NCBI RefSeq assembly: GCF_010671595.1 | Contig: NZ_JAABOP010000003.1 | Location: 124,001 to 188,000, forward strand | Direction: 5' to 3' | DNA length: 64,000 nt | DNA from: Muriicola jejuensis | GTDB lineage: Bacteria; Bacteroidota; Bacteroidia; Flavobacteriales; Flavobacteriaceae | Part shown: in pieces, positions 1-64,000 of the stretch | How the letters are laid out: the number at the start of each line of letters is the position of its first letter | How positions within the stretch are numbered: the first letter of the stretch is position 1 | The notes under the pieces: model-generated | What the model was told of the DNA's origin: nothing | What the model saw: only the letters and a program-made list of their open reading frames with translations | Database searches by the model: none | Position numbers and translations under genes: made by a program

Positions 1-1740
1 TGTATTCTGCTGATCCTGTGTGGTTCCTTCTACCTGAATGCACAGGAAAAACAAATTACCATCAGAGGCAAGGTATCTGCTATGGATGCTGCCCTGGTCA
101 GCGCTGAGGTCACTTCCGGCAAGACCGGTGAAACCGTTAAAACGGACCGCAACGGGAAGTACGAACTGCGGACCTCCCCGGGTGATATCGTTACCTTTTC
201 CTATCCGGGCCTATCCGATATGGAGATCATCGTTGAAGATGTAAGTTCCGTGCTGAACGTCAATTTGAATTCTGCCGTAAACGTACTGGACGAGGTAGTG
301 GTGGAAAAGACCAAAATCAAAAGCCAGGAACAGTTGCGGATGGAGTACAACGTCAACAAAAACCTGATCAATACGGCTTTCGGCATCCTGGACAAGGATA
401 TTACCAACTTTTCGGTGAGGATCATCGACAAGACCCAATTGCTGTTTGGTAACCAGGATCTGGCTGCTGCCATCGCCTTTCGTTTTCCCGGGGTCAGGGT
501 GGAAAGGCTGTCTACTAATTTTGGTCAGCCTGTCATCTATCTCAGGGGTGCATCTCAAGGGTTGTTTCCGGCCATTTATGATGTGGACGGTCTGGTCATG
601 AATGAATTCCCGGACTTTATTTTCATTGAGAACGTGGAAAGAATAGGTATTTTAAGCGGTCTGGGACTGGTGAACAAATACGGGGGTAATGCCAACGGAG
701 GGGTGATCGTGATCAATACCAAAGGTGCCAATGCCTATGTGGATCCCAGGACCGGTGGGCCCTTCGACCAGGCTCAGTTGAGAAACAATATCTTCGAGGG
801 CAATGCCCTGAGCAAGGACCAGGTAAGCAAGAATTTCCCTTCCTACCTCCAGGAGTTGTATGCGAGCTCATCTGAAAAAGAGGCCAAGGCCCTGTATGAG
901 AGTCAGTCTGAAAAATACAGAAGTTCCATGTATTATTTCCTGGACGCCTTCGGGTATTTTGCTGCCAAATGGGGCAACACCGACTTTGCGGATGAGATCA
1001 TCCGGAACAACTGGTACCTTTTCAGGGATAATCCATTGGGCCTGAAGGCACTGGCGTACCTGTACGAGGCAGTGGGAAGAGACGAAAAGGCTCATGAGAT
1101 CTACAAGGAGGTCTTTATCCTGCGCCCCAATTATGCCCAGTCCTATCGCGACCTTGCACTCAGCTACCGGGAAATAGGTGATATAAGGAAAGCCGCAGCC
1201 ATATATGCGCGCTATGACTACCTCATAGGCGAAGGTTTTATCAGGGCAGAGGACAAGGATTTCACGCCCCTCATAGAACGGGAGTTCAGCAATTTACTGG
1301 AGCTGCACGCCAGGGAATTCACTGGTGCCGACCTGCGGAAAACGAAGTCGCTGAACAGCGATTTTGAAGGAACCCGACTCGTCTTTGAGTGGAACGACAG
1401 CGAGGCTGAGTTTCAGCTTCAGTTCGTCAATCCCAAAAACAAGTATTTCAACTGGGAACACAGCCTGCTGGCCGATGCCGACCGTATCCGAGATGAGAAG
1501 CTCAAAGGATATTCCTGTCAAGAATACCTCATAGACGGCAGCCTTCCGGGCACCTGGCAGATCAACCTGAAATACCTGGGGAACAAAAGCCTGACCCCCT
1601 CTTTTATCAAGGCCACGATCTACCATAATTATGGCACCTCTTCCCAGCGTAAGGAGGTTAAAGTCTTTAAACTGCAGATGAAGGACATAAATCAAGAACT
1701 ATTTAAGATTCAAAATTCGATGAATTTGACCTCCAACTAG
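1..1740 (+). CDS. Secreted protein with carboxypeptidase-like regulatory domain, TonB plug-like domain and TPR (5' partial)
   Basis: The reading frame is open from base 1, so the start codon lies outside the window; the visible N-terminus is the end of a signal peptide (hydrophobic run ending near LNAQ). Order of domains: a carboxypeptidase-like regulatory beta-sandwich, a TonB-receptor plug-like segment with the YDVDG and GGVIVINTKG elements typical of plugs, a helical TPR-like stretch around YLYEAVGRDEKAHEIYKEV, and a C-terminal beta-rich domain resembling DUF2135. There is no beta-barrel: at about 580 residues it is too short to be a TonB-dependent receptor. The gene just downstream is a close paralogue over its whole length, so this is one half of a tandem duplication. 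The precise role is unknown; an envelope or periplasmic location is inferred from the signal peptide. Confidence 0.8.
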   Translation, partial: CILLILCGSFYLNAQEKQITIRGKVSAMDAALVSAEVTSGKTGETVKTDRNGKYELRTSPGDIVTFSYPGLSDMEIIVEDVSSVLNVNLNSAVNVLDEVVVEKTKIKSQEQLRMEYNVNKNLINTAFGILDKDITNFSVRIIDKTQLLFGNQDLAAAIAFRFPGVRVERLSTNFGQPVIYLRGASQGLFPAIYDVDGLVMNEFPDFIFIENVERIGILSGLGLVNKYGGNANGGVIVINTKGANAYVDPRTGGPFDQAQLRNNIFEGNALSKDQVSKNFPSYLQELYASSSEKEAKALYESQSEKYRSSMYYFLDAFGYFAAKWGNTDFADEIIRNNWYLFRDNPLGLKALAYLYEAVGRDEKAHEIYKEVFILRPNYAQSYRDLALSYREIGDIRKAAAIYARYDYLIGEGFIRAEDKDFTPLIEREFSNLLELHAREFTGADLRKTKSLNSDFEGTRLVFEWNDSEAEFQLQFVNPKNKYFNWEHSLLADADRIRDEKLKGYSCQEYLIDGSLPGTWQINLKYLGNKSLTPSFIKATIYHNYGTSSQRKEVKVFKLQMKDINQELFKIQNSMNLTSN

Positions 1741-1948
1741 GCAGTCTTGACAAATTTACCATGGACTTTTCCTTTTTGACTTGATATCTTTTGGGGTTTT
1801 CTTCCGGTTGACACCTCAGTGAATTCTCCATTTTACCTACGCAAAGTGCTGACGAAAATAGAGGCAGGAAATTGTTAAAAAACACTCAATTTGCTTAAGA
1901 GTAACGCGGTTCTTTATTATTTTTAAAAAGGACCTAATTTAAGTTGAG

Positions 1949-3700
1949 ATGAAAAAGTTACTTACAATTGCGCTGCTCCTTGCTTTCGCCTTGGCCCTCC
2001 AGGCCCAAAAACAAGTAACCATCCAGGGTAAGGTGACTAACCTCAACAGCCCGTTGGTAAATGCTGAGGTCACTTCAGAAAGGACTGGGGAAACGGTTAA
2101 AACGAACAAAGAGGGCAAGTACCTTTTGCAGACCTCCGCCGGGGACCTGGTCACCTTCACCTATCCCGGTCTTTCTGATGTGGAGATTATTGTGGAAGAC
2201 GTCACCTCTTTTCTGAATGTGGATCTGAATCCTGAAGTTATTCAATTAGATGAAGTGGTACTGAAAAAAATGAGACGGCCTACAGAAGAGCAACTACGGG
2301 GGACATATAGGACGAACAAAAATCTGATCTTCACGGCTTTCGGTATGAGGGATAAGGAATCCACTAGTTTTTCCATGAAGATTATAGAGGGTAAAGACCT
2401 GCCGTTGGGTAACATTGACTTCGCATATGCCTTACAAGGACGGGTTGCAGGCATGCGTGTAGAAAGAAACGCTGGCATCCCATGTCCCAATATTTATCTA
2501 AGAGGAGCCGCAGGAGTCGGATTTCTACCAGCCATCTACGATGTAGATGGATTGATTTTTACTGAACCTCCCTGCTTTATCATGGTAGAAAATATCGAGC
2601 GCATAGCGGTAATGAGGGGCCTTGGTCTGGTCAACAGGTATGGTTTTCAAGCCAACGGAGGGGTCATCGTTATCAATACCAAAGGAGGTTCCAGTTTTCT
2701 TGGCGTAGAGAATGGAAAGCCCTATGACCAGGCCCTGCTTCGCAACAACATATACGAAGGCAACGCCCTGAGCAAGGACCAGATCAGCAAGAACGTTCCG
2801 ACCTACCTCAAAGAGCTCTACGCGAGTAGTTCGGAAAGGGAGGCCAGGGAGATCTATGAACGACAGAAAGGGATGTACAGTGGTTCCATGTACTATTTCC
2901 TGGATGCCTTTGGATATTTTTCAGCCAAGTGGCGGAACACGGACTTTGCCGATCAGATCATTGAGGAGCACTGGTATATGTTCAAGGAGAATCCGGTAGG
3001 CCTTAAGGCTCTTGCATACCTATACGAGGTACTTGGTGAAGAGGAAAAAGCGCATGAGCTCTACAAGGAGGTCTTTATCCTGAGGCCGAATTACGCTCAG
3101 TCTTACCGCGACCTGGCGCTGAGCTATTCAGACGTTCGGGATCGCAGAAAGGCAGCGGCCATGTATGCCCGGTATGATTACCTGATTACCGAAGGTTTTA
3201 TCCGGGCCGAAGACCTCAATTTCACCCCTTTGATGGAACGTGAATTCAGCAACCTGCTGGAACTTCACGCCAGTGAACTTATAGGAACAGACCGGCGGAA
3301 GGGCAAATCCCTGAACAGTGATTTTGAGGGTACCCGCCTGGTGTTTGAATGGAATGACAGCGAAGCGGAATTCCAATTGCAGTTCGTCAATCCGCAGAAC
3401 AAATACTTCAATTGGGAACACAGTCTGCTGGCGGACGGCGACCGCATCCGGGACGAGAAGCTCAAAGGATATTCTTGTGAGGAATACCTCATAGACGGCA
3501 GCCTTCCGGGTACCTGGCAGGTCAACCTGAAATACCTCGGAAACAAAAGCCTGACCCCCACGTATCTGAAGGCGACCATTTATTACAATTACGGGACTCC
3601 TTCCCAGCGGAAAGAAGTCAAAGTGTTCAAGCTGCAACTCAAGGATGTCTACCAGGAACTGTTCAGCGTGAACAGTTCTCAGGCCGTTGCAGCAGATTAG
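1949..3700 (+). CDS. Secreted paralogue: regulatory domain, TonB plug-like domain, TPR, DUF2135-like C-terminus
   Basis: A 583-residue protein with a clear signal peptide (MKKLLTIALLLAFALALQAQ). It repeats the architecture of the gene before it: carboxypeptidase-like regulatory domain at about 25-100, plug-like domain at about 125-245 (AIYDVDG, GGVIVINTKGG), TPR-like helices at about 345-430, and a C-terminal beta-rich domain from about 450. The C-terminal half is nearly identical to the upstream copy, while the plug segment has diverged most. A plug without a barrel suggests a protein that borrows the plug for protein or ligand contact in the periplasm, but this is inference. It abuts the next gene with no intergenic base, so the two are probably co-translated. 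The 208-base gap upstream holds no other gene. Confidence 0.85.
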   Translation: MKKLLTIALLLAFALALQAQKQVTIQGKVTNLNSPLVNAEVTSERTGETVKTNKEGKYLLQTSAGDLVTFTYPGLSDVEIIVEDVTSFLNVDLNPEVIQLDEVVLKKMRRPTEEQLRGTYRTNKNLIFTAFGMRDKESTSFSMKIIEGKDLPLGNIDFAYALQGRVAGMRVERNAGIPCPNIYLRGAAGVGFLPAIYDVDGLIFTEPPCFIMVENIERIAVMRGLGLVNRYGFQANGGVIVINTKGGSSFLGVENGKPYDQALLRNNIYEGNALSKDQISKNVPTYLKELYASSSEREAREIYERQKGMYSGSMYYFLDAFGYFSAKWRNTDFADQIIEEHWYMFKENPVGLKALAYLYEVLGEEEKAHELYKEVFILRPNYAQSYRDLALSYSDVRDRRKAAAMYARYDYLITEGFIRAEDLNFTPLMEREFSNLLELHASELIGTDRRKGKSLNSDFEGTRLVFEWNDSEAEFQLQFVNPQNKYFNWEHSLLADGDRIRDEKLKGYSCEEYLIDGSLPGTWQVNLKYLGNKSLTPTYLKATIYYNYGTPSQRKEVKVFKLQLKDVYQELFSVNSSQAVAAD

Positions 3701-4843
3701 ATGATCGTGCCTAAAATCTGTCTGAACCTTTTATTGGTATGGTTAATCCCTTCGATTCTTCATCCTCAAAATGATTTCAAAGGGGTGGTCCTCGATGCCC
3801 AGTCCAGAGAGCCCATACCCTATGTCAATATCGGGGTGATCGGCAAAGGAATTGGAACGGTAAGCGATGAGGCCGGGATGTTCTACCTGGAATGGCTTCC
3901 GGAAAAACTCGGACAGGGTGATATGGTTCAGTTTTCATCCCTGGGGTACAGGCCTATCAACATTCCTGTGGCCGATCTCCGAAGTGGGAATGATCACACC
4001 CCCAAATATTTTATGACGCCACAAGTGGAGGAACTAAATGAGGTGGTGGTTACCAATGCGGGGATGTTTGAAAGTGAAGAGCTCGTCGGATACGAAAGTG
4101 GAGACAGAAGAAATTACGGTTACTGGAAGGACAATATTGCACTGGGGGGAGAACTCGCCACAAAGATCAAAATGCGGAAGGGATTGCGCAGGCTGGACCA
4201 ATTCACTTTTGAGGTTTTGGGCAATATTTCAGACAGCGTACTCCTGAGGGTTAATTTTTACAAGGCAGACAGCAAACAGGACTTCCCGGGAACCAATATC
4301 AACCAAAGTGGAAAGAACATCTTATTCACGGTCACTCAGAATACGTCTAAAGTGATCTTACCTCTCGCAGAATACAATCTATATGTGAGGGATGATTTTG
4401 TGGTTAGCCTTGAGCTGGTAAAGGTCTTTGGTGATGGCAAGATTGTACTGATTCTGGCCGCTTCTCAGGACAGATATACCCATTCCTATAAAAAATACGC
4501 CAGTAAGGACGAATGGAAGATTTTGAAGAACTCGGCTATGGCTTATCAGGTTAAAACCACTGTTTTTAGGGAGAATCCGACAAGGTCCGAGGTCAAAAGA
4601 ATAAAAATGAACGAAGAGAGGCCTATTACTTCAGGTTATATTTTCAACGGAATGAACCCTCTACCCGGCGCAGAAATAAAGAATCTAAGTACGGGTTTTG
4701 ATACTGTCACGAATGAAAAGGGACACTATCAGATCAATGCTGCAAAAGGGGATCTCTTAAAAATTTCAGCCGTGGGCATGAAACCGATCACCATCGAGAT
4801 TCTGGAAAAGAAATTTGTGAATATTGCGCTGGAAAGATCCTGA
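3701..4843 (+). CDS. Secreted protein with two carboxypeptidase-like regulatory domains
   Basis: A 380-residue protein whose ATG follows directly on the TAG stop of the previous gene. It begins with a signal peptide (ending near ILHPQ) followed by a carboxypeptidase-like regulatory domain with the usual pattern (GVVLDAQSREPIPYVNIGV, then GTVSDEAGMF). A second, degenerate copy of the same fold closes the protein (GYIFNGMNPLPGAEI, then TNEKGHYQI). The middle section, about 110-310, is beta-rich and matches nothing I recognise. Such domains are normally fused to outer-membrane barrels; here there is no barrel. It probably works together with the two tandem plug-like proteins upstream in the cell envelope. 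The substrate is not known. Confidence 0.75.
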   Translation: MIVPKICLNLLLVWLIPSILHPQNDFKGVVLDAQSREPIPYVNIGVIGKGIGTVSDEAGMFYLEWLPEKLGQGDMVQFSSLGYRPINIPVADLRSGNDHTPKYFMTPQVEELNEVVVTNAGMFESEELVGYESGDRRNYGYWKDNIALGGELATKIKMRKGLRRLDQFTFEVLGNISDSVLLRVNFYKADSKQDFPGTNINQSGKNILFTVTQNTSKVILPLAEYNLYVRDDFVVSLELVKVFGDGKIVLILAASQDRYTHSYKKYASKDEWKILKNSAMAYQVKTTVFRENPTRSEVKRIKMNEERPITSGYIFNGMNPLPGAEIKNLSTGFDTVTNEKGHYQINAAKGDLLKISAVGMKPITIEILEKKFVNIALERS

Positions 4844-4852
4844 AGCGTCTTC

Positions 4853-6481
4853 TCAAACCTGGAGCACTCCCATATTAAAGGGCTTTTCGATAGGGGCGTG
4901 GTTTGCGGCCTGAATGCCCATGGAGATCCATTTGCGGGTATCCATAGGGTCTATAATGGCATCCGTCCACAGTCGAGCCGCAGCGTAATAGGGAGAGATC
5001 TGGTCGTCATACCGCTTTTTGATCCGGTCATAGAGTTCTTTCTCTTTTTCCGCTGTGATCTTTTCTCCTTTTTTCTTCAGGGAGGCGGTCTCTATCTGTA
5101 AGAGGACCTTGGCAGCGGAATTACCGCTCATCACGGCGAGCTCAGCACTGGGCCAGGCTACGATCAACCTCGGGTCATAGGCCTTGCCGCACATGGCGTA
5201 ATTACCTGCACCGTAGCTGTTCCCGATGACCACGGTGAACTTTGGCACAACGGAATTACTGACAGCGTTGACCATTTTGGCACCATCCTTAATGATGCCC
5301 CCGTGCTCACTTTTGCTCCCTACCATAAAGCCGGTAACGTCCTGCAGAAAAACCAGGGGTATCTTTTTCTGGTTGCAATTGGCAATAAAGCGGGTGGCTT
5401 TGTCGGCAGACTCAGAATAAATGACCCCACCGAAACGCATTTCCCCTTTCTTGGTCTTTACCACCTTCCTCTGGTTGGCCACGATGCCTACTGCCCAGCC
5501 GTCTATACGCGCATATCCTGTGAGCAGTGTTTTTCCATACCCCTCTTTGTACTGCTCAAATTCCGAATCGTCTACCAGCCGTTTGATGATCTCCAGCATG
5601 TCGTATTGGTCCGTTCTCGATTTGGGAAGGATACCAAAAATTTCTTCTGCTTTCTCCTTTGGTGGGACAGATTTGGTTCTATTGTATCCGGCAGACAGGG
5701 GTTCACCAATTTTGTCGATCAGGTTTCTGATCGTGTCCAGGGCATCCTGGTCGTCCTTGGCCTTGTAATCAGTAACCCCGCTGATCTCACAGTGGGTGGT
5801 GGCCCCGCCCAGAGTTTCATTGTCTATGTCTTCTCCTATGGCCGCTTTTACGAGGTAGCTGCCAGCCAGGAAAATACTCCCGGTCTTTTCGACGATCAGG
5901 GCTTCATCGCTCATGATGGGCAGATAGGCCCCTCCGGCTACACAACTACCCATCACTGCGGCGATCTGAGGAATGCCCATACTGCTCATCACCGCATTGT
6001 TCCTGAAAATCCGCCCAAAGTGTTCCTTGTCCGGGAAGATCTGTTCCTGCATAGGCAGGTACACCCCGGCACTGTCTACGAGATACACGATGGGTAGGCG
6101 ATTTTCGATGGCTATTTCCTGGGCCCTGAGGTTTTTCTTTCCAGTGATGGGAAACCAGGCACCTGCTTTGACCGTAGCGTCATTGGCCACAACAATGCAC
6201 TGCCTTCCCTGGATAGTCCCTATGACCACCACCACACCACCCGAAGGACAGCCTCCGTGCTCTTCATACATATCCAGTCCTGCCAGGGCGCCGATCTCAA
6301 TTCGTTCCGAACCCTTGTCCAGCAGGTAATCGATGCGCTCCCTGGCAGTCATCTTTCCCTGGGCGTGATGTTTTTCAATCCGGCCTTTACCGCCTCCCAG
6401 GGCTATTTTGGCAAGGGTTTTCTTGAGTTCTGATCTTTGTAATTTGTTGTGGTCTTCGTTGATATTGAAGCTTAGATCCAT
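4853..6481 (-). CDS. Acyl-CoA carboxylase carboxyltransferase (beta) subunit
   Basis: A 542-residue crotonase-fold carboxyltransferase of the propionyl-/methylcrotonyl-CoA carboxylase beta family, which moves the carboxyl group from carboxybiotin to an acyl-CoA. Seen: an N-terminal half with GKMTARERIDYLLD and a CoA-binding region around VYLVDSAGVYLPMQ, and a C-terminal half with QDVTGFMVG and GNSYGAGNYAMCG, both classic for the family. The reading frame extends upstream to 6640, but the homologous start is the ATG at 6481 (MDLSFN), and the extension would overlap the divergent neighbour, so I chose the shorter form. The biotin carboxylase/carrier alpha subunit is not in this window. The acyl-CoA specificity, most likely methylcrotonyl or propionyl, cannot be decided here. 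Confidence 0.9.
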   Translation of the reverse strand: MDLSFNINEDHNKLQRSELKKTLAKIALGGGKGRIEKHHAQGKMTARERIDYLLDKGSERIEIGALAGLDMYEEHGGCPSGGVVVVIGTIQGRQCIVVANDATVKAGAWFPITGKKNLRAQEIAIENRLPIVYLVDSAGVYLPMQEQIFPDKEHFGRIFRNNAVMSSMGIPQIAAVMGSCVAGGAYLPIMSDEALIVEKTGSIFLAGSYLVKAAIGEDIDNETLGGATTHCEISGVTDYKAKDDQDALDTIRNLIDKIGEPLSAGYNRTKSVPPKEKAEEIFGILPKSRTDQYDMLEIIKRLVDDSEFEQYKEGYGKTLLTGYARIDGWAVGIVANQRKVVKTKKGEMRFGGVIYSESADKATRFIANCNQKKIPLVFLQDVTGFMVGSKSEHGGIIKDGAKMVNAVSNSVVPKFTVVIGNSYGAGNYAMCGKAYDPRLIVAWPSAELAVMSGNSAAKVLLQIETASLKKKGEKITAEKEKELYDRIKKRYDDQISPYYAAARLWTDAIIDPMDTRKWISMGIQAANHAPIEKPFNMGVLQV

Positions 6482-6532
6482 ATGAGCCGGCTTGTTTCTT
6501 TTGATCGCATAAAGATAAGGAGTTATATTCAT

Positions 6533-6540
6533 TAACTTTG
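6533..6540 (+). promoter_or_regulatory. Bacteroidota -7 box for the Gfo/Idh/MocA gene
   Basis: TAACTTTG matches the Bacteroidota -7 consensus TAnnTTTG exactly and lies 20 bases before the ATG at 6560. I see no good -33 TTTG at the usual spacing. Confidence 0.4.
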
Positions 6541-6559
6541 TCAAAAATACCTTGTATAT

Positions 6560-7540
6560 ATGGCAAACAGCGTGGGTTGGGGGATCATAGGATTGGGAAA
6601 TATCGCCCATAAATTCGCCAAAGATCTCTCCCTGGTGCACGATGCGGCGCTGATGGGAGTAGCTTCGAGATCCCTAGTAAAGGCCAAGGCCTTTAAGGAG
6701 GAATACAAAGTGCCTTACTCCTTTGATTCATACGAATCACTGCTCCGGTGTGAAGAGGTTGAAGTGGTCTACATCGCCTTACCGCATACCGAGCACCAGG
6801 AATGGAGCCTGAAAGCCATGGAAAGCGGCAAGCACGTGCTGTGTGAAAAGCCTGCAGGGATGAACAGGTCCCAGGTGGAAAGTATGATCCAGACCTCGCG
6901 CAAGCATAAGGTATTCTTTATGGAAGCCCTCTGGAGTCGGTTTATCCCTTCCATTCAGGAGATCAAGAAAAGCATCGATGCAGGGGAGGTAGGCGAGATT
7001 GTCTACCTGCATGCCGACTTTACTTTTTTTGGTTTGGACCGGAATCCGATGGGTCGTTTGCTCAACCCCGCGCTTGGAGGCGGTTCCCTGCTGGACATTG
7101 GGATCTATCCGGTATTCCTGGCCTATCTGATCCTGGGCATTCCGGATAGCATCGAGGCCAATGCCAAATTCCTGGAATCGGGCACGGAAGTACAGGTGGC
7201 CATGACGTTCTCCTATCCCGGGGCCCATGCCCTGTTGTTCAGTAGTTTGGGTACAAACAGCCCGATGAGAGCGACCATTTCGGGGACCGATGGCACTTTT
7301 GTGATCCATCCTCGCTGGCATGAGGCGGAAGGGTTCGCCCTTATTTCGGATGGGGAAAGCGAAGAATTCGACTTCCCAAAGGTAGGGAAGGGCTATACGT
7401 ATGAGATCGAGGAGGTCCACCGCTGTCTTTCAGAATCCCTCCTGGAGAGCCCGCTCTGGTCGCATCAGAACAGCCTCGACCTGATCGGACTGCTGGACAG
7501 GGTGAGGGAGATCACAGGGATCCGATTTCCCTTCGAGTGA
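6560..7540 (+). CDS. Gfo/Idh/MocA family NAD(P)-dependent oxidoreductase
   Basis: A 326-residue cytoplasmic dehydrogenase with an N-terminal Rossmann fold (GIIGLGNIAHKF), the family's VYIALPHTEH motif at about 75-84 and the catalytic EKP element (HVLCEKPAGMN). The C-terminal half is the alpha/beta dimerisation and substrate domain. Members oxidise or reduce sugars, inositols, or trans-dihydrodiols; which one is not visible. It has no signal peptide, unlike the second family member at 56669 in this window. It is divergent from the carboxyltransferase gene with a 78-base shared upstream region. Confidence 0.88.
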   Translation: MANSVGWGIIGLGNIAHKFAKDLSLVHDAALMGVASRSLVKAKAFKEEYKVPYSFDSYESLLRCEEVEVVYIALPHTEHQEWSLKAMESGKHVLCEKPAGMNRSQVESMIQTSRKHKVFFMEALWSRFIPSIQEIKKSIDAGEVGEIVYLHADFTFFGLDRNPMGRLLNPALGGGSLLDIGIYPVFLAYLILGIPDSIEANAKFLESGTEVQVAMTFSYPGAHALLFSSLGTNSPMRATISGTDGTFVIHPRWHEAEGFALISDGESEEFDFPKVGKGYTYEIEEVHRCLSESLLESPLWSHQNSLDLIGLLDRVREITGIRFPFE

Positions 7541-7607
7541 TAAAGTTCCCGGGATGGAATTCATTTAAGCAGTTTTTACGATATTTGGAGCAACTAAACG
7601 AACTCAA

Positions 7608-7790
7608 ATGGGAATGAACAAAAATACCGTCCTTGCATGGGCCACCTTTATCATGATCTTTGTCGGTTGTGGATTGATCGCCCTGGGTGCCTTTCGATAT
7701 GACGATGTCGCGGGCTGGGGATTTGCATCGGTCGGGATCGGATTTTTTGCAATAGCCTGGGTCTTCAATGCCCTTAAAGGAAGGGTTTAA
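7608..7790 (+). CDS. Small membrane protein, CAL67264-like
   Basis: A 60-residue protein with two hydrophobic segments (about 8-28 and 36-55) and a short basic tail, so it is probably an inner-membrane hairpin. I recognise it as resembling the flavobacterial CAL67264 family of membrane proteins, of unknown function. It lies 58 bases upstream of ettA in the same direction and has no terminator between, so the two may share a transcript. The ATG at 7608 gives the whole hydrophobic N-terminus; there is a second ATG two codons on. Confidence 0.7.
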   Translation: MGMNKNTVLAWATFIMIFVGCGLIALGAFRYDDVAGWGFASVGIGFFAIAWVFNALKGRV

Positions 7791-7848
7791 GGAGACAGTC
7801 TTCCTCTCGGAACCCTTAACAAAAATCTCAAAACCTATTTTTTAAAGC

Positions 7849-9540
7849 ATGTCAGACGATAAAAAGGTCATTTTCTCCATGTCTGGGGTGACCAAGACCT
7901 ATAAAAATGCGAATACTCCGGTACTGAAGAACATCTATCTGAGCTTCTTTTACGGGGCGAAGATCGGTATCCTCGGTCTCAATGGTTCAGGGAAATCAAC
8001 CCTGTTGAGGATCATAGCAGGGGCCGACAAGAATTACCAGGGAAATGTGGTATTCTCCCCCGGGTATAGGGTGGGATACCTTGAACAGGAACCCCAGCTG
8101 GATGAGTCCAAAACGGTCCTAGATGTAGTAAAGGAAGGGGTGGCCGATACAGTGGCTATCCTGGATGAATACAACAAGATCAATGATATGTTCGGCCTGC
8201 CTGAGGTATACGAGGATGCAGACAAAATGCAGAAACTCATGGATAAGCAGGCAGCCCTCCAGGATCAGATCGATGCTGCCAATGCGTGGGAACTCGACAC
8301 CAAGCTGGAGATCGCCATGGACGCGCTCAGGACCCCGGAACCCGACAAGAAGATCAGTGTTCTTTCGGGAGGGGAGAGAAGGAGGGTGGCCCTCTGCAGG
8401 CTCCTGTTGCAGGAACCGGATGTGCTTCTGCTGGACGAACCCACCAACCACCTGGATGCCGAATCCGTGCACTGGCTCGAACACCATCTGGCGACCTACA
8501 AGGGTACTGTGATCGCTGTAACTCACGACCGGTACTTCCTCGACAATGTGGCTGGATGGATCCTGGAACTGGATAGAGGGGAAGGCATTCCCTGGAAGGG
8601 GAACTACAGCAGCTGGCTAGATCAGAAGTCCAAGCGTCTGGCGCAGGAGACCAAACAGGCTTCCAAACGTCAGAAAACCCTGGAACGCGAACTGGAATGG
8701 GTCAGACAGGGCGCCAAAGGGCGTCAGACCAAACAAAAGGCCCGTCTGAACAATTACGACAAGTTGCTCAGCCAGGACCAGAAGCAGCTGGATGAGAAAC
8801 TGGAGATCTACATTCCCAACGGCCCCAGGCTCGGAACCAACGTGATCGAGGCGATCGGGGTTAGCAAGGCCTATGATGGGAAATTGCTGTACGAAGACCT
8901 GAATTTTAAATTGCCCCAGGCGGGCATCGTCGGGATCATCGGTCCCAATGGAGCGGGAAAGACCACCATTTTCAAGATGATCATGGGGGAGATCGCCCCG
9001 GACAAGGGAGAATTCATAGTTGGGGAAACAGCCAAACTCGCCTACGTAGACCAAAGTCATTCCAATATCAACCCTGACAAGACCATCTGGGAGAATTTCA
9101 GCGACGGGCAGGAGCTGATCCTTATGGGAGGCCGTCAGGTAAACTCGAGGGCCTATCTCAGCAGGTTCAACTTCTCCGGAAGTGAACAGAACAAGAAAGT
9201 CAGTATGCTTTCCGGAGGTGAAAGGAACCGGCTGCACCTTGCCATGACCCTGAAAGAAGAAGGGAACGTACTCCTGCTGGATGAGCCCACTAACGACCTG
9301 GACGTCAACACCCTGAGGGCGCTGGAGGAGGGGCTTGAAAATTTTGCCGGCTGTGCGGTGATCATCTCACACGACCGGTGGTTCCTGGACAGGGTCTGCA
9401 CCCACATGCTAGCTTTCGAAGGGGATTCACAGGTGTATTTCTTTGAAGGATCCTTCTCGGAGTACGAGGAGAACAAGAAAAAACGCCTGGGCACTGATCT
9501 TACTCCCAAGCGTCTTAAATACAAAAAACTGATTCGTTAA
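7849..9540 (+). CDS. ettA: Energy-dependent translational throttle protein EttA (ABC-F)
   Basis: A 563-residue ABC-F protein, close to the usual EttA length. Two ATPase domains are seen: Walker A GLNGSGKS and GPNGAGKT, signature motifs LSGGERRR and LSGGERNR, Walker B plus switch LLLDEPTNHLD and LLLDEPTNDLD. There are no membrane segments. The linker between domains carries the basic helical region (QKTLERELEWVRQGAKGRQT) that in EttA reaches the P-site tRNA. EttA binds the ribosomal E site and gates entry into elongation according to ATP/ADP level. It ends 10 bases from the convergent metallo-hydrolase gene and I see no clear terminator between them. Confidence 0.95.
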   Translation: MSDDKKVIFSMSGVTKTYKNANTPVLKNIYLSFFYGAKIGILGLNGSGKSTLLRIIAGADKNYQGNVVFSPGYRVGYLEQEPQLDESKTVLDVVKEGVADTVAILDEYNKINDMFGLPEVYEDADKMQKLMDKQAALQDQIDAANAWELDTKLEIAMDALRTPEPDKKISVLSGGERRRVALCRLLLQEPDVLLLDEPTNHLDAESVHWLEHHLATYKGTVIAVTHDRYFLDNVAGWILELDRGEGIPWKGNYSSWLDQKSKRLAQETKQASKRQKTLERELEWVRQGAKGRQTKQKARLNNYDKLLSQDQKQLDEKLEIYIPNGPRLGTNVIEAIGVSKAYDGKLLYEDLNFKLPQAGIVGIIGPNGAGKTTIFKMIMGEIAPDKGEFIVGETAKLAYVDQSHSNINPDKTIWENFSDGQELILMGGRQVNSRAYLSRFNFSGSEQNKKVSMLSGGERNRLHLAMTLKEEGNVLLLDEPTNDLDVNTLRALEEGLENFAGCAVIISHDRWFLDRVCTHMLAFEGDSQVYFFEGSFSEYEENKKKRLGTDLTPKRLKYKKLIR

Positions 9541-9549
9541 GCAGTGTGG

Positions 9550-10353
9550 TCAGAAGGGATCGGAAGGATACCAGTCTAGCTGTACCACGGTGATATCCGA
9601 AGATTTCGAACTCACCAATTCTGCAAATTTTGCAACATCACTCACCTCGGGCCTTCCGCGGTAATGGTATGGGTATACCTGTTTGGGTTTGAATTCAAGC
9701 ACAGCGTCCGCCGCCCGGTCTACGGTCATGGTATACGGGAGATTCATGCAGACAAATGCCTTATCGATATTCTTCAGCGCCCTCATTTCCGGAATGTCTT
9801 CTGTGTCGCCTGAGAAATAAAGCCTTTCCTCTCCCAGGGTGAGCACATAGCCGTTGCCCCGGCCTTTTACGTGAAAATCCCTGGCTTCTTCCCTCAGGTT
9901 ATACATGGGAATGGCCTCTATCTTTATACCAAGCCGTTCTTTGGTGTCTCCGTTGTTCAATACATCTACCTGAGGGGCAAACACTACAGGCAATTTATCG
10001 GCCACGGCCTGAGGGACTATGATCTTTGCGTCGGACGTGTCGAGTGCTTCCAGGGTCTCTGCACTGAAATGGTCTCCGTGAATATCGGTGATCAGAATGA
10101 GATCTGGTGAAGGATAGGCGGAAAAGGTCTCAGCCCCGCCAACGGGATCGACATAGAGGGTGACCTCTCCCCATCGGATCACAGCCGTGGCATGCTCTAC
10201 CGGGTATATCTCAATGGCCTTCGACGGGCTGGTTGTCTCGGATTGGGCAGCTGTTTCAGATTCTGTTGCAGCCATGTCTTTGCCCTTTTCCCCTTCCTTA
10301 CAGCCCAGAGAAAAAAGAACTGAAAGGCCTATGAATGTAATGTATGTTCTCAT
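9550..10353 (-). CDS. Lipoprotein metallo-beta-lactamase-fold hydrolase (UlaG-like)
   Basis: A 267-residue protein with a lipoprotein signal (hydrophobic stretch then SLGC at about residue 18), a short low-complexity linker rich in Glu/Ser/Thr, and an MBL-fold domain. The metal site is seen as DIHGDHF at about residue 92-98, and a second metal-ligand stretch as YFSGDTED. It resembles the UlaG-like subgroup, which contains lactonases and phosphodiesterases, so the substrate is uncertain. Placement outside the inner membrane or on the outer membrane's inner face is inferred from the lipobox. Confidence 0.82.
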   Translation of the reverse strand: MRTYITFIGLSVLFSLGCKEGEKGKDMAATESETAAQSETTSPSKAIEIYPVEHATAVIRWGEVTLYVDPVGGAETFSAYPSPDLILITDIHGDHFSAETLEALDTSDAKIIVPQAVADKLPVVFAPQVDVLNNGDTKERLGIKIEAIPMYNLREEARDFHVKGRGNGYVLTLGEERLYFSGDTEDIPEMRALKNIDKAFVCMNLPYTMTVDRAADAVLEFKPKQVYPYHYRGRPEVSDVAKFAELVSSKSSDITVVQLDWYPSDPF

Positions 10354-10414
10354 GTTATTTATTTTGTTTCTGTTCCGATATTCAATAAAAATAGATAGGA
10401 AAGTACCGGAATTC

Positions 10415-10894
10415 CTAGAGGTTTAACGCCATTTTAATATTGCTTCGGGCATAGGGGGGAGGGTCTTCCATTTCGATCTCCACAAAGCCAAATTTACGGT
10501 AAAGGTGAATAGCTGGTGTCAGGATGGTGTTGGAATACAGGTAGAGCCTATGCATTCCTCTTTCTCTCGTATAATCAATGGCGAATCTCAGAAGCTTCTG
10601 TCCTATCTGCTGCCCCTGGAATTGCGGCTTTACAGCCATTTTTCCCAGTTCGAAGCACATGTCTTCACCGGGCAGGAGAGAGAAACACCCGGCGATCTCC
10701 CCCTTCACTTTCCCAAAAAAGATCTTACCTCCCTGATCGATGATCACTTCCTCTGCCCTGTTGAGTAGGTCTTCGTCCTTGGGCTCCACATAAAAATAAC
10801 GTTCGAGCCAGGATAGATTCATCTCCCTGAATTCAAAGGCCAGATCAGGGCTGAAATCGATAATGTCGACCTGTATAGGACCGGTTTGTTTCAT
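10415..10894 (-). CDS. GNAT family N-acetyltransferase
   Basis: A 159-residue single-domain GNAT protein. The acetyl-CoA binding motif A is seen as MAVKPQFQGQQIGQKLL, followed by the typical beta-bulge and C-terminal strand (HLYRKFGFVE). It has no signal peptide. The acceptor substrate cannot be read from the sequence. It faces the coiled-coil protein gene across a 136-base divergent gap. Confidence 0.85.
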   Translation of the reverse strand: MKQTGPIQVDIIDFSPDLAFEFREMNLSWLERYFYVEPKDEDLLNRAEEVIIDQGGKIFFGKVKGEIAGCFSLLPGEDMCFELGKMAVKPQFQGQQIGQKLLRFAIDYTRERGMHRLYLYSNTILTPAIHLYRKFGFVEIEMEDPPPYARSNIKMALNL

Positions 10895-11030
10895 CCTACT
10901 GAATCAGAATGATCAATAACTGCCAAAGAAATTTACAACATATTTTAAACCAAAAAATCTAAAAGCAGACTTTTCCCGTATATAGCATGTAAACACGTTA
11001 CTAACTAATACACGTTTAAATCTTTACACT

Positions 11031-11918
11031 ATGACTGAAACTAAAAACAATAATGGATTAAAGGTAATCGCCGGTCTGTTGGCTGTGGTACTTTTGGGTA
11101 CCATCATCTATACCGTAAGTCTTTACCAGGACAAAAAGAAAAGGGAGGGTGAACTTACTGCAGAGAAGGAACTGGTCGTTGAAGACCTGAGGAGCCTTCA
11201 ATCTGAGTATGACAAGGCCATCCTCGAGAGCAATGCGACCAACGAGGAACTCGTAGAGGCTCGTGACAGGATCGCCAAATACATCGATTCTGTACAGACT
11301 ATGAAAGCCGATCTTTCCACGCTGAGGCGTTACAGGAATCAGGTTGCTGTCCTGAGACAGGAAAGAGAAGAGCTGTTGAAGCAGGTCGATTCCCTTACCC
11401 GTTCCAATACACTGCTCGCCATGCAGCGCGACAGTACTTTCGTAGAGCTGGAAAAACAAGCAGTATTTAATGACTCCCTGGTAGTACAGAACACCCAACT
11501 GGCTGAGGCCGTTGAGAGAGGTTCAGCTTTGAATCTTTCTGATTTCAATGTTGATGCCGTAAAAGAGCGTAGCAGTGGCCGTTTGGTCTCTACCCCAAGG
11601 GCGAGGAACACCGATAAACTGAAAGTGTGCTTTACCGTTGCTGACAACGTGATCGCCCAGGCCGGAGACAGGCAGTTCCTGATCGAAGTGTTAGACCCAC
11701 AGGGGAACGTACTTGGAGGTGGAAGCACAAAATCTACCGATGAAGGCGCTTCTGTAACCTATACAAAGGCCACCGAATTCTACTACGAGAACCAGGACCT
11801 GGACGTATGTGACTTTATCAACAACCCTGCGGGAGCATTCCAGTCAGGTAATTATATGGTAAATGTTTATGACGACAATCTGAAGCTTCTCGGTACTTCT
11901 AAATTCACCCTGAAGTAA
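11031..11918 (+). CDS. Membrane-anchored coiled-coil protein of unknown function
   Basis: A 295-residue protein: a short cytoplasmic N-terminus, one membrane helix (about 10-30), a long coiled coil (about 35-165, rich in Glu/Leu/Lys heptads) and a C-terminal beta-rich domain (about 190-295). I know similar proteins in flavobacteria, but none with an established function. The layout, helix then rod then globular head, suggests a periplasmic spacer or scaffold. The gene ends at a strong terminator and is transcribed alone. Confidence 0.75.
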   Translation: MTETKNNNGLKVIAGLLAVVLLGTIIYTVSLYQDKKKREGELTAEKELVVEDLRSLQSEYDKAILESNATNEELVEARDRIAKYIDSVQTMKADLSTLRRYRNQVAVLRQEREELLKQVDSLTRSNTLLAMQRDSTFVELEKQAVFNDSLVVQNTQLAEAVERGSALNLSDFNVDAVKERSSGRLVSTPRARNTDKLKVCFTVADNVIAQAGDRQFLIEVLDPQGNVLGGGSTKSTDEGASVTYTKATEFYYENQDLDVCDFINNPAGAFQSGNYMVNVYDDNLKLLGTSKFTLK

Positions 11919-11936
11919 GAATTGATCCATATAAAT

Positions 11937-11968
11937 GAAAAGGGCCTTCATGCGAAGGCCCTTTTTTT
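11937..11968. terminator. Bidirectional rho-independent terminator
   Basis: A 9-bp stem (AGGGCCTTC / GAAGGCCCT) with loop ATGC is followed by seven T on the plus strand; a run of A precedes it, so it also serves the convergent fumC. Confidence 0.9.
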
Positions 11969-11971
11969 ATG

Positions 11972-13372
11972 TCAGTCTTTCAGGGAACCGGTCATATCTT
12001 CCGGTTTTACCCACTCGTCGTATTCCTCGGCGGTGACATAGCCCAGATTGATCGCTTCTTCCCTCAGGGTCGTACCATTCCTGTGGGCCGTATTGGCAAT
12101 CTCTGCCGCCTTGTAATACCCGATCTTGGTGTTCAGGGCTGTGACCAGCATAAGGGAATTGTTGAGCAACTGCTTGATCACCTTGTGATTGGGCTCTATC
12201 CCCACCGCACAGTGGATGTCAAAACTCACACAGGCATCACCGAGGAGTTCTGCCGATTGGAGGAAATTGCTCGCCATCAGGGGTTTGAAGACGTTTAATT
12301 CGTAATGTCCCTGCGCTCCTCCTACCGCTATGGCCACATCATTGCCCATCACCTGAGCACACACCATGGTCAGCGCCTCGCATTGAGTGGGATTCACTTT
12401 TCCAGGCATGATGGAACTGCCCGGTTCATTGGCGGGAATGGTGATCTCTCCAATGCCGGATCTCGGCCCGGAGGCCATCATTCGGATATCGTTTGCTATC
12501 TTGTTCAGGGAAACCGCCAGTTGTTTCAGGGCCCCATGGCTCTCCACCATCGCATCGTGGGCAGCGAGGGCCTCAAATTTATTGGGTGCGGTCTTAAAGG
12601 GCAGGCCTGTAAATTGGGCAATGTACTTGGCTACCAGAACATCATACCCTTTTGGCGTGTTCAGCCCTGTTCCCACCGCTGTTCCGCCCAACGCCAACTC
12701 ACTGAGGTGGTCCAGGGTGTTCCGCAGAGCTTTCAGGCCGTGATCCAGCTGAGACACATAGCCGGAAAACTCCTGTCCCAGGGTCAGGGGAGTGGCATCC
12801 ATCAGATGCGTTCTACCGATCTTAACGATCTTTTCGAATTCCTTTGCCTTTTTATCAAGGGTGTCCCTGAGTTGAGTCACTCCGGGGATGGTCACTTTGG
12901 ATATCTTGGTGTAGGCTGCGATATGCATCCCTGTAGGGAAGGTGTCGTTAGACGACTGGGATTTGTTGACATCATCATTCGCCTGAATGCTTTTCTTTCC
13001 ATCTCCTACGGTATGTCCTGCGAGTTCATGCGCCCGGTTAGCGATCACCTCATTGACATTCATATTGCTCTGTGTACCGGAACCGGTCTGCCATATCACC
13101 AGTGGGAATTGATCGTCGAGTTTTCCTTCCAGGATCTCATCACATACTCTTGAGATAAGGTCTCTTTTCTCCTCTTCGAGGACTCCCAACTCCCAGTTGG
13201 CATAAGCCGCGGCTTTCTTCAGGTGTGCAAAGCCATAAACTATATCCAGCGGAATAGAGGCGGGTGGTCCTATCTTAAAATTATTCCTCGAACGCTCGGT
13301 CTGTGCCCCCCAGTATTTATCTGCTGGGACCCTGACCTCTCCCATGGTGTCTTTTTCAATCCTGAATTTCAT
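11972..13372 (-). CDS. fumC: Class II fumarate hydratase
   Basis: A 466-residue fumarase that interconverts fumarate and L-malate in the TCA cycle; cytoplasmic homotetramer. The superfamily signature [16 protein letters not shown] is present, as are the earlier conserved SSNDTFPT and [17 protein letters not shown] stretches. The length and start are normal for FumC. It stands alone, convergent with the coiled-coil gene and preceded by its own -7 box. Confidence 0.96.
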
Positions 13373-13393
13373 CTCTAAAAGGTTTTAGCCTAA

Positions 13394-13401
13394 CAAAGGT
13401 A
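13394..13401 (-). promoter_or_regulatory. -7 box for fumC
   Basis: On the minus strand TACCTTTG matches TAnnTTTG exactly, 21 bases before the fumC ATG at 13372. Confidence 0.45.
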
Positions 13402-13478
13402 AGGCTTGGGCCATAAATTCCCTTTTCAATCGGGATAATTTTATGGTCCCGCACTTGCATCTTTTGGGAATTTCCAAG

Positions 13479-13486
13479 TATCTTTG
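13479..13486 (+). promoter_or_regulatory. -7 box that fixes the start of the small membrane protein gene
   Basis: TATCTTTG matches TAnnTTTG; a TTG stands 21 bases upstream. The possible TTG start codon at 13484 lies inside this box, so translation must begin at the ATG at 13505. Confidence 0.5.
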
Positions 13487-13504
13487 TGCCGTAAAGCAAA
13501 GAAT

Positions 13505-13678
13505 ATGTTCGATTTTGATCAATACCTCGGATTTCTCGCCTTCCTCACCATTGTAACCATCGGTTTCTGGTTGATGATCTTCCTCTTGCTTTTTGTGGTA
13601 CCTTACTGGGTAGGGGGTAACCTGATGGAATTCTTTAAAGAAAAACGCGAAGCCAGAAGGGCCAAGCGCAACTCATAA
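13505..13678 (+). CDS. Small single-span membrane protein
   Basis: A 57-residue protein: acidic short N-terminus, one or two hydrophobic segments (about 8-37) and a strongly basic tail (KEKREARRAKRN). It is probably an inner-membrane protein with its basic end in the cytoplasm. I do not recognise a family. The frame opens at a TTG at 13484, but that codon is within the predicted -7 promoter box, so I take the ATG. The gene ends right at a terminator. Confidence 0.6.
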   Translation: MFDFDQYLGFLAFLTIVTIGFWLMIFLLLFVVPYWVGGNLMEFFKEKREARRAKRNS

Positions 13679-13710
13679 AAAAAGAAGCCGATTGGCTTCT
13701 TTTTTATTTT
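13677..13710. terminator. Bidirectional rho-independent terminator
   Basis: Stem AAGAAGCC / GGCTTCTT with loop GATT, followed by T-rich bases on the plus strand and preceded by a run of A that gives the T-tract on the minus strand. It serves both convergent genes. Confidence 0.85.
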
Positions 13711-13729
13711 TCTCCCTTCTCCTGTCTGA

Positions 13730-16243
13730 TCAGGTCCCCTCAAATTCAAAGTCCTCTTCCTGACCGCCCCTTCTGCCGTTGCGGTTCCTGTCATTTTGTT
13801 GTTGGTTGAACCGGTAGAGGAAGGAAAGTGTAAACTGCCTTTCCCTCCATTGGAATTCACTGTAGGTAGAAACGGTATTGGTAGTGGTTTCCGTCCTCCT
13901 TTTCCGGGAGTTGAACAGGTCACTTACGTTAAAGGACAAGGTGGCTTTGTCCTTGATCACGTCCTTGCTAAAAGCCAGGTTTGTGCTAAGGATGCCTTTG
14001 TTGGCATTTTGAGCATCCTTATTCGGCCCGCTGTAAAACAGGTTCGTCTGGAAGTCGATTGCCCCCGGCAGGGGTACCTTGGCGCTGAACCTGGTAAACC
14101 AGGTAAAGTTGTCCGCATCGAAATTCTGGGTGATCACCTCGTTTTGAAAATTGGTGTAGGTGTAATCTCCCCTGAGCTGCTGTTGGAACAGGTTGAGGTT
14201 CCAGGTGAGCCTCCAGTCGCGCTTGGGTGTATAGGTGGTGGTGAATTCCATCCCATACCGACTGTCGGTAGCCAGGTTGATAGGCGTCCGAACCTGTACA
14301 GGAACCAATACGGGATTGCCAGGGTCCTCAGGGTTCTCTATTTCCACAAAATCCCCTGTCTCCTGAGTAATAAATTGAAACACCCCGGTTGATCTGTTGA
14401 AGTAGCCCGATGTGGTTAAGGTAAACTTATCCCATCTCTTGAGGTATCCAAGGTCATAGGCATCCGTAAAGGTGGGGTCGAGGTCCGGATTCCCCTGGAA
14501 GAGGTTGGTATTACTCGACCTGGAGGGGAAGGGATTGATAAACCGGGTCCTGGGCCGCCTCAATCGCCGGCTGTAACTGATGGTCAGTTGTTCGGTCTCC
14601 GAGAATTCATATCCCAGGAACAGGGAAGGGAACCAGTTCACATAGTCCTTGTCGTCTACCTGACGGGTTTCCACCAGTTCAATTCCGATATCCGAAGCCT
14701 CCATCCTGAGTCCGCTGAGGACACTGAATTTATTGACCTTGGTCCCAAGCTGTACATAGGCAGCATTTACGTATTCCTTATAGTTGAGTTCATTGCTGAA
14801 ATCCGGGTTTCGGTCCAAAACGCCGTCCTCCAAAACCCCAAAATCGAAATCGGTGTTGAAATTATTGAAGGTCCCCCGATATCCCATTTCGAACTGGCTC
14901 TGATTGTCCTTTCCAAAAGGCAGGACGTAGTCGAACTGCACCAGTTGGTTCACCTGTGTTTCATCATTGATGGTCTGCTCTGTGGGCAGGTTTATGGCTT
15001 CACCCAGGATGATCTCATCAATGATGGAGTTCTCGATCTCATTCCCTTTGGAGTATTGGTAATCCATAGTGAACTCATGCCCATCCTTGTCGAAGGTCTT
15101 CTTGTAGTTCACAGAATACTGCACATTCTCATCGGTTTGCCCTTCCCGTGTGAACCGGTTTCTCCTGATGGTCGGGTTCCGGGCACCGTCAAAGTTGAAG
15201 AAATCGATGTCCACCGTATTTTCTCCATCCGAATTGCGTATTACCAAGGAATTCGTGATGCTGCTGGTCTCACTGAAAAAGTATTCAAATCCTATATTGG
15301 TATTGAAGCTGTTGTCCTGCCTCTGATAGTCCCGGATCTCATCCTGGAAACTGACGGTATTCCCGTTTTCATCGAAATTTTCCTGCTCGAACAGGGCATT
15401 CCCGGGCGCATCCCTGTAGCGGTAGGTTGTCGTGGTGAAGATGTTGAATTTCTCCCGCCTGAGATTCAGGCTCACCGCCGTCCCGTAATTGTCGGGATAA
15501 CCCGCAAAGAGGTTGACAGAGCCATTCACTCCGGCCGTCTTGCTCTGTTTCAGGATAATGTTCAGGATCCCTGCGGTACCTTCGGCATCATATCGGGCAG
15601 AAGGGTTGGTGATGACTTCGACCCTCTCTATGGATTCCGCAGGCAGTTGCTGTAGTGCTTGCGGACTAAGGCCGGACAGGGCAGAGGGTTTCCCGTTGAT
15701 CAGGATACGAACGCTTTCATTTCCCCTGAGGCTGATATTTCCCTCCACGTCCACAGTAACGGACGGGACATTATCCAGAACATCGGTTACAGAACCTCCC
15801 CTTACGGTAAGATCCTGACCCACATTGTAGACCTTTTTGTCCAAACGCAGTTCCACGGTGGTCCTTTCTCCTACTACCACGACGTCTTCCAGCATCTGGG
15901 CATCGATCTCGAGTTCTATCCTGCCAAGGTCCACGGAATTTCTGTAGGTCTGTGCATTGAGTGTAAAGGTCTTGTATGAAAGGTATTCCACACGTACGTT
16001 GTACTGGCCGGGCATGGTCTCCACCGAGAATTTACCGTCTATATCCGAGATCCCTCCGGTGACCATTTCAGGCCGCCGTACGCTCTGGAGCACCAGGGTG
16101 GCATACTCCAGGGGCTGACCTGTATCTTTGTCAAATACGGTACCGGAGATCGTGATCCGTTGCTGACCTGCTCCGGCTGGGACCTGTGAAAATGACATTA
16201 AAAAAGCCATTAGGAATAATGGCAAAACGGTAAATTTTCTCAT
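13730..16243 (-). CDS. TonB-family outer-membrane beta-barrel protein
   Basis: An 837-residue outer-membrane protein. Order: signal peptide (to about residue 25), carboxypeptidase-like regulatory domain (about 30-115, ISGTVFDKDTGQPLEYATLV), TonB plug (about 130-235, with SVTDVLDNVPSVTVD and IERVEVITNPSARYDAEG), then the barrel of the PF14905 type seen in flavobacteria, ending in a strand (FTLSFLYRFNQQ) and an Arg/Asn-rich acidic tail. Such proteins may take up a ligand through TonB or act as structural barrels; the ligand is unknown. Its ATG follows directly on the stop codon of the 152-residue secreted protein upstream, so the two are co-translated. Confidence 0.88.
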   Translation of the reverse strand: MRKFTVLPLFLMAFLMSFSQVPAGAGQQRITISGTVFDKDTGQPLEYATLVLQSVRRPEMVTGGISDIDGKFSVETMPGQYNVRVEYLSYKTFTLNAQTYRNSVDLGRIELEIDAQMLEDVVVVGERTTVELRLDKKVYNVGQDLTVRGGSVTDVLDNVPSVTVDVEGNISLRGNESVRILINGKPSALSGLSPQALQQLPAESIERVEVITNPSARYDAEGTAGILNIILKQSKTAGVNGSVNLFAGYPDNYGTAVSLNLRREKFNIFTTTTYRYRDAPGNALFEQENFDENGNTVSFQDEIRDYQRQDNSFNTNIGFEYFFSETSSITNSLVIRNSDGENTVDIDFFNFDGARNPTIRRNRFTREGQTDENVQYSVNYKKTFDKDGHEFTMDYQYSKGNEIENSIIDEIILGEAINLPTEQTINDETQVNQLVQFDYVLPFGKDNQSQFEMGYRGTFNNFNTDFDFGVLEDGVLDRNPDFSNELNYKEYVNAAYVQLGTKVNKFSVLSGLRMEASDIGIELVETRQVDDKDYVNWFPSLFLGYEFSETEQLTISYSRRLRRPRTRFINPFPSRSSNTNLFQGNPDLDPTFTDAYDLGYLKRWDKFTLTTSGYFNRSTGVFQFITQETGDFVEIENPEDPGNPVLVPVQVRTPINLATDSRYGMEFTTTYTPKRDWRLTWNLNLFQQQLRGDYTYTNFQNEVITQNFDADNFTWFTRFSAKVPLPGAIDFQTNLFYSGPNKDAQNANKGILSTNLAFSKDVIKDKATLSFNVSDLFNSRKRRTETTTNTVSTYSEFQWRERQFTLSFLYRFNQQQNDRNRNGRRGGQEEDFEFEGT

Positions 16244-16702
16244 CTAGGATTTATTCTTTTTCTTCTTCTTTTTCTTTTCTTTCGGTTTTTTACCGCCATT
16301 CTCGCGATACTCCTTTAAAGCCAGATATTTGTCTTCCGGCAGGCTGGCCTTTAATTCCTCATCCTGTTTGATATTGATATCCTCGAAGGCTTCTCTTGTC
16401 TTGTCGGGTCCCAGGTTCAGGATCTGGACCTCTATCCGCTGCTGTACATATTTGGTGAGGATAGACCTTAAGACCGCCTCTTCAAAGTCTGATAGTTCTA
16501 TCGCCTCCTGAATTTTTGGCATTTCGGCTTCAACCATCTCCTCAGCGGTCATGGGTTCCGCCTTTTCAGGAGCCTGTTGGGTCTGTGGAGTAATCCTTCT
16601 TCTTCCCATGTTCCCGTAACGCGGATCGATTTGGGCTTCCAGTGAGGGGATTAGGAAAATAATAGAAAAGAGTATGGTAAGGAAGTGTTGTTTGGCTCTC
16701 AT
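16244..16702 (-). CDS. Secreted protein with poly-lysine tail, coupled to the outer-membrane barrel
   Basis: A 152-residue protein with a signal peptide (ending near SLEAQ), a Pro/Gln-rich linker, a helical core (about 50-130; EEMVEAEMPKIQEAIEL) and a C-terminus that is almost pure lysine. I do not recognise the family. The helical core looks like the small EF-hand-less, Spy/CpxP-like helical proteins, but that is only a resemblance. Its stop codon abuts the start of the barrel gene, which argues for a shared role in the envelope. Confidence 0.7.
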   Translation of the reverse strand: MRAKQHFLTILFSIIFLIPSLEAQIDPRYGNMGRRRITPQTQQAPEKAEPMTAEEMVEAEMPKIQEAIELSDFEEAVLRSILTKYVQQRIEVQILNLGPDKTREAFEDINIKQDEELKASLPEDKYLALKEYRENGGKKPKEKKKKKKKNKS

Positions 16703-16718
16703 AACTCTGATTCAAATT

Positions 16719-16726
16719 CAAAAGTA
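16719..16726 (-). promoter_or_regulatory. -7 box for the secreted-protein/outer-membrane-barrel operon
   Basis: On the minus strand TACTTTTG matches TAnnTTTG exactly, 16 bases before the ATG at 16702. Confidence 0.45.
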
Positions 16727-16834
16727 AAGGGAAGGAAATCAGAGTCCGGTTAAATGTTTGTTAAAAGAAAAAAGCTCCTTAAACATTTCAGAAAAGTTTA
16801 AGAAACCTTTGGGCGAAAATTGGGAAATAGCGGG

Positions 16835-17179
16835 TCAGTTGAGGAGTTCGCCAATCTTTTTCGGGGGTCTTCCGATGACCGCTTTACCCTCGAAAGTTAC
16901 GACAGGCCTTTCCATGAGTTTAGGATGTTTGAGCAAAGCGTCTTCAATCATTCGATCGTCTAACTCTTTTCCCTTGTATTCCTCTTTCCAAATAGCCTCC
17001 TGTTTCCTGACCAGTGCCATGGGGCTGATATCGAGCATTTTAAGAAGATTCCGCAATTCCTCCCTGGAAAGGGGGTTATCCAGGTAGAGCACTACCTCGT
17101 GGGGTTTACCGCTCTCCCGGACCAGGGCCAGTCCTTCCCGTGATTTTCTGCACCTGGGGTTGTGATAGATCTTTACCAT
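16835..17179 (-). CDS. arsC: ArsC/Spx-family thioredoxin-fold reductase
   Basis: A 114-residue protein of the arsenate-reductase (glutaredoxin-type) family. The catalytic cysteine is C10 in NPRCRKSRE, and the conserved late motif RPVV precedes the phosphate/arsenate-binding region. Family members reduce arsenate with glutathione/glutaredoxin, but many bacterial members have other roles. No other arsenic gene lies nearby, so the arsenate role is inferred from family only. It lies 3 bases after prfB and is likely in the same transcript. Confidence 0.82.
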   Translation of the reverse strand: MVKIYHNPRCRKSREGLALVRESGKPHEVVLYLDNPLSREELRNLLKMLDISPMALVRKQEAIWKEEYKGKELDDRMIEDALLKHPKLMERPVVTFEGKAVIGRPPKKIGELLN

Positions 17180-17182
17180 GGT

Positions 17183-18281
17183 TTAACTTTCTTGTTTTTG
17201 GCCCATCATCATCAGGTATGCTTTTAGAAAATCGTCCAATTCTCCGTCCATGACCGCATCGACATTCCCGGTTTCTTCCCCGGTCCTTACGTCCTTGACC
17301 AGTTTGTAGGGATGCATGACATAATTGCGTATCTGAGATCCCCATTCGATCTTCTTTTTGGAGGATTCGATCTCTGCCCGGGCTTCTTGTTTTTTGCGTA
17401 ATTCGATCTCGTAAAGCTGGGATTTAAGCATTTTAAGGGCAGTGGCCCTGTTGTCGTGCTGTGACCTGGAATCCGAGCAGGAGATCTGTATTCCTGTGGG
17501 TTTGTGGTATAGTTGCACCTTGGTCTCGACCTTGTTTACATTCTGGCCTCCGGCCCCGCTGGACCTGGCCGTGGTGATCTCTATGTCGGCCGGGTTGACC
17601 TCTATCTCGATGCTGTCGTCCACAAGGGGATACACATACACGGATGCAAAAGAAGTATGTCTCTTGGCATTGCTGTCGAAGGGGGAGATGCGTACCAGTC
17701 GGTGTACCCCGTTCTCACCCTTGAGCCAGCCAAAGGCGAAGTCTCCCTCTATCTCCAGGGTCACCGTCTTGATACCAGCCACGTCTCCTTCCTGATAGTT
17801 GAGTTCCTTGACCTTGTACCCGTTCTTTTCGCTCCACATGAGGTACATGCGCATCAGCATGGACGCCCAGTCGCAACTTTCCGTGCCTCCTGCTCCTGCT
17901 GTGATCTGAAGCACGGCCGTCATATCATCGCCTTCTTCAGAGAGCATGTTCCTGAATTCCAGTTTTTCAATGGCATCCAGGGCTTTAACGTACTGAGATT
18001 CTACTTCGGCTGTATCTATCTCTCCTTCTTTCTGGAACTCCATAAGGACTTCCAGGTCAATGGAAAGGACTTCAGCCTGCTTGAAGTCTGAGACCCATTT
18101 TTTCTTGCCCTGTAGCAGGCGCATTTTCTCCTGGGCAACCTGGGGATTATCCCAGAAATCAGGAGCCAGGGTCTTTTCTTCTTCGTTCTCTATTTCTATA
18201 AGCTTGGCATCGATGTCAAAGATACCTCCTTAACGCGCCAAGGCGTTCTATAAGATCCTTCTGCTGATCTGTAGTTACCAT
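17183..18281 (-). CDS. prfB: Peptide chain release factor 2, with programmed +1 frameshift
   Basis: Release factor 2, which ends translation at UGA and UAA. The gene needs a +1 shift: from the ATG at 18281 the zero frame runs 21 codons to an in-frame TGA (18216-18218), then the +1 frame continues from 18217 to the stop, giving 365 residues, the same length as E. coli RF2. The stop-recognition SPF tripeptide (RISPFDS) and the peptide-release GGQ motif ([11 protein letters not shown]) are present. The longest single-frame ORF starts at an internal Met at 18124 and would miss about 52 N-terminal residues. The -7 box at 18340 supports the upstream start. Confidence 0.95.
18215..18230 (-). promoter_or_regulatory. 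prfB: prfB programmed frameshift site
   Basis: On the minus strand AGGAGG (18225-18230) is followed by TAT CTT TGA C. This is the known RF2 autoregulatory site: an SD-like hexamer three bases before the slippery CTT codon, then the UGA that RF2 itself reads. Low RF2 lets the ribosome slip +1 and make more RF2. Confidence 0.93.
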
Positions 18282-18339
18282 TTCTCTTGAATTTCGTGTA
18301 AAAGTAGCACTCTTTTGAACAGATGCGAATATTTCGAAA

Positions 18340-18347
18340 CAAAATTA
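18340..18347 (-). promoter_or_regulatory. -7 box for prfB
   Basis: On the minus strand TAATTTTG matches TAnnTTTG exactly, about 60 bases before the prfB ATG. It overlaps the stop codon of the upstream transglutaminase gene. Confidence 0.4.
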
Positions 18348-19202
18348 TTGCTGTTGTTGCCCGAGTACCTGTACGGAGTGAGAGGTAGTGTTACCACCCC
18401 TGGAATACAGGATCCCCTTTAAAGGAGCACAATCCGAATAATCCTTCCCGTGGGCAACCTTGATATGGTTCTCGCTGGCAAGGATATTGTTAGTGGGGTC
18501 AAAACCGACCCAGCCTACATCCAGTAAATAGGCCTCTGTCCATGCGTGCATCTGGGAATCCCCGAAGTACCCGTTACCCTGGTGGAGATATCCGGAAACG
18601 TACCTGCACGGGATACCGAATTGCCTGGCCACTGCGGCAAAGAGATGGGCAAAGTCCTGGCAGACCCCATGCCTGTTTTCGACGATCTCGTCAAGGGTTG
18701 TATTCACATGGGTAACCCCCGGCGTATAGAAAATCTTTTCGTATACCCACTGGTTGAGGTCCACAAGGTTCTCAAACACGGTCTTGTCCCCTCGGTATTC
18801 AAAGAATTTGGCGTGTTCCTCCAGGAGGGTGGTTAGCGGCGTCTTGCGGAGGAAGGGTTCGTGTTCCACCTTGAAATCAAGGGTCTGATATCGCTTCAGG
18901 TCCTCGGGCGGATCCAGAGGAAGGTCGAAATCAAAGGGGTTAACGGCCGTTTTTAGTACCGTAAAACTCGCCTTGAATTCGATGCGTTCGAATTCCGACT
19001 TTGCCAGTATTCGCAGGGTCCTGAACCCATAGGCATTGGTCGATTCCTCGTAAGGGAAATCCAGAGAATTCTCAAAATGAGTCGCTGTGACCTTTTGCCC
19101 CTCTTCCTCGTGGGGAATGATCAGGAATTGCCACCGCGCTTCCTTAACGGGGTTTTCATACTGGTTTTCAGCGTGATACGTGATCTTATATTCGAGGGAC
19201 AT
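18345..19202 (-). CDS. Transglutaminase-like cysteine protease family protein
   Basis: A 285-residue protein with an N-terminal beta-rich domain common in bacterial transglutaminase-like proteins (about 1-95) and a papain-like core. The catalytic triad is seen as C181 (HGVCQDFAH), H219 (QMHAWTEAY) and D235 (GFDPTNN). It has no signal peptide. It is the last gene of the three-gene set with alpha-E and ATP-grasp genes, a combination known from many bacteria and proposed to build and trim a peptide-like product. The substrate is unknown. Confidence 0.88.
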   Translation of the reverse strand: MSLEYKITYHAENQYENPVKEARWQFLIIPHEEEGQKVTATHFENSLDFPYEESTNAYGFRTLRILAKSEFERIEFKASFTVLKTAVNPFDFDLPLDPPEDLKRYQTLDFKVEHEPFLRKTPLTTLLEEHAKFFEYRGDKTVFENLVDLNQWVYEKIFYTPGVTHVNTTLDEIVENRHGVCQDFAHLFAAVARQFGIPCRYVSGYLHQGNGYFGDSQMHAWTEAYLLDVGWVGFDPTNNILASENHIKVAHGKDYSDCAPLKGILYSRGGNTTSHSVQVLGQQQQ

Positions 19203-19227
19203 GTGCGGGTGCCGTCAATGGCGGAAT

Positions 19228-20175
19228 CTAATAGTGGAAGAATTCATTTTCCATTTTGGTGCCAATATCGGCTAAATTCCTCAACATCCCGTCTATAAAC
19301 TGCTGTATATTCCCTTCGATCTCCTCGATGTACTTATACTGGTATTCAGAACGGACCCTGCCCACCAAAAAGGCCGTTGAATTCTTGTTGTAACGAAATG
19401 AGTTGTCGAGTACCCGTATGTGCATGTAAATCTGGTTCAGGCAGTTCATCAGGGATCTGGGGCAGTTCGGGTTGAGGATCAGGAATTCAAGGGTAGTGAG
19501 GCTGGTCGGTGTTTTTTTGTAATGCCTTCTCATCATATCGTAGGATTCCATGCATTTGAGGAGGGTGGTCCATTCAAAGCTCTTCGAAAAGGTATCTCCG
19601 TAACTTGCCCTGGCTTCCTTTGCATCCTGATATTTGGCGTCGATCATCCGGATCAGCTGGTTGGCCCGTTCCAGATTTACCCCGAGCAGGATGATGGCAT
19701 AGACCTCATCGTGAAGCAGGGTACTCCGGATCCTGCCCCTGAGGATGGATGACATTTCTATGATATTGACGGAAAAATCGTAGAGACCTTTTTTAATGTA
19801 GTGGTCTGCGGGGTATTTCAGTACAAAATGGTAGAACTTGTTAATGGATTCATAGAGTTCCGTGGAGATCAGGTCGCGCGCACTGTTCGCATTTTCCCTT
19901 GTGTAGCGGACGTTGCTGATGATGGAAAACGGATTGGACGGGTCGAGTGCGAGCTTGAAAAGCACCTTCTCTTCAGTGAGCTCCTCTTCGTCCTGCCCGG
20001 GAGGTTGTCCTGCCATCCTCAGCATGGAATTCAGCACAAAGGGCCTTGATCTCGAGATCTCATGGGGAGCATCGAGGGAAGAGAAATAATTCACGTGCAT
20101 GTACCTCGCGATGTGTTCTGAACGTTCGATATAACGCCCCATCCAGAAGAGGTTATTCGCTACTCTTGCTAGCAT
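19228..20175 (-). CDS. Alpha-E domain protein
   Basis: A 315-residue, largely alpha-helical protein opening with MLARVANNLFWMGRYIERSE, the signature start of the alpha-E domain family. The family is found beside circularly permuted ATP-grasp ligases and transglutaminases, as here. Its biochemical role is not established; a helper or substrate-binding role in amide-bond formation has been proposed. It lies 4 bases after the ATP-grasp gene and 25 bases before the transglutaminase gene. Confidence 0.88.
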   Translation of the reverse strand: MLARVANNLFWMGRYIERSEHIARYMHVNYFSSLDAPHEISRSRPFVLNSMLRMAGQPPGQDEEELTEEKVLFKLALDPSNPFSIISNVRYTRENANSARDLISTELYESINKFYHFVLKYPADHYIKKGLYDFSVNIIEMSSILRGRIRSTLLHDEVYAIILLGVNLERANQLIRMIDAKYQDAKEARASYGDTFSKSFEWTTLLKCMESYDMMRRHYKKTPTSLTTLEFLILNPNCPRSLMNCLNQIYMHIRVLDNSFRYNKNSTAFLVGRVRSEYQYKYIEEIEGNIQQFIDGMLRNLADIGTKMENEFFHY

Positions 20176-20179
20176 ATAT

Positions 20180-21643
20180 TCATTGTTTTAGTACCCAGGT
20201 GTCTTTTGAGCCTCCTCCCTGGGAGGAATTTACTACGAGATTACCCCTCCTGAGTGCCACGCGGGTGAGCCCTCCTTTCAGCACGAATTCCCTTTCCTTG
20301 CCCAGGATGGTGAAGGTCCTGAGGTCTACGTGCCTTTGTTCAAAGGAATTCGTCTCATCAATGTAGGTGGGGTGGACCGAAAGGGACATTATGGGTTGGG
20401 CCACATATTTCCTGGGATTTGATTTGATCTGTTTCTTAACGGTCTCAATTTCTTCCTTGGTGAGTTTATTCCCGATAGAAATGCCGTAACCCCCGGCTTC
20501 ATCAACGGGCTTGACCACCAGTTCCGGGATGTGATCCATGACATAAGCCAGTTCTTCGGGCCTGCTGCAGTGATAGGTATGTACATTATTAAGGATAGGG
20601 GTTTCATCGAGATAATATTTGATGATTTCCGGCATATAAGTATAGACCGCCTTATCATCTGCCACCCCCGTTCCGGGAGCATTGGCCAGGGTGACATTCC
20701 CTTTTTTGTAGGCCGTGAAAAGTCCGGGTACCCCCAGTGCAGAATCGGCCCTGAATTCTAGAGGATCCATAAACTGATCGTCTATCCTCCGGTAGATGAT
20801 ATCCACCTTCTCAGGCCCTTTGATGGTCCGCATATAGACAAAATCATTCTCCACGTAAAGGTCCCTGCCTTCCACCAGTTCTACCCCCATGGTCTTGGCG
20901 AGATAGGAATGCTCGTAAAAGGCCGAATTGTACATTCCCGGGGTGATCACCACCGTATTCGGGCTATCCACCCCTTTTGGCTTTACGGTCTCCAGCAGGT
21001 CCAGCAGGTTTTCCGCATAATTGGTCACCGTATGGGCCTCGTAATGGTTAAATACCCCGAACAAGGCGCGTTTGAGAGCTGTTCGATTACTGATGACATA
21101 GCTCACACCCGATGGACACCGGATGTTGTCCTCCAGCACATAGTACTTCCCATCCTTGTGTTTGATGATATCCGTACCCGAGATATGATTGTAGATCCCG
21201 CCCGGGGGATCCACATCCATCATCTGGTGCAGATAATTTTCCGAAGAACTGATCAGTTCGAGGGGGACGATGCCTTGTTTCAGGATCTTTTTCTCGTGGT
21301 AGATGTCCCAAAGGAACAGGTTGAGGGCGCGACTGCGCTGTATAGCTCCTTTCTCTATCACCTCCCATTCTTCCGGGTCGATGATCCTCGGGAACAGGTC
21401 GAAAGGAAAGATCTTCTCCTGTGTATCCTTGTCGCCGTAGACCTGAAAAGTGATCCCCTGGTTGAAAAAGGAGGATTTGGCTTTCTCGTTCAACCGCATA
21501 TAGTCTTCAATGGAATGTGCCCCGTATAAGTTGAACAGGGTTTTGTAGATTCTTTTTACCTCACCTTTATCGTCGTAGAGCTCGTCAAAGAGGGACGGAT
21601 CCCTTTGGTAAGATGAGAATATCGTATTTTCCTGTGAAGCCAT
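20180..21643 (-). CDS. Circularly permuted type 2 ATP-grasp protein
   Basis: A 487-residue ATP-grasp-fold ligase of the circularly permuted type 2. Seen: the N-terminal DELYDDKGEVKRIYKTLF stretch, the RCPSGVSYVISNR region, GVPGLFTAYKKGNVTLANAPG, and the ligand-binding VVKPVDEAGGYGISIG. Members probably form amide bonds using ATP and an amino or carboxyl acceptor. It is the first gene of the three-gene operon with alpha-E and transglutaminase genes. No promoter box stands out upstream. Confidence 0.9.
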   Translation of the reverse strand: MASQENTIFSSYQRDPSLFDELYDDKGEVKRIYKTLFNLYGAHSIEDYMRLNEKAKSSFFNQGITFQVYGDKDTQEKIFPFDLFPRIIDPEEWEVIEKGAIQRSRALNLFLWDIYHEKKILKQGIVPLELISSSENYLHQMMDVDPPGGIYNHISGTDIIKHKDGKYYVLEDNIRCPSGVSYVISNRTALKRALFGVFNHYEAHTVTNYAENLLDLLETVKPKGVDSPNTVVITPGMYNSAFYEHSYLAKTMGVELVEGRDLYVENDFVYMRTIKGPEKVDIIYRRIDDQFMDPLEFRADSALGVPGLFTAYKKGNVTLANAPGTGVADDKAVYTYMPEIIKYYLDETPILNNVHTYHCSRPEELAYVMDHIPELVVKPVDEAGGYGISIGNKLTKEEIETVKKQIKSNPRKYVAQPIMSLSVHPTYIDETNSFEQRHVDLRTFTILGKEREFVLKGGLTRVALRRGNLVVNSSQGGGSKDTWVLKQ

Positions 21644-21832
21644 GGATCATTCATTAGTGTTGGGGGGAATATAACAGAAATTAAGGGAATTCGAAACTGG
21701 AATCCCACAATAATTGGAGGCGATTTTTGCATTTTTGGCAACGGAATAAAAAGCGTTTTTGAGGCATTCGGAGGTTTTTTGCGGTCGATGAGCAGGTTTC
21801 CTCCTAATTGTTTTAAATTTAGCCCTTAAACT

Positions 21833-24235
21833 TTGAAGATGAAAAAAACACTATGCCTTTTGGCCTTACTAGCCTTTGTATCAGGCTTCGGTCAGCTTTC
21901 GGATAAACTTGGGGATTTTAAGAAATACGAGGGGTTCTTTCCCTTTTATTACGATGCGTCCAGTGACAAGGTATATCTCGAGGTAAAGAACCTCAACGAA
22001 GAATTTCTGTATGTTTATTCCCTTAGTAGTGGTATTGGAAGTAATGATATAGGATTAGACAGGGGACAGCTTGGAAATGAACAGGTTGTATATTTTAAAA
22101 AAGCGGGTAATAAATTGCTGCTCATACAACCCAACCTGAAATACCGGGCCCTTACAGACAACGCCCTGGAAAAGAAATCAGTGGAGCAGGCCTTTGCCAA
22201 ATCCATCCTTTTTGGCTTTAAGATTGAAGAGGAGGTCAACGGTTCTTATTTTATAGATCTCACCGATTTCCTGATGCAGGATGCCCATGGAGTGAGCGAC
22301 CGGCTCAAACGCAACAAGCAGGGAAATTACAGTCTGGACAAAACTAAAAGCGCCTTCGATCTGGATCGCACCAGGGCCTTTCCGAAAAATGTGGAATTTG
22401 ATTTGATGCTGACCTTCAAAGGAGAACCCACAGGGAATTATATACGTTCGGTGACCCCGAACCCGGAACTGGTTACCGTATCTCAACACCATTCCTTTAT
22501 AGAGCTTCCGGATTCGGGCTATAAGAAACGGGAATTCGATCCGAGGTCGGGCTCCTATCCATTTTCCTATTACGATTATGCCACCCCCGTGGAACAATCT
22601 CTGGTGAAGAGGTTTATCACGAGGCACAGGCTGGAAAAAAAGGATCCGAATGCTGCGGTGAGTGAGGCTGTGGAACCCATTATCTACTACCTCGACAATG
22701 GGACGCCAGAACCCGTCCGCAGCGCCCTGCTAGACGGAGGAAAGTGGTGGAATCAGGCTTTTGAGGCCATTGGGTACAAGGATGCCTTCCAGCTTAAAAT
22801 ACTTCCGGATGATGCCGATCCCCTGGATGTGCGGTACAATGTCATTCAATGGGTGCATAGGTCCACAAGAGGCTGGAGTTATGGCAGTAGTATTACGGAC
22901 CCCAGGACCGGGGAGATCATCAAGGGGCACGTAAGCCTGGGGAGTCTACGGATCCGTCAGGATTTCATGATCGCCCAGGCCCTGAGCAATAAACCGTACG
23001 CTGAAAGAGATGACAACGACCAGGCCATGCTCGACCTAGCCCTGGCCCGCATCCGGCAATTGTCTGCCCATGAGATAGGGCATACCCTCGGGTTTGCCCA
23101 TAACTTTGCGGCCAGTACGAATGACCGGGCCTCCGTAATGGATTACCCCCATCCTTATATCCGACTCGAAAATGGGCAAATCGATTTTTCCCAGGCCTAC
23201 GATACGGGCATAGGCGAATGGGACAAGGTGACTGTAGCCTATTCCTACACCGACTTTCCGGAAGGCATTTCAGAGAAAGAGGGTCTGAGAACCATCCTGG
23301 AACGTTCCCATCAGCAGGGGCTCAGGTATATTTCGGACCAGGATGCCCGTCCCATGGGAAGCGCCCATGTGCTGGGCCATTTGTGGGATAGCGGAAAGAA
23401 TGCCAGCGATGAACTGGATCGGTTGTTGGAGGTGCGGGCTAGAGCAATGGAAAACTTTTCTATGGACAATATCCGGACAGGAGAATCCAATACCCTGCTG
23501 GAGGACGTCTTCGTGCCTCTTTATTTCTTTCATCGCTATCAAACCGAAGCGGCTACCAAGACTGTGGGCGGCCTGGATTACAACTATGCTGTAAAAGGAG
23601 ACGGGCAGCAGGTTGTGAGTACTGTGCCTGCTCCAGAACAAAAAAAGGCCGTCAAAAGTATATTGCAGACCCTGGATGCCTCCGTCATAAGTATTCCCCC
23701 TTCAAAATTGTCCCTTTTCCCTCCGAGGGCTATAGGGTATGAGCGGACTCGCGAATCGTTCAAAAGTAAAACGGGCGTTTCTTTTGATGCCCTTTCTGCT
23801 GCCGAGACCGCCGCAGACATGACATTGTCCCTTCTCCTGCATCCGGAAAGGGCATCCCGTCTCATACAGCAAAAGGGTCTGGATGAAAAGCAGTTGGGTC
23901 TGGAGGAATTGCTGGAACAACTCGTCAGTAGTACGGTGAAAAGGTCGCATAAGGATCCCTATCTCGCCGCGGTGCAAAAATCCGTGAACTACCGCGTGCT
24001 CATGCATATCATGAACCTGGCCGCTTATAAAGACGTACACCCGCAGGTCAATGCGGTCGCGGGTGCCTCTCTGAACCAACTCAGGGCATGGCTGGTAGAA
24101 TCCGGGGACCCAGACAGGAGAGAGATGGTCAGACGTATCGATGAATTCAATAAGGAGAGGGACGACTTTGAAGTGATCGCATCCCCTCAGATCCCCGATG
24201 GCTCGCCTATTGGGATGGCCTGCACCCAATTCTAG
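21833..24235 (+). CDS. Secreted metzincin-type zinc-dependent metalloprotease (DUF5117/DUF4953-like)
   Basis: An 800-residue exported protein with a signal peptide (ending near FVSGFGQ). It has an N-terminal beta-rich domain of about 270 residues and a catalytic domain with the extended zinc site HEIGHTLGFAHN: H413, E414, H417 and H423 fit the metzincin HExxHxxGxxH pattern. A Met a little later (SVMDYPHP) could form the Met-turn. The C-terminal third is helical. It resembles the large zinc-dependent proteases of Bacteroidota annotated through DUF5117 and DUF4953. The target protein is unknown. Confidence 0.88.
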   Translation: MKMKKTLCLLALLAFVSGFGQLSDKLGDFKKYEGFFPFYYDASSDKVYLEVKNLNEEFLYVYSLSSGIGSNDIGLDRGQLGNEQVVYFKKAGNKLLLIQPNLKYRALTDNALEKKSVEQAFAKSILFGFKIEEEVNGSYFIDLTDFLMQDAHGVSDRLKRNKQGNYSLDKTKSAFDLDRTRAFPKNVEFDLMLTFKGEPTGNYIRSVTPNPELVTVSQHHSFIELPDSGYKKREFDPRSGSYPFSYYDYATPVEQSLVKRFITRHRLEKKDPNAAVSEAVEPIIYYLDNGTPEPVRSALLDGGKWWNQAFEAIGYKDAFQLKILPDDADPLDVRYNVIQWVHRSTRGWSYGSSITDPRTGEIIKGHVSLGSLRIRQDFMIAQALSNKPYAERDDNDQAMLDLALARIRQLSAHEIGHTLGFAHNFAASTNDRASVMDYPHPYIRLENGQIDFSQAYDTGIGEWDKVTVAYSYTDFPEGISEKEGLRTILERSHQQGLRYISDQDARPMGSAHVLGHLWDSGKNASDELDRLLEVRARAMENFSMDNIRTGESNTLLEDVFVPLYFFHRYQTEAATKTVGGLDYNYAVKGDGQQVVSTVPAPEQKKAVKSILQTLDASVISIPPSKLSLFPPRAIGYERTRESFKSKTGVSFDALSAAETAADMTLSLLLHPERASRLIQQKGLDEKQLGLEELLEQLVSSTVKRSHKDPYLAAVQKSVNYRVLMHIMNLAAYKDVHPQVNAVAGASLNQLRAWLVESGDPDRREMVRRIDEFNKERDDFEVIASPQIPDGSPIGMACTQF

Positions 24236-24246
24236 AAAGAGAAAAT

Positions 24247-25278
24247 ATGCAAATCAACCTTATCAGCGATACGGTAACGAGACCGACCCCGGGAATGCTC
24301 AAGGCCATGATGTCTGCCAAAGTGGGAGACGACGTTTTCAAGGAAGATCCTTCGGTCAACGCACTGGAAGAAAAGGTGGCAGAACTCTTTGGGATGGATT
24401 CAGCCCTGTTCTTTCCCAGTGGTACCATGGCCAACCAGACCGCCATCAAGATCCATACGAATCCCGGAGACCAGCTTATATGCGACAAATATGCCCATGT
24501 GTACAATTACGAAGGGGGAGGGGTGAGCTTCAATAGTGGCGTTTCCTGCAAACTGGTAGACGGTCACAGGGGATTGATGAAGGCCTCCCAGGTGGAGGCT
24601 GCAGTGAACCCGCCGGACTTCTACCACAGTCCGCTTACCTCCCTGGTCTGCATTGAGAACACCACTAATAAAGGGGGAGGAGCATGCTGGGATTTTGAGG
24701 AACTAAAGGCTATCAGGCAGGTCTGTGACCGGCACCATCTCGGATATCACCTGGATGGCGCCAGGCTCTGGAACGCCCTGGTCGCCAAAGGGGAGGAAGC
24801 CCGTTCATACGGAGCCCTGTTCGATACCATCAGTGTTTGCCTCAGTAAAGGATTGGGATGCCCCGTGGGCTCTGTCCTGGTAGGCAAGAAGAAATTCATG
24901 GATAAGGCCTTGAGGGTCCGCAAGGTACTGGGCGGAGGGATGCGCCAGGCTGGATATCTGGCTGCTGCAGGAATCTATGCCCTGGACCACCACCTCGACC
25001 GACTGGAGGAGGACCATATCAAAGCCAGGGAATTGGGGGATGTGCTAAGGGAATTGCCGTATGTTAAAAAGGTGGAACCCATTGAGACCAATATCATCAT
25101 CTTTGAGGTAGACGAGACGAAATGCAGCAGTGAGCTTTTTCACCAGGCACTTACGGACAAGCAGATCAGGATCATCGGGATGGGGCAGGGCAAACTTCGC
25201 ATGGTGACCCATATGGATTACACCGGGGACATGCATCAACACACCCTCAAAATACTCAGATCTCTAAGGGATCTCTGA
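24247..25278 (+). CDS. ltaE: Low-specificity L-threonine aldolase (GntG-type PLP enzyme)
   Basis: A 343-residue PLP-dependent fold-type I aldolase that splits L-threonine or allo-threonine to glycine and acetaldehyde. Seen: the opening INLISDTVTRPTPGML, the cofactor-stacking region FFPSGTMANQ, the LDGARLWNA motif and the lysine region SVCLSKGLGCPVGS. It begins 11 bases after the metalloprotease gene and is likely on the same transcript although functionally unrelated. It overlaps the 3' end of the convergent gene by 15 bases. Confidence 0.88.
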   Translation: MQINLISDTVTRPTPGMLKAMMSAKVGDDVFKEDPSVNALEEKVAELFGMDSALFFPSGTMANQTAIKIHTNPGDQLICDKYAHVYNYEGGGVSFNSGVSCKLVDGHRGLMKASQVEAAVNPPDFYHSPLTSLVCIENTTNKGGGACWDFEELKAIRQVCDRHHLGYHLDGARLWNALVAKGEEARSYGALFDTISVCLSKGLGCPVGSVLVGKKKFMDKALRVRKVLGGGMRQAGYLAAAGIYALDHHLDRLEEDHIKARELGDVLRELPYVKKVEPIETNIIIFEVDETKCSSELFHQALTDKQIRIIGMGQGKLRMVTHMDYTGDMHQHTLKILRSLRDL

Positions 25279-25587
25279 GGGGTCAAGGGAAGAAATCCTA
25301 TTACGCAGGTTTGTGATCCCATTCTCCATCCCCGCTTCAGACGAATAGGGCTTACTCATAGCGATTACCGAACCTTCCTTGTTTTTCAGGGCGAAGTGAA
25401 ATTTTCCACTGTGACTGGTCTGCCTTTCAAAGACGGATGTTCTTTTGACCAGTGGCCGCAGTTCTTTCACCGTAGCGTCTAAATCCTTGCGGGATGCGAA
25501 GGGAATGCTTTGGAGAAGCGAATTTCCACTCTTGGCCGTGACCACGAAACTGTATTGATTGTCTTTGTCTTTTTGGATCCGGATCAT
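25264..25587 (-). CDS. YegP-family (DUF1508) protein
   Basis: A 107-residue protein carrying two tandem copies of the DUF1508/YegP fold (about 1-50 and 55-105; repeated FxFxLKxxxGxVI pattern such as GKFHFALKNKEGSVIAMSK). The function of the family is unknown. Its 3' end overlaps the threonine aldolase gene by 15 bases in convergent orientation, and it shares direction with the YbaB-like gene upstream, 17 bases away. Confidence 0.82.
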   Translation of the reverse strand: MIRIQKDKDNQYSFVVTAKSGNSLLQSIPFASRKDLDATVKELRPLVKRTSVFERQTSHSGKFHFALKNKEGSVIAMSKPYSSEAGMENGITNLRNRISSLDPSEIP

Positions 25588-25604
25588 GAACGCGTTCTTT
25601 GGGA

Positions 25605-25931
25605 TTATTTGAAAAGGGAATCCATACCCGGGATGTTGGGCATACCTTCTTTAGCTACAGCAGCAAGTTCTGTTTCTTGCACTCCTGTGGCTTTTGCGAT
25701 GGCCTTGTTGAGCGTGATGACCAGGTAGTCTTCCAGTTGCTCCTTATCCTTCAAAAGGTGGTCTTCCAGTGAGATACTCTTGATCTCCCGGTTTGCCGTG
25801 ATGGTGACAGATACAGAACCGTCAGCTGCTTTTTCATCGAGCAGGACCGTGTCCAGACGTTTTTTGGTTTCTTCTACCTTGGCACGGGTCTCCTTGAGTT
25901 TACCCATCATTCCCATTATATCTCCGAACAT
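25605..25931 (-). CDS. YbaB/EbfC family nucleoid-associated protein
   Basis: A 108-residue protein with the compact helix-sheet-helix of the YbaB/EbfC family: [20 protein letters not shown], the beta-strand [16 protein letters not shown] and the C-terminal helices. Homologues form dimers that bind DNA. In most bacteria it sits next to recR or dnaX; here the neighbours are a YegP-like gene and an S9 peptidase. Confidence 0.88.
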
Positions 25932-25950
25932 TCTTTCTTGTTTAATACCT

Positions 25951-25958
25951 CAAATTTA
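25951..25958 (-). promoter_or_regulatory. -7 box for the YbaB/EbfC gene
   Basis: On the minus strand TAAATTTG matches TAnnTTTG exactly, 19 bases before the ATG at 25931. Confidence 0.42.
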
Positions 25959-25987
25959 CTAATTTGCCCGGATTTTAAAGAACATCT

Positions 25988-28123
25988 ATGTATTGGTCGA
26001 AAAAAAACATCATTCCCCTAATTAGCCTTATTTTTGCCTTTTCTTGTCAGAATCAGAAGGACGAAATGGCGAACATCTCACCACCAGTTGCTAAGAAAGT
26101 GCCCAAAAAACTCGAGATCCACGGCGATGCAAGGGTGGACAACTACTACTGGATGAATGATCGCGAAGATCCCGAGGTGATCCGGTTCCTGGAGCAGGAA
26201 AACGAGTATTACCAGGCTAAAACAGCCCATACACAGGTCCTTCAGGATTCCCTTTTCAAGGAAATGAGGTCCAGGATCAAGGAAGATGATACCTCCGTCC
26301 CATACAAGCGAAACGGCTACTGGTATATAACCCGATATGAGACCGGAAAGGAATACCCTATCTATTCCAGGAAGGAAGGGAGTTTAGAAGCGCCGGAGGA
26401 AATAATGTTCAATGTTAATGAACTCGCCGAGGGGCACGAGTATTTCAGGCTAAGCGGTATTTCTGTGAGCCCGGACAACAAATTGGCCGCATTCGGCACA
26501 GATACCGTTTCCAGGAGGCAGTACATCATCAGGGTGAAGAATCTGGAAACCGGAGAGGTATACGCAGACAGGATCGAAAATACCACAGGGGGCTCGGTCT
26601 GGGCCAAGGATAACAAAACGTTTTTTTACTCCAAAAAGGACCCGGTGACCCTGCGTTCTGACAAGATCTACAAGCATGTCCTGGGAACCCCTTCGGAGGA
26701 AGATGAACTGGTCTATCACGAACAGGATGAAACCTTTAGTACCTATGTTTATAAGTCGAAGTCGGAAGACTATATCATCATCGGGTCGAACAGCACACTG
26801 ACCTCTGAATACCGCATCCTGGATGCAGATGATCCAAGGGGCGACTTCAAGGTTTTTTCTCCCAGGACCAGAGGTCTGGAATACTCAATTTATCATTTTG
26901 GGCCCGACTTCTACATCCTTACCAACAAGGACGGGGCAACTAATTTCAAATTGATGAAGACCTCCAAAGATGCCACGACCTCTGAGCATTGGGTGGATTA
27001 CCTCCCTCACAGGGAAGACGTCCTCCTGGAGGATATTGAAATTTTTAAGGACTTCCTGGTGGTCTCAGAACGAGACAACGGACTGAACAAGATAAAGGTG
27101 ACACGATGGGACGGCAAGGATTCCTATTACTTGCCCTTCGACAATGAGACCTACGTGGCTTTTCCCTACGTAAATCTCGATTATGACACCAAACTGCTTA
27201 GGTATATCTATATTTCGATGACATCCCCTTATTCCATCATCGATTTTGATATGGGCACCGGTGAAAAGACGGTGCTGAAGCAGGAAGAAGTACTTGGAGG
27301 AAAATTTATGGAGGAGAATTACAGATCAGATAGGGTCTGGGCCACAGCGAGGGATGGGGCAAAGGTGCCTATCTCTCTGGTATATCATAAAGACACTCCC
27401 CTGAATGGAACTTCCCCCTTGCTACAGTACGCCTATGGTTCGTATGGCAGTACCATCGACCCCTCTTTTTCCAGTACGCGACTCAGCCTTCTCGACCGTG
27501 GTTTTATCTATGCCATTGCCCATGTGAGGGGAGGAGAGTACCTGGGGAGGCCATGGTACGAGGATGGCAAGCTGCTGAATAAAAAGAACACATTTACCGA
27601 CTTTATTGACTGTTCCAAATTCCTGATCCAGGAGAAATACACCAGTGCGGATCACCTTTATGCCTGGGGTGGGTCTGCCGGAGGGCTGCTTATGGGTGCG
27701 GTAGTCAATATGGCACCGGAACTCTACCATGGGGTGATCGCGGCCGTTCCTTTCGTAGATGTGGTGACGACCATGCTGGACGATTCCATCCCGCTTACCA
27801 CAGGCGAATACGACGAATGGGGAAATCCGAATGACCCCGTCTACTATGAGTACATGCTCTCTTATTCTCCCTACGACAACGTAAAGGCACAGGCCTACCC
27901 GAATATGTATGTGTCTACCGGCCTGCATGATTCTCAGGTGCAATATTGGGAGCCTGCCAAATGGGTAGCTAAGCTCAGGGAACTCAAAACGGACGACAAC
28001 CTGCTCTTCCTGGACACCAATTTGGAGGCCGGGCATGGGGGTGCATCCGGCCGATTTGAGGCTCTTAAGGAGACTGCGAAGGAATACGCTTTCCTGTTAG
28101 ATTTGGAGGGAATTACGCGTTAA
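25988..28123 (+). CDS. S9 family prolyl oligopeptidase (oligopeptidase B-like) lipoprotein
   Basis: A 711-residue serine peptidase of family S9A. It has a lipoprotein signal (SLIFAFSC at about residue 20), the seven-bladed propeller (about 70-430, opening with DNYYWMNDREDPEV) and an alpha/beta-hydrolase domain. The triad reads S563 (WGGSAGGLL), D648 (GLHDSQV) and H683 (EAGHGGAS). It cleaves short peptides after basic or prolyl residues in family members, and its lipobox places it in the envelope. It is probably monocistronic. Confidence 0.92.
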   Translation: MYWSKKNIIPLISLIFAFSCQNQKDEMANISPPVAKKVPKKLEIHGDARVDNYYWMNDREDPEVIRFLEQENEYYQAKTAHTQVLQDSLFKEMRSRIKEDDTSVPYKRNGYWYITRYETGKEYPIYSRKEGSLEAPEEIMFNVNELAEGHEYFRLSGISVSPDNKLAAFGTDTVSRRQYIIRVKNLETGEVYADRIENTTGGSVWAKDNKTFFYSKKDPVTLRSDKIYKHVLGTPSEEDELVYHEQDETFSTYVYKSKSEDYIIIGSNSTLTSEYRILDADDPRGDFKVFSPRTRGLEYSIYHFGPDFYILTNKDGATNFKLMKTSKDATTSEHWVDYLPHREDVLLEDIEIFKDFLVVSERDNGLNKIKVTRWDGKDSYYLPFDNETYVAFPYVNLDYDTKLLRYIYISMTSPYSIIDFDMGTGEKTVLKQEEVLGGKFMEENYRSDRVWATARDGAKVPISLVYHKDTPLNGTSPLLQYAYGSYGSTIDPSFSSTRLSLLDRGFIYAIAHVRGGEYLGRPWYEDGKLLNKKNTFTDFIDCSKFLIQEKYTSADHLYAWGGSAGGLLMGAVVNMAPELYHGVIAAVPFVDVVTTMLDDSIPLTTGEYDEWGNPNDPVYYEYMLSYSPYDNVKAQAYPNMYVSTGLHDSQVQYWEPAKWVAKLRELKTDDNLLFLDTNLEAGHGGASGRFEALKETAKEYAFLLDLEGITR

Positions 28124-28137
28124 TTAAAAAAAAATAG

Positions 28138-28145
28138 TAATTTTG
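28138..28145 (+). promoter_or_regulatory. -7 box for the cysteine-synthase-fold gene
   Basis: TAATTTTG matches TAnnTTTG exactly, 45 bases before the ATG at 28190; no -33 TTTG is evident at the usual distance. Confidence 0.42.
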
Positions 28146-28189
28146 CCCATGGGTTTTCGATCTTGATCGGGGACTCATGAACCAATCTT

Positions 28190-29230
28190 ATGGAAAAAAA
28201 GATTCACGCCTGTAATTCCATCCTAGATCTTATTGGAAACACTCCTCTGGTAAAACTCAACCATATCACCCGAGAACTGGAAGGGGATTTCTATGCAAAA
28301 ATGGAATTCTTTAATCCCGGTCACTCCGCCAAGGATCGTATCGCTGCCTTTATCATAGAGGAAGCGGAACGCAAGGGTATTTTAAAGGAAGGAAGTACTA
28401 TCATAGAGACCACTTCAGGGAATACCGGTTTTAGCCTTGCCATGGTCGCCATCGTAAAAGGGTATAAATGTATCCTGGCGGTGAGTTCCAAATCATCACA
28501 GGATAAGATAGATATGCTTCGTTGCATGGGAGCACAGGTGTATGTTTGCCCGGCTCACGTAAGTGCCGATGATCCCAGGTCTTATTACGAAGTGGCCAAA
28601 AGGCTGCACCAAGAAACCGAGAATTCGATCTACATCAATCAGTACTTTAACGAACTGAATATTGAAGCCCATTACCGAACTACAGGCCCTGAGATCTGGG
28701 AACAGACCAGTGGTCAGATCACTCATTTTGTAGCGTGCAGCGGAACTGGGGGAACTATTTCAGGAACCGCTCGCTATCTGAAAGAAATGAACCCGAAGAT
28801 ACGGGTGATCGGAGTAGATGCCTATGGGTCCGTTCTGAAAAAATACCACGAAACCGGCAAGGTAGACAAGAATGAGATCTACCCCTACAGAATTGAAGGA
28901 TTAGGAAAGAACCTTATCCCGGAGGCCACCGATTTCGAAATCATTGACACCTTTATCAAGGTAACTGACAGGGATAGCGCCCACACGGCACGTGAGATCG
29001 CCAAAAAAGAAGGGATCTTTGCCGGATACACCTCAGGAGCCGTCATGCAAGCCGTAAAACAGCTCAGCGACCTCGGGGAGTTCGATAGTGAAAGTAAAGT
29101 GGTGGTGGTTTTCCCGGATCACGGATCCCGTTATATGAGCAAGGTGTACAGTGACAAATGGATGGAAGCTCAGGGATTTATGGAAGGAGTGAAGGAACAG
29201 GAACAAAAGAAGGTAGAGGTTATAAAATAG
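28190..29230 (+). CDS. Cysteine-synthase-fold PLP enzyme, possible cysteate synthase
   Basis: A 346-residue fold-type II PLP enzyme with the cysteine synthase/cystathionine beta-synthase plan: the PLP lysine K48 in [11 protein letters not shown], the substrate loop TSGNTG (75-80) and the phosphate-binding GTGGT (185-189). The closest general annotation is cysteine synthase or cystathionine beta-synthase. However, the next gene in the same direction, 120 bases downstream after a terminator, is an alpha-oxoamine synthase of the type that condenses cysteate with a fatty acyl group. In bacteria making capnine-type sulfonolipids a PLP enzyme of this fold makes cysteate from O-phosphoserine and sulfite. 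I infer that role as likely here but cannot prove it from motifs. Confidence 0.8.
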
Positions 29231-29250
29231 ATCACAGGAATAGATTTTGA

Positions 29251-29283
29251 AAGGCAGCGGAACCCATTCCGCTGCCTTTTTTG
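29251..29283 (+). terminator. Rho-independent terminator after the cysteine-synthase-fold gene
   Basis: A 12-bp stem (AAGGCAGCGGAA / TTCCGCTGCCTT) with loop CCCA, then a run of T. Confidence 0.9.
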
Positions 29284-29322
29284 TTCCCATAAATAAAGTT
29301 ATGAATCGTGGTCAAAAATCCA

Positions 29323-29330
29323 TAGTTTTG
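29323..29330 (+). promoter_or_regulatory. -7 box for the alpha-oxoamine synthase gene
   Basis: TAGTTTTG matches TAnnTTTG exactly, 21 bases before the ATG at 29351. It lies between the preceding terminator and the gene, so this gene has its own transcript. Confidence 0.45.
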
Positions 29331-29350
29331 CAGAAACCAAACAGGGTTAG

Positions 29351-30610
29351 ATGAGAGATTTATTTGACAGGATTTTAGAGAATAAGGGCCCTCTGGGACG
29401 ATGGGCCTCACAGGCTGAAGGGTATTTCGTTTTTCCAAAATTAGAAGGTCCGATTTCTAACCGGATGAAATTTCAGGGCAAGGAGGTCATTACCTGGAGC
29501 ATTAATGATTACCTGGGGCTGGCCAACCTGCCGGAGATTAAAAAAGTGGACGGCGAGGCCGCCCTTGAATACGGCGCCGCCTATCCTATGGGGGCCCGGA
29601 TGATGAGCGGGCATACCGTTCATCACGAACAACTCGAAAAAGAGTTGGCTTCATTCGTTAAAAAGGAGGCAGCCTACCTGCTTAATTTCGGGTATCAGGG
29701 GATCATGTCTGCCATAGATGCCCTTGTGTCTAAGGACGATATCATCGTCTATGACGTGGATTCCCATGCCTGTATCATAGACGGGGTCAGGTTGCATATG
29801 GGTAAGCGGTTTACCTTTAAGCACAATGATATTGAAAGCCTTGAAAAGAACCTGGAAAGGGCCACCAAGATGGCAGAACAGACTGGGGGCGGTATCCTCG
29901 TGATCTCCGAAGGTGTTTTCGGAATGAGGGGAGAACAGGGCAAGCTCAAGGAAATAGCCGCACTCAAGAAGAAATTCAAATTCAGGCTGCTGGTAGACGA
30001 TGCCCACGGTTTCGGGACACTTGGAAAGACCGGTGCCGGAGCAGGAGAGGAGCAGGGAATTCAGGATGATATAGACGTGTATTTCGCCACTTTTGCCAAG
30101 TCCCTTGCCGGGATTGGGGCATTCCTCGCGGCTGATCAGGAGATCATCGATTACCTGAAATACAACCTCAGGTCGCAGATGTTCGCCAAGTCCCTCCCGA
30201 TGATCTATGTAAAAGGAGCCCTTAAAAGGCTCGAGATGCTCAGGACCATGCCCGAATTAAAGGCCAAGCTCTGGGAGAATGTTACGGCTTTGCAGGAAGG
30301 TCTTAAGGAAAGAGGCTTTGATATAGGGACCACGTCCAGCTGTGTTACACCGGTATACCTGAACGGAAGTATCCCTGAGGCCATGGCCCTTGTAAAGGAC
30401 TTGCGGGAGAATTACGGTATCTTCTGTTCTATTGTGGTCTATCCGGTTATTCCTAAAGGTTTGATCCTGCTAAGGATGATCCCTACGGCTACGCATACCA
30501 TGGAAGACATTTCCATCACTCTCGACGCTTTCTCATCGATACGTGAAAGACTGGAAAATGGCACTTACAAACGATTGTCAGCTGCCGTTGCCGCCGCCAT
30601 GGGTGAATAA
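29351..30610 (+). CDS. Alpha-oxoamine synthase (serine palmitoyltransferase/KBL type), probable cysteate acyltransferase
   Basis: A 419-residue fold-type I PLP enzyme of the family that joins an amino acid to an acyl thioester with loss of CO2. Seen: the PLP-stacking H139 (DVDSHACI), the cofactor-binding DDAHG (D216, H219) and the Schiff-base lysine K250 (FATFAKSLAG). The N-terminal layout and the conserved C-terminal YPVIPKGLILLRM resemble the flavobacterial protein reported to condense cysteate with a fatty acyl group in capnine synthesis. General databases would call it glycine C-acetyltransferase or 8-amino-7-oxononanoate synthase. Its neighbour, a cysteine-synthase-fold enzyme, supports the sulfonolipid reading over a biotin or threonine role. 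Confidence 0.85.
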   Translation: MRDLFDRILENKGPLGRWASQAEGYFVFPKLEGPISNRMKFQGKEVITWSINDYLGLANLPEIKKVDGEAALEYGAAYPMGARMMSGHTVHHEQLEKELASFVKKEAAYLLNFGYQGIMSAIDALVSKDDIIVYDVDSHACIIDGVRLHMGKRFTFKHNDIESLEKNLERATKMAEQTGGGILVISEGVFGMRGEQGKLKEIAALKKKFKFRLLVDDAHGFGTLGKTGAGAGEEQGIQDDIDVYFATFAKSLAGIGAFLAADQEIIDYLKYNLRSQMFAKSLPMIYVKGALKRLEMLRTMPELKAKLWENVTALQEGLKERGFDIGTTSSCVTPVYLNGSIPEAMALVKDLRENYGIFCSIVVYPVIPKGLILLRMIPTATHTMEDISITLDAFSSIRERLENGTYKRLSAAVAAAMGE

Positions 30611-30638
30611 GTCGGAAAAAATACCGCGTAAATAATAA

Positions 30639-31757
30639 TTAAAGGGCCTTTTTATAGGTCCTTCTTTTTTTATAGACCTCAGGGCTGAAATGTTTCCAGA
30701 TCTGTTTGATCGCGAAATTGTCTTCCAGCTCAGGTGTTCGGTAACAGGTCTCGATCTGCTTTTCCTCAAAGGTCTCGTGATACTCATTGAAAATGACGGA
30801 GGTAACCCCTTTGTTCTGATATTCCGGATGTATACCAATAAGGTAAAAAATGACATCCTTGTTGTGCTTTTTTGCCTGAAGGAGATGGTACCATCCAAAT
30901 GGGAAGAGCTTGCCCCGGGCTTTTTGCAAGGCTTCGGAAAAAGAAGGCATCACGATGGCAAAGGCGATGATCCTGTCCGAAGAATCCAGGATGAATTTGA
31001 TGTATTCCGGATTGATGAAAGCGATGTACTTTTTCTTGAAATATTCTTTTTGAACGGGCGTAATTGGAACGAATGAGGCCAGTTTGGCGTAACTGTCGTT
31101 AAACAGGTCGAACATCTGGTCTACCCAGGGCATGAGCTCAGAAGTCTTCTTGAAATTCATTTCCCGCAGGCCATACCTCTTTTTGATTAGTAGTTGTACC
31201 CTCTCAAAAAGCGAAGGGTCTACGTTGCTTCTCGGAAACTTATTCTCTTCATACCCTTTTTCCTTTACAAAACCCAGCCTCTCATAATGCGCCTGGTAAT
31301 AGGGGTAATTGTACCAGGTGATCATGGTACCGATATGATCGAACCCCTCTACGAGGACCCCCACCTTATCCATGTTGGAGAATCCCACAGGTCCCTCCAT
31401 ATATTCCATCCTATGCTCTCTTCCCAATTCCGCTACTTTCTCCAATAAGGCTTCTGAAACAGCTGTATCGTCTATGAAATCGAACCAGCCAAAGCGCATT
31501 TTCCTCAATTTTTGCTCATTGACTTCGATCCAGTTGATCATGGCGACGACCCTTCCTACGATCTTTCCATCTTTATAGGCCAGGTAAAACCAGGCATCAG
31601 CGTGTTCAAAAACCGGATTCTTCTTTGGATCGAAGGTCTCCATTTCGTCCTTAATCAACGGGGGTACCCAATAAGGGGAGTCCTTGTAAAGGGAAAAGGG
31701 AAAAGTGACAAATTTCTTCAGATCAGACTTATTGACGGCCTGTTCAACATGTATCAT
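30639..31757 (-). CDS. GNAT-like acyltransferase, possible N-acyltransferase of sphingolipid or sulfonolipid synthesis
   Basis: A 372-residue protein with an N-terminal region of the type KKFVTFPFSLYKDSPYWVPP, the GRVVAMINW strand, the EGPVGFSNMDKVGVLVEGF segment and a C-terminal GNAT acetyl-CoA fold (LIGIHPEYQNKGVTSVIFNEYHE). From memory, the bacterial ceramide synthase of Caulobacter belongs to a similar large GNAT-like family; I have not been able to check this. If so, this enzyme could add the N-acyl chain to capnine or a sphingoid base made by the convergent alpha-oxoamine synthase. Many members are labelled only as GNAT family. Substrate remains inferred. Confidence 0.75.
   Translation of the reverse strand: MIHVEQAVNKSDLKKFVTFPFSLYKDSPYWVPPLIKDEMETFDPKKNPVFEHADAWFYLAYKDGKIVGRVVAMINWIEVNEQKLRKMRFGWFDFIDDTAVSEALLEKVAELGREHRMEYMEGPVGFSNMDKVGVLVEGFDHIGTMITWYNYPYYQAHYERLGFVKEKGYEENKFPRSNVDPSLFERVQLLIKKRYGLREMNFKKTSELMPWVDQMFDLFNDSYAKLASFVPITPVQKEYFKKKYIAFINPEYIKFILDSSDRIIAFAIVMPSFSEALQKARGKLFPFGWYHLLQAKKHNKDVIFYLIGIHPEYQNKGVTSVIFNEYHETFEEKQIETCYRTPELEDNFAIKQIWKHFSPEVYKKRRTYKKAL
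30642..30670 (+). terminator. Possible terminator inside the convergent gene's 3' end
   Basis: AAGGGCC and GGTCCTT can pair with one G-U, followed by CTTTTTT. It would end the alpha-oxoamine synthase transcript and lies within the last codons of the convergent acyltransferase gene. Confidence 0.4.
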
Positions 31758-31860
31758 ATACCCGGAATTACATGATCAATAATAGGAATAATTGGCCACA
31801 GAAAAAACCCCGAGAGTGATTAAGTTTAGGAGGATTTAGATTCAGGGGAAAGCGACAGCT

Positions 31861-32898
31861 TCAGTCTTTCTTCTTCTTTTTGGCCTTTCTCTGAAGTTTT
31901 CGCATTTTCTTTTTGGAGATACCCGGCAGGGCAGCGTCGGAATCGTCCTTGAACGCGTTTCTTTTGATGGAAGCCCCGTTCTGCCCCGCTTTCTGGTCGT
32001 CTATGGAGATGATCTCGTCCTGGTGAAAGTCGAACCGATACGAAAAGCCCAGAGAACCGAACATCCTGCTGGGGGTACTCTTAAAACTGGCCCCTACATT
32101 CAGGTCGGCCTGAAAGGATTTGCTGAACAAATGGGCTACCCCTGTCCGCAAGAGGATGTCTGAATACCGGTCGCTCTTGATCCCCTGGTTTTCTACAAAG
32201 ACACTCCATTTGGGATTCTTAAATGCATGAGAAAGGGAAACCAGATACTCCATTTCGGGGTAATCCGTTCCGATGCGGTCGTAGATCAGGTTGGAGATCA
32301 AAACCAGCCTGGCACCAAGGCTGCTCTGAGTTGCCACCATAGCTCTGGGCGCTACAATTGGGTCTTCTGGATAGAAGGGATTGTCACCGAGGTTAAAAGT
32401 AGCCCCTGCATACACGGAAACTGCAGGTACCAGGTCCCTGAGCTGGAACTTGTTATTGGCCCTCCAGCTGTAAAGGTTGGGTTTGGACCTTTCCGGATTT
32501 TTAAAGGGATCGTAGAGCAGATACTTCACCCCAAGGCGGTTCCTCGAAAAATCGCTCCTCTTTTCATTCAGGTCAAAAGCGGTAAAGGTGATATCCTGTT
32601 GTACATAGGTCCCTTCATAGGTGACCTCCAGCATTTCCTTGAAAAAACCATATCGCAGGACCAGTTCTGCACCCATGATGGTAGATTCCTGAGAAAGGTC
32701 GGAATGATCCCTTTGTTCATAGAGGAATCCCGACTCAATCTGAAATACACCTTTGCCTACTGCATAGGCACTTACAGAAAGCCCCGGACGGTTAGAGTTG
32801 ATCACTTCTGTATACTGGGAAAAGCCTAAAACAGGTAAGGCCAAACTCAGGAAAATAAGAGAGCGGAGTAGGGGGTTGGTTCTTCTGGCGGCATCCAT
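31861..32898 (-). CDS. Outer-membrane beta-barrel protein (transporter-like) with Lys-rich tail
   Basis: A 345-residue exported protein. After a signal peptide (ending near VLGFSQ) come alternating strands typical of a small beta-barrel (about 25-285), of the type often annotated as a putative phenol-degradation-pathway transporter. The last 60 residues are charged and end in a dense run of Lys/Arg (KKKMRKLQRKAKKKKKD). No ligand can be named. It is divergent from the DUF4834 operon and probably monocistronic. Confidence 0.72.
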   Translation of the reverse strand: MDAARRTNPLLRSLIFLSLALPVLGFSQYTEVINSNRPGLSVSAYAVGKGVFQIESGFLYEQRDHSDLSQESTIMGAELVLRYGFFKEMLEVTYEGTYVQQDITFTAFDLNEKRSDFSRNRLGVKYLLYDPFKNPERSKPNLYSWRANNKFQLRDLVPAVSVYAGATFNLGDNPFYPEDPIVAPRAMVATQSSLGARLVLISNLIYDRIGTDYPEMEYLVSLSHAFKNPKWSVFVENQGIKSDRYSDILLRTGVAHLFSKSFQADLNVGASFKSTPSRMFGSLGFSYRFDFHQDEIISIDDQKAGQNGASIKRNAFKDDSDAALPGISKKKMRKLQRKAKKKKKD

Positions 32899-32957
32899 CG
32901 GGTGCTATTTTATCAAAGATTTATGACATTTGTACTGCTATTACAACGCTGGAATTG

Positions 32958-32965
32958 TACTTTTG
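32958..32965 (+). promoter_or_regulatory. -7 box for the DUF4834-YfhO-glycosyltransferase-flippase operon
   Basis: TACTTTTG matches TAnnTTTG exactly, 21 bases before the ATG at 32986; a TTTG lies 25 bases upstream, a little farther than usual. Confidence 0.5.
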
Positions 32966-32985
32966 ATATAATTACAATTTAAATT

Positions 32986-33249
32986 ATGGGTTTTTTAAAG
33001 ACACTGCTGATCATCCTCGGGGTCTATTTCCTTTTGCGTATTTTGGGGAGATTATTCGCCCCCTGGCTCTTCAGATACGCAGTGAAAAAGACGGGAGAAC
33101 AATTCAGACATGCATATGAACAAGCCCGTGAGAATGGAGAGGCCCGCTTTACTGGGTCGGATGGGGAGATCAGAGGTCCTGAAAAAAAACAAAAACCAAA
33201 TTCCCCGGATAAGGTGGGGGAGTATATAGATTTTGAGGAAATAGACTAA
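32986..33249 (+). CDS. DUF4834 family small membrane protein
   Basis: An 87-residue protein with one N-terminal membrane helix (about 4-20), a basic-aromatic stretch and an acidic tail ending in EYIDFEEID. I recognise it as DUF4834, a small family common in flavobacteria and of unknown function. It is the first gene of a four-gene operon for surface polysaccharide handling, 18 bases before the YfhO-like gene. Confidence 0.78.
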   Translation: MGFLKTLLIILGVYFLLRILGRLFAPWLFRYAVKKTGEQFRHAYEQARENGEARFTGSDGEIRGPEKKQKPNSPDKVGEYIDFEEID

Positions 33250-33267
33250 ACAAGCACTTCATTTTCT

Positions 33268-35706
33268 ATGAGGGGAATCTCCAAAGCTTTTTTCACCCAT
33301 TTTTTTACGCTCACTTTTTTCGTGGTTGTTGCCCTTGCTTACTTCCATCCGGTTCTACAGGGAAAGGTAATACTCCAGTCAGATATCATCCAGTATACCG
33401 GGATGGCCAAAGAGCAAAACGACTTCCGGCAGGAGAACGAAGAAGAACCCTACTGGACCAACGCCGCTTTCGGTGGCATGCCTACCTTTCAGCTAGGTGC
33501 CAACTACCCTCATAATTACGTCAAAAAACTGGACAGGATACTTAGGTTCCTTCCAAGACCTGCTGATTATCTCTTCTTGTACTTCCTGGGTTTTTATATC
33601 CTTCTCTGCTGTATGAAGGTAGACTATCGACTGGCCGTACTGGGGGCCCTGGCCTTTGGTTTTTCAACCTATCTCATCATCATTCTGGGAGTGGGACACA
33701 ATGCGAAGGCCCACGCCATTGCTTACCTGCCCATGGTTCTGGGAGGCATCCTTCTCACTTTCAGGGGGAAGTATTTCTGGGGGTTCGTACTCACAGCCCT
33801 GGCCACGGCCCTGGAGATCAACGCCAACCACTACCAGATGACCTATTATTTCCTGCTTCTGGTGATGGTCCTCGGGCTGGTGATGCTCGTCGATGCGATC
33901 AGACAAAGGACCTACCTGCCTTTCCTTAAATCAATCGGCACCCTTATTTTAGCCGCCTTGATTGGGGTAGCCATCAACACCACGGCACTGCTGGCAACCA
34001 AGGAGTACGCCGACTGGAGTACCAGGGGTGTTTCTCAACTCACGGTAAACCCGGACGGTTCCCCCAAAGAGGCTACCAAAGGGTTAGATCGGGAATATAT
34101 AACAGAATACAGTTACGGCCTTTCGGAATCCCTGAACCTCTTCGTCCCGAGGTTATTCGGAGGCTCGAACAACGAGGATCTCGGAACGGGCTCCAAGGCC
34201 TATGCCTTTCTGGTAGAACAGGGAGTTCCCCGCACTCAGGCCCTTGAATTCGCAAGCGGACTCCCACTGTACTGGGGCTCTCAGCCCATAGTGGCAGGCC
34301 CGGCCTATATAGGATCCATCCTCGTCTTCCTCTTTATCCTTGGGCTTTTCCTGGTCAAAGGACGAAATAAATGGTGGTTGCTTGGAGGGGTGATCCTTTC
34401 GTTGATGCTGTCCTGGGGCAAAAACCTCGGGGTACTCACGGATTTTATGATCGATTATTTTCCATTGTACAACAAATTCCGCGCAGTCTCTTCCATACAG
34501 GTAGTCCTGGAATTATGCGTTCCCGTCCTGGGCGTGATGGGGCTTGCGGCTTTGCTCGGTACTCATAGGACGGATTCCGAGAAGATAAGGGCGCTGAAGC
34601 TCTCCTTTTTCATTACCGCCGGACTGGGTGTTGTCATTTTCCTGATCAAGGGGATGTTCGATTTCAATGGACTCAATGATGCCCTTTACCAGCGCTATTT
34701 CGGGGATGAAGTACTGGCCATGATCAAAAGAGACCGGGAAGCTGTATACATCAATGATACCCTCAGGTCTATGGTCTATGTGATCCTGGCAGCCGGGGTC
34801 CTTTGGTTCTATGTTAAAGGGAAATTGAAAAAAAATCTTTTCCTGCTTTTCATGGGCGTTCTTATCTGTTTTGACCTGGTTGGCGTAGCGCTGCGCTATG
34901 TGGATTCGGATGATTTTGTCTCCAGGCGCATTATGAACCAACCCTTCCAGCTGACGAATGTCGACAGACAGATTCAGGCCGATACTTCGGTATACCGCGT
35001 CTACGATACTGGAGAAGGACTGAACGGGGCAAGGACCTCCTATTTCCACAAGTCGATTGGCGGTTACCACGCGGCAAAACCGGCAGTGATACAGGACTTG
35101 TTCGACTATCATATCTACCGCAACAACCGCCAGGTACTCAATATGCTCAATGTCAAATACGTCATTCAGCAAAATGAAGAAGGACAAAAAGTAGCTTCTG
35201 TAAATCCGGAAGCTTTTGGCAATGCCTGGTTCGTGGAACTGCTGTTACCTGAGGAGTCTGCTGATGAGGAGATAATGGCCCTGGACAGCCTTGATCTGAA
35301 AAGCGAGGCCGTTTTCAACCGGTCTGATTTTCCCCTGATCAATCAATTTCGCTTTACAGTGGATTCCACCTCGTCAGTACGTCTTACGGAATACAAGCCC
35401 AACCGACTTACCTACAGGACCCGGAACGACCACGATGGACTCCTCGTATTTTCCGAGCTCTATTATCCCAAAGGCTGGGATGCCTATGTGGACGGTGAGA
35501 AAACATCCTATTTCCGCGTGAATTACGGTTTGAGGGCGATCAGGGTCCCTGCCGGCCAGCATAGCATCGTCTTTGCCTTTGAACCTGAGGTCATTGCCCA
35601 GGGCAGCAAGATCAGCCTGGCCGCATCCATCTTATTGGGCCTGGTATTGCTAGGCGGCGGATTGTTTGAGATTTTCAGGCGAAGGAGAAAGAATCAGCAG
35701 GAATGA
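33268..35706 (+). CDS. YfhO family polytopic membrane protein
   Basis: An 812-residue integral membrane protein with about a dozen hydrophobic segments in the first 570 residues and a C-terminal periplasmic/extracytoplasmic domain with the YfhO hallmark FSELYYPKGWDAYVDG (about 730-745), followed by a last membrane helix and a basic tail. YfhO-type proteins are GT-C-like membrane proteins that decorate cell-surface polymers with sugars; an acidic DSDIIQY-like motif is seen in the first loop (LQSDIIQYTGM). Its stop overlaps the next gene's start by four bases. Confidence 0.85.
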   Translation: MRGISKAFFTHFFTLTFFVVVALAYFHPVLQGKVILQSDIIQYTGMAKEQNDFRQENEEEPYWTNAAFGGMPTFQLGANYPHNYVKKLDRILRFLPRPADYLFLYFLGFYILLCCMKVDYRLAVLGALAFGFSTYLIIILGVGHNAKAHAIAYLPMVLGGILLTFRGKYFWGFVLTALATALEINANHYQMTYYFLLLVMVLGLVMLVDAIRQRTYLPFLKSIGTLILAALIGVAINTTALLATKEYADWSTRGVSQLTVNPDGSPKEATKGLDREYITEYSYGLSESLNLFVPRLFGGSNNEDLGTGSKAYAFLVEQGVPRTQALEFASGLPLYWGSQPIVAGPAYIGSILVFLFILGLFLVKGRNKWWLLGGVILSLMLSWGKNLGVLTDFMIDYFPLYNKFRAVSSIQVVLELCVPVLGVMGLAALLGTHRTDSEKIRALKLSFFITAGLGVVIFLIKGMFDFNGLNDALYQRYFGDEVLAMIKRDREAVYINDTLRSMVYVILAAGVLWFYVKGKLKKNLFLLFMGVLICFDLVGVALRYVDSDDFVSRRIMNQPFQLTNVDRQIQADTSVYRVYDTGEGLNGARTSYFHKSIGGYHAAKPAVIQDLFDYHIYRNNRQVLNMLNVKYVIQQNEEGQKVASVNPEAFGNAWFVELLLPEESADEEIMALDSLDLKSEAVFNRSDFPLINQFRFTVDSTSSVRLTEYKPNRLTYRTRNDHDGLLVFSELYYPKGWDAYVDGEKTSYFRVNYGLRAIRVPAGQHSIVFAFEPEVIAQGSKISLAASILLGLVLLGGGLFEIFRRRRKNQQE

Positions 35707-36983
35707 AAAAAGTGCTCATCGTCACGTATTATTGGCCTCCGGCGGGTGGGCCGGGAGTACAGCGATGGCTGAGTTTTGTCAAATACCTACCCGAGTATGG
35801 GATTCAACCCATCCTTTATATTCCTGATAACCCGCACTATCCCATAGTAGACCAAAGCCTTTCTGAGGAAGTTCCGGAGGGTCTTACCATATACCGGAGG
35901 CCGATATGGGAACCTTACGGATGGGCCTCCAGGCTTTCCAAGAAGAAAACGAACAGGATCAGTTCCGGGATTGTACCGACTGACAGTCCTTCACTGCTGG
36001 AGAAGATGCTTTTGTGGATCAGAGGAAACCTGTTTATCCCGGATGCTCGGAAATTCTGGGTTACCCCTTCTGTGAAATATCTAACAAAGATTCTGGAAAA
36101 GGAGGACATCGGTACCGTGATCACTACAGGGCCACCTCACAGCCTTCATCTTATCGGTCTTGGCCTGAAGGAAAAGAAAAACATAAGATGGATCGCCGAT
36201 TTCCGGGATCCCTGGACAAGCATAGGCTATCACAAATCCCTGAAGTTAACGAGGGCTTCTGCGAAAAAACACCTTCTTTTGGAAAAAAGGGTATTATCAG
36301 GGGCCGATCAGATCCTGACTACCAGTAATACCACTGCTGAGGAATTTAGAAAACTCACCAGTAAACCCATAAAAGTGATCACCAACGGGTTTGAGAAAAG
36401 AAATGAACTTTCTGTTGAAAAGGATCCCTACTTCAGCATTTCCCATATAGGTTCCCTTCTGTCAGAACGTAATCCAAGGGTACTATGGAAGGTGTTGTCT
36501 GAACTGGCAGGTGAGATTCCGGAATTCCGGAAAGCCCTTCGTATAAGGTTGACAGGCATCGTTAGCGATGAGGTCGTGGAAGCGATCAAGGGACAGGGTT
36601 TGGAGGAGGTCCTTGAAATCCTACCCTATCTTCCACACAATAAAGCCGTGATGATGCAGCAAAGTGCAAGCGTGCTGCTGCTGATCGAGATCAACTCGGA
36701 AGATACCAGGGGGATCATACCCGGGAAGCTCTTTGAATACATGGCCGCCGGAAGGCCTGTTTTAGCCATTGGGCCTGAAGGCTGGGAGGCAGGTACGCTG
36801 GTCAGAGAGACGGGCTCGGGCAGGGTGTTTACCTATGGAATGGAAGCAGAGCTGAAAAAGACTGTCTTGGATTGGTTTGGGGATTTCCAGAAGGGTAGAC
36901 TGGTCCTTTCCTCCCCGGACATAGAGCCATACAGCCGAAAGTCACTAACGAGGCAACTAACCGAGGAGGTCCTATGGGCGTAG
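35703..36983 (+). CDS. GT4-type glycosyltransferase
   Basis: A 426-residue cytoplasmic or membrane-associated glycosyltransferase of the GT-B fold. Seen: the N-terminal YYWPPAGGPGVQRW donor/acceptor loop, IADFRDPWT in the middle, and the C-terminal nucleotide-sugar site PGKLFEYMAAGRPVLAIG. It follows the YfhO-like gene with a 4-base ATGA overlap and itself overlaps the flippase gene by 10 bases, which points to co-translation. The sugar and acceptor are unknown; a surface polysaccharide is the likely product. Confidence 0.88.
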   Translation: MKKVLIVTYYWPPAGGPGVQRWLSFVKYLPEYGIQPILYIPDNPHYPIVDQSLSEEVPEGLTIYRRPIWEPYGWASRLSKKKTNRISSGIVPTDSPSLLEKMLLWIRGNLFIPDARKFWVTPSVKYLTKILEKEDIGTVITTGPPHSLHLIGLGLKEKKNIRWIADFRDPWTSIGYHKSLKLTRASAKKHLLLEKRVLSGADQILTTSNTTAEEFRKLTSKPIKVITNGFEKRNELSVEKDPYFSISHIGSLLSERNPRVLWKVLSELAGEIPEFRKALRIRLTGIVSDEVVEAIKGQGLEEVLEILPYLPHNKAVMMQQSASVLLLIEINSEDTRGIIPGKLFEYMAAGRPVLAIGPEGWEAGTLVRETGSGRVFTYGMEAELKKTVLDWFGDFQKGRLVLSSPDIEPYSRKSLTRQLTEEVLWA

Positions 36984-38434
36984 TCTTTAAACAATCCTTC
37001 AGTAACCTGATCATAACCTATATCGGTTTCGCCATTGGGGCGGTCAATACCTTGTTTCTGTATGCGCGATTCCTCACCGATACCTATTACGGCCTCGTTG
37101 GTGTCATCCTGGCCACCTCAGCCATTCTCATGCCTCTCCTGGCCCTGGGCGTTCCCAATACCCTGATCAAATTTTATTCTGCCTACACGGACGAGAGGTC
37201 GAAGGACGGCTTCCTCTTTCTTATGCTGCTCCTGCCCCTGGCCTTTATCGTTCCTTTGGGTCTTTTCAGTTACCTCGCCAACGAAGCGATTGGCTCATTT
37301 ATCGGGCAAAAGAATGCTATCGTGGAGGACTATGTGTGGCATATATTCCTCATTGCCATGGCTATGGCCTATTTTGAAATATTCTATTCCTGGTCCAGGA
37401 TCCATATGAGGTCGGTCTTCGGGAATTTTATGAAGGAGATCTTTGGCCGACTCGTCATTTTTTTGCTCCTCTTTGCGGTCCACTTCAACTATATTTCGGT
37501 CATCACCTTTATGCATGCCCTGGTTGGGGTATACCTGCTAAGGACCCTGATCATGAAATTCTACGCCTTTTCCCTGCGTATGCCGAAACCGTCCTTGCTG
37601 TTTCCCTCTAATTTCTCATCCATCCTCACCTACAGTCTGCTGATCATCCTGGGTGGCTCCACGGCCGTGGTTCTTCTGGAGGTAGACAAATTCATGATCA
37701 ATCAGTTCATAGAGATCGAGAAGGTGGCCTACTATACGGTGGCTGTTTTTATCGCCACAGTTATCGCGGTTCCTTCCAGGGCCATGCACCAGATCACCTA
37801 TCCCATGACCGCCTCCCTGTTGAACAATAAGGACCATGCAGGACTGGCCGTGCTGTATCGCAAGAGCTCCCTGACCCTGTTTATCGTCTCTGGCCTGATT
37901 TTCATTCTTGTCCTCCTGAACCTGGGCGACCTTTACCTGTTATTGCCGGAGAATTACCGGGGAGGATTTTACATCGTACTGCTTATTGGCCTGGCGAGGG
38001 TTTTTGACGCCCTCCTGGGGAACAACAATGCCATCCTGTACAATTCGGACCACTACCGGGCCATTCTGTGGCTCGGGGTACTATTGGCCGTACTTACGAT
38101 CATCCTCAACTGGGTGCTTATCCCAATCACAGGGATCACAGGGGCTGCCCTGGCTACGTTTCTGGCGGTCTTTCTATATAACCTGCTAAAGCTGCTTTAT
38201 GTAAGGTCGAGACTGGGATTACAGCCATTCAGCAGGGAAACCTTTAAGGTATTTTTTCTCCTTGCCGGAGTGGTGCTTTTGTTCTTGTACGTGCAATTTC
38301 CATTTCACCCCGTGATCAATATCGCTCTGAAAAGCCTGCTGATCACCTTGGTATATGTAGGGGTACTCTATCGCTTTAGGATCTCCGAGGATGTGTATGC
38401 GCTTCTGTCCCGATACTTCAAAAGAATAGGATAG
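36974..38434 (+). CDS. Polysaccharide flippase (Wzx-like, MATE/MOP superfamily)
   Basis: A 486-residue integral membrane protein with about 14 hydrophobic segments and the MOP-superfamily layout. It should flip lipid-linked sugar repeats from the cytoplasmic to the periplasmic face. It overlaps the glycosyltransferase gene by 10 bases and ends the DUF4834, YfhO, GT4 operon. No dedicated polymerase (Wzy) or ligase is seen in the window. Confidence 0.88.
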   Translation: MGVVFKQSFSNLIITYIGFAIGAVNTLFLYARFLTDTYYGLVGVILATSAILMPLLALGVPNTLIKFYSAYTDERSKDGFLFLMLLLPLAFIVPLGLFSYLANEAIGSFIGQKNAIVEDYVWHIFLIAMAMAYFEIFYSWSRIHMRSVFGNFMKEIFGRLVIFLLLFAVHFNYISVITFMHALVGVYLLRTLIMKFYAFSLRMPKPSLLFPSNFSSILTYSLLIILGGSTAVVLLEVDKFMINQFIEIEKVAYYTVAVFIATVIAVPSRAMHQITYPMTASLLNNKDHAGLAVLYRKSSLTLFIVSGLIFILVLLNLGDLYLLLPENYRGGFYIVLLIGLARVFDALLGNNNAILYNSDHYRAILWLGVLLAVLTIILNWVLIPITGITGAALATFLAVFLYNLLKLLYVRSRLGLQPFSRETFKVFFLLAGVVLLFLYVQFPFHPVINIALKSLLITLVYVGVLYRFRISEDVYALLSRYFKRIG

Positions 38435-38465
38435 AGTTAGGACGACATTTTTCTCGGCACTCGAA

Positions 38466-38502
38466 TGGAAAAACCCCGCGGGGACGAATCCTCCGCGGGG
38501 TT
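38466..38502. terminator. GC-rich terminator hairpin between convergent genes
   Basis: A 10-bp perfect stem AACCCCGCGG / CCGCGGGGTT; the T-tract follows it on the minus strand (TTTTTCC), so it mainly ends the Arg/Ser-rich protein gene, but the hairpin may also stop the flippase transcript. Confidence 0.85.
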
Positions 38503-38530
38503 AACCAACTAACCAACCTAAAAACTATCT

Positions 38531-39760
38531 TTACTGTACCCTTTTGCTTCGGGTTGTAGCGGTCCGTGAAGTGGACCTTGCTTTTGTTTCCTTACCGGAT
38601 CTCGTACTTACCGCCTTTCGGGTTACCGGCGTTCTGCTGATCACTTTAGGGCGATTTGACTCTGAAGTACTTCGCTTGTAGGACTTGGATCCCTGAGAGT
38701 TTCGCACTTCGTTCCCGGTGTTCGCCGATCTCGAAACAGTCCTTCCGTCTTTTCGGTAATCAGAAGATCTGGAAGTACTCCTTTTTGTCTCTGCAGGGGC
38801 CGCACTTCTGGTGACACCGGTCGATCTGCCATTGGACCTCTCACTGACTCTTGCCTTCTCATTATTTCTGGCAAAGTCTGTAGATCTGTTTGCGGATCGC
38901 TCTCCAACCCTGGCCTTTTCAGTATTTCTGCTGGAGCGATACCCTTCTGACCGGGTATTGGTCCTCGAGACAGGTGTGGCCTGATTAGACCTTACGCTTT
39001 TTCCGGAATTTCTGAACTGACCGTTGTCGCGTGTATATCCGTTATCCCTTCGTCCTCTGTTATCACGGGCAACTACCCTTCTGTCATTTCGATACACTCT
39101 TTCCCTTTCCGGTCTGTAGTTGTATCGGTAGCTCCTTCCCACCTGGGCATAGAATCTCCTGTTGTTGTTTATATAAGGCCCGTAATAGGTATACCGTATG
39201 GGGGCATAATACCTTCTGTAAGGCCTGTTATACACCAGGCAGAATCCAAGGGCAGGTCTGGCAAAGTAATCGTGGAACGGGCTGTAGATATAATGTCTGT
39301 TGTACACATTCACAAATCCGTTGAACCTGTGGAAGAACCCTCGGTTGTTATAGTATACGTAGAGTCCGCCAACACGTCTCAGCCTGCCATTGTTGTACCA
39401 GATATTGATCCCGCCGATCTGTGAAACACGACCGTAGTAGTCGTAATAGACAGGCACGTTTTCTATCTGGATCACCGCACCGTAATCGTCGTACTGTACA
39501 AAGGGGCTGTAATCAAATCCACTGTTGAAGGTGATATTGCTCCTTCTGAAGTTGATATTGGCTCCAAAATTTACCCTGTTGTCGATGTAAAAATCGAACT
39601 CACCATCCGGATATACAGAAAATGTAATTCCGTTTTCTACAAAGATGACAGAATTGTTATACCCGAACACGCTGCTGACCATCGTGTTCTTGTCCAGCGT
39701 TGTGGCTTCTACTGAGCTGCTCAGTACAAAAGCTCCTAAGATGAGTAAAAGATTTTTCAT
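38531..39760 (-). CDS. Exported Arg/Ser-rich repeat protein
   Basis: A 409-residue protein. I take the ATG at 39760, which gives a clear signal peptide (MKNLLLILGAFVLSSSVEA); the frame is open to 39829, but the upstream extension would be poor for export. The first half (about 30-190) is aromatic-rich with many Tyr, Asn and Gly and repeated YYNN/YDYYG-like units. The second half is almost all Arg, Ser, Thr and charged residues and includes two tandem 20-residue repeats (see separate entry). It is probably a secreted or surface protein; I do not recognise a family and the sequence is partly of low complexity. Confidence 0.7.
   Translation of the reverse strand: MKNLLLILGAFVLSSSVEATTLDKNTMVSSVFGYNNSVIFVENGITFSVYPDGEFDFYIDNRVNFGANINFRRSNITFNSGFDYSPFVQYDDYGAVIQIENVPVYYDYYGRVSQIGGINIWYNNGRLRRVGGLYVYYNNRGFFHRFNGFVNVYNRHYIYSPFHDYFARPALGFCLVYNRPYRRYYAPIRYTYYGPYINNNRRFYAQVGRSYRYNYRPERERVYRNDRRVVARDNRGRRDNGYTRDNGQFRNSGKSVRSNQATPVSRTNTRSEGYRSSRNTEKARVGERSANRSTDFARNNEKARVSERSNGRSTGVTRSAAPAETKRSTSRSSDYRKDGRTVSRSANTGNEVRNSQGSKSYKRSTSESNRPKVISRTPVTRKAVSTRSGKETKARSTSRTATTRSKRVQ
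38810..38929 (-). repeat. Two tandem 60-base units coding 20-residue repeats
   Basis: Within the Arg/Ser-rich protein, the units begin RNTEKARVGERSANRST and RNNEKARVSERSNGRST, in register and adjacent. A short local duplication. Confidence 0.8.
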
Positions 39761-39965
39761 GACACAAGTATTTAAATTCTGAATGCAACTATTTACATTC
39801 ATGTACTCAGTATTCAAACAGCGTGCCAAAAATCAGGAGACGTACTTAATACAATGATAAACAGATAGTTATAAACATTAAAAGATCACCAGGGCAGCGA
39901 GGTCTATGCAACTTAGATGCGCCAGGCAATGAATAAACGGATAAATGGTGAGTGTTAAAGGGAGG

Positions 39966-42746
39966 TCAGATCTTTGATTTGAGGTACCTGGCAGTATGCC
40001 CTTTCCCTTCAGATACGACCTCTTCAGGGGTACCCTCGGAGACGAGGTAACCTCCGTTTTCCCCTCCTTCAGGTCCCAGGTCGATCAGGTAATCGGCACA
40101 TTTGATCATATCGAGGTTGTGTTCGATGACCAGTACGGAATGTCCTGCCTGCAGCAGGGCCTCAAAGGAATTCAAAAGTTTTTTGATGTCGTGGAAATGC
40201 AGGCCTGTGGTAGGTTCGTCGAAAATGAACAGGGCCTTGTCCTTTGACGCCCCTTTCACTAAGAACGTGGCCAGTTTGATGCGCTGAGCTTCCCCTCCGG
40301 ATAAAGTAGATGAAGATTGCCCCAGGGTTACATAACCCAATCCCACATCCTGAAGGGGTTTGAGTTTCGCTATTACCTTATTTTGTTTGTGTCTTTTAAA
40401 GAATTCCAGGGCGTTGTCGATGGTCATATTCAGTACATCGTCTATGTTCATGCCTTCGAATCGCACTTCCAGCACATCTTTCTTGAAGCGTTTGCCCTGG
40501 CAGGTATCGCATTCCAAATGCACATCGGCCATGAACTGCATCTCAACGGTGATCTCACCTTCGCCTTTGCATTTTTCGCACCGGCCCCCTTCTACGTTAA
40601 AGGAAAAATGCTTGGCCTGGTAACCCCTTAATTTGCTGAGTTTCTGGGAGGCGAACAGACTTCTGATATCGTCATAGGCCTTGATATAGGTGACGGGGTT
40701 AGACCTTGAGGACCGCCCGATGGGATTCTGGTCCACGAATTCAATGCTTTTGATGTCCCTGTATTTTCCTTCGATGCCGGTATGCTGCCCGGCCTTGTCG
40801 CCATAGCCCCCTAATTCCTTCAGAAGGGCTGGATATAGGATCTTCCTCACCAGGGTGCTCTTGCCACTTCCTGACACACCCGTAACCACCGTCAGCATGT
40901 TGAGGGGGAAGGTAACATCAATGTTCTTTAAGTTGTGCTCTCTGGCACCTAATACCTTGATAAAATTTGGGCTTCGCCTGCGTTTTTCGGGCACTTCTAT
41001 TTTTTCCTTTCCATTAAGATAGGCCGCCGTGAGGGTTTCGGCTGCCAGGATCTCATCGTAGGTTCCGCTGGCCACGACCTCCCCACCGAACGTTCCCGCC
41101 ATGGGCCCTATGTCGATAATCCGATCTGCAGCCTTCATGATGTCCTCGTCGTGTTCTACAACAATGACCGTATTTCCGAGATCCCTCAGAGATTTGAGCA
41201 CACTGATCAGGTTTTCTGTATCCCTTGGATGAAGCCCAATACTGGGTTCATCCAGTATATACATGGATCCCACCAGGCTGCTGCCCAGGGAGGTGGCGAG
41301 GTTGATACGCTGACTTTCCCCTCCTGAAAGGGTATTCGATTTCCTGTTCAGGGTGAGATAACCCAGCCCGACCTTTTCCAGGAACCCAAGCCTGGTATTG
41401 ATCTCCTTCAACAATCGACTTGCGATCGCCTTTTCGTGATCCGTGATGGTAAGATCCCCGAAAAAGCGGATCAGAGAGGTGATAGGTTGCTCTACGAGAT
41501 CGGAAATGGACATGCCATTGATCTTTACGTAATCTGCTTCCTTCCTGAGGCGTTTCCCCTTGCAAAGGGAACATCGGGTCTTACCGCGGTACCTCGACAA
41601 CATGACGCGGTTCTGAATTTTGTAACTCTTATCCTCCAGCTGCTGAAAGAATTTGTGGATCCCGATAAAATGGCTATTTCCCTCCCAGACCAGGTTCTTC
41701 TGATCCTCTGATAGCTGGTACCAGGGTTTGTGGATGGGAAAGTCGAATTTGTAGGCGGCGTTGACGAGTTGATCCCTGTACCAGCTCATACTTTCACCCC
41801 TCCAGGGGAAAACCGCATTCTCGTATATTGAGAGGGAGGTATTAGGGATCACAAGGTCCTCATCGATGCCGATGACATCCCCGTATCCCTCGCATTTAGG
41901 ACAGGCCCCGTAAGGATTGTTGAAGCTGAACAGGTGTACGTTGGGCTCCAGAAAGCCCATGCCGTCTAGCTCGAAAATATTGCTGAAGGTGGTTTGTTCC
42001 CCTGTGGCAATCTCCTCAATGATACAGGTACCCTTTCCTTCGAAGAAGGCGGAATCAACCGCATTGGCCAGTCGGTTATAAAAGTCCTCGTCCTCTTTCT
42101 TCACGATCCTGTCGACCACCAGGTACAACTGGTCCCCTACAGCCTGATGCAGGTCCTCGTCGATCCGGTGTACTTCCCCACCGTATTTCACTCTCGCATA
42201 GCCCTGGAGAGAGAGGAGTTGGAGCGTTTTTTTCTTATCCCGGTTCTCGGGGATGGTAATAGGCGCCAGCAGGAGGAGTTTTGTGTCCTCTTCGAACCCT
42301 TTTACAAAAGATACTACATCGGTTACCGTGTGCTTTTTTACCTCTTCACCTGAAATAGGAGAAAATGTCCTTCCGATCCTGGCGAAAAGCAGTTTGAGGT
42401 AGTCGTAAATCTCCGTACTGGTCCCGACGGTAGAGCGGGGGTTAGTGGCATTTACTTTTTGCTCAATGGCGATGGCGGGGGCAATCCCCTTGATCTGATC
42501 CACCTTGGGCTTGTCCAGTTTTCCCAGGAACTGACGCGCGTAGGAGGAGAGACTTTCCACATAGCGCCTTTGTCCTTCGGCGTAGAGGGTGTCGAAGGCA
42601 AGGCTCGATTTCCCTGAACCCGACAAGCCCGTGATCACCACCAGCTGGTTGCGTGGAATCACCACGTCAATGTCTTTCAGGTTGTGGAGTTTGGCTCCTT
42701 TAATGATGATATTGGTCTTCGGACTGACCTCCGCAAGCGTGTTCAT
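39966..42746 (-). CDS. uvrA: Excinuclease ABC subunit A
   Basis: UvrA finds DNA damage and loads UvrB in nucleotide excision repair. The protein is 926 residues from the ATG at 42746. Two ABC modules are seen: Walker A GLSGSGKSSLAFD and GVSGSGKSTL, signatures NTLSGGESQR and STLSGGEAQR, and zinc-finger cysteines (CSLCKGKRL; CEKCKGEGE with CDTCQGKR). The frame is open 14 codons further upstream to 42788, but the -7 box at 42764-42771 lies inside that extension, so the start is 42746. It is transcribed alone. Confidence 0.96.
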   Translation of the reverse strand: MNTLAEVSPKTNIIIKGAKLHNLKDIDVVIPRNQLVVITGLSGSGKSSLAFDTLYAEGQRRYVESLSSYARQFLGKLDKPKVDQIKGIAPAIAIEQKVNATNPRSTVGTSTEIYDYLKLLFARIGRTFSPISGEEVKKHTVTDVVSFVKGFEEDTKLLLLAPITIPENRDKKKTLQLLSLQGYARVKYGGEVHRIDEDLHQAVGDQLYLVVDRIVKKEDEDFYNRLANAVDSAFFEGKGTCIIEEIATGEQTTFSNIFELDGMGFLEPNVHLFSFNNPYGACPKCEGYGDVIGIDEDLVIPNTSLSIYENAVFPWRGESMSWYRDQLVNAAYKFDFPIHKPWYQLSEDQKNLVWEGNSHFIGIHKFFQQLEDKSYKIQNRVMLSRYRGKTRCSLCKGKRLRKEADYVKINGMSISDLVEQPITSLIRFFGDLTITDHEKAIASRLLKEINTRLGFLEKVGLGYLTLNRKSNTLSGGESQRINLATSLGSSLVGSMYILDEPSIGLHPRDTENLISVLKSLRDLGNTVIVVEHDEDIMKAADRIIDIGPMAGTFGGEVVASGTYDEILAAETLTAAYLNGKEKIEVPEKRRRSPNFIKVLGAREHNLKNIDVTFPLNMLTVVTGVSGSGKSTLVRKILYPALLKELGGYGDKAGQHTGIEGKYRDIKSIEFVDQNPIGRSSRSNPVTYIKAYDDIRSLFASQKLSKLRGYQAKHFSFNVEGGRCEKCKGEGEITVEMQFMADVHLECDTCQGKRFKKDVLEVRFEGMNIDDVLNMTIDNALEFFKRHKQNKVIAKLKPLQDVGLGYVTLGQSSSTLSGGEAQRIKLATFLVKGASKDKALFIFDEPTTGLHFHDIKKLLNSFEALLQAGHSVLVIEHNLDMIKCADYLIDLGPEGGENGGYLVSEGTPEEVVSEGKGHTARYLKSKI

Positions 42747-42763
42747 ATTCTTCTGGAAAGCAG

Positions 42764-42771
42764 CAAAGATA
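42764..42771 (-). promoter_or_regulatory. -7 box for uvrA
   Basis: On the minus strand TATCTTTG matches TAnnTTTG exactly, 17 bases before the uvrA ATG at 42746. It rules out the longer upstream start. Confidence 0.5.
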
Positions 42772-42862
42772 CGATATGAAAACACCAATAACCAGCCTCA
42801 TTTGGGCCCGTCCCCAAAAATGTTAAAAAAACCATCAAGGGATGCAAGACTCATATTTTTTC

Positions 42863-42870
42863 TATCTTTG
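42863..42870 (+). promoter_or_regulatory. -7 box for the first sigma-factor module
   Basis: TATCTTTG matches TAnnTTTG exactly and would give a leader of about 110 bases before the ATG at 42990. No matching -33 box is clear. Confidence 0.42.
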
Positions 42871-42989
42871 AAGTGTTAATCGTCAAGAAATACGCCTATA
42901 CCGCAACATTACTTTTTGAAGTTTTAGATTTTTTGTCGCGTTCTGAATAACCCCCGCGACCCCTGAATTGAACCAAAAAAAGTAATTGT

Positions 42990-43571
42990 ATGCACACGAC
43001 GATTGACGACGCCACACTTATCCGAAATTATATCAATGGTGATGAGAAAGCCATTGAGCTCCTGATCAACAAACACAATCAACGACTTAGCAGTTATATC
43101 TATTCCAAGGTGAAGGATATGACGGTAACCGAAGATATCTTCCAGGATACCTTTATCAAGGTCATCAGTACCTTTAAACGGGGTACCTATAATGAGGAAG
43201 GGAAATTCCTGCCCTGGGTCATGCGCATCGCCCATAACCTGATCATCGATCATTTCCGCAGAAACAAACGCATGCCCAAATATCAGGGGAACCAGGAATT
43301 CAATATATTTTCTGTTCTCACTGATGACAAACCCAATGCGGAGCGGCAACTTATAAAGGACCAGATAGACCAGGACCTGGAAGTTCTTATAGAACAGCTG
43401 CCCAAGGATCAGTTGGAAGTGCTGAAGATGAGGATCTATCAGAATATGAGTTTCAATGAGATCGCAGAGAACACCGAGGTCAGTATCAATACCGCCCTGG
43501 GACGCATGCGATACGCCCTCATCAATCTGAGGAAACTCATCGAGAAAAATCAAATAGTTTTAACGAATTAA
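42990..43571 (+). CDS. ECF-like RNA polymerase sigma factor, copy 1
   Basis: A 193-residue sigma-70-family protein with regions 2 and 4 only. Region 2 is seen as the TEDIFQDTFIKV and WVMRIAHNLIIDHFRRNKR stretches (about 45-95); region 4 as MSFNEIAENTEVSINTALGR with the following helix (about 152-185). The pattern of sigma factors without a linked anti-sigma fits the ECF type. It is followed 69 bases later by a 47-residue ORF, and the pair is repeated about 1.1 kb downstream. No transmembrane anti-sigma gene is present. Confidence 0.88.
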   Translation: MHTTIDDATLIRNYINGDEKAIELLINKHNQRLSSYIYSKVKDMTVTEDIFQDTFIKVISTFKRGTYNEEGKFLPWVMRIAHNLIIDHFRRNKRMPKYQGNQEFNIFSVLTDDKPNAERQLIKDQIDQDLEVLIEQLPKDQLEVLKMRIYQNMSFNEIAENTEVSINTALGRMRYALINLRKLIEKNQIVLTN

Positions 43572-43640
43572 TCGGCCCTAGGTCGAGGAAATCCATCAAT
43601 CCTGTATCTCTGTCGTTATTTAGATGTAACAAGAGATCAT

Positions 43641-43784
43641 ATGGAAAAGATTTACTCTAGCCCGGAAACTCAATGCAGGCTGATCACAAGCAGGCCAGAA
43701 ACGGTCAAATTCCTACTGGACTATTCCAGGTCACTTCACATGCGTGAATTCAAGGGCATGACCATAGAGCAGAACCTGAATTGA
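43641..43784 (+). CDS. 47-residue protein after sigma factor, copy 1
   Basis: An ORF of 47 codons (MEKIYSSPET..., then PETVKFLLDYSRSL at 19-32, ending in LN). It aligns without gaps with the copy after the second sigma factor: shared are MEKIYS, C12, PET at 19-21, KFLLDYSR at 23-30 and the final LN. Two independent copies keeping the same pattern in the same place argue that it is a real protein rather than chance. The central stretch would form an amphipathic helix. I know no family or function. It lies just before a strong terminator and is likely co-transcribed with the sigma factor. Confidence 0.75.
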   Translation: MEKIYSSPETQCRLITSRPETVKFLLDYSRSLHMREFKGMTIEQNLN

Positions 43785-44102
43785 TAAAGGCGTTTAATTA
43801 GGAAGTTCCAAATTTGTTTATGTGTACAAGCACTTTCTTCGGAAAGTGCTTTTTTTATGGCCTTTCCCACTCTCCAAAATTGATGGCAGCACGACTCTTA
43901 AGAAGATCTTAAAATCCTTGCCATTGGCCAATTCCGACTTTCACATCAAGAATCGGGCATTTGACAACAATGTTTTTCCCGAGGAAGGGTCTTTGGGTAC
44001 TTTTAGAATGTCATTGAAAAACAAGTAACTCAAATTGTTCTGATAACCTTAGTTCTTTAGCCTGGCTGACGAACTAACAAAAACCAAAAAGATACTCTAA
44101 CT
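43785..44102 (+). other. 318-base gene-free stretch between sigma modules
   Basis: Contains a terminator at 43828-43856 and, after it, about 240 bases with no feature I trust. A 68-codon open frame at 43822-44028 begins upstream of and runs through the terminator and resembles nothing, so I do not call it. The promoter of the second module should lie here but shows no exact TAnnTTTG. Confidence 0.6.
43828..43856 (+). terminator. Terminator of the first sigma module (UUCG loop)
   Basis: A 10-bp stem AAGCACTTTC / GAAAGTGCTT closed by the stable TTCG tetraloop, then seven T. Confidence 0.92.
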
Positions 44103-44687
44103 ATGGAACCACAAAGGGACGACTCACTACTAGTTCAGGATTACATCAGCGGGGAAGAAAAGGCACTGGAGATTCTGATCAACCGACACAACCAACGCAT
44201 CAGCAGTTTTATCTATTCCAAGGTACTCGACAGAGATGTTACCGAGGATATCTTTCAGGACACCTTTATAAAGGTTATCAAAACCCTGAAAAAAGGCAAT
44301 TACAGCGAGGAAGGGAAATTCCTCCCCTGGGTGATGAGGATCGCACACAACCTGATCATCGACCATTTCAGGAAGAACAAAAGAATGCCCAAGTTCGAAG
44401 GGAACGACGATTTTAATATCTTCTCTGTGATCGGGGACGATAAACTCAACGCCGAGAAGCAACTGATCAAGGATCAGATAGACAGCGACCTTACCCTCCT
44501 TATCGAGGAATTGCCAGACGACCAGAAAGAGGTCCTGCTTATGCGGATTTACAAGGACATGAGCTTTAAAGAGATCTCAGAGAATACAGGGGTCAGTATC
44601 AATACAGCCCTGGGAAGAATGCGATACGCACTGATCAATCTCAGAAAGATCATTGACAGGCATAATATAGTTCTGACAAATTCATAG
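44103..44687 (+). CDS. ECF-like RNA polymerase sigma factor, copy 2
   Basis: A 194-residue sigma-70-family protein closely similar to the one at 42990 along its whole length (TEDIFQDTFIKV, WVMRIAHNLIIDHFRKNKR, MSFKEISENTGVSINTALGR). Region 2 and region 4 are intact, so it should recognise a promoter and bind core polymerase. The most different parts are the first 20 and last 15 residues. It is followed 67 bases later by the second 47-residue ORF. Confidence 0.88.
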   Translation: MEPQRDDSLLVQDYISGEEKALEILINRHNQRISSFIYSKVLDRDVTEDIFQDTFIKVIKTLKKGNYSEEGKFLPWVMRIAHNLIIDHFRKNKRMPKFEGNDDFNIFSVIGDDKLNAEKQLIKDQIDSDLTLLIEELPDDQKEVLLMRIYKDMSFKEISENTGVSINTALGRMRYALINLRKIIDRHNIVLTNS

Positions 44688-44723
44688 TTCGCAACAATTT
44701 TCACAATATTTCCATAGGCCTTG

Positions 44724-44741
44724 CGTTATCTTATCATAACG
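44724..44741 (+). other. Perfect inverted repeat upstream of the second 47-residue ORF
   Basis: CGTTAT (44724-44729) and ATAACG (44736-44741) can pair with a 6-base loop, 13 bases before the ATG at 44755. A weaker GTTA/TAAC pair sits at the same place upstream of copy 1 (43615-43630). It may be an RNA structure or an operator. Confidence 0.35.
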
Positions 44742-44754
44742 ACATCGCAATCCT

Positions 44755-44898
44755 ATGGAAAAAATTTACTCAACAAAGAAAAACGCTTGCGAGATCCCCA
44801 AAGCTGGGCCGGAAACCATCAAGTTTCTGCTAGACTATTCGAGAGCACTCAGAATCACAAAACACAGGCAGTTCAGTTTTGATCTGATCCTGAATTAA
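44755..44898 (+). CDS. 47-residue protein after sigma factor, copy 2
   Basis: An ORF of 47 codons: MEKIYSTKKNAC..., PETIKFLLDYSRAL at 19-32 and an aromatic end (FSFDLILN). Same length and position as the copy at 43641, same key residues (MEKIYS, C12, PET, KFLLDYSR, LN). The first half before the core and the last 14 residues have diverged, while the core is kept. It reaches the terminator at 44906 without further genes. I cannot name a function. Confidence 0.75.
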   Translation: MEKIYSTKKNACEIPKAGPETIKFLLDYSRALRITKHRQFSFDLILN

Positions 44899-44905
44899 AA
44901 ACCAC

Positions 44906-44935
44906 GGCCCGCATCAGCGGGCCTTTTTCTTTTTG
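44906..44935 (+). terminator. Terminator of the second sigma module, overlapping the nth stop codon
   Basis: Stem GGCCCGC / GCGGGCC with loop ATCA and a T-rich tail. The stop codon of the convergent nth gene is in the loop. Confidence 0.85.
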
Positions 44936-45576
44936 AGGTATTCATTTATAACCGACCTCCTGCCAATAGTCCTCGTGATCACATCCTTCTCGAGGTCCCA
45001 TCCGCGTGCAGGTGAATATTCCCTTCCGTACCAAATGATCTGAAGGTGCAGGTCATTCCATAATTCCTTGGGAAACAGGCGTTTGGCATCCTTTTCTGTT
45101 TGAACCACGTTCTTACCCGAGGAAAATCCCCATCGATACATCAACCTGTGGATATGGGTATCCACGGGAAAGGCCGGTATACCGAATGCCTGGGAAACCA
45201 CCACACTTGCCGTTTTGTGGCCCACCCCCGGTAATTCTTCCAGGAGTTCTATTTCCTGGGGGACCGTACCCCCGTATTGATCGACAAGGATCTGAGAAAG
45301 CCCGTGTATTCCCTTTGATTTCATGGGTGACAAGCCCACAGGTTTAATGACCTCCCTGATTTCCTCCACAGATAATTTGACCATGTCATAAGGATTATCA
45401 GCCCGACTGAAGAGGAGGGGAGTGATCTGGTTCACCCTCACATCGGTGCTCTGTGCAGACAAAAGGACTGCAATAAGCAGGGTATAAGGGTCTTTGTGTT
45501 CCAGGGGAACCGGGATCTCAGGATAGAGTTCGCCCAGGGTGTTTATCGCAAAGGTTACCTTTTCAGATTTGGTCAT
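44914..45576 (-). CDS. nth: Endonuclease III homologue lacking the iron-sulfur cluster
   Basis: A 220-residue DNA glycosylase/AP lyase for oxidised pyrimidines in base-excision repair. The helix-hairpin-helix (LEELPGVGHKTASVVV) contains the lysine nucleophile K121, and the catalytic aspartate D139 is in VDTHIHRL. The usual C-terminal 4Fe-4S loop is missing: where it belongs the sequence reads GREYSPARGWDLEKD, and the whole protein has no cysteine. I recall cluster-less homologues of similar sequence in flavobacteria, but did not check. It shares a short divergent gap with the peroxiredoxin gene. Confidence 0.9.
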   Translation of the reverse strand: MTKSEKVTFAINTLGELYPEIPVPLEHKDPYTLLIAVLLSAQSTDVRVNQITPLLFSRADNPYDMVKLSVEEIREVIKPVGLSPMKSKGIHGLSQILVDQYGGTVPQEIELLEELPGVGHKTASVVVSQAFGIPAFPVDTHIHRLMYRWGFSSGKNVVQTEKDAKRLFPKELWNDLHLQIIWYGREYSPARGWDLEKDVITRTIGRRSVINEYLKKKKAR

Positions 45577-45611
45577 ATATGATTACTTTTATGCTCACTA
45601 AAAAAATGCGT

Positions 45612-46061
45612 ATGAAAACACTTAAGGAAGGGGACAAAGTACCTCAATTTACCTCAAAAGACCAAGATGGGAACGAAATAAAGCTTTCGGATTACAATGG
45701 GAAAAAGCTGATCGTGTTCTTTTATCCCAGGGCCAATACTCCCGGTTGTACGGCAGAAGCCTGTAATCTCCGGGATAATTATACCGCCTTGAAGGAAAAA
45801 GGATATTCCCTCTTAGGGGTCAGCGAGGATTCCCAGAAAAAACAGGCCAGTTTCAGGGACAAATACGATTTTCCATTCCCCTTGCTGGCCGATGAAGACC
45901 ATACGGTCATCAATGCCTTCGGGGTGTGGGGGCCAAAAAAATTCATGGGCAGGGAATACGATGGGATCCATCGGATGACCTTTATCATAGATGAGAAAGG
46001 CGTGGTGGAAAAGGTTATAGATAAGGTGAATACCAAGGACCATGCGGCACAGATCCTTTGA
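45612..46061 (+). CDS. bcp: Thioredoxin-dependent peroxiredoxin (BCP/PrxQ)
   Basis: A 150-residue peroxiredoxin that reduces hydroperoxides with thioredoxin. The peroxidatic C46 lies in NTPGCTAEACN and the resolving C51 five residues later, the PrxQ alpha-2 type. I chose the ATG at 45612 because the frame is open from 45579 but this start gives the normal family length and N-terminus (MKTLKEGDKVPQF). It sits divergently to nth with a very short gap. Confidence 0.92.
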   Translation: MKTLKEGDKVPQFTSKDQDGNEIKLSDYNGKKLIVFFYPRANTPGCTAEACNLRDNYTALKEKGYSLLGVSEDSQKKQASFRDKYDFPFPLLADEDHTVINAFGVWGPKKFMGREYDGIHRMTFIIDEKGVVEKVIDKVNTKDHAAQIL

Positions 46062-46077
46062 GGATTCTAATCGTTAA

Positions 46078-46108
46078 GAAAAAACCCTGACCAGAATCAG
46101 GGTTTTTT
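46078..46108. terminator. Bidirectional rho-independent terminator
   Basis: Stem AAAACCCTGA / TCAGGGTTTT with loop CCAGAA; T-run on the plus strand, A-run before it. It serves bcp and the convergent gene. Confidence 0.88.
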
Positions 46109-46115
46109 ATGACTT

Positions 46116-47567
46116 TTATTTCTCCACGATCTCCTCCTGTCGTGTAAAGAGCTTTTTCTTCTTGATGATATCTGCGATCCCTTCCGGCAGCATTTCTTCC
46201 CATCCATCTTCTCCGTTCATGATCTTCTTGAGGACGTCCCTTGAGAAAATATGCATGATCTCGGGATCGTAATCTATAATGTCCATGACCTTTCCATTGT
46301 ATTTGAAGAACTTGTAGAGTTCCTTCATCCTGGGGTGTACCTTGATATTGTTGCTGGTCATGATCTGCCCGGTCTCCGGATTCTTCATGGGATAGAGATA
46401 GACCTTCAGATCTTTGAAGAACAACTTTCCGAAAGCTTCCAGGATACCCCCGCTCAGATGCCTGTAGTATTTTTCATCAAAGATCTCCACCAGGTTGTTG
46501 ACCCCCATGGTAAGGCCGATTCGCGCCTTGGTATAGTTGCCCAGGTACTCAACGAGTTTGTAATATTCCTGGAATTTGGAGATCAGAACCGTATGACCGA
46601 GGGAACACAGCAATTCCGCGCGGTCCATAAAATCTTGTTCGTCTATTTCCCCGGAAGCCTTGAGGTTAGCCAGGGTGATCTCGAACATGACCACGGTATT
46701 CTCTTCCTCCACGGTCTGTTCCCGTACGAAGATGTCATAGGATTTCTGGAACATGTCCATGTTAACCTTGGTCACAGGGCGGAAACTACCCCTGAGTGCC
46801 AGGATATTTTTCTTGTACAGGACCGCAGCCGGGAGGAGGTTGTTCCCGTCCGGACCGAACATCACTGCGTCGGTCATGTCATTTCTGATGAGCTGAAGGC
46901 TCATCAGCCTGTTGTCTACATTCTTGAAATTGGGCCCCGAGAAATTCACCATGTCTATTTCAACCGTATCCTTGTCGATATGGTCGTACAGGTACTTCAG
47001 TAATTTCCTGGGTTTATTGTATTTGTAAAAAGCCCCGTATATCAGGTTGACCCCGACGATCCCCAGCGTCTCCTGCTGAAGTCGTGCCTCGTTCTGCTTG
47101 AAGCGAAGGTGGAGGATGATCTCATCGTATTCCTTCTGGTTAGGGTCGAGTTGGAATAGGATCCCTACCCAGCCATGACCTTTGTACCGCTTGGAAAAAT
47201 CTATGGTGGCTACCGTGTTGGCGTAAGTGAAGAAGAGGCGGTCCGGATGGTCCTTCCTGCTGATGCGCTCCTCCATCAGTTGCATCTCGTGCTTCAGCAT
47301 TTTGTTCAGTCGGCTCTGGGTCACATATCTTCCATCCTTTTCGGTGCCGTAGATCGCGTCACTGAAATTCTTGTCGTAAGCGCTCATCGCCTTGGCAATG
47401 GTTCCCGATGCGCCCCCTGATCTGAAAAAATGCCTCGCTGTTTCCTGCCCGGCCCCAATTTCAGCAAAGGTTCCATAGATCACAGGATTCAGGTTGATGC
47501 GAAGAGTTTTGGCCTTGATGGAAGGTATATTTTCGAAAGCAGGATCTTGATTTAAAACGGACGCCAT
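46116..47567 (-). CDS. Conserved protein of unknown function, about 480 residues
   Basis: A 483-residue soluble protein, with no signal peptide or membrane segment. It opens with FENIPSIKAKTLRINLNPV and has a conserved GTFAEIGAGQETARHFFRS stretch near residue 40. I recall similar proteins in flavobacteria labelled inconsistently, at times as nicotinate-nucleotide adenylyltransferase, but I see no nucleotidyltransferase HxGH motif that would justify that. The length and even composition suggest an enzyme or a large cytosolic scaffold. It stands alone, divergent from the PhnP-like gene. Confidence 0.8.
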   Translation of the reverse strand: MASVLNQDPAFENIPSIKAKTLRINLNPVIYGTFAEIGAGQETARHFFRSGGASGTIAKAMSAYDKNFSDAIYGTEKDGRYVTQSRLNKMLKHEMQLMEERISRKDHPDRLFFTYANTVATIDFSKRYKGHGWVGILFQLDPNQKEYDEIILHLRFKQNEARLQQETLGIVGVNLIYGAFYKYNKPRKLLKYLYDHIDKDTVEIDMVNFSGPNFKNVDNRLMSLQLIRNDMTDAVMFGPDGNNLLPAAVLYKKNILALRGSFRPVTKVNMDMFQKSYDIFVREQTVEEENTVVMFEITLANLKASGEIDEQDFMDRAELLCSLGHTVLISKFQEYYKLVEYLGNYTKARIGLTMGVNNLVEIFDEKYYRHLSGGILEAFGKLFFKDLKVYLYPMKNPETGQIMTSNNIKVHPRMKELYKFFKYNGKVMDIIDYDPEIMHIFSRDVLKKIMNGEDGWEEMLPEGIADIIKKKKLFTRQEEIVEK

Positions 47568-47627
47568 TCCTCAGGGTTTTCGCTTCAAAGTTAATAAGAA
47601 TGGGACATCTTTTAAATAAATATGTCA

Positions 47628-47635
47628 TAAATTTG
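47628..47635 (+). promoter_or_regulatory. -7 box for the PhnP-like gene
   Basis: TAAATTTG matches TAnnTTTG exactly and lies downstream of the ATG at 47600, so if used the protein must start at the TTG at 47654. Confidence 0.42.
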
Positions 47636-47653
47636 AATAAAATAGACGAGCCG

Positions 47654-48418
47654 TTGAAATTGACTTTTTTGGGAACCGGAACCTCTCAGGGGATCCCCGT
47701 AATCGGGAGTACGCATCCGGTATGCCTGAGTAAAAATCCCAAGGACAAAAGGCTCCGTGTTTCCGTTCTTATCTCCTGGGGGAATTACAATTTTGTGATC
47801 GACTGTGGCCCTGATTTCCGCCAGCAAATGTTGACGAACGAGGTGACAAAACTCGACGGCATCCTATTTACCCACGAGCACGCAGATCATACCGCCGGGA
47901 TAGATGATATCAGGCCCTTCTTTTTCAGACAGGGCGACATCCCTATCTATGCCCATCAGCGAGTAGTGGACAACCTGAAGAAGAGGTTCGACTACATCTT
48001 TTCCGATATCAACCGTTACCCTGGCGCCCCTGCTGTTAAAGTGAATGTGGTCGAGAAGGGAATACCTTTTTCCCTGGGGGATCTGCAAGCACATCCGATC
48101 GAGGCATTCCACAACCGCTTACAGGTGTTCGGATATCGCATTGGCGGAGTGGCCTACCTGACCGATGTCAAAAGCATTGAAGATAAAGAAATAGAAAAGA
48201 TAAAAGGCATTAAAGTATTGTGTGTTAATGCATTGAGAAAGGAACCACATCACTCCCATTTCAATTTGGAGGAAGCCCTTTCCTTTGTGGAAAAGGTACA
48301 GCCTCAAACCGCGTATTTTACGCACATTAGCCATCATATGGGCTTTCACGACGAAGTGGAGAATAGCCTTCCGGAGCACGTACACCTGGCCTATGACAAT
48401 TTAACGGTAAATCTCTAA
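47654..48418 (+). CDS. PhnP-like metallo-beta-lactamase-fold hydrolase
   Basis: A 254-residue MBL-fold enzyme in the PhnP/RNase Z-like group. The opening is KLTFLGTGTSQGIPVIG, the metal site is HEHADHTAGIDD, and late His residues are in ITPIEAFH-like and THISHHMGF stretches. I place the start at the TTG at 47654: it gives the family-typical LKLTFLG N-terminus and lies behind the -7 box at 47628, while an in-frame ATG at 47600 would add an unusual 18-residue extension. Family members are phosphodiesterases; the substrate is unknown. It is 2 bases from the next gene. Confidence 0.85.
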   Translation: MKLTFLGTGTSQGIPVIGSTHPVCLSKNPKDKRLRVSVLISWGNYNFVIDCGPDFRQQMLTNEVTKLDGILFTHEHADHTAGIDDIRPFFFRQGDIPIYAHQRVVDNLKKRFDYIFSDINRYPGAPAVKVNVVEKGIPFSLGDLQAHPIEAFHNRLQVFGYRIGGVAYLTDVKSIEDKEIEKIKGIKVLCVNALRKEPHHSHFNLEEALSFVEKVQPQTAYFTHISHHMGFHDEVENSLPEHVHLAYDNLTVNL

Positions 48419-48420
48419 GA

Positions 48421-48915
48421 ATGAAAGCACGAATATTTTTATACCTCTTTATTTTTTCTTCCCTGATCGCCTTGTATATCTATGTGAGTTATTCGAGTCA
48501 GGTCGAGGTGGGGAAGGAAAAGATATCATCTCTGGAGTTGGAAAAGCAGCAGCTTGAGGATTCCCTAAAAACCTCCAGGCTCAAAGTACTCGACCTCCAG
48601 TATTTCTCATTGGAGAACAACGATGACGCCCTGGCGTATTACGATCATCTTTCCCTGGCAGATCCTTCCCGCTATATTGCCGATAAACTGCTTGAGACCA
48701 ATGAGCGCAAAGGGGACAATCCGCTGATCCCCTATGAAGGGATGGAGAGCAATTTCAAGATCAACAAGATACAGATCCTGAACCACAGATGGATCATTGC
48801 CGATTTTTCAGATGGTAGATTCTGGGGAGAACTCTTCATCAGATATGAGCTCAAGGATGACCTTTCTGTGGATTTCACCCTCTTAGACCATCTCCTCTAT
48901 ACCCGCAGCAATTAG
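48421..48915 (+). CDS. Small membrane-anchored coiled-coil protein
   Basis: A 164-residue protein: an N-terminal membrane helix (about 5-25), a short coiled coil (about 28-58, KISSLELEKQQLEDSL) and a compact C-terminal domain (about 105-160). It follows the PhnP-like gene by 2 bases and so is likely co-transcribed with it. It overlaps the esterase gene by 4 bases at its 3' end. I do not recognise the family. Confidence 0.75.
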   Translation: MKARIFLYLFIFSSLIALYIYVSYSSQVEVGKEKISSLELEKQQLEDSLKTSRLKVLDLQYFSLENNDDALAYYDHLSLADPSRYIADKLLETNERKGDNPLIPYEGMESNFKINKIQILNHRWIIADFSDGRFWGELFIRYELKDDLSVDFTLLDHLLYTRSN

Positions 48916-49571
48916 AGGTGTTTGGCCAGCCAGGTGTTCATGGAGTAAAAATTTTCCCTTGAGACCCCATGCCCTGTGGGAAATTCCTCAAAGGCATAGG
49001 AGATCCCCAACCGATCCAGAATGGCCGGTGTTCTGCTCGCCCAGGATAAGGGGATGACAGGGTCTAATTGTCCGTGAGAGACGTACATCTTAAGGTGGCT
49101 GTGATCTTTTTTGTCATAACCCGCCGAAAGGATATTTTCATCTACGTATCCGCTTAATCCCACCACATTCTGAATCATTTCCGGATAGGAGAGCGCCAGG
49201 GCGAAACTCAGTACCGTACCCTGGCTGAAACCCAGTAAACTGATCCTGGTCTCATCAAGGGAGTAGGCATCTATGGCTTCCTTGATAAAGAGCATCATTT
49301 TCTGGACTGACGCACGCGCCTGTTCGGTGTCACTCCATTTGCCGAAATTGGCATCAAAATCGATCTGGTACCAGGCGAAGCCATAGGGGGGAAGACGGTA
49401 TGGTGCCCTTGCAGAAATAACGCACAACTCTTCGGGTAATTCCGGGGCAAAGGAAAAAAGGTCTTCCTCGTTACTCCCGTAACCGTGGAACAGAAAAATC
49501 GCCGGGGATTTGACCGTGCTCTTTGCAGGCGGCCTGATGAGATGCTCCAAACTCAGGTGCTGTGTGGTCAT
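48912..49571 (-). CDS. Alpha/beta hydrolase, carboxylesterase/phospholipase family
   Basis: A 219-residue cytoplasmic serine esterase of the carboxylesterase type 2 group. The catalytic triad is S116 (LGFSQGTV), D170 (GQLDPVIP) and H201 (PTGHGVS); the N-terminal FLFHGYGSNEEDLF holds the oxyanion region. The enzyme should act on small carboxyl esters or acyl-thioesters. It is the last gene of the BatA operon: it lies 1 base after the small membrane protein gene. Confidence 0.88.
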   Translation of the reverse strand: MTTQHLSLEHLIRPPAKSTVKSPAIFLFHGYGSNEEDLFSFAPELPEELCVISARAPYRLPPYGFAWYQIDFDANFGKWSDTEQARASVQKMMLFIKEAIDAYSLDETRISLLGFSQGTVLSFALALSYPEMIQNVVGLSGYVDENILSAGYDKKDHSHLKMYVSHGQLDPVIPLSWASRTPAILDRLGISYAFEEFPTGHGVSRENFYSMNTWLAKHL

Positions 49572-49572
49572 G

Positions 49573-49902
49573 CTATTGTATAAAGGTGAACCATTTCTGG
49601 AAGTAATTCCCGATCACAGGCATCGCGTTGGCCTTCCCGCTTATGGCTCCCAGAAAACCGTAAAGCCACATCACAAAATAGAAGACATACAGGGCAAGGA
49701 GTGCGTATTCGTAGAACCATACACTTAGAAACAGAGCCACACCGAGGAACAGCAAATGGATCCCAAAGGCCTGTCGTATGTGAAACCTGGCAAAGGAATT
49801 CTTAGGCTCCAGATTCATGGTGATCGCAATCAGGGCCCCTACCATCGTGATGTAGGCAATTATAGCCGTGGTCTTGCCTTCGTTGATTTCTTGCGGGTCC
49901 AT
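49573..49902 (-). CDS. Small membrane protein, DUF4870-like
   Basis: A 109-residue protein with three hydrophobic segments (about 12-30, 45-70, 75-95) and an N-terminal DPQEINEGKTTAIIAY stretch of the DUF4870/Tic20-like type. Function unknown. It lies between the dihydroorotase-like gene and the esterase gene in one operon, with gaps of 7 bases and 1 base. Confidence 0.75.
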   Translation of the reverse strand: MDPQEINEGKTTAIIAYITMVGALIAITMNLEPKNSFARFHIRQAFGIHLLFLGVALFLSVWFYEYALLALYVFYFVMWLYGFLGAISGKANAMPVIGNYFQKWFTFIQ

Positions 49903-49909
49903 GAATTCC

Positions 49910-51172
49910 TTATGCTTTGTGGAGGTAAACCTGATGTTCTGTCACACTTCCGTACACCCTGCCTTTGCCTTTTTTGCCTATATACATACTGTTTTTGGAA
50001 GTGGACAGGAGTCCCTCTTTGGAAATGAAATATTCTCCTTCCGGATTGAAAAGGCTCAGTCCAGCCCGAGCTCCTTCTTTCAGGACCGGCGACTCCAGTG
50101 AAAATCGCTGTCTACCCCTGGTAAGGATTTCTACGGCCAATTCCGGACCGAAAATCGAATTCAGAATCACAAAGAAGGATTCGAGACCGAGGGACCCATA
50201 GGCCGCCCTGTCGAATTCCACTCGTTTCTCTTCTATGTCGATTGGCATATGGTCAGACGTGACCATGTCGATCACTCCATTTCTGACCCCTTTGCGCAAT
50301 GCTTCCCGGTCCTTTGCCGTTCGCAAGGGGGGCATGACCTTAAAATGGGTGTCATATTCATGAAGGACTTCATCTGTATGGAAGAGGTTGTGGATGGCTA
50401 CACTGCAACTTACATCCAGACCCTTCTTTTTGGCCTCGCTTATCAGGGAAACCGCTCTCGCTGTGGAGATCGTCGGGATATGCAATTTGCCCCCTGTGTA
50501 TTCGAGAATAGACAAGTCCCTTGCGATCTGTATCTCTTCAGCCAGGGCAGGGATACCCCTCAATCCCAGTTTGGTGGACGTATCTCCTTCATTGACTGTC
50601 CCGGTAGCGGCAATGGATGCATCCATGGGAAAGGAAAACACCAAACCTCCGAATCCTTGAGCGTATTGCAAGGCGATCTTAAGAAGGTTTGCATGGGTGA
50701 CGGGCGACTTAAAGTCGTAAAAAGCGACTGCACCTGCCTTTTGCATGTCGTACATTTCAGCCAGATCGGTTCCGGCAGACAAACGGGTCAGAGTTCCCAA
50801 AGGGTGGACGTGGGCCCCTTTTCCCGCAGCCGTTTTTTTGACGAAGACGATATCCCCACTTGTATCAGGTACGGGGTTTGTATTCGGGTTCAGGATGATG
50901 TCTGTAAAGCCGCTAAGGGCAGCAACTCTGGCACCATGGGCCAGGGTCTCCCTTTCTTCATATCCGGGCTCGCCGAAGCTCACACTGCTGTCTATCCATC
51001 CCGGTGAAATATGGAGGTTTGGCAATTCGATGACCTTGGTCCTTGAATCCGGGGTAACCGAGGTGGCGATCTTCTCTATGACCCCGTTTTTGATCCAGAT
51101 ATCCCTGACCTTTCCGTGCAAGCTCTTATTCTGATCGTCCAGGATGCGAGCTGATTTAAGGAGAATGTTCAT
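49910..51172 (-). CDS. Dihydroorotase homologue lacking the metal ligands (likely non-catalytic)
   Basis: A 420-residue amidohydrolase-fold protein. It has the dihydroorotase layout and keeps the final DHMPID motif, but the N-terminal metal site is gone: where active enzymes have DxHVHxREPG, this has D61-S-S-V-S-F-G-E-P-G, so both His and the Arg are replaced. The usual later metal His residues also differ (FPMD, LHIPTIST, AIHNLF). It may be a partner of an active dihydroorotase or of aspartate transcarbamoylase, or have a new role. I use the ATG at 51172, which overlaps the BatA stop by four bases. Confidence 0.82.
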   Translation of the reverse strand: MNILLKSARILDDQNKSLHGKVRDIWIKNGVIEKIATSVTPDSRTKVIELPNLHISPGWIDSSVSFGEPGYEERETLAHGARVAALSGFTDIILNPNTNPVPDTSGDIVFVKKTAAGKGAHVHPLGTLTRLSAGTDLAEMYDMQKAGAVAFYDFKSPVTHANLLKIALQYAQGFGGLVFSFPMDASIAATGTVNEGDTSTKLGLRGIPALAEEIQIARDLSILEYTGGKLHIPTISTARAVSLISEAKKKGLDVSCSVAIHNLFHTDEVLHEYDTHFKVMPPLRTAKDREALRKGVRNGVIDMVTSDHMPIDIEEKRVEFDRAAYGSLGLESFFVILNSIFGPELAVEILTRGRQRFSLESPVLKEGARAGLSLFNPEGEYFISKEGLLSTSKNSMYIGKKGKGRVYGSVTEHQVYLHKA

Positions 51173-53085
51173 TTCATTGCCTTTTGAATGATAATCTCTG
51201 CCAGTAAGAACAGCACCGCTAAAATAACAAACCATTTCCAAAGGCCTGTTACCCTGCGGTCATTTTCAATCGTCGAGAACAAGTCTTCTATAGAGCTTGC
51301 CAAGATCACTCCGTCGTTCATATCTTCCAGATCGATGTAGGTGAGATCACTTTCTTTCCTTGTAAAATTAAAGCTGAACGACCTGCCTATAGGCGCATTT
51401 TCCAGGCTATAGGCGCCTGCTTCCGTAGGTCCGCCTGAAAACCAGAGACGGGTGTTTCGTCCAACAGCCTGTTGTCTGGGGATGACTTCCATGTTGCCTT
51501 TTCTAAGGCTGAGGATCCGATCCTCCTCCAGTTGTACCGGGACATCCTCTGAACTGTCAGACCCCAGAAGATAATAGAGGGAGGGAAGGCTTCTGCTTCT
51601 CATAGCCATGGCGTAAAGGGTTGGGACTACCAGGGGTGAAGTCGTGAAATTTGTATTTTCAGGTTGTAGGGATGCAGTGAATACATAGAGTTTTTCACGA
51701 CCTGCGAGAAAGGGAGCCTCGTTGGCAAACCCGAGTATTTTATCCGAATTACCGTTGAGGGTAAAATATTCCCTGACCGAGGGATACTGGAAATTTTTTA
51801 CTTCATCCTTGAAGACATCGGTAAATAAAGGATGTCTGTAATTGATATCTGTAATATCCAGAGGCGCTGAGATCTTTTTAGCTATGGACAATCCATATGG
51901 GGTAATGAGACGGTTAAAATCGCCTGCATTCATTTCCAAGGAGGGGATCAGTAGCAGACTGCCACCGAGGTCGATATAATCCCTTAAAGGCTGCACCCCA
52001 ACCTCAGGAAGTGAACTCAGTTCGTTGAGAATAACAAGGTCCTGATTAGCCAGGAGAGACAAAGCCTGTTCTATGGAAGCCACCGACCGGTATTCGGAAG
52101 TTTCGTCCCCGAATAATCTCTGAAGGAATTCGTCTCGTGTCCCGATACCTAATACCCTGATCTTTTCCTTTGTGCTGAGATTAAAAAAGAGATCATTGTC
52201 ATAGGACAGACCCGTATCTTCCAGGGAGACCCTGCCCTCAATATCCTCCCCGGGAGGGAGGGAAAAAACGATCTCAGAAACACCGCTTGGATTAAAGGCT
52301 ACGGCCGACTTAGCGATCAGAGAACCTTTGTTGAATAAGGAGACCGGAACAGATCCAAAATCCGTATTCCCGGAAACCAGGATATGAAGTCCGTTGTCAT
52401 TTCCAGTAGACGCATCGAAATAGACCGAATCAATGGAGACATTGATCAGTTCATCTGCTCGCATGGGCACATAAAATATCTCCGGCTCTTCATCCTCCGG
52501 GATGTTTAAGGTTCCCATAGATTCCTGAAAATCTGAGAGGATCACCATTTTGGCTTCCACATTCGATTCCCCGCTGAAAAAGGATTTTCCTCTGAGCCTG
52601 ATCTCCTCCAGGGTGAGCTGATCACTGGAATACTGAATTTGCAGGAGCGAATTTCTCACTTCTTCCATCGTCACCTCCCTGTATTCCGAATCATTGGTGA
52701 AGAGGGAAAAGGTAAGACCCTCGGGAACTGAACGAACGAGTCCCTGGGTGGCCTCCTCAAGGAGTAAACTTGGTCCCTGTCGCGCCTGCATACTAAAGGA
52801 ATTATCCAGGTATACTGCGATTTCCTGCTCTTTGAATGCCGATTCGCTGGCTGTAAAGGGCTGGGCAAATGCCAGGATCAAGGCAGTAAAAAGAGCTATC
52901 CGTGTGAGGAGAAGCAGCCAGCGCTTAAGATTTTGGCTCTTTTGAGATTTGGCCTGTACCTTTTTGAGGAGCCTGACATTCGTGAATGGGGTGGTCTTGA
53001 ACCTCCGAAGTTGCAGGAGGTGTATAAGGACAGGGATTAGGAGCAACCAAAGAAACCAGAGGAGTTGCGGGTATTTAAACAGCAT
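51169..53085 (-). CDS. BatA-type membrane protein with vWA-like region
   Basis: A 638-residue protein opening with the BatA N-terminal domain (LWLLLIPVLIHLLQLRRFKTT, two membrane helices). A von Willebrand A-like region follows at about 80-200, with an AVYLDNSFSM motif that fits a degenerate MIDAS DxSxS. A long beta-rich middle and a final membrane helix (about 618-635) close it. BatA proteins occur in flavobacteria next to MoxR-like ATPases and were linked to oxygen tolerance in Bacteroides; no moxR is in this window. It shares a 4-base overlap with the dihydroorotase-like gene. Confidence 0.85.
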   Translation of the reverse strand: MLFKYPQLLWFLWLLLIPVLIHLLQLRRFKTTPFTNVRLLKKVQAKSQKSQNLKRWLLLLTRIALFTALILAFAQPFTASESAFKEQEIAVYLDNSFSMQARQGPSLLLEEATQGLVRSVPEGLTFSLFTNDSEYREVTMEEVRNSLLQIQYSSDQLTLEEIRLRGKSFFSGESNVEAKMVILSDFQESMGTLNIPEDEEPEIFYVPMRADELINVSIDSVYFDASTGNDNGLHILVSGNTDFGSVPVSLFNKGSLIAKSAVAFNPSGVSEIVFSLPPGEDIEGRVSLEDTGLSYDNDLFFNLSTKEKIRVLGIGTRDEFLQRLFGDETSEYRSVASIEQALSLLANQDLVILNELSSLPEVGVQPLRDYIDLGGSLLLIPSLEMNAGDFNRLITPYGLSIAKKISAPLDITDINYRHPLFTDVFKDEVKNFQYPSVREYFTLNGNSDKILGFANEAPFLAGREKLYVFTASLQPENTNFTTSPLVVPTLYAMAMRSRSLPSLYYLLGSDSSEDVPVQLEEDRILSLRKGNMEVIPRQQAVGRNTRLWFSGGPTEAGAYSLENAPIGRSFSFNFTRKESDLTYIDLEDMNDGVILASSIEDLFSTIENDRRVTGLWKWFVILAVLFLLAEIIIQKAMK

Positions 53086-53102
53086 GTCCTGAATTCATTT
53101 GA

Positions 53103-53110
53103 CAAATATA
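53103..53110 (-). promoter_or_regulatory. -7 box for the BatA operon
   Basis: On the minus strand TATATTTG matches TAnnTTTG exactly, 17 bases before the BatA ATG at 53085. Confidence 0.48.
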
Positions 53111-53219
53111 ATCAATCTTTCCAAGGTGCCTGTTCGTCTTTTTGCACAGTTACAAGGGCCTAATGCAAATTCGGCAAAAGAAGAAAGAACAAAGCTTTTT
53201 AAGAGAGTGATTTTGCCCT

Positions 53220-53906
53220 TTATTCTTTATTGCTTAAGGCCTCCCGGATGGCCGATTCGGCCAGTGGCGCCATCACTTCATATCCTTTTGCTGTGGGATG
53301 AACTCCATCACGAGCAAGTTCCGGATCCAATCCTTGTTCCTCATTGACCATGGCGGAGAAATAATCGAGATAGACCACTCCGGCTTCCTTCGCATATTCC
53401 CGGATCATGGCGTTGAGTTGAGGGATTTTAAGATCGGGCCTCAGTCCGGGACGCCAAGGGTAGTCCGAGGCCGGTAAAACGGAACTAAGGACCACCGCGA
53501 TGCCATTGGCCCGGGCCAGTTCTGTCATGGAAATCAGATTTCCAAGGGTCTCCTCAAGGGTCATGGGACCTATATTCCCGGCAATGTCATTCGTTCCGGC
53601 CAGAATGACGACCACCTGTGGATGGAGGTCGATCACATCCTGTCTGAACCTGACGAGCATCTGGGGAGTGGTCTGTCCACCGATGCCGCGGTTTACGTAG
53701 GGCTTTCCTTCAAAAAAGGAAGGCATGGTGTGCAACCAGCCGATCGTAATGGAGTTCCCAAAGAAAACGACTCTGCCTTCTTCTTTCATGGTTTCTTTCA
53801 GTGTTTGGTTCGCAGATCTGAACTTTTCCAGTTGAGCCCAGTCCTGGGCATAGACATGTCCGCAAAGGAGTACAGCCAGAGTAATGAAAATAAGGGTTCT
53901 CTTCAT
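53220..53906 (-). CDS. Exported SGNH/GDSL-family hydrolase
   Basis: A 228-residue secreted esterase/lipase. With the ATG at 53906 it has a signal peptide (MKRTLIFITLAVLLCGHVYA); the frame stays open further upstream without a better start. The SGNH blocks are seen: FFGNSIT with S52, RGIGGQTT, AGTNDI (G104-D107) and the catalytic D200-x-x-H203 in ARDGVHPTAKGY. Such enzymes deacylate carbohydrates, lipids or peptidoglycan; the target is unknown. Confidence 0.88.
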   Translation of the reverse strand: MKRTLIFITLAVLLCGHVYAQDWAQLEKFRSANQTLKETMKEEGRVVFFGNSITIGWLHTMPSFFEGKPYVNRGIGGQTTPQMLVRFRQDVIDLHPQVVVILAGTNDIAGNIGPMTLEETLGNLISMTELARANGIAVVLSSVLPASDYPWRPGLRPDLKIPQLNAMIREYAKEAGVVYLDYFSAMVNEEQGLDPELARDGVHPTAKGYEVMAPLAESAIREALSNKE

Positions 53907-53963
53907 AGGACACTTCAATGAATAGAAGGTTGAAAAGATAGTAAATAAGGATCCCTGGTCCAT

Positions 53964-53993
53964 AAAAAAACCCTGCTTTTTAAAGGCAGGGTT
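53964..53993 (-). terminator. Terminator after the lipoprotein gene
   Basis: On the minus strand AACCCTGC and GCAGGGTT pair around a CTTTAAAAA loop, then a T-run. Confidence 0.85.
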
Positions 53994-54015
53994 CATATCG
54001 TTTATTAGGTCAGGG

Positions 54016-54876
54016 CTATTCACAGGCCACATCATCCCCATTGCCGTCCCAGCAATGCCACATTTCATCTTCAAAATAGGCGAATGACCTCACCCTGCCC
54101 TCGAAGGTTGTCCTGCTCCATTCGATGTCGACCTGGGCAAATGCCTGCATGTTCACGTCGTATACATTCGCATTGAAATAGGCATCAAAATAAGCATCCT
54201 GCAAACCGTATTCCAGGTAGCTGTTTCGGAACAGGTCATCATTCCCCTGGTCGTCGAGTTCCCTGACCCAGGTATAGCGGATGCTTCCGATCTCATCCCC
54301 CGTCCTTTCCCAGTCTATGCGCAGCATAGGATCAGGCCGGTCGGGTCCCTGGTTGAGGATCCAGAATCCGCTGTTTCCATCAAGAGCAGAACTCCCTGAA
54401 AACCATTGGAATTCATCGAATCCCTCTATGCCGTTCTTGGTGATATACATATTCCACAGCACGGCCTCTGAAGTCAATTGGGCCGTAAGCCTTGCGGTGT
54501 ATTCACTCGTGAATCCGTCCACGCTGTAGCTCCACTGCCAGGTATCCTCGGAGATCTTTTCTGGAGTTTGAGTAAATGCTGCGTGGAATGCAGTAACAGG
54601 TACGGATAAGGTGGAATACAGGGCAGTACTCCAAACACCCACCACCACACGTGAGAATACCCAGTTTCCGTTCGGGGCTTTTTCCGCATCGAGAAGACTG
54701 GCCGACTTCCCGGAGGTTCCATTGTCCTCAAAGGCGTCCAGATCAAGAGCCATGGATTCTGCCGGAGGCAATTCAGGAGAGAGCGATTGTTCCGAAGGTT
54801 CAGAGGATTTTTCACAGGAGACAGCAAACAGGGCCATCATCATCAGGATCAAACCTGATAGCTTTACATTTTTCAT
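54016..54876 (-). CDS. Lipoprotein of unknown function
   Basis: A 286-residue protein with a lipoprotein signal (AVSC at about residue 21), a Ser/Glu/Pro-rich linker, and a folded domain of strands with many Trp and Asp (about 70-280). It resembles no family I can name. The Asp-rich C-terminus (WDGNGDDVAC) could bind calcium, but this is a guess. It is transcribed alone and ends at a terminator. Confidence 0.75.
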   Translation of the reverse strand: MKNVKLSGLILMMMALFAVSCEKSSEPSEQSLSPELPPAESMALDLDAFEDNGTSGKSASLLDAEKAPNGNWVFSRVVVGVWSTALYSTLSVPVTAFHAAFTQTPEKISEDTWQWSYSVDGFTSEYTARLTAQLTSEAVLWNMYITKNGIEGFDEFQWFSGSSALDGNSGFWILNQGPDRPDPMLRIDWERTGDEIGSIRYTWVRELDDQGNDDLFRNSYLEYGLQDAYFDAYFNANVYDVNMQAFAQVDIEWSRTTFEGRVRSFAYFEDEMWHCWDGNGDDVACE

Positions 54877-55043
54877 TGGGGTATTTTTTATATAAGATTA
54901 CGTTGGTTATAACGAAATCCTTCCAATAAAAGTATGTCCTTCAATGGAGTGGTCTCAGTAAGGAGGTCCAAAATCGGTTTTCTGTACCCCTGACTGTATG
55001 TTCCGATCACCAAATGAAATGCTTCAGGGCCATCCCAAAGGCA

Positions 55044-56531
55044 TCAGTACTTCGCACTTTTTCCATTGGCCTGTGTCCTCAGTATAAAAGCGCGGATGTC
55101 CTCGTTGGCCTGTTTCAGGTCCTCTCGCCTGAGGTACATCATATGTCCGCTGCGATACCCCTTGAATTCGAACCTGTCTTTCATCCTTCCACTGGGGTCT
55201 ACCTGCCACATGGTGTATTTGGCATTGAAATAAGTGGTCGCCCCGTCGTAATATCCGCTTTGGATCAATACGTTCAGGTAGGGATTTTGGGCCATGGCCT
55301 GCCTGAGGTTGTCCCTGGTGTTGTCATTATCGTTGTCCCAGGGTCTAACCGGGCCGAACATATTGTACTTGATGTCGGTTTTAAACTTGAGTTCTTCCTG
55401 CAGGTAATAATTGATAGCCGGGGTGAAACTGTGTAACCACGAGGTAATCTCTGAATTGTAGTCAGGTCTTTCTCCCGCGATCTGCCTGTCTATCCCAAGG
55501 TATCGGCTATCGAGTCGGCCTACGGTATATCCCCTGTCCCTCAGCAGGGCTTTCCAGAAGTAGGAGGTAGGGATGACCAGGTTTCTGTTGAGGATTTCCT
55601 CTTTTGAAAGGCCTGATAAATAGGCCATACGTTCTGCCACCTTGTTGCGTTCTTCTTCCTCGATGAATCCTCCTTTGGCCAGGGCGGGAATGAGTGTATT
55701 GACCGTAAAATCCTCCGATTCCGGGAGGATCTCCAGCAGGTCCTTGCTCTGAAGTGGGGCGGGAAGCGCCTTGTGATGCCAGGCGGCCGCTGTGAAATAA
55801 GGCAGGTTTAGGGCGTCACTTACAGGCCCTCCCGTGCGAAGGACCTTGTAATCGGCCGGACTCACCATAATGACCCCGTTCAGGTACATCCATTGCTCAT
55901 TTTGCAAAGCCAGGGATAATCCCATGACCCGCGTCCCACCATAGCTTTCACCTACAATGTATTTAGGTGACCTCCAGCGATTGTGGCGGGTGACAAAGGT
56001 ATTGAGCCATTCGGCCAGATATTCGATATCGGCATTGATCCCAAAAAACTTACTCCTGTCCACTTCTTTCCCTGTTTCGGGAATGGTGCGGGAATAGCCC
56101 GTGTTAGCTGGGTTCACATAGACAATGTCAGTGACATCGAGCACGGAATAAGGGTTTTGGCTCACCCCATAAGGCTGAACGGGATAGCCCTCATCGTCTA
56201 TATTGAGGATCCTGGGACCCGTGTAGGCCAGGTGCATCCAGACTGAACCCGAACCGGGTCCGCCATTGAATGAGATCAGCAGTGGTCTGGATTTTCTGTC
56301 CTTGACGTCATTCCGGGTGTAATAGGTGTAGTGAAGGGCAGCGATGGGCTTACCCAGGTCGTCCCATACGGGTTGTGTCCCGGTTTCTGCGGTATAGCTG
56401 AAATTGGTGCCGTTGATGGTAACGCTGTGCTGTGTGATCACGGTGGTATCTACAGGGATAGAGCGTTCCTGTGAATAGGTCGTTGAGAAAGTAATTATTG
56501 AAAGCGCAATAAGGAGTAGTAATTTTTTCAT
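55044..56531 (-). CDS. S10 family serine carboxypeptidase
   Basis: A 495-residue exported peptidase. From the ATG at 56531 it has a signal peptide (ending near FSTTYSQ). The alpha/beta-hydrolase core shows the S10 pattern: FNGGPGSGSVWMH (substrate pocket), YVNPANTGYS, the nucleophile S196 in GESYGGTR, an Asp in SGYYDGATTY and a His in YRSGHMMYL. It removes C-terminal residues from peptides in the periplasm. It is the third large exported peptidase in this window besides those at 21833 and 25988. The 167-base gap on its 3' side holds nothing I can name. Confidence 0.9.
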   Translation of the reverse strand: MKKLLLLIALSIITFSTTYSQERSIPVDTTVITQHSVTINGTNFSYTAETGTQPVWDDLGKPIAALHYTYYTRNDVKDRKSRPLLISFNGGPGSGSVWMHLAYTGPRILNIDDEGYPVQPYGVSQNPYSVLDVTDIVYVNPANTGYSRTIPETGKEVDRSKFFGINADIEYLAEWLNTFVTRHNRWRSPKYIVGESYGGTRVMGLSLALQNEQWMYLNGVIMVSPADYKVLRTGGPVSDALNLPYFTAAAWHHKALPAPLQSKDLLEILPESEDFTVNTLIPALAKGGFIEEEERNKVAERMAYLSGLSKEEILNRNLVIPTSYFWKALLRDRGYTVGRLDSRYLGIDRQIAGERPDYNSEITSWLHSFTPAINYYLQEELKFKTDIKYNMFGPVRPWDNDNDNTRDNLRQAMAQNPYLNVLIQSGYYDGATTYFNAKYTMWQVDPSGRMKDRFEFKGYRSGHMMYLRREDLKQANEDIRAFILRTQANGKSAKY

Positions 56532-56668
56532 GTTTTCAATTTTAGCCTCTAAAAATAGCAAAATAAAAAGAGTAAGACAGGCGAAAATCCGGGGAGCTCA
56601 TCCGGGACGATTTAGTATCTTAATGGCAACATTCAAGGGACTAGAGAATCTCTCTAAAAGTAAATAAA

Positions 56669-57793
56669 ATGAACAGAAGGCAATTCAACAAAAGATTGAC
56701 ACAGGGACTGGCAGGTACGGCTCTGGTGTCCTCGGTTCCTCTGGCCTGTGCCATGGGAGGGGACGGCGGAAAGAAAGGCTCACTGGGGATCGCACTTGTG
56801 GGACTTGGGAGTTACAGTACCTATCAGCTCGCTCCCGCCTTGCAGGAGACGGTCAACTGCCACCTCGCCGGAATCGTGACCGGTACCAAGGAAAAAGAGA
56901 AGATATGGGCAGAGAAATACGGTATTCCTGAGAAGAACATCTATAATTATGACAATTTTGACACGATCAGGGATAACCAAGACATCGATATCGTTTATGT
57001 GGTCTTGCCTAACAGCATGCATGCGGAGTTTTCTATCCGGGCGGCCAGGGCAGGGAAGCATGTGATCTGCGAAAAGCCCATGGCCTTATCGGTGGAGGAA
57101 TGTGATGCGATTATAAAGGCCTGTACAGACGCAGGTGTAAAACTGGCCGTTGGGTACCGACTGCATTCGGAACCGTATACCCAGGAAGTAAAACGATTTG
57201 TGAAGGAAAAGACCTTTGGGGAGGTCTTGTATGTATCTGCAGAGGCGGCGTACCGCTCTGTGGGCAACCCGGATCAATGGAGGTTGAACAGGGAATTATC
57301 CGGGGGCGGTGCCCTGATGAACATGGGGGTGTACAGCATTCAGAGCGCTATTTACAGCACAGGGCAGAACCCGGTGGCAGTGACCGCTCAGGAATTCAGT
57401 ACCCGGCCCGATTATTTCAGGGACACGGACGAGACCATTACGGCCCAATTTCAGTTTCCAGGTGGCGCGGTAGGAAATATTTTCACTTCCCACAATGCGA
57501 ATGCGAATAGCCTCTACGCTTCCTGCACCCGCGGATGGTTTTCTTTGAAGCCTGCCAATAACTACGGGCCACTGGCAGGGGAATCGGCAAACGGGATCCT
57601 TACATTCCCGCACCAGTCTCAACAGAAACTTCAGATGGATGATTTTGCCAGCCACATCCTGTATAGAACCGAGAACAGGGCACCCGGGGAGATGGGCAAA
57701 CGGGATTTGATCATCGTGGAAGCCATATACCGTTCTATTGCCGAGGGGAATAAATCCATTTCCCTGGATCTGGGAAATATGGGCCTGGTATAG
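56669..57793 (+). CDS. Exported Gfo/Idh/MocA family oxidoreductase with twin-arginine leader
   Basis: A 374-residue protein. Its N-terminus MNRRQFNKRL carries a twin-arginine motif (RRxFxK) followed by a hydrophobic stretch ending VPLAC, so it should leave the cytoplasm by the Tat path with its NAD(P) already bound. The Rossmann GLGSYST and the catalytic CEKPMAL are present. The glucose-fructose-oxidoreductase subgroup with Tat leaders is the nearest match. The substrate, likely a sugar, is unknown. Compare the cytoplasmic member at 6560. Confidence 0.88.
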   Translation: MNRRQFNKRLTQGLAGTALVSSVPLACAMGGDGGKKGSLGIALVGLGSYSTYQLAPALQETVNCHLAGIVTGTKEKEKIWAEKYGIPEKNIYNYDNFDTIRDNQDIDIVYVVLPNSMHAEFSIRAARAGKHVICEKPMALSVEECDAIIKACTDAGVKLAVGYRLHSEPYTQEVKRFVKEKTFGEVLYVSAEAAYRSVGNPDQWRLNRELSGGGALMNMGVYSIQSAIYSTGQNPVAVTAQEFSTRPDYFRDTDETITAQFQFPGGAVGNIFTSHNANANSLYASCTRGWFSLKPANNYGPLAGESANGILTFPHQSQQKLQMDDFASHILYRTENRAPGEMGKRDLIIVEAIYRSIAEGNKSISLDLGNMGLV

Positions 57794-57802
57794 GGGGTAA
57801 GT

Positions 57803-58168
57803 TCAGTATTTTTGGGTAAGCCAGTAACGGGCCATTTTGGGATCGTCAAAGACTTTCAGGTTGGCGTGCCGGTTGGTGGCCACATCCACAAGGAAGTCGG
57901 AAAGAGATTCGCGTTTCCAGATCAGTGCAATCATGATCTTTTCTCCGATCACTTTGGCGATCTGTTCACCCAGGAAGAAAAGTTCGATAAGGGAGACCTC
58001 CTCAGCTTTCACGGGTGTCACGTCGATCAACATCCTTGAACAACGGTGTTCCTCACAGGAGTTTTTGATATACCGGGGATATTCGAGGAATTCCCAGTAA
58101 TCATAGGTACCCTCAACGGTCATTTCAAGGTACTCTTTCTTTTTTAGGATAGTGTAACTACTTACCAT
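57803..58168 (-). CDS. Small cytoplasmic protein, possible STAS/SpoIIAA-like fold
   Basis: A 121-residue protein of alternating strands and helices (EYLEMTVEGTYDYWEFLEY, CSRMLIDVTPVKAEE, then helix GEQIAKVIGEKI). The layout resembles the SpoIIAA-like STAS domain but I see no phosphorylatable serine block that would settle it. It converges with the Tat-leader oxidoreductase gene and is 295 bases from the next gene. Confidence 0.65.
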   Translation of the reverse strand: MVSSYTILKKKEYLEMTVEGTYDYWEFLEYPRYIKNSCEEHRCSRMLIDVTPVKAEEVSLIELFFLGEQIAKVIGEKIMIALIWKRESLSDFLVDVATNRHANLKVFDDPKMARYWLTQKY

Positions 58169-58463
58169 TCACTCCGAGTTGCATCAGGGCCATAGTAATT
58201 AGTCAGGTTGTCGTTTAAAAATAGGAATTTTCCTTCAGTGAGAAAGCCTAATCATGTCTATTAGTCTTATTTTAACATTTCAAAATTTTTGTGTTTTAAT
58301 GTGAATGGTTAAAGAGTTGTCAAATAATACAGCTGCCCATTGCAAATGTATCTACTATTAAAGAAACTGAATAGGGAATTTTAAGAGGCAGATCTCTGGG
58401 ACAACCCTCGCGTGTGAGGATAATAGACCGAAGAGGAACTGAGAGCTCAAAACGGAAAACAAC
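58169..58463. other. 295-base intergenic stretch with no gene
   Basis: AT-rich, between the STAS-like gene's start and the TIGR02757-like gene's stop. It must hold the promoter of the STAS-like gene. I find no hairpin, ORF or RNA gene in it. Confidence 0.5.
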
Positions 58464-59243
58464 TCAGAACCTTTCAAAGACTCCGAGTCCGAACAGGGCA
58501 AAATCGTACTTCACAGGGTCGTTCGGGTCGAGCAGGCGAAGGCTGCTATCGAGTTCATTGACAGCCTTTGCATCATTCTGTTTCCTTGTAAGAAGTCCCA
58601 GTTTTCTGGCGACCTTGCCCGAGTGCACATCCAACGGGCATGAAAGCTGAGAGGGTTTCAAACCCTTCCAAAGGCCAAAATCCACTCCCGATTTCCCATC
58701 CCGAACCATCCATCTCAGAAACATATTGATCCTCTTAGCGGCCGATCCCTTCAGGGGGTCCGAAATATGTTTCTCCGTACGTTTTTCATGATCCAGGCCG
58801 AAGAACAGGGTACGGAATCTGGATATCGACCTTTGCAGTGAATCTTTCTCCGCATACTTGCAAAAGACGGCCTCCATTCCGCCATGGTGGGTATAGATAT
58901 GCTGCAGTGCCCTCACAAAATACCTGATATCGGTACCGTTAAAGGTGCGGTGTATAAACCCGTCCAGCCTGCTCAGGTCCGATTCCTCGTGCTGGGAGAT
59001 GAATTGGTAAGGCGACCTGTCCATGAGGTCCATCATGAGACTGGCATTGGTGATGATGCTCTTTCTGTTCCCCCAGGCGATGGTAGCCGTGAGAAACCCA
59101 CTGATCTCAATATCCCTGCGGTCAGAGAACAGGTGGGGGATCTGTATGGGATCAGATTCCAGGAATTCGGGCCGGTTGTATTGCTCTACCTTCAGATCCA
59201 GGAAATCCCTCAGTCCTTCGATCTTTTTTCGTTTGCTTTTCAT
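58464..59243 (-). CDS. TIGR02757 family protein
   Basis: A 259-residue protein from the ATG at 59243 ([19 protein letters not shown]). The family name is known (TIGR02757) but the function is not; it is predicted to be alpha-helical and soluble. Conserved segments seen include PHLFSDRRDIEISGFL and MFLRWMVR. The start overlaps the stop of the CPBP-protease gene by four bases, so it is translated with it. Confidence 0.85.
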   Translation of the reverse strand: MKSKRKKIEGLRDFLDLKVEQYNRPEFLESDPIQIPHLFSDRRDIEISGFLTATIAWGNRKSIITNASLMMDLMDRSPYQFISQHEESDLSRLDGFIHRTFNGTDIRYFVRALQHIYTHHGGMEAVFCKYAEKDSLQRSISRFRTLFFGLDHEKRTEKHISDPLKGSAAKRINMFLRWMVRDGKSGVDFGLWKGLKPSQLSCPLDVHSGKVARKLGLLTRKQNDAKAVNELDSSLRLLDPNDPVKYDFALFGLGVFERF

Positions 59244-59785
59244 GGCAGCTCGGTAAAAGAAATCAGCAAAAAAAGTAACCCGTTGTGTGCCATGTGCATA
59301 AGGATAGCGTATTCCAGGCCAAGCCTTACCCTGAGGAAACCCAAAAAGAACCCCATCAGGGTCTGGGGGGCCACCAACAGAGGCGTCCAAGGCAGCAAAT
59401 GATCGCTATTTTCAAAATTACCAAGATGGACCAGGCCGAAAAGTATGCAGGACATATAAAAGGCGAAAGGGAAGTAGGGCGACTTCCTGAAGAAAACCAA
59501 AGGGCCACGGAAGAGGCTTTCTTCGATCAGAGGGGCCAGGATCACCATCAGGAGGAATACCTGTGGGAGGGAGTATGAAGAGAACATCTCAACGGTCTTA
59601 TGTTCTCCCTGTTCTATGCCTAAAGAAATAAAAATGCCTTCGGCCAAAATAGCGAGGCCTATCCCTAACAAGAGGTTCCAAAAGACCGCAGAGGCCAGTA
59701 CTTTAATTCTGACATCAGTAGAAATTCCTCTGTACGCGGTGTATTCAGGTTTGAGGGCAAACGACCAAAGGTGTTTAAGGATCAT
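59240..59785 (-). CDS. CPBP family intramembrane metalloprotease-like protein
   Basis: A 181-residue integral membrane protein with 5-6 hydrophobic segments. The CPBP motif is seen as E88-E89-x-x-x-R93 (IEESLFRGP), and a second conserved His is H120 (FGLVHLGNF). Family members act as intramembrane glutamic or metal-dependent proteases, including prenyl-protein CAAX processing homologues. The target is unknown. It overlaps both neighbours by four bases. Confidence 0.85.
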
Positions 59786-60447
59786 TGATTTACGATAAGT
59801 CCGTCGATCATCGTCAGTTTGCGGTCCGCCATATCGGCGAGTTCTTCATTGTGCGTCACGATGACAAAGGTCTGACCGAACTCTTCCCTTAAACTGAAAA
59901 AGAGCTTGTGGAGAACCTCTGCACTTTCCGAATCTAGGTTACCGCTGGGCTCGTCTGCCAGTATTACCGAAGGGTTGTTGATCAGGGCCCTGGCGACGGC
60001 CACCCGCTGCTGTTCACCTCCCGACAACTCGCTGGGCTTGTGGTGCAGCCGATCTCCCAGGCCTAGAAAGGTGAGAAGTTCTGCCCCTCTTTTCTCGGCC
60101 TCCCCCGGGGGTGTTCTTTTGATGAAAGCAGGTATACAAACGTTTTCCAAAGCTGTAAACTCTGGTAAAAGCTGATGAAACTGGAAGATGAAACCGATGT
60201 GCTCGTTGCGGAATTGAGCAAGAGCTTTATCGTTGAGACGGGTCACTTCGACCCCGCTTACCTCCAGGTCGCTTTCGCCCGGATTTGACTGGTGGTCCAG
60301 CGTTCCAAGGATCTGCAGGAGGGTAGTCTTTCCGGCTCCGGATGCCCCGACGATCGAGACGATTTCTCCTTTCTTAATATGGAGGTCAACGCCTTTTAGA
60401 ACCTGCAGGGACCCATAGTATTTCTGAATATTTCTGGCGGTGATCAT
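59782..60447 (-). CDS. lolD: ABC transporter ATP-binding protein, LolD-like
   Basis: A 221-residue ABC ATPase. Walker [10 protein letters not shown], signature LSGGEQQR and Walker [13 protein letters not shown] are all intact, with the extra residue spacing of the LolD/MacB-type class. LolD drives release of outer-membrane lipoproteins from the inner membrane; the partner LolC/E genes are not in this window. It leads the operon lolD, CPBP protease, TIGR02757, overlapping the next gene by four bases. Confidence 0.88.
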
Positions 60448-60465
60448 CCCAAACCTTTTAAAGGT

Positions 60466-60496
60466 CGAAAGTACACATAAGCGCGTTCATTACAAA
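60466..60496 (-). promoter_or_regulatory. Promoter of the lolD operon
   Basis: On the minus strand a TTTG (60493-60496), a 19-base spacer and TACTTTCG (60466-60473) match the Bacteroidota TTTG-N19-TAnnTTTG promoter with one mismatch. It is the best-spaced promoter in the window. Confidence 0.6.
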
Positions 60497-60616
60497 ATGG
60501 GAACCATTCGCCACGTAATCAGAGAATACTAGCGGCATAAATGGCTTCTATGCCATTTGATGGTTCCTCCTTCTGCTAATTATACGTTAAAGTCGAGGTG
60601 GCCTTAGAGAATTGCT

Positions 60617-60624
60617 TAATTTTG
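60617..60624 (+). promoter_or_regulatory. -7 box for folE
   Basis: TAATTTTG matches TAnnTTTG exactly, 67 bases before the folE ATG; no -33 TTTG is seen. Confidence 0.35.
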
Positions 60625-60690
60625 TTTAAGTTTATAATTGAAATACTAAACAAATCAAAACGCTGAGCGTTTTTACATAATAACTTTCCT

Positions 60691-61290
60691 ATGGCACCTT
60701 ATCAGAACCTGGAAGAATACAACTTAACAATTACCAACGAAGTAAAGGAACGGTACTCCAAGATCATCGATGAGATAGGGGAGGACGTTAAGCGGGAAGG
60801 CCTTTTGAAAACCCCGGAAAGGGCTGCGAAAGCCATGTTATTCTTAACGCAGGGGTATAAGCAGGACGCAGTGAAGATCTTGAAGAGCGCCATGTTCGCT
60901 GAGGATTATGACGAGATGGTGATCATCAAGGACATAGAGGTTTATTCCCTTTGTGAACACCACATGCTTCCTTTTTATGGCAAAGCTCACATTGCATATA
61001 TCCCTGATGGGTATATCGTAGGGTTGAGTAAGATCCCCAGGGTGGTGGATGTCTTCGCCAGAAGATTACAGGTTCAGGAACGCCTTACGCACGATATACT
61101 GGAATGCATCAATACTACTTTGAAACCCAAAGGTGTGGCTGTGGTGATCGAAGCCTCCCACATGTGTATGATGATGAGGGGAGTTCAAAAACAAAATTCC
61201 GTAACCACTACTTCCGGCTTCAGGGGTCAGTTCGAAAAGATAGAGACCAGGAATGAGTTCTTAAAATTGATTAGTTCCAAGCTGTCCTAA
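60691..61290 (+). CDS. folE: GTP cyclohydrolase I
   Basis: A 199-residue enzyme that turns GTP to dihydroneopterin triphosphate, the first step to folate. The zinc ligands are C88 and H91 ([10 protein letters not shown]) and C159 (SHMCMMMRG), and the [22 protein letters not shown] block is the family signature. It is a normal length and preceded by its own promoter, with a terminator after it. Confidence 0.96.
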
Positions 61291-61314
61291 GGAATTTTAA
61301 CGATATTTATAAGG

Positions 61315-61347
61315 AACCCGTCTGTGCGAACAGACGGGTTTTCTTTA
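61315..61347 (+). terminator. Terminator of folE
   Basis: A 10-bp perfect stem AACCCGTCTG / CAGACGGGTT with loop TGCGAA and a T-rich tail. Confidence 0.88.
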
Positions 61348-61360
61348 TTTTTATCTGCAA

Positions 61361-61666
61361 ATGAAAAAGGGATCCAAAATAAAATACCTGTTGTTGGGGC
61401 TTCTCTTTGATGGAATAGGGATGCTTTCCTTTGCTATCCCCGGCCTTGGCGAATTTTCAGATGTGATCTGGGCCCCAGTGGCAGCCTGGCTGATGACCCG
61501 TTTGTACAAGGGCAGAATAGGGCAAATAGCCGGGGTAGTAACTTTTATAGAGGAGCTGGTCCCGGGCCTTGATATCGTTCCCAGCTTTACCCTGATGTGG
61601 ATCTATACCTATGTCCTTTCCAGAAAAAAGACTGGGAAGGTCGTCGAGTCCGGAGAATCTCATTAA
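61361..61666 (+). CDS. Small membrane protein of unknown function
   Basis: A 101-residue protein with a basic start (MKKGSKIK) and two to three hydrophobic segments (about 9-26, 33-48 and 68-88). The second half carries a conserved FIEELVPGLDIVPSFT stretch. I do not recognise the family. It is convergent with the DUF6787-like gene and overlaps its stop by four bases. Confidence 0.7.
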   Translation: MKKGSKIKYLLLGLLFDGIGMLSFAIPGLGEFSDVIWAPVAAWLMTRLYKGRIGQIAGVVTFIEELVPGLDIVPSFTLMWIYTYVLSRKKTGKVVESGESH

Positions 61667-61989
61667 CTTCCTGAAAAAAAGCGCCCTAAGCCCATACGGG
61701 TGAGCATTTTCTTTTCAAAATTCCAGAAAAAGGTGAACTGGCCGAAGAGCCACCCGAATAACACCAGCAAGACCTGGTAGAAGGGGAAGATAAGCAGGAT
61801 CCTCAGGCACCAGTACACCCAGCCGCTCCACCAGACCTCCGGGAAGGCCTCCCGGGACAGACCGATAAAGTTCAAAAATGGCTTGGCCACATAGACCGAA
61901 GCCGAACCGGTGATCGCAAAAACCCAGAAAATTACTAGTAATTGCCAGTTGGAGCTGATGCCCCAGTATTTTTTCAGCCTGTCCGTCAC
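61663..61989 (-). CDS. DUF6787-like membrane protein
   Basis: A 108-residue protein with two to three hydrophobic segments (about 15-35, 52-65 and 70-88) and the conserved opening KKYWGISSNWQLLVIFWVFA. It resembles the small flavobacterial DUF6787 family, function unknown. It lies 30 bases after the DUF6146-like gene and can share its transcript. Confidence 0.78.
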   Translation of the reverse strand: MTDRLKKYWGISSNWQLLVIFWVFAITGSASVYVAKPFLNFIGLSREAFPEVWWSGWVYWCLRILLIFPFYQVLLVLFGWLFGQFTFFWNFEKKMLTRMGLGRFFSGS

Positions 61990-62019
61990 GTCCTTCTTTT
62001 AAAGCCGCAAAGTTATAAA

Positions 62020-62493
62020 TTAAATGCGGGGAGCAAAAGGTCCCAGGCGCTGGTTATATTTCCTCTGGAAATAAATGAAATAATTATAGAGCTTGTAGTT
62101 TACGTCATACCCGTAATCTATGGCCGGGTCGTAGTCGATCTGGAGTTGATAGAGTTGGGGGTCGAATTGCAGGTTATTGATCACGCGGTTATTCCATTCG
62201 ATCACGAACAAACGGTTGCGGTTTTCCAGGAAAGACTTTGAATAGTATCCCGGAGGACGGGCCACAGCCTGCAACCATACATTGAAACCGGGTTCAATGA
62301 TGATGATCTCATAGTTCGATTCTTCATCGGATATTTCAACGGTATCTGCCTCCGAAGTATTAAAAGCTTTTCTTTCCTGTTCGGATACAGGGGTGTTTAC
62401 CTTTGATCCGGTACAGCTTGTAATGAGGATGAGCAGACCGAAAAAAAGAAACATCCCTGTTCGTATCGTTCCTTTATATATCTTTTTATCCAT
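62020..62493 (-). CDS. DUF6146-like lipoprotein
   Basis: A 157-residue protein. The ATG at 62493 gives a lipoprotein signal (ILITSC at about residue 26); the frame is open to 62676 upstream, but that stretch crosses the DUF937 gene's end in another frame and the terminator, so it is not part of the gene. The conserved core EIIIIEPGFNVWLQ, RNRLFVIEWN and IDYDPAIDYGYDVNYKLY matches the flavobacterial DUF6146 family as I recall it. Function unknown. Confidence 0.82.
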   Translation of the reverse strand: MDKKIYKGTIRTGMFLFFGLLILITSCTGSKVNTPVSEQERKAFNTSEADTVEISDEESNYEIIIIEPGFNVWLQAVARPPGYYSKSFLENRNRLFVIEWNNRVINNLQFDPQLYQLQIDYDPAIDYGYDVNYKLYNYFIYFQRKYNQRLGPFAPRI

Positions 62494-62504
62494 ACTAAGA
62501 AGAT

Positions 62505-62536
62505 ACAAAAAAACCACCGGTGTTGTCCCGGTGGTC
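62505..62536 (-). terminator. Terminator after the DUF937 gene
   Basis: On the minus strand ACCACCGG and CCGGTGGT pair around a GACAACA loop and are followed by a T-run. Confidence 0.88.
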
Positions 62537-62566
62537 CTGTTAAAAATCCTTAAGTAATCCCGGCTG

Positions 62567-63199
62567 TTATTTTCCAAAGAGTCCACCCAGCATACCGCCG
62601 AGTCCGCCTTTTTTCTTATTTGTCCCCAGGACCATCCCGGCCACGTCGTCCAATACACTGCCATCCCCATCTGCATCGATCAGGCTGGTGATCAGACTTT
62701 GATTCTGCTTGGGTTGTCCTCCCAGCATGGACCCCAGCAAGGAGGTCAGACCATCAGAATCACTGACATTGCTCTGGGCCTTTTGTCTGCCCAGGTAACC
62801 CATGACGATAGGGGCCGCGATCTTCAGGATCTGGGCCACAGTGCCCGCATCCACGCCCGATTTCTGGCTCAAGGCATTTTCAACCAAAGGCTGTTTCTTC
62901 CCCAGGATATGTCCTAGGATCCCGGCACCGTCCTCAAGAACGGAATCGTTCACCCCACCCTGGAAAAGTCCGCCCAGGTTATCCAAAATGCCTCCTGAGT
63001 GCTTGGAATTCAATGCGTTGATCAAACCGGATGCACCCTGAGGATCAGAGGCATTCTTTTTCATTGCCCCGAGGAGCAGTGGCATCGCCATGCTCAGGAC
63101 ATCCGCTGTTTTATCAGCAGGTTGTCCGGTCTGTTCCGAAACCCCGTCAATAAGTTGTTTGCCCATCGGGCCACCCAATAAATCTAAAAGTCCTGACAT
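62567..63199 (-). CDS. DUF937 domain protein
   Basis: A 210-residue protein rich in Gly, Leu and Asn with the DUF937 pattern (MSGLLDLLGGPMGKQLIDGV, repeated GxLG/LGG stretches). The family is widespread and its function is unknown. A short Asp-rich stretch near 170 (IDADGDGSVLDD) looks like a single calcium-binding loop of the EF/dockerin type. It lies directly 3' of serA and can share its transcript. Confidence 0.85.
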   Translation of the reverse strand: MSGLLDLLGGPMGKQLIDGVSEQTGQPADKTADVLSMAMPLLLGAMKKNASDPQGASGLINALNSKHSGGILDNLGGLFQGGVNDSVLEDGAGILGHILGKKQPLVENALSQKSGVDAGTVAQILKIAAPIVMGYLGRQKAQSNVSDSDGLTSLLGSMLGGQPKQNQSLITSLIDADGDGSVLDDVAGMVLGTNKKKGGLGGMLGGLFGK

Positions 63200-63239
63200 T
63201 GTCTTATTAATTTTGGTAGAAATATACTGTTTTTTCTCC

Positions 63240-64000
63240 CTAATTGAGGAGTTTGATGATCTGTTCGGCCAGTTCTGTACCTATACGGTCCTGGGCCTCC
63301 CCTGTGGCAGCTCCAATATGGGGCGAAAGGGAGATCTTTGGATGCATCAGGATACGCACTTCAGGATGAGGCTCACTTTCGAACACATCAAGCCCGGCAA
63401 AAGCGATCTTACCGCGGTCTATGGCATCCAGAAGAGCCACTTCATCGATGACACCTCCACGTGCGGCGTTTACCAGGCCCACACCGTTCTTCATCATATC
63501 AAACTCTGCTCTCCCGATCACGTATTCTTTCTGTGCTGGCACGTGAAGCGTAATGAAATCTGCCTCTTTCAGGAGTTCTTCCTTGGAACTCGACTTGAGG
63601 GAAAAGGTAGTGATCTGTCCGTCGAAAAAGGAGATACTCAGTTCGGTCTCCTCATAGTTCGGGTCACAATACATCACTTTCATCCCGATACCCAGGGCGA
63701 TCTTAGCGGTAGCCTGGCCTATCCTCCCAAAGCCGAGAACACCCAGGGTTTTCCCTCTGAGTTCCGATCCATTCCCATAACTCTTTTTAAGGCTCTTGAA
63801 ATTCTTGTCCCCCTCCAGAGGCATGTTCCGGTTTGCGTCATAGAGAAACCTCACTCCACCAAATAAATGCGCGAAGACGAGTTCTGCAACGGAAGCTGAT
63901 GAGGAGGCAGGTGTATTGATCACGTGCAAACCTTTTTCCCTGGCGTATTCCACGTCTATGTTGTCCATCCCTACGCCACCCCTTCCGATGAGTTTAAGTC
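63240..64000 (-). CDS. serA: D-3-phosphoglycerate dehydrogenase (5' partial)
   Basis: The frame is open to the window's end, so the N-terminal part is missing; the ATG at 63968 is an internal Met in a stretch reading LIGRGGVGMDNID. This protein oxidises 3-phosphoglycerate in serine synthesis. The NAD site is GFGRIGQAT, the catalytic Arg is near AARGGVIDE and the catalytic His in PHIGAATGEAQ. It lacks a C-terminal ACT domain, as do most flavobacterial forms I know. Other 2-hydroxyacid dehydrogenases are less likely. Confidence 0.9.
   Translation of the reverse strand, partial: LKLIGRGGVGMDNIDVEYAREKGLHVINTPASSSASVAELVFAHLFGGVRFLYDANRNMPLEGDKNFKSLKKSYGNGSELRGKTLGVLGFGRIGQATAKIALGIGMKVMYCDPNYEETELSISFFDGQITTFSLKSSSKEELLKEADFITLHVPAQKEYVIGRAEFDMMKNGVGLVNAARGGVIDEVALLDAIDRGKIAFAGLDVFESEPHPEVRILMHPKISLSPHIGAATGEAQDRIGTELAEQIIKLLN

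Follow-up and report, generated by a model that had tools for sequence, protein, structure and literature searches.

A 47-residue protein that usually follows one type of ECF sigma factor in Bacteroidia is probably a miniature anti-sigma factor, reduced from a class I anti-sigma domain (ASDI), and the sigma probably also serves part of the type IX secretion (T9SS) and gliding machinery. We consider this the likely reading, although binding, inhibition, feedback and the identity of the sigma that reads the associated promoter-like element are inferred. The protein, here called MIC, was found in two copies in the window, which is the whole 64,000-nucleotide stretch of Muriicola jejuensis DNA analysed (GCF_010671595.1, contig NZ_JAABOP010000003.1, positions 124,001 to 188,000 of the forward strand). 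Features are given in window coordinates.

42863..42870 (+), housekeeping (TAnnTTTG) -7 box upstream of sigma 1
42990..43571 (+), ECF sigma factor 1 (upstream copy), 193 aa
43597..43618 (+), promoter-like element of copy 1 (CAATC..CGTTA, departs from the consensus)
43641..43784 (+), MIC1, 47-aa mini anti-sigma candidate
43828..43851 (+), terminator-like hairpin and T run after MIC1
44103..44687 (+), ECF sigma factor 2 (downstream copy), 194 aa
44703..44728 (+), ECF-type promoter-like element of copy 2 (ACAATA-N15-CGTTA)
44755..44898 (+), MIC2, 47-aa mini anti-sigma candidate
44906..44923 (+), terminator-like hairpin and T run after MIC2

The two sigma factors match Pfam Sigma70_r2 (4e-13 and 5e-14) and Sigma70_r4_2 (1e-7 and 1e-10), as well as the ECF model, and no region 3 model was listed. 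The nearest solved chains by sequence are AlgU (named sigma-H), RpoE and SigW. The gaps between sigma and MIC are 69 and 67 bases. The two small ORFs align end to end without a gap, with 21 of 47 residues identical (45%; BLASTP E 5e-15 for the pair), and share MEKIYS, C12, PET, KFLLDYSR and the final LN, as the first-pass annotation had described. Two points of that annotation require correction. The sigma factors, which it called near-identical, are 74% identical (143/193), and C12, which it listed among the shared residues, is not a family trait. Cys is present at that column in 44 of 284 aligned members, which also led us to reject a redox switch on C12, whereas S29 (281 of 284) and the C-terminal Asn (270 of 286 members) are conserved.

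MIC is a real protein family that tracks this sigma type. It was found in 183 of 199 genomes of the family, and the window genome has 18 sigma-like matches but MIC only after these two. In 105 MIC copies from 81 loci (80 fetched because of their MIC hits, plus the window), all start with ATG and follow a sigma gene by 52-115 nt, in all three relative frames. In a second sample, of 80 named loci chosen by the sigma alone, 84 of 86 testable sigma genes have MIC. Change between homologues is biased to synonymous sites (pN/pS median 0.34, none above 1, 153 pairs), indicating purifying selection. The suggestion of the first-pass annotation, that the ORF is a conserved micro-protein and could modulate its sigma factor, is supported, although modulation has not been shown by experiment. 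Its remark that no anti-sigma factor is nearby is probably wrong, since the small protein itself is the likely anti-sigma factor. Searches with the MIC profile over wider groups gave matches at E<=0.1 in 93 of 148 order genomes and 129 of 295 class genomes, but the weakest of these are probably chance, and we rely on sigma-selected loci instead.

Further off in the class the link is looser. Of 109 class-wide sigma loci, 50 have MIC, 22 have an ASD-like protein in the same position, and 37 have neither within 700 nt; in 27 further loci, from the phylum draw and one additional locus (L401), the numbers are 10, 8 and 9. Four of 12 genomes of the family with a close sigma but no profile match also have neither. 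The protein found in deeper lineages, referred to here as the long form, has 72-81 residues, or is a membrane-anchored version of this. Three ASD-like proteins of the class, at loci L369, L372 and L392, have a hydrophobic, membrane-type segment, and L321 and L401, from outside the class, have such long forms too. Of 6 long forms scanned, those of L372 and L392 match the NCBIfam model NF052375 "anti-sigma factor" at 5e-8 and 2e-4, below its cut-off, and the other 4 do not; none of 10 long or intermediate forms scanned matches an anti-sigma model in Pfam. A profile of the long form against PDB sequences gave nothing relevant (best E 0.006, to unrelated proteins).

The long form is modelled as three helices plus a separate fourth (pLDDT 84). 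Of 17 PDB matches to this model retrieved with Foldseek, 15 are anti-sigma factors (RsiW, MucA, ChrR, RslA, RskA, PupR), but all E-values are weak (0.69 or more). VIA Z reaches 6.8, with RsiW at 6.6 over 70 residues at 2.9 A, but values of 4-7 are within what helical bundles give by chance. Alignment of the MIC profile (A5) with that of the long form (A4) by hhalign gives 96.7%, E 4e-10, end to end, and places MIC on the start of the long form and its helix 4, predicted to bind sigma2. Restricted to Flavobacteriaceae-type members (A2 against A4), the match covers only 21 columns at 85%. MIC itself matches no anti-sigma model. In the likely reading, MIC kept the N-terminal start (M-x-K-x-[FY]-[ST]) and helix 4, the helix that in known complexes sits on sigma2 regions 2.1/2.2 and blocks binding to core RNA polymerase, lost the three-helix bundle, and gained a short C-terminal hairpin that ends in a fixed Asn. 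An AF2 model of a sigma-MIC fusion has pTM 0.46 and no confident docking, and gives secondary structure only, with one MIC helix (19-31) and a hairpin. Covariation between sigma and MIC provides weak support: 8 of the top 20 pairs join sigma 15-65 to MIC 16-33 (10% of the area), whereas 24 neighbour shuffles gave 0-6. However, the block was defined after seeing the list and is unstable in half-samples (2-4 of the top 20, with the top pair falling to rank 4-73), and the shuffles replace partners by ones of 0.64 mean identity, so they also weaken shared ancestry.

The gap between sigma and MIC holds a conserved ECF-type promoter-like element. AATA-N12-17-CGTT is present in 186 of 250 gaps, against a shuffled mean of 2.8 (maximum 8), and in 2 of 81, 3 of 76 and 0 of 76 cases before uvrA, nth and bcp. 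The other 64 gaps lack it in this form, copy 1 of the window being among the departing ones. An inverted repeat GTTA..TAAC, considered as an operator, is present in 56 of 105 gaps at loose settings and is secondary to the conserved CGTT. TAnnTTTG lies in the 150 nt before the sigma in 139 of 250 relatives (shuffled mean 25.5), but none was found between MIC1 and sigma 2. The sigma gene appears to be read from a housekeeping promoter and MIC also from its own, most simply read by the same sigma, so that active sigma would make its own inhibitor. The AATA-N15-CGTT element also lies before porU and, under synonymous constraint, inside ruvA before sprA, which points to T9SS genes and makes secretion and gliding the likely output. 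RuvA coding constraint was considered for the motif near sprA, but a codon test spoke for constraint on the DNA. In the one genome of that sample without the sigma, ruvA was not found upstream of sprA in the stretch fetched, so its lack of the element says little.

Other roles for MIC are less well supported. It is possible, but unlikely, that MIC is a positive partner, a small subunit or chaperone that the sigma needs to bind core polymerase or its promoter. Tight linkage and covariation fit any direct partner, and both genes occur duplicated together as one module. However, the sigma survives without MIC in the many lineages noted above (on a FastTree tree, after two of the 37 with neither form were relabelled by eye as possible MICs, the label "none" needs 20 changes, at least 8 forced by starred branches), and the homologous long form may have an anti-sigma-like fold. 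Similarly doubtful is a role as an adaptor that binds the sigma and hands it, or itself, to a protease or to a signalling protein such as a PorX-like regulator, with inhibition secondary. The fixed C-terminal Asn, at the stop codon in 270 of 286 members, could be the handle and is not explained by a binding helix alone, and in P. gingivalis PorX acts on SigP (PMC4800418, PMC7712824). The neighbours usually seen are nevertheless uvrA, nth and bcp, not a protease or regulator, and the 16 long forms aligned lack this tail motif, so the tail is probably not the ancestral function.

That the ORF is a leader peptide, or a by-product of a conserved RNA or DNA element in the gap and after it, is largely refuted. 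The gap is indeed very conserved (88% and 94% between the window and its congener, above the 73% and 89% of the ORF). Against this stand purifying selection on the protein, a conserved start and C-terminus in three different frames relative to the sigma, similarity to a longer protein domain, the absence of an Rfam match, and the position of perfect-stem terminators, which occur in none of 105 gaps but within 200 nt after the ORF in 71 of 105 cases. Stop-codon readthrough fusing sigma and MIC was rejected, since the genes are in frame for copy 1 of the window but in only 24 of 105 copies.

Wu et al. 2020 (PMC7406223) note that only 6% of Bacteroidetes ECF sigmas have a class I anti-sigma factor nearby, against 32% overall, and ask whether other anti-sigma kinds are at work. 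A widespread micro-protein with a visible series of reductions (membrane-type, soluble 72-81 aa, 60-70 aa, 47 aa) would answer part of this question. We regard it as about as likely as not that an anti-sigma factor reduced to essentially one sigma2-binding helix plus a hairpin, among the smallest known, closes a widespread negative feedback loop on the ECF sigma that drives T9SS and gliding genes in Bacteroidia, and was overlooked because it is under 50 residues. It would also offer a natural minimal inhibitor for study, and give the T9SS regulon of Flavobacteriia a candidate sigma, a promoter signature and a brake. No existing description of the pair was found in the literature searched, which did not extend to the tables of the main ECF re-classification paper; the papers consulted were PMC9723704, PMC4800418, PMC8265659, PMC5607195, PMC7406223, PMC10951265 and PMC7712824.

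Among the closest known systems are the SM6 promoters of Flavobacterium psychrophilum; the selection of SM6 genes shown includes porU and gldN (PMC9723704), although the sigma that reads SM6 is not settled there. SigP of P. gingivalis is an ECF sigma tied to T9SS genes including ruvA-sov (PMC4800418), and here the gap element recurs before porU and, inside ruvA, before sprA, the sov homologue. sigP is autoregulated and is not among the sigmas for which PMC7712824 lists a possible downstream anti-sigma. SigP answers to PorX, and the SigP motif proposed in PMC4800418 is not AATA-N15-CGTT. In outline, and without any claim of sequence similarity, MIC would work like the class II anti-sigma CnrY and the alphaproteobacterial NepR, as a very short polypeptide that would cover the sigma with few elements (CnrY binding mode as summarised in PMC7406223). 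MIC is not membrane-anchored: mean hydropathy above 1.6 over 19 residues was found in 1 of 286 MICs. With the class I anti-sigma factors (RsiW, MucA/RseA, ChrR, RslA, RskA), MIC shares a gene position next to and downstream of an ECF sigma, and the long relative behind the same sigma is modelled with four helices and matches these structures best, although the matches are weak. MIC has 47 aa, lacks the three-helix bundle and a membrane segment, is modelled with a C-terminal hairpin and has a fixed final Asn, and the 16 long forms aligned show no Hx3Cx2C zinc motif. We therefore regard MIC as a putative derivative of the class I anti-sigma factors, not as a member.

The first-pass annotation, which placed two sigma genes and two 47-residue ORFs in this part of the window, is exactly right as to their positions. 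The sigmas are ECF factors and are 74% identical to each other, while the ORFs, whose product is here called MIC, are 45% identical end to end. No Pfam or NCBIfam family matches the ORFs, and no Rfam family matches the stretch 42700-45000. Each pair is followed by a terminator-like hairpin. The features to which the following analyses refer are:

42990-43784: sigma 1 and MIC1, in frame with each other across the TAA stop of sigma 1, with no further stop between
43597-43618: promoter-like element of copy 1, departed from the full form
43615-43630: inverted repeat GTTA..TAAC overlapping the CGTTA box of copy 1
43828-43851: terminator-like hairpin after the first pair
44703-44728: promoter-like element of copy 2, full form
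44725-44740: inverted repeat GTTA..TAAC overlapping the CGTTA box of copy 2
44906-44923: terminator-like hairpin after the second pair

MIC is a real protein family. A profile of the two window copies matched 183 of 199 genomes of the same family at E<=1, and 80 loci from 79 of those genomes, chosen by their MIC hits, were examined. In these and the window, all 105 MIC copies start with ATG, follow a sigma gene by 52-115 nt (median 69), and lie in all three frames relative to it. Only 24 of the 105 are in frame with the sigma, so the in-frame arrangement of sigma 1 and MIC1 is probably due to chance. The usual gene order is uvrA (opposite strand), sigma-MIC once or twice, nth (opposite strand), and bcp. 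Among 153 same-length pairs of 70-99.9% nucleotide identity, pN/pS had a median of 0.34 and never exceeded 1. Between the window and its congener the values are 0.14 for MIC1, where pS is 0.83 and near saturation, and 0.11 for MIC2; between the two paralogues the value is 0.58.

Because choosing loci by MIC is circular, the opposite test was also run. The best 80 of 554 named loci found with a sigma profile, most of them from Flavobacteriaceae or other Flavobacteriales, hold 87 sigma genes, of which 83 have MIC downstream by profile at E<0.01, although the profile had been iterated on sequences that include these loci. Inspection by eye showed that of the remaining loci one (L254) has a MIC 421 nt away, one (L244) ends 78 nt after the sigma, and two (L242 and L252) lack it, giving 84 of 86 testable sigma genes. 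L242 and L252 are from two Bacteroidales MAGs in which the next long ORF downstream looks, by eye, like murB. Of the 16 genomes of the family missed by the MIC profile, 12 have a close sigma (E 1e-46 or better). By eye, 8 of these 12 have a diverged MIC 37-53 nt after the sigma and 4 have none (loci L169, L172, L173, and L174, from genomes of 1.6-1.9 Mb). The window's genome has 18 sigma-like matches to NF009166 at E<=1e-10 but only these two MICs.

The sigma profile matches 133 of 149 genomes of the class (E<=1e-40), but what follows the sigma is more varied across the class. Of 109 class loci that were read, the window among them, 50 have MIC, 22 have an anti-sigma-like (ASD-like) protein, and 37 have neither within 700 nt. 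Of the 22 ASD-like hits, 15 were themselves used to build the profile of the long form (A4), which was iterated once on these loci, and by eye two of the 37 (L340 and L397) may hold further MICs. Twenty-seven more loci, 26 from a draw on the phylum and one further locus (L401), were first read without the ASD profile; of the 26, 13 had a MIC-profile match and 13 did not, and L401 had none. With both profiles these 27 have 10 MIC, 8 ASD-like, and 9 neither, and 7 of those 8 were not in A4. In total, therefore, 60 of 136 loci have MIC, 30 have an ASD-like protein, and 46 have neither.

The ASD-like protein is usually 72-81 residues long and, as we read the alignment, has the pattern M-x3-[FY]-T-x2-D-[LI]-[LI]-R-[YF]-x-Y-[GN]-E ... 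P-x3-[ST]-[VI]-x2-[IV]-[LM]-x-[YFH]-S. In three loci of the class (L369, L372, and L392) it continues into a hydrophobic segment and a further domain, and the proteins of L372 and L392 match the NCBI anti-sigma model NF052375 below its cut-off (5e-8 and 2e-4). L321 and L401, from genomes of the phylum outside the class, also have long forms with a hydrophobic segment to the eye, which suggests that the membrane form is ancestral. Intermediates of 60-66 residues exist. Profile comparison joins MIC (profile A5, which includes three intermediates) and the long form end to end (96.7%, E 4e-10), while the Flavobacteriaceae-type profile joins only the helix motif (85%, 6e-6, 21 columns).

The long form is predicted by AF2 to have helices at 7-14, 20-32, 34-53 and, after a linker, 59-77 (pLDDT 84, pTM 0.57). 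This is the plan of class I anti-sigma factors, in which a three-helix bundle lies on sigma4 and helix 4 lies on sigma2 (PMC7406223). Foldseek returned 17 PDB chains at E<=10, of which 15 are anti-sigma factors; the best E is 0.69, so the weight of this result lies in its consistency and not in any single score. VIA-align gives Z values of 6.8 (MucA, 53 aligned), 6.7 (RslA), and 6.6 (RsiW, 70 aligned at 2.9 A), which are within the range where helical bundles may match by chance. In a model of a sigma-MIC fusion, MIC is predicted to be a helix (residues 19-31, blocks of pLDDT 82-86) and a hairpin (32-37 and 40-45, about 73), with no confident docking (pTM 0.46). The conserved helix of MIC corresponds to helix 4.

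Mean-field coupling on 284 sigma-MIC pairs (286 built, 2 dropped for gaps; effective number 145) ranks L183-R35 first (z 7.3). Eight of the top 20 pairs join sigma 15-65 (regions 2.1-2.2) with MIC 16-33, a block of 10% of the area that was named only after the list had been seen. Twenty-four shuffles among near relatives gave 0-6 such pairs and a lower maximum, but these shuffles also weaken shared ancestry. Reweighting and other pseudocounts kept 3 to 9 pairs in the block, and half-samples gave 2-4. The covariation is only weak support.

The gap between sigma and MIC is more conserved than the ORF between the window and its congener (88% and 94% against 73% and 89%). CGTT lies in 246 of 250 gaps shorter than 125 nt (shuffled mean 35), and AATA-N12-17-CGTT lies in 186 of 250 (mean 2.8, max 8); in 36 loci with longer gaps, the latter lies within 60 nt before MIC in 7 (mean 0.3, max 2). 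Shuffles keep base content only and the sequences are related, so the counts are not independent. The spacer is mostly 15 nt (77 of 91 pairs counted at 8-22 nt in 105 gaps), and CGTTA occurs in 87 of 105 gaps, mostly 27-38 nt before the ATG. Controls before uvrA, nth, and bcp have 2 of 81, 3 of 76, and 0 of 76. The housekeeping box TAnnTTTG is enriched before the sigma (139 of 250, mean 25.5) but not in the gap (9 of 250, mean 10.5), and in the window such a box was found before sigma 1 but not before sigma 2. No perfect-stem terminator lies in 105 gaps. The inverted repeat GTTA..TAAC, which might be an operator or a transcript hairpin, was found loosely in 56 of 105 gaps.

A strict form of the element hit three places in the window's genome: MIC2, a place between convergent ORFs, and the 3' end of ruvA just before sprA (contig C11, 698526-698551), where the ruvA and sprA homologues are named by our reading and confirmed only by adjacency and sequence. 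In 30 of 30 loci of the family (the best 30 of 59 genomes with a match), the RuvA codons at this place are AAT ... GCG TTA. GCG makes up 13% of Ala codons elsewhere in those frames, the next Ala is GCG in 1 of 30, and AAT is 64% of Asn codons. TTA is 41% of Leu codons, but another Leu nearby is also TTA in 30 of 30, so that codon is not distinctive. In 19 further loci with ruvA before sprA the element is kept, twice with Thr coded ACG instead of Ala, which keeps CGTTA. In all, 49 of 49 loci with ruvA before sprA have this ECF-promoter-like element, AATA-N15-CGTTA, embedded in the coding 3' end of ruvA, with sign of synonymous constraint. In the one sigma-less genome examined (G023), no element is present, but ruvA was not found before sprA in the stretch read. 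Before porU the element occurs in 22 of 30 loci (the best 30 matches to the PorU model; shuffled mean 2.0, max 7), and in 19 of the 22 it lies at -30 to -33. The PorU sortase model NF033707 finds no match in the window's genome or in eight relatives (genomes G001, G011, G018, G026, G032, G037, G050, and G056), although SprA is present; all of these but G056 carry the tandem sigma-MIC in the loci read.

Most likely MIC is a miniature anti-sigma factor that caps sigma2 and is itself made from a sigma-dependent promoter, giving negative feedback on an ECF regulon that includes T9SS genes; binding, inhibition, feedback, and which sigma reads the element are inferred. Repeated loss of MIC with retention of the sigma fits an inhibitor better than an obligate activator. 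The tandem duplication is probably old: upstream and downstream copies largely group apart in a quick tree of 73 sigmas (8 label changes in all for three labels; shuffled mean 34.8), although 41 of 69 inner branches are weak, and upstream copies have longer branches to the eye. The presence of two paralogous pairs raises the question of cross-talk. Anti-sigma factors are a known kind of regulator, of which MIC would be a new form, sound and well supported, with a strong and testable physiological link.

That the window sigmas are SigP-type is only a good guess. In P. gingivalis the ECF sigma SigP controls ruvA-sov and other T9SS genes (PMC4800418), and one SigP homologue is reported in F. johnsoniae (PMC10951265). 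In F. psychrophilum, porU is among the genes read from an ECF-type 'CGT box' promoter (SM6) whose sigma is not settled (PMC9723704).
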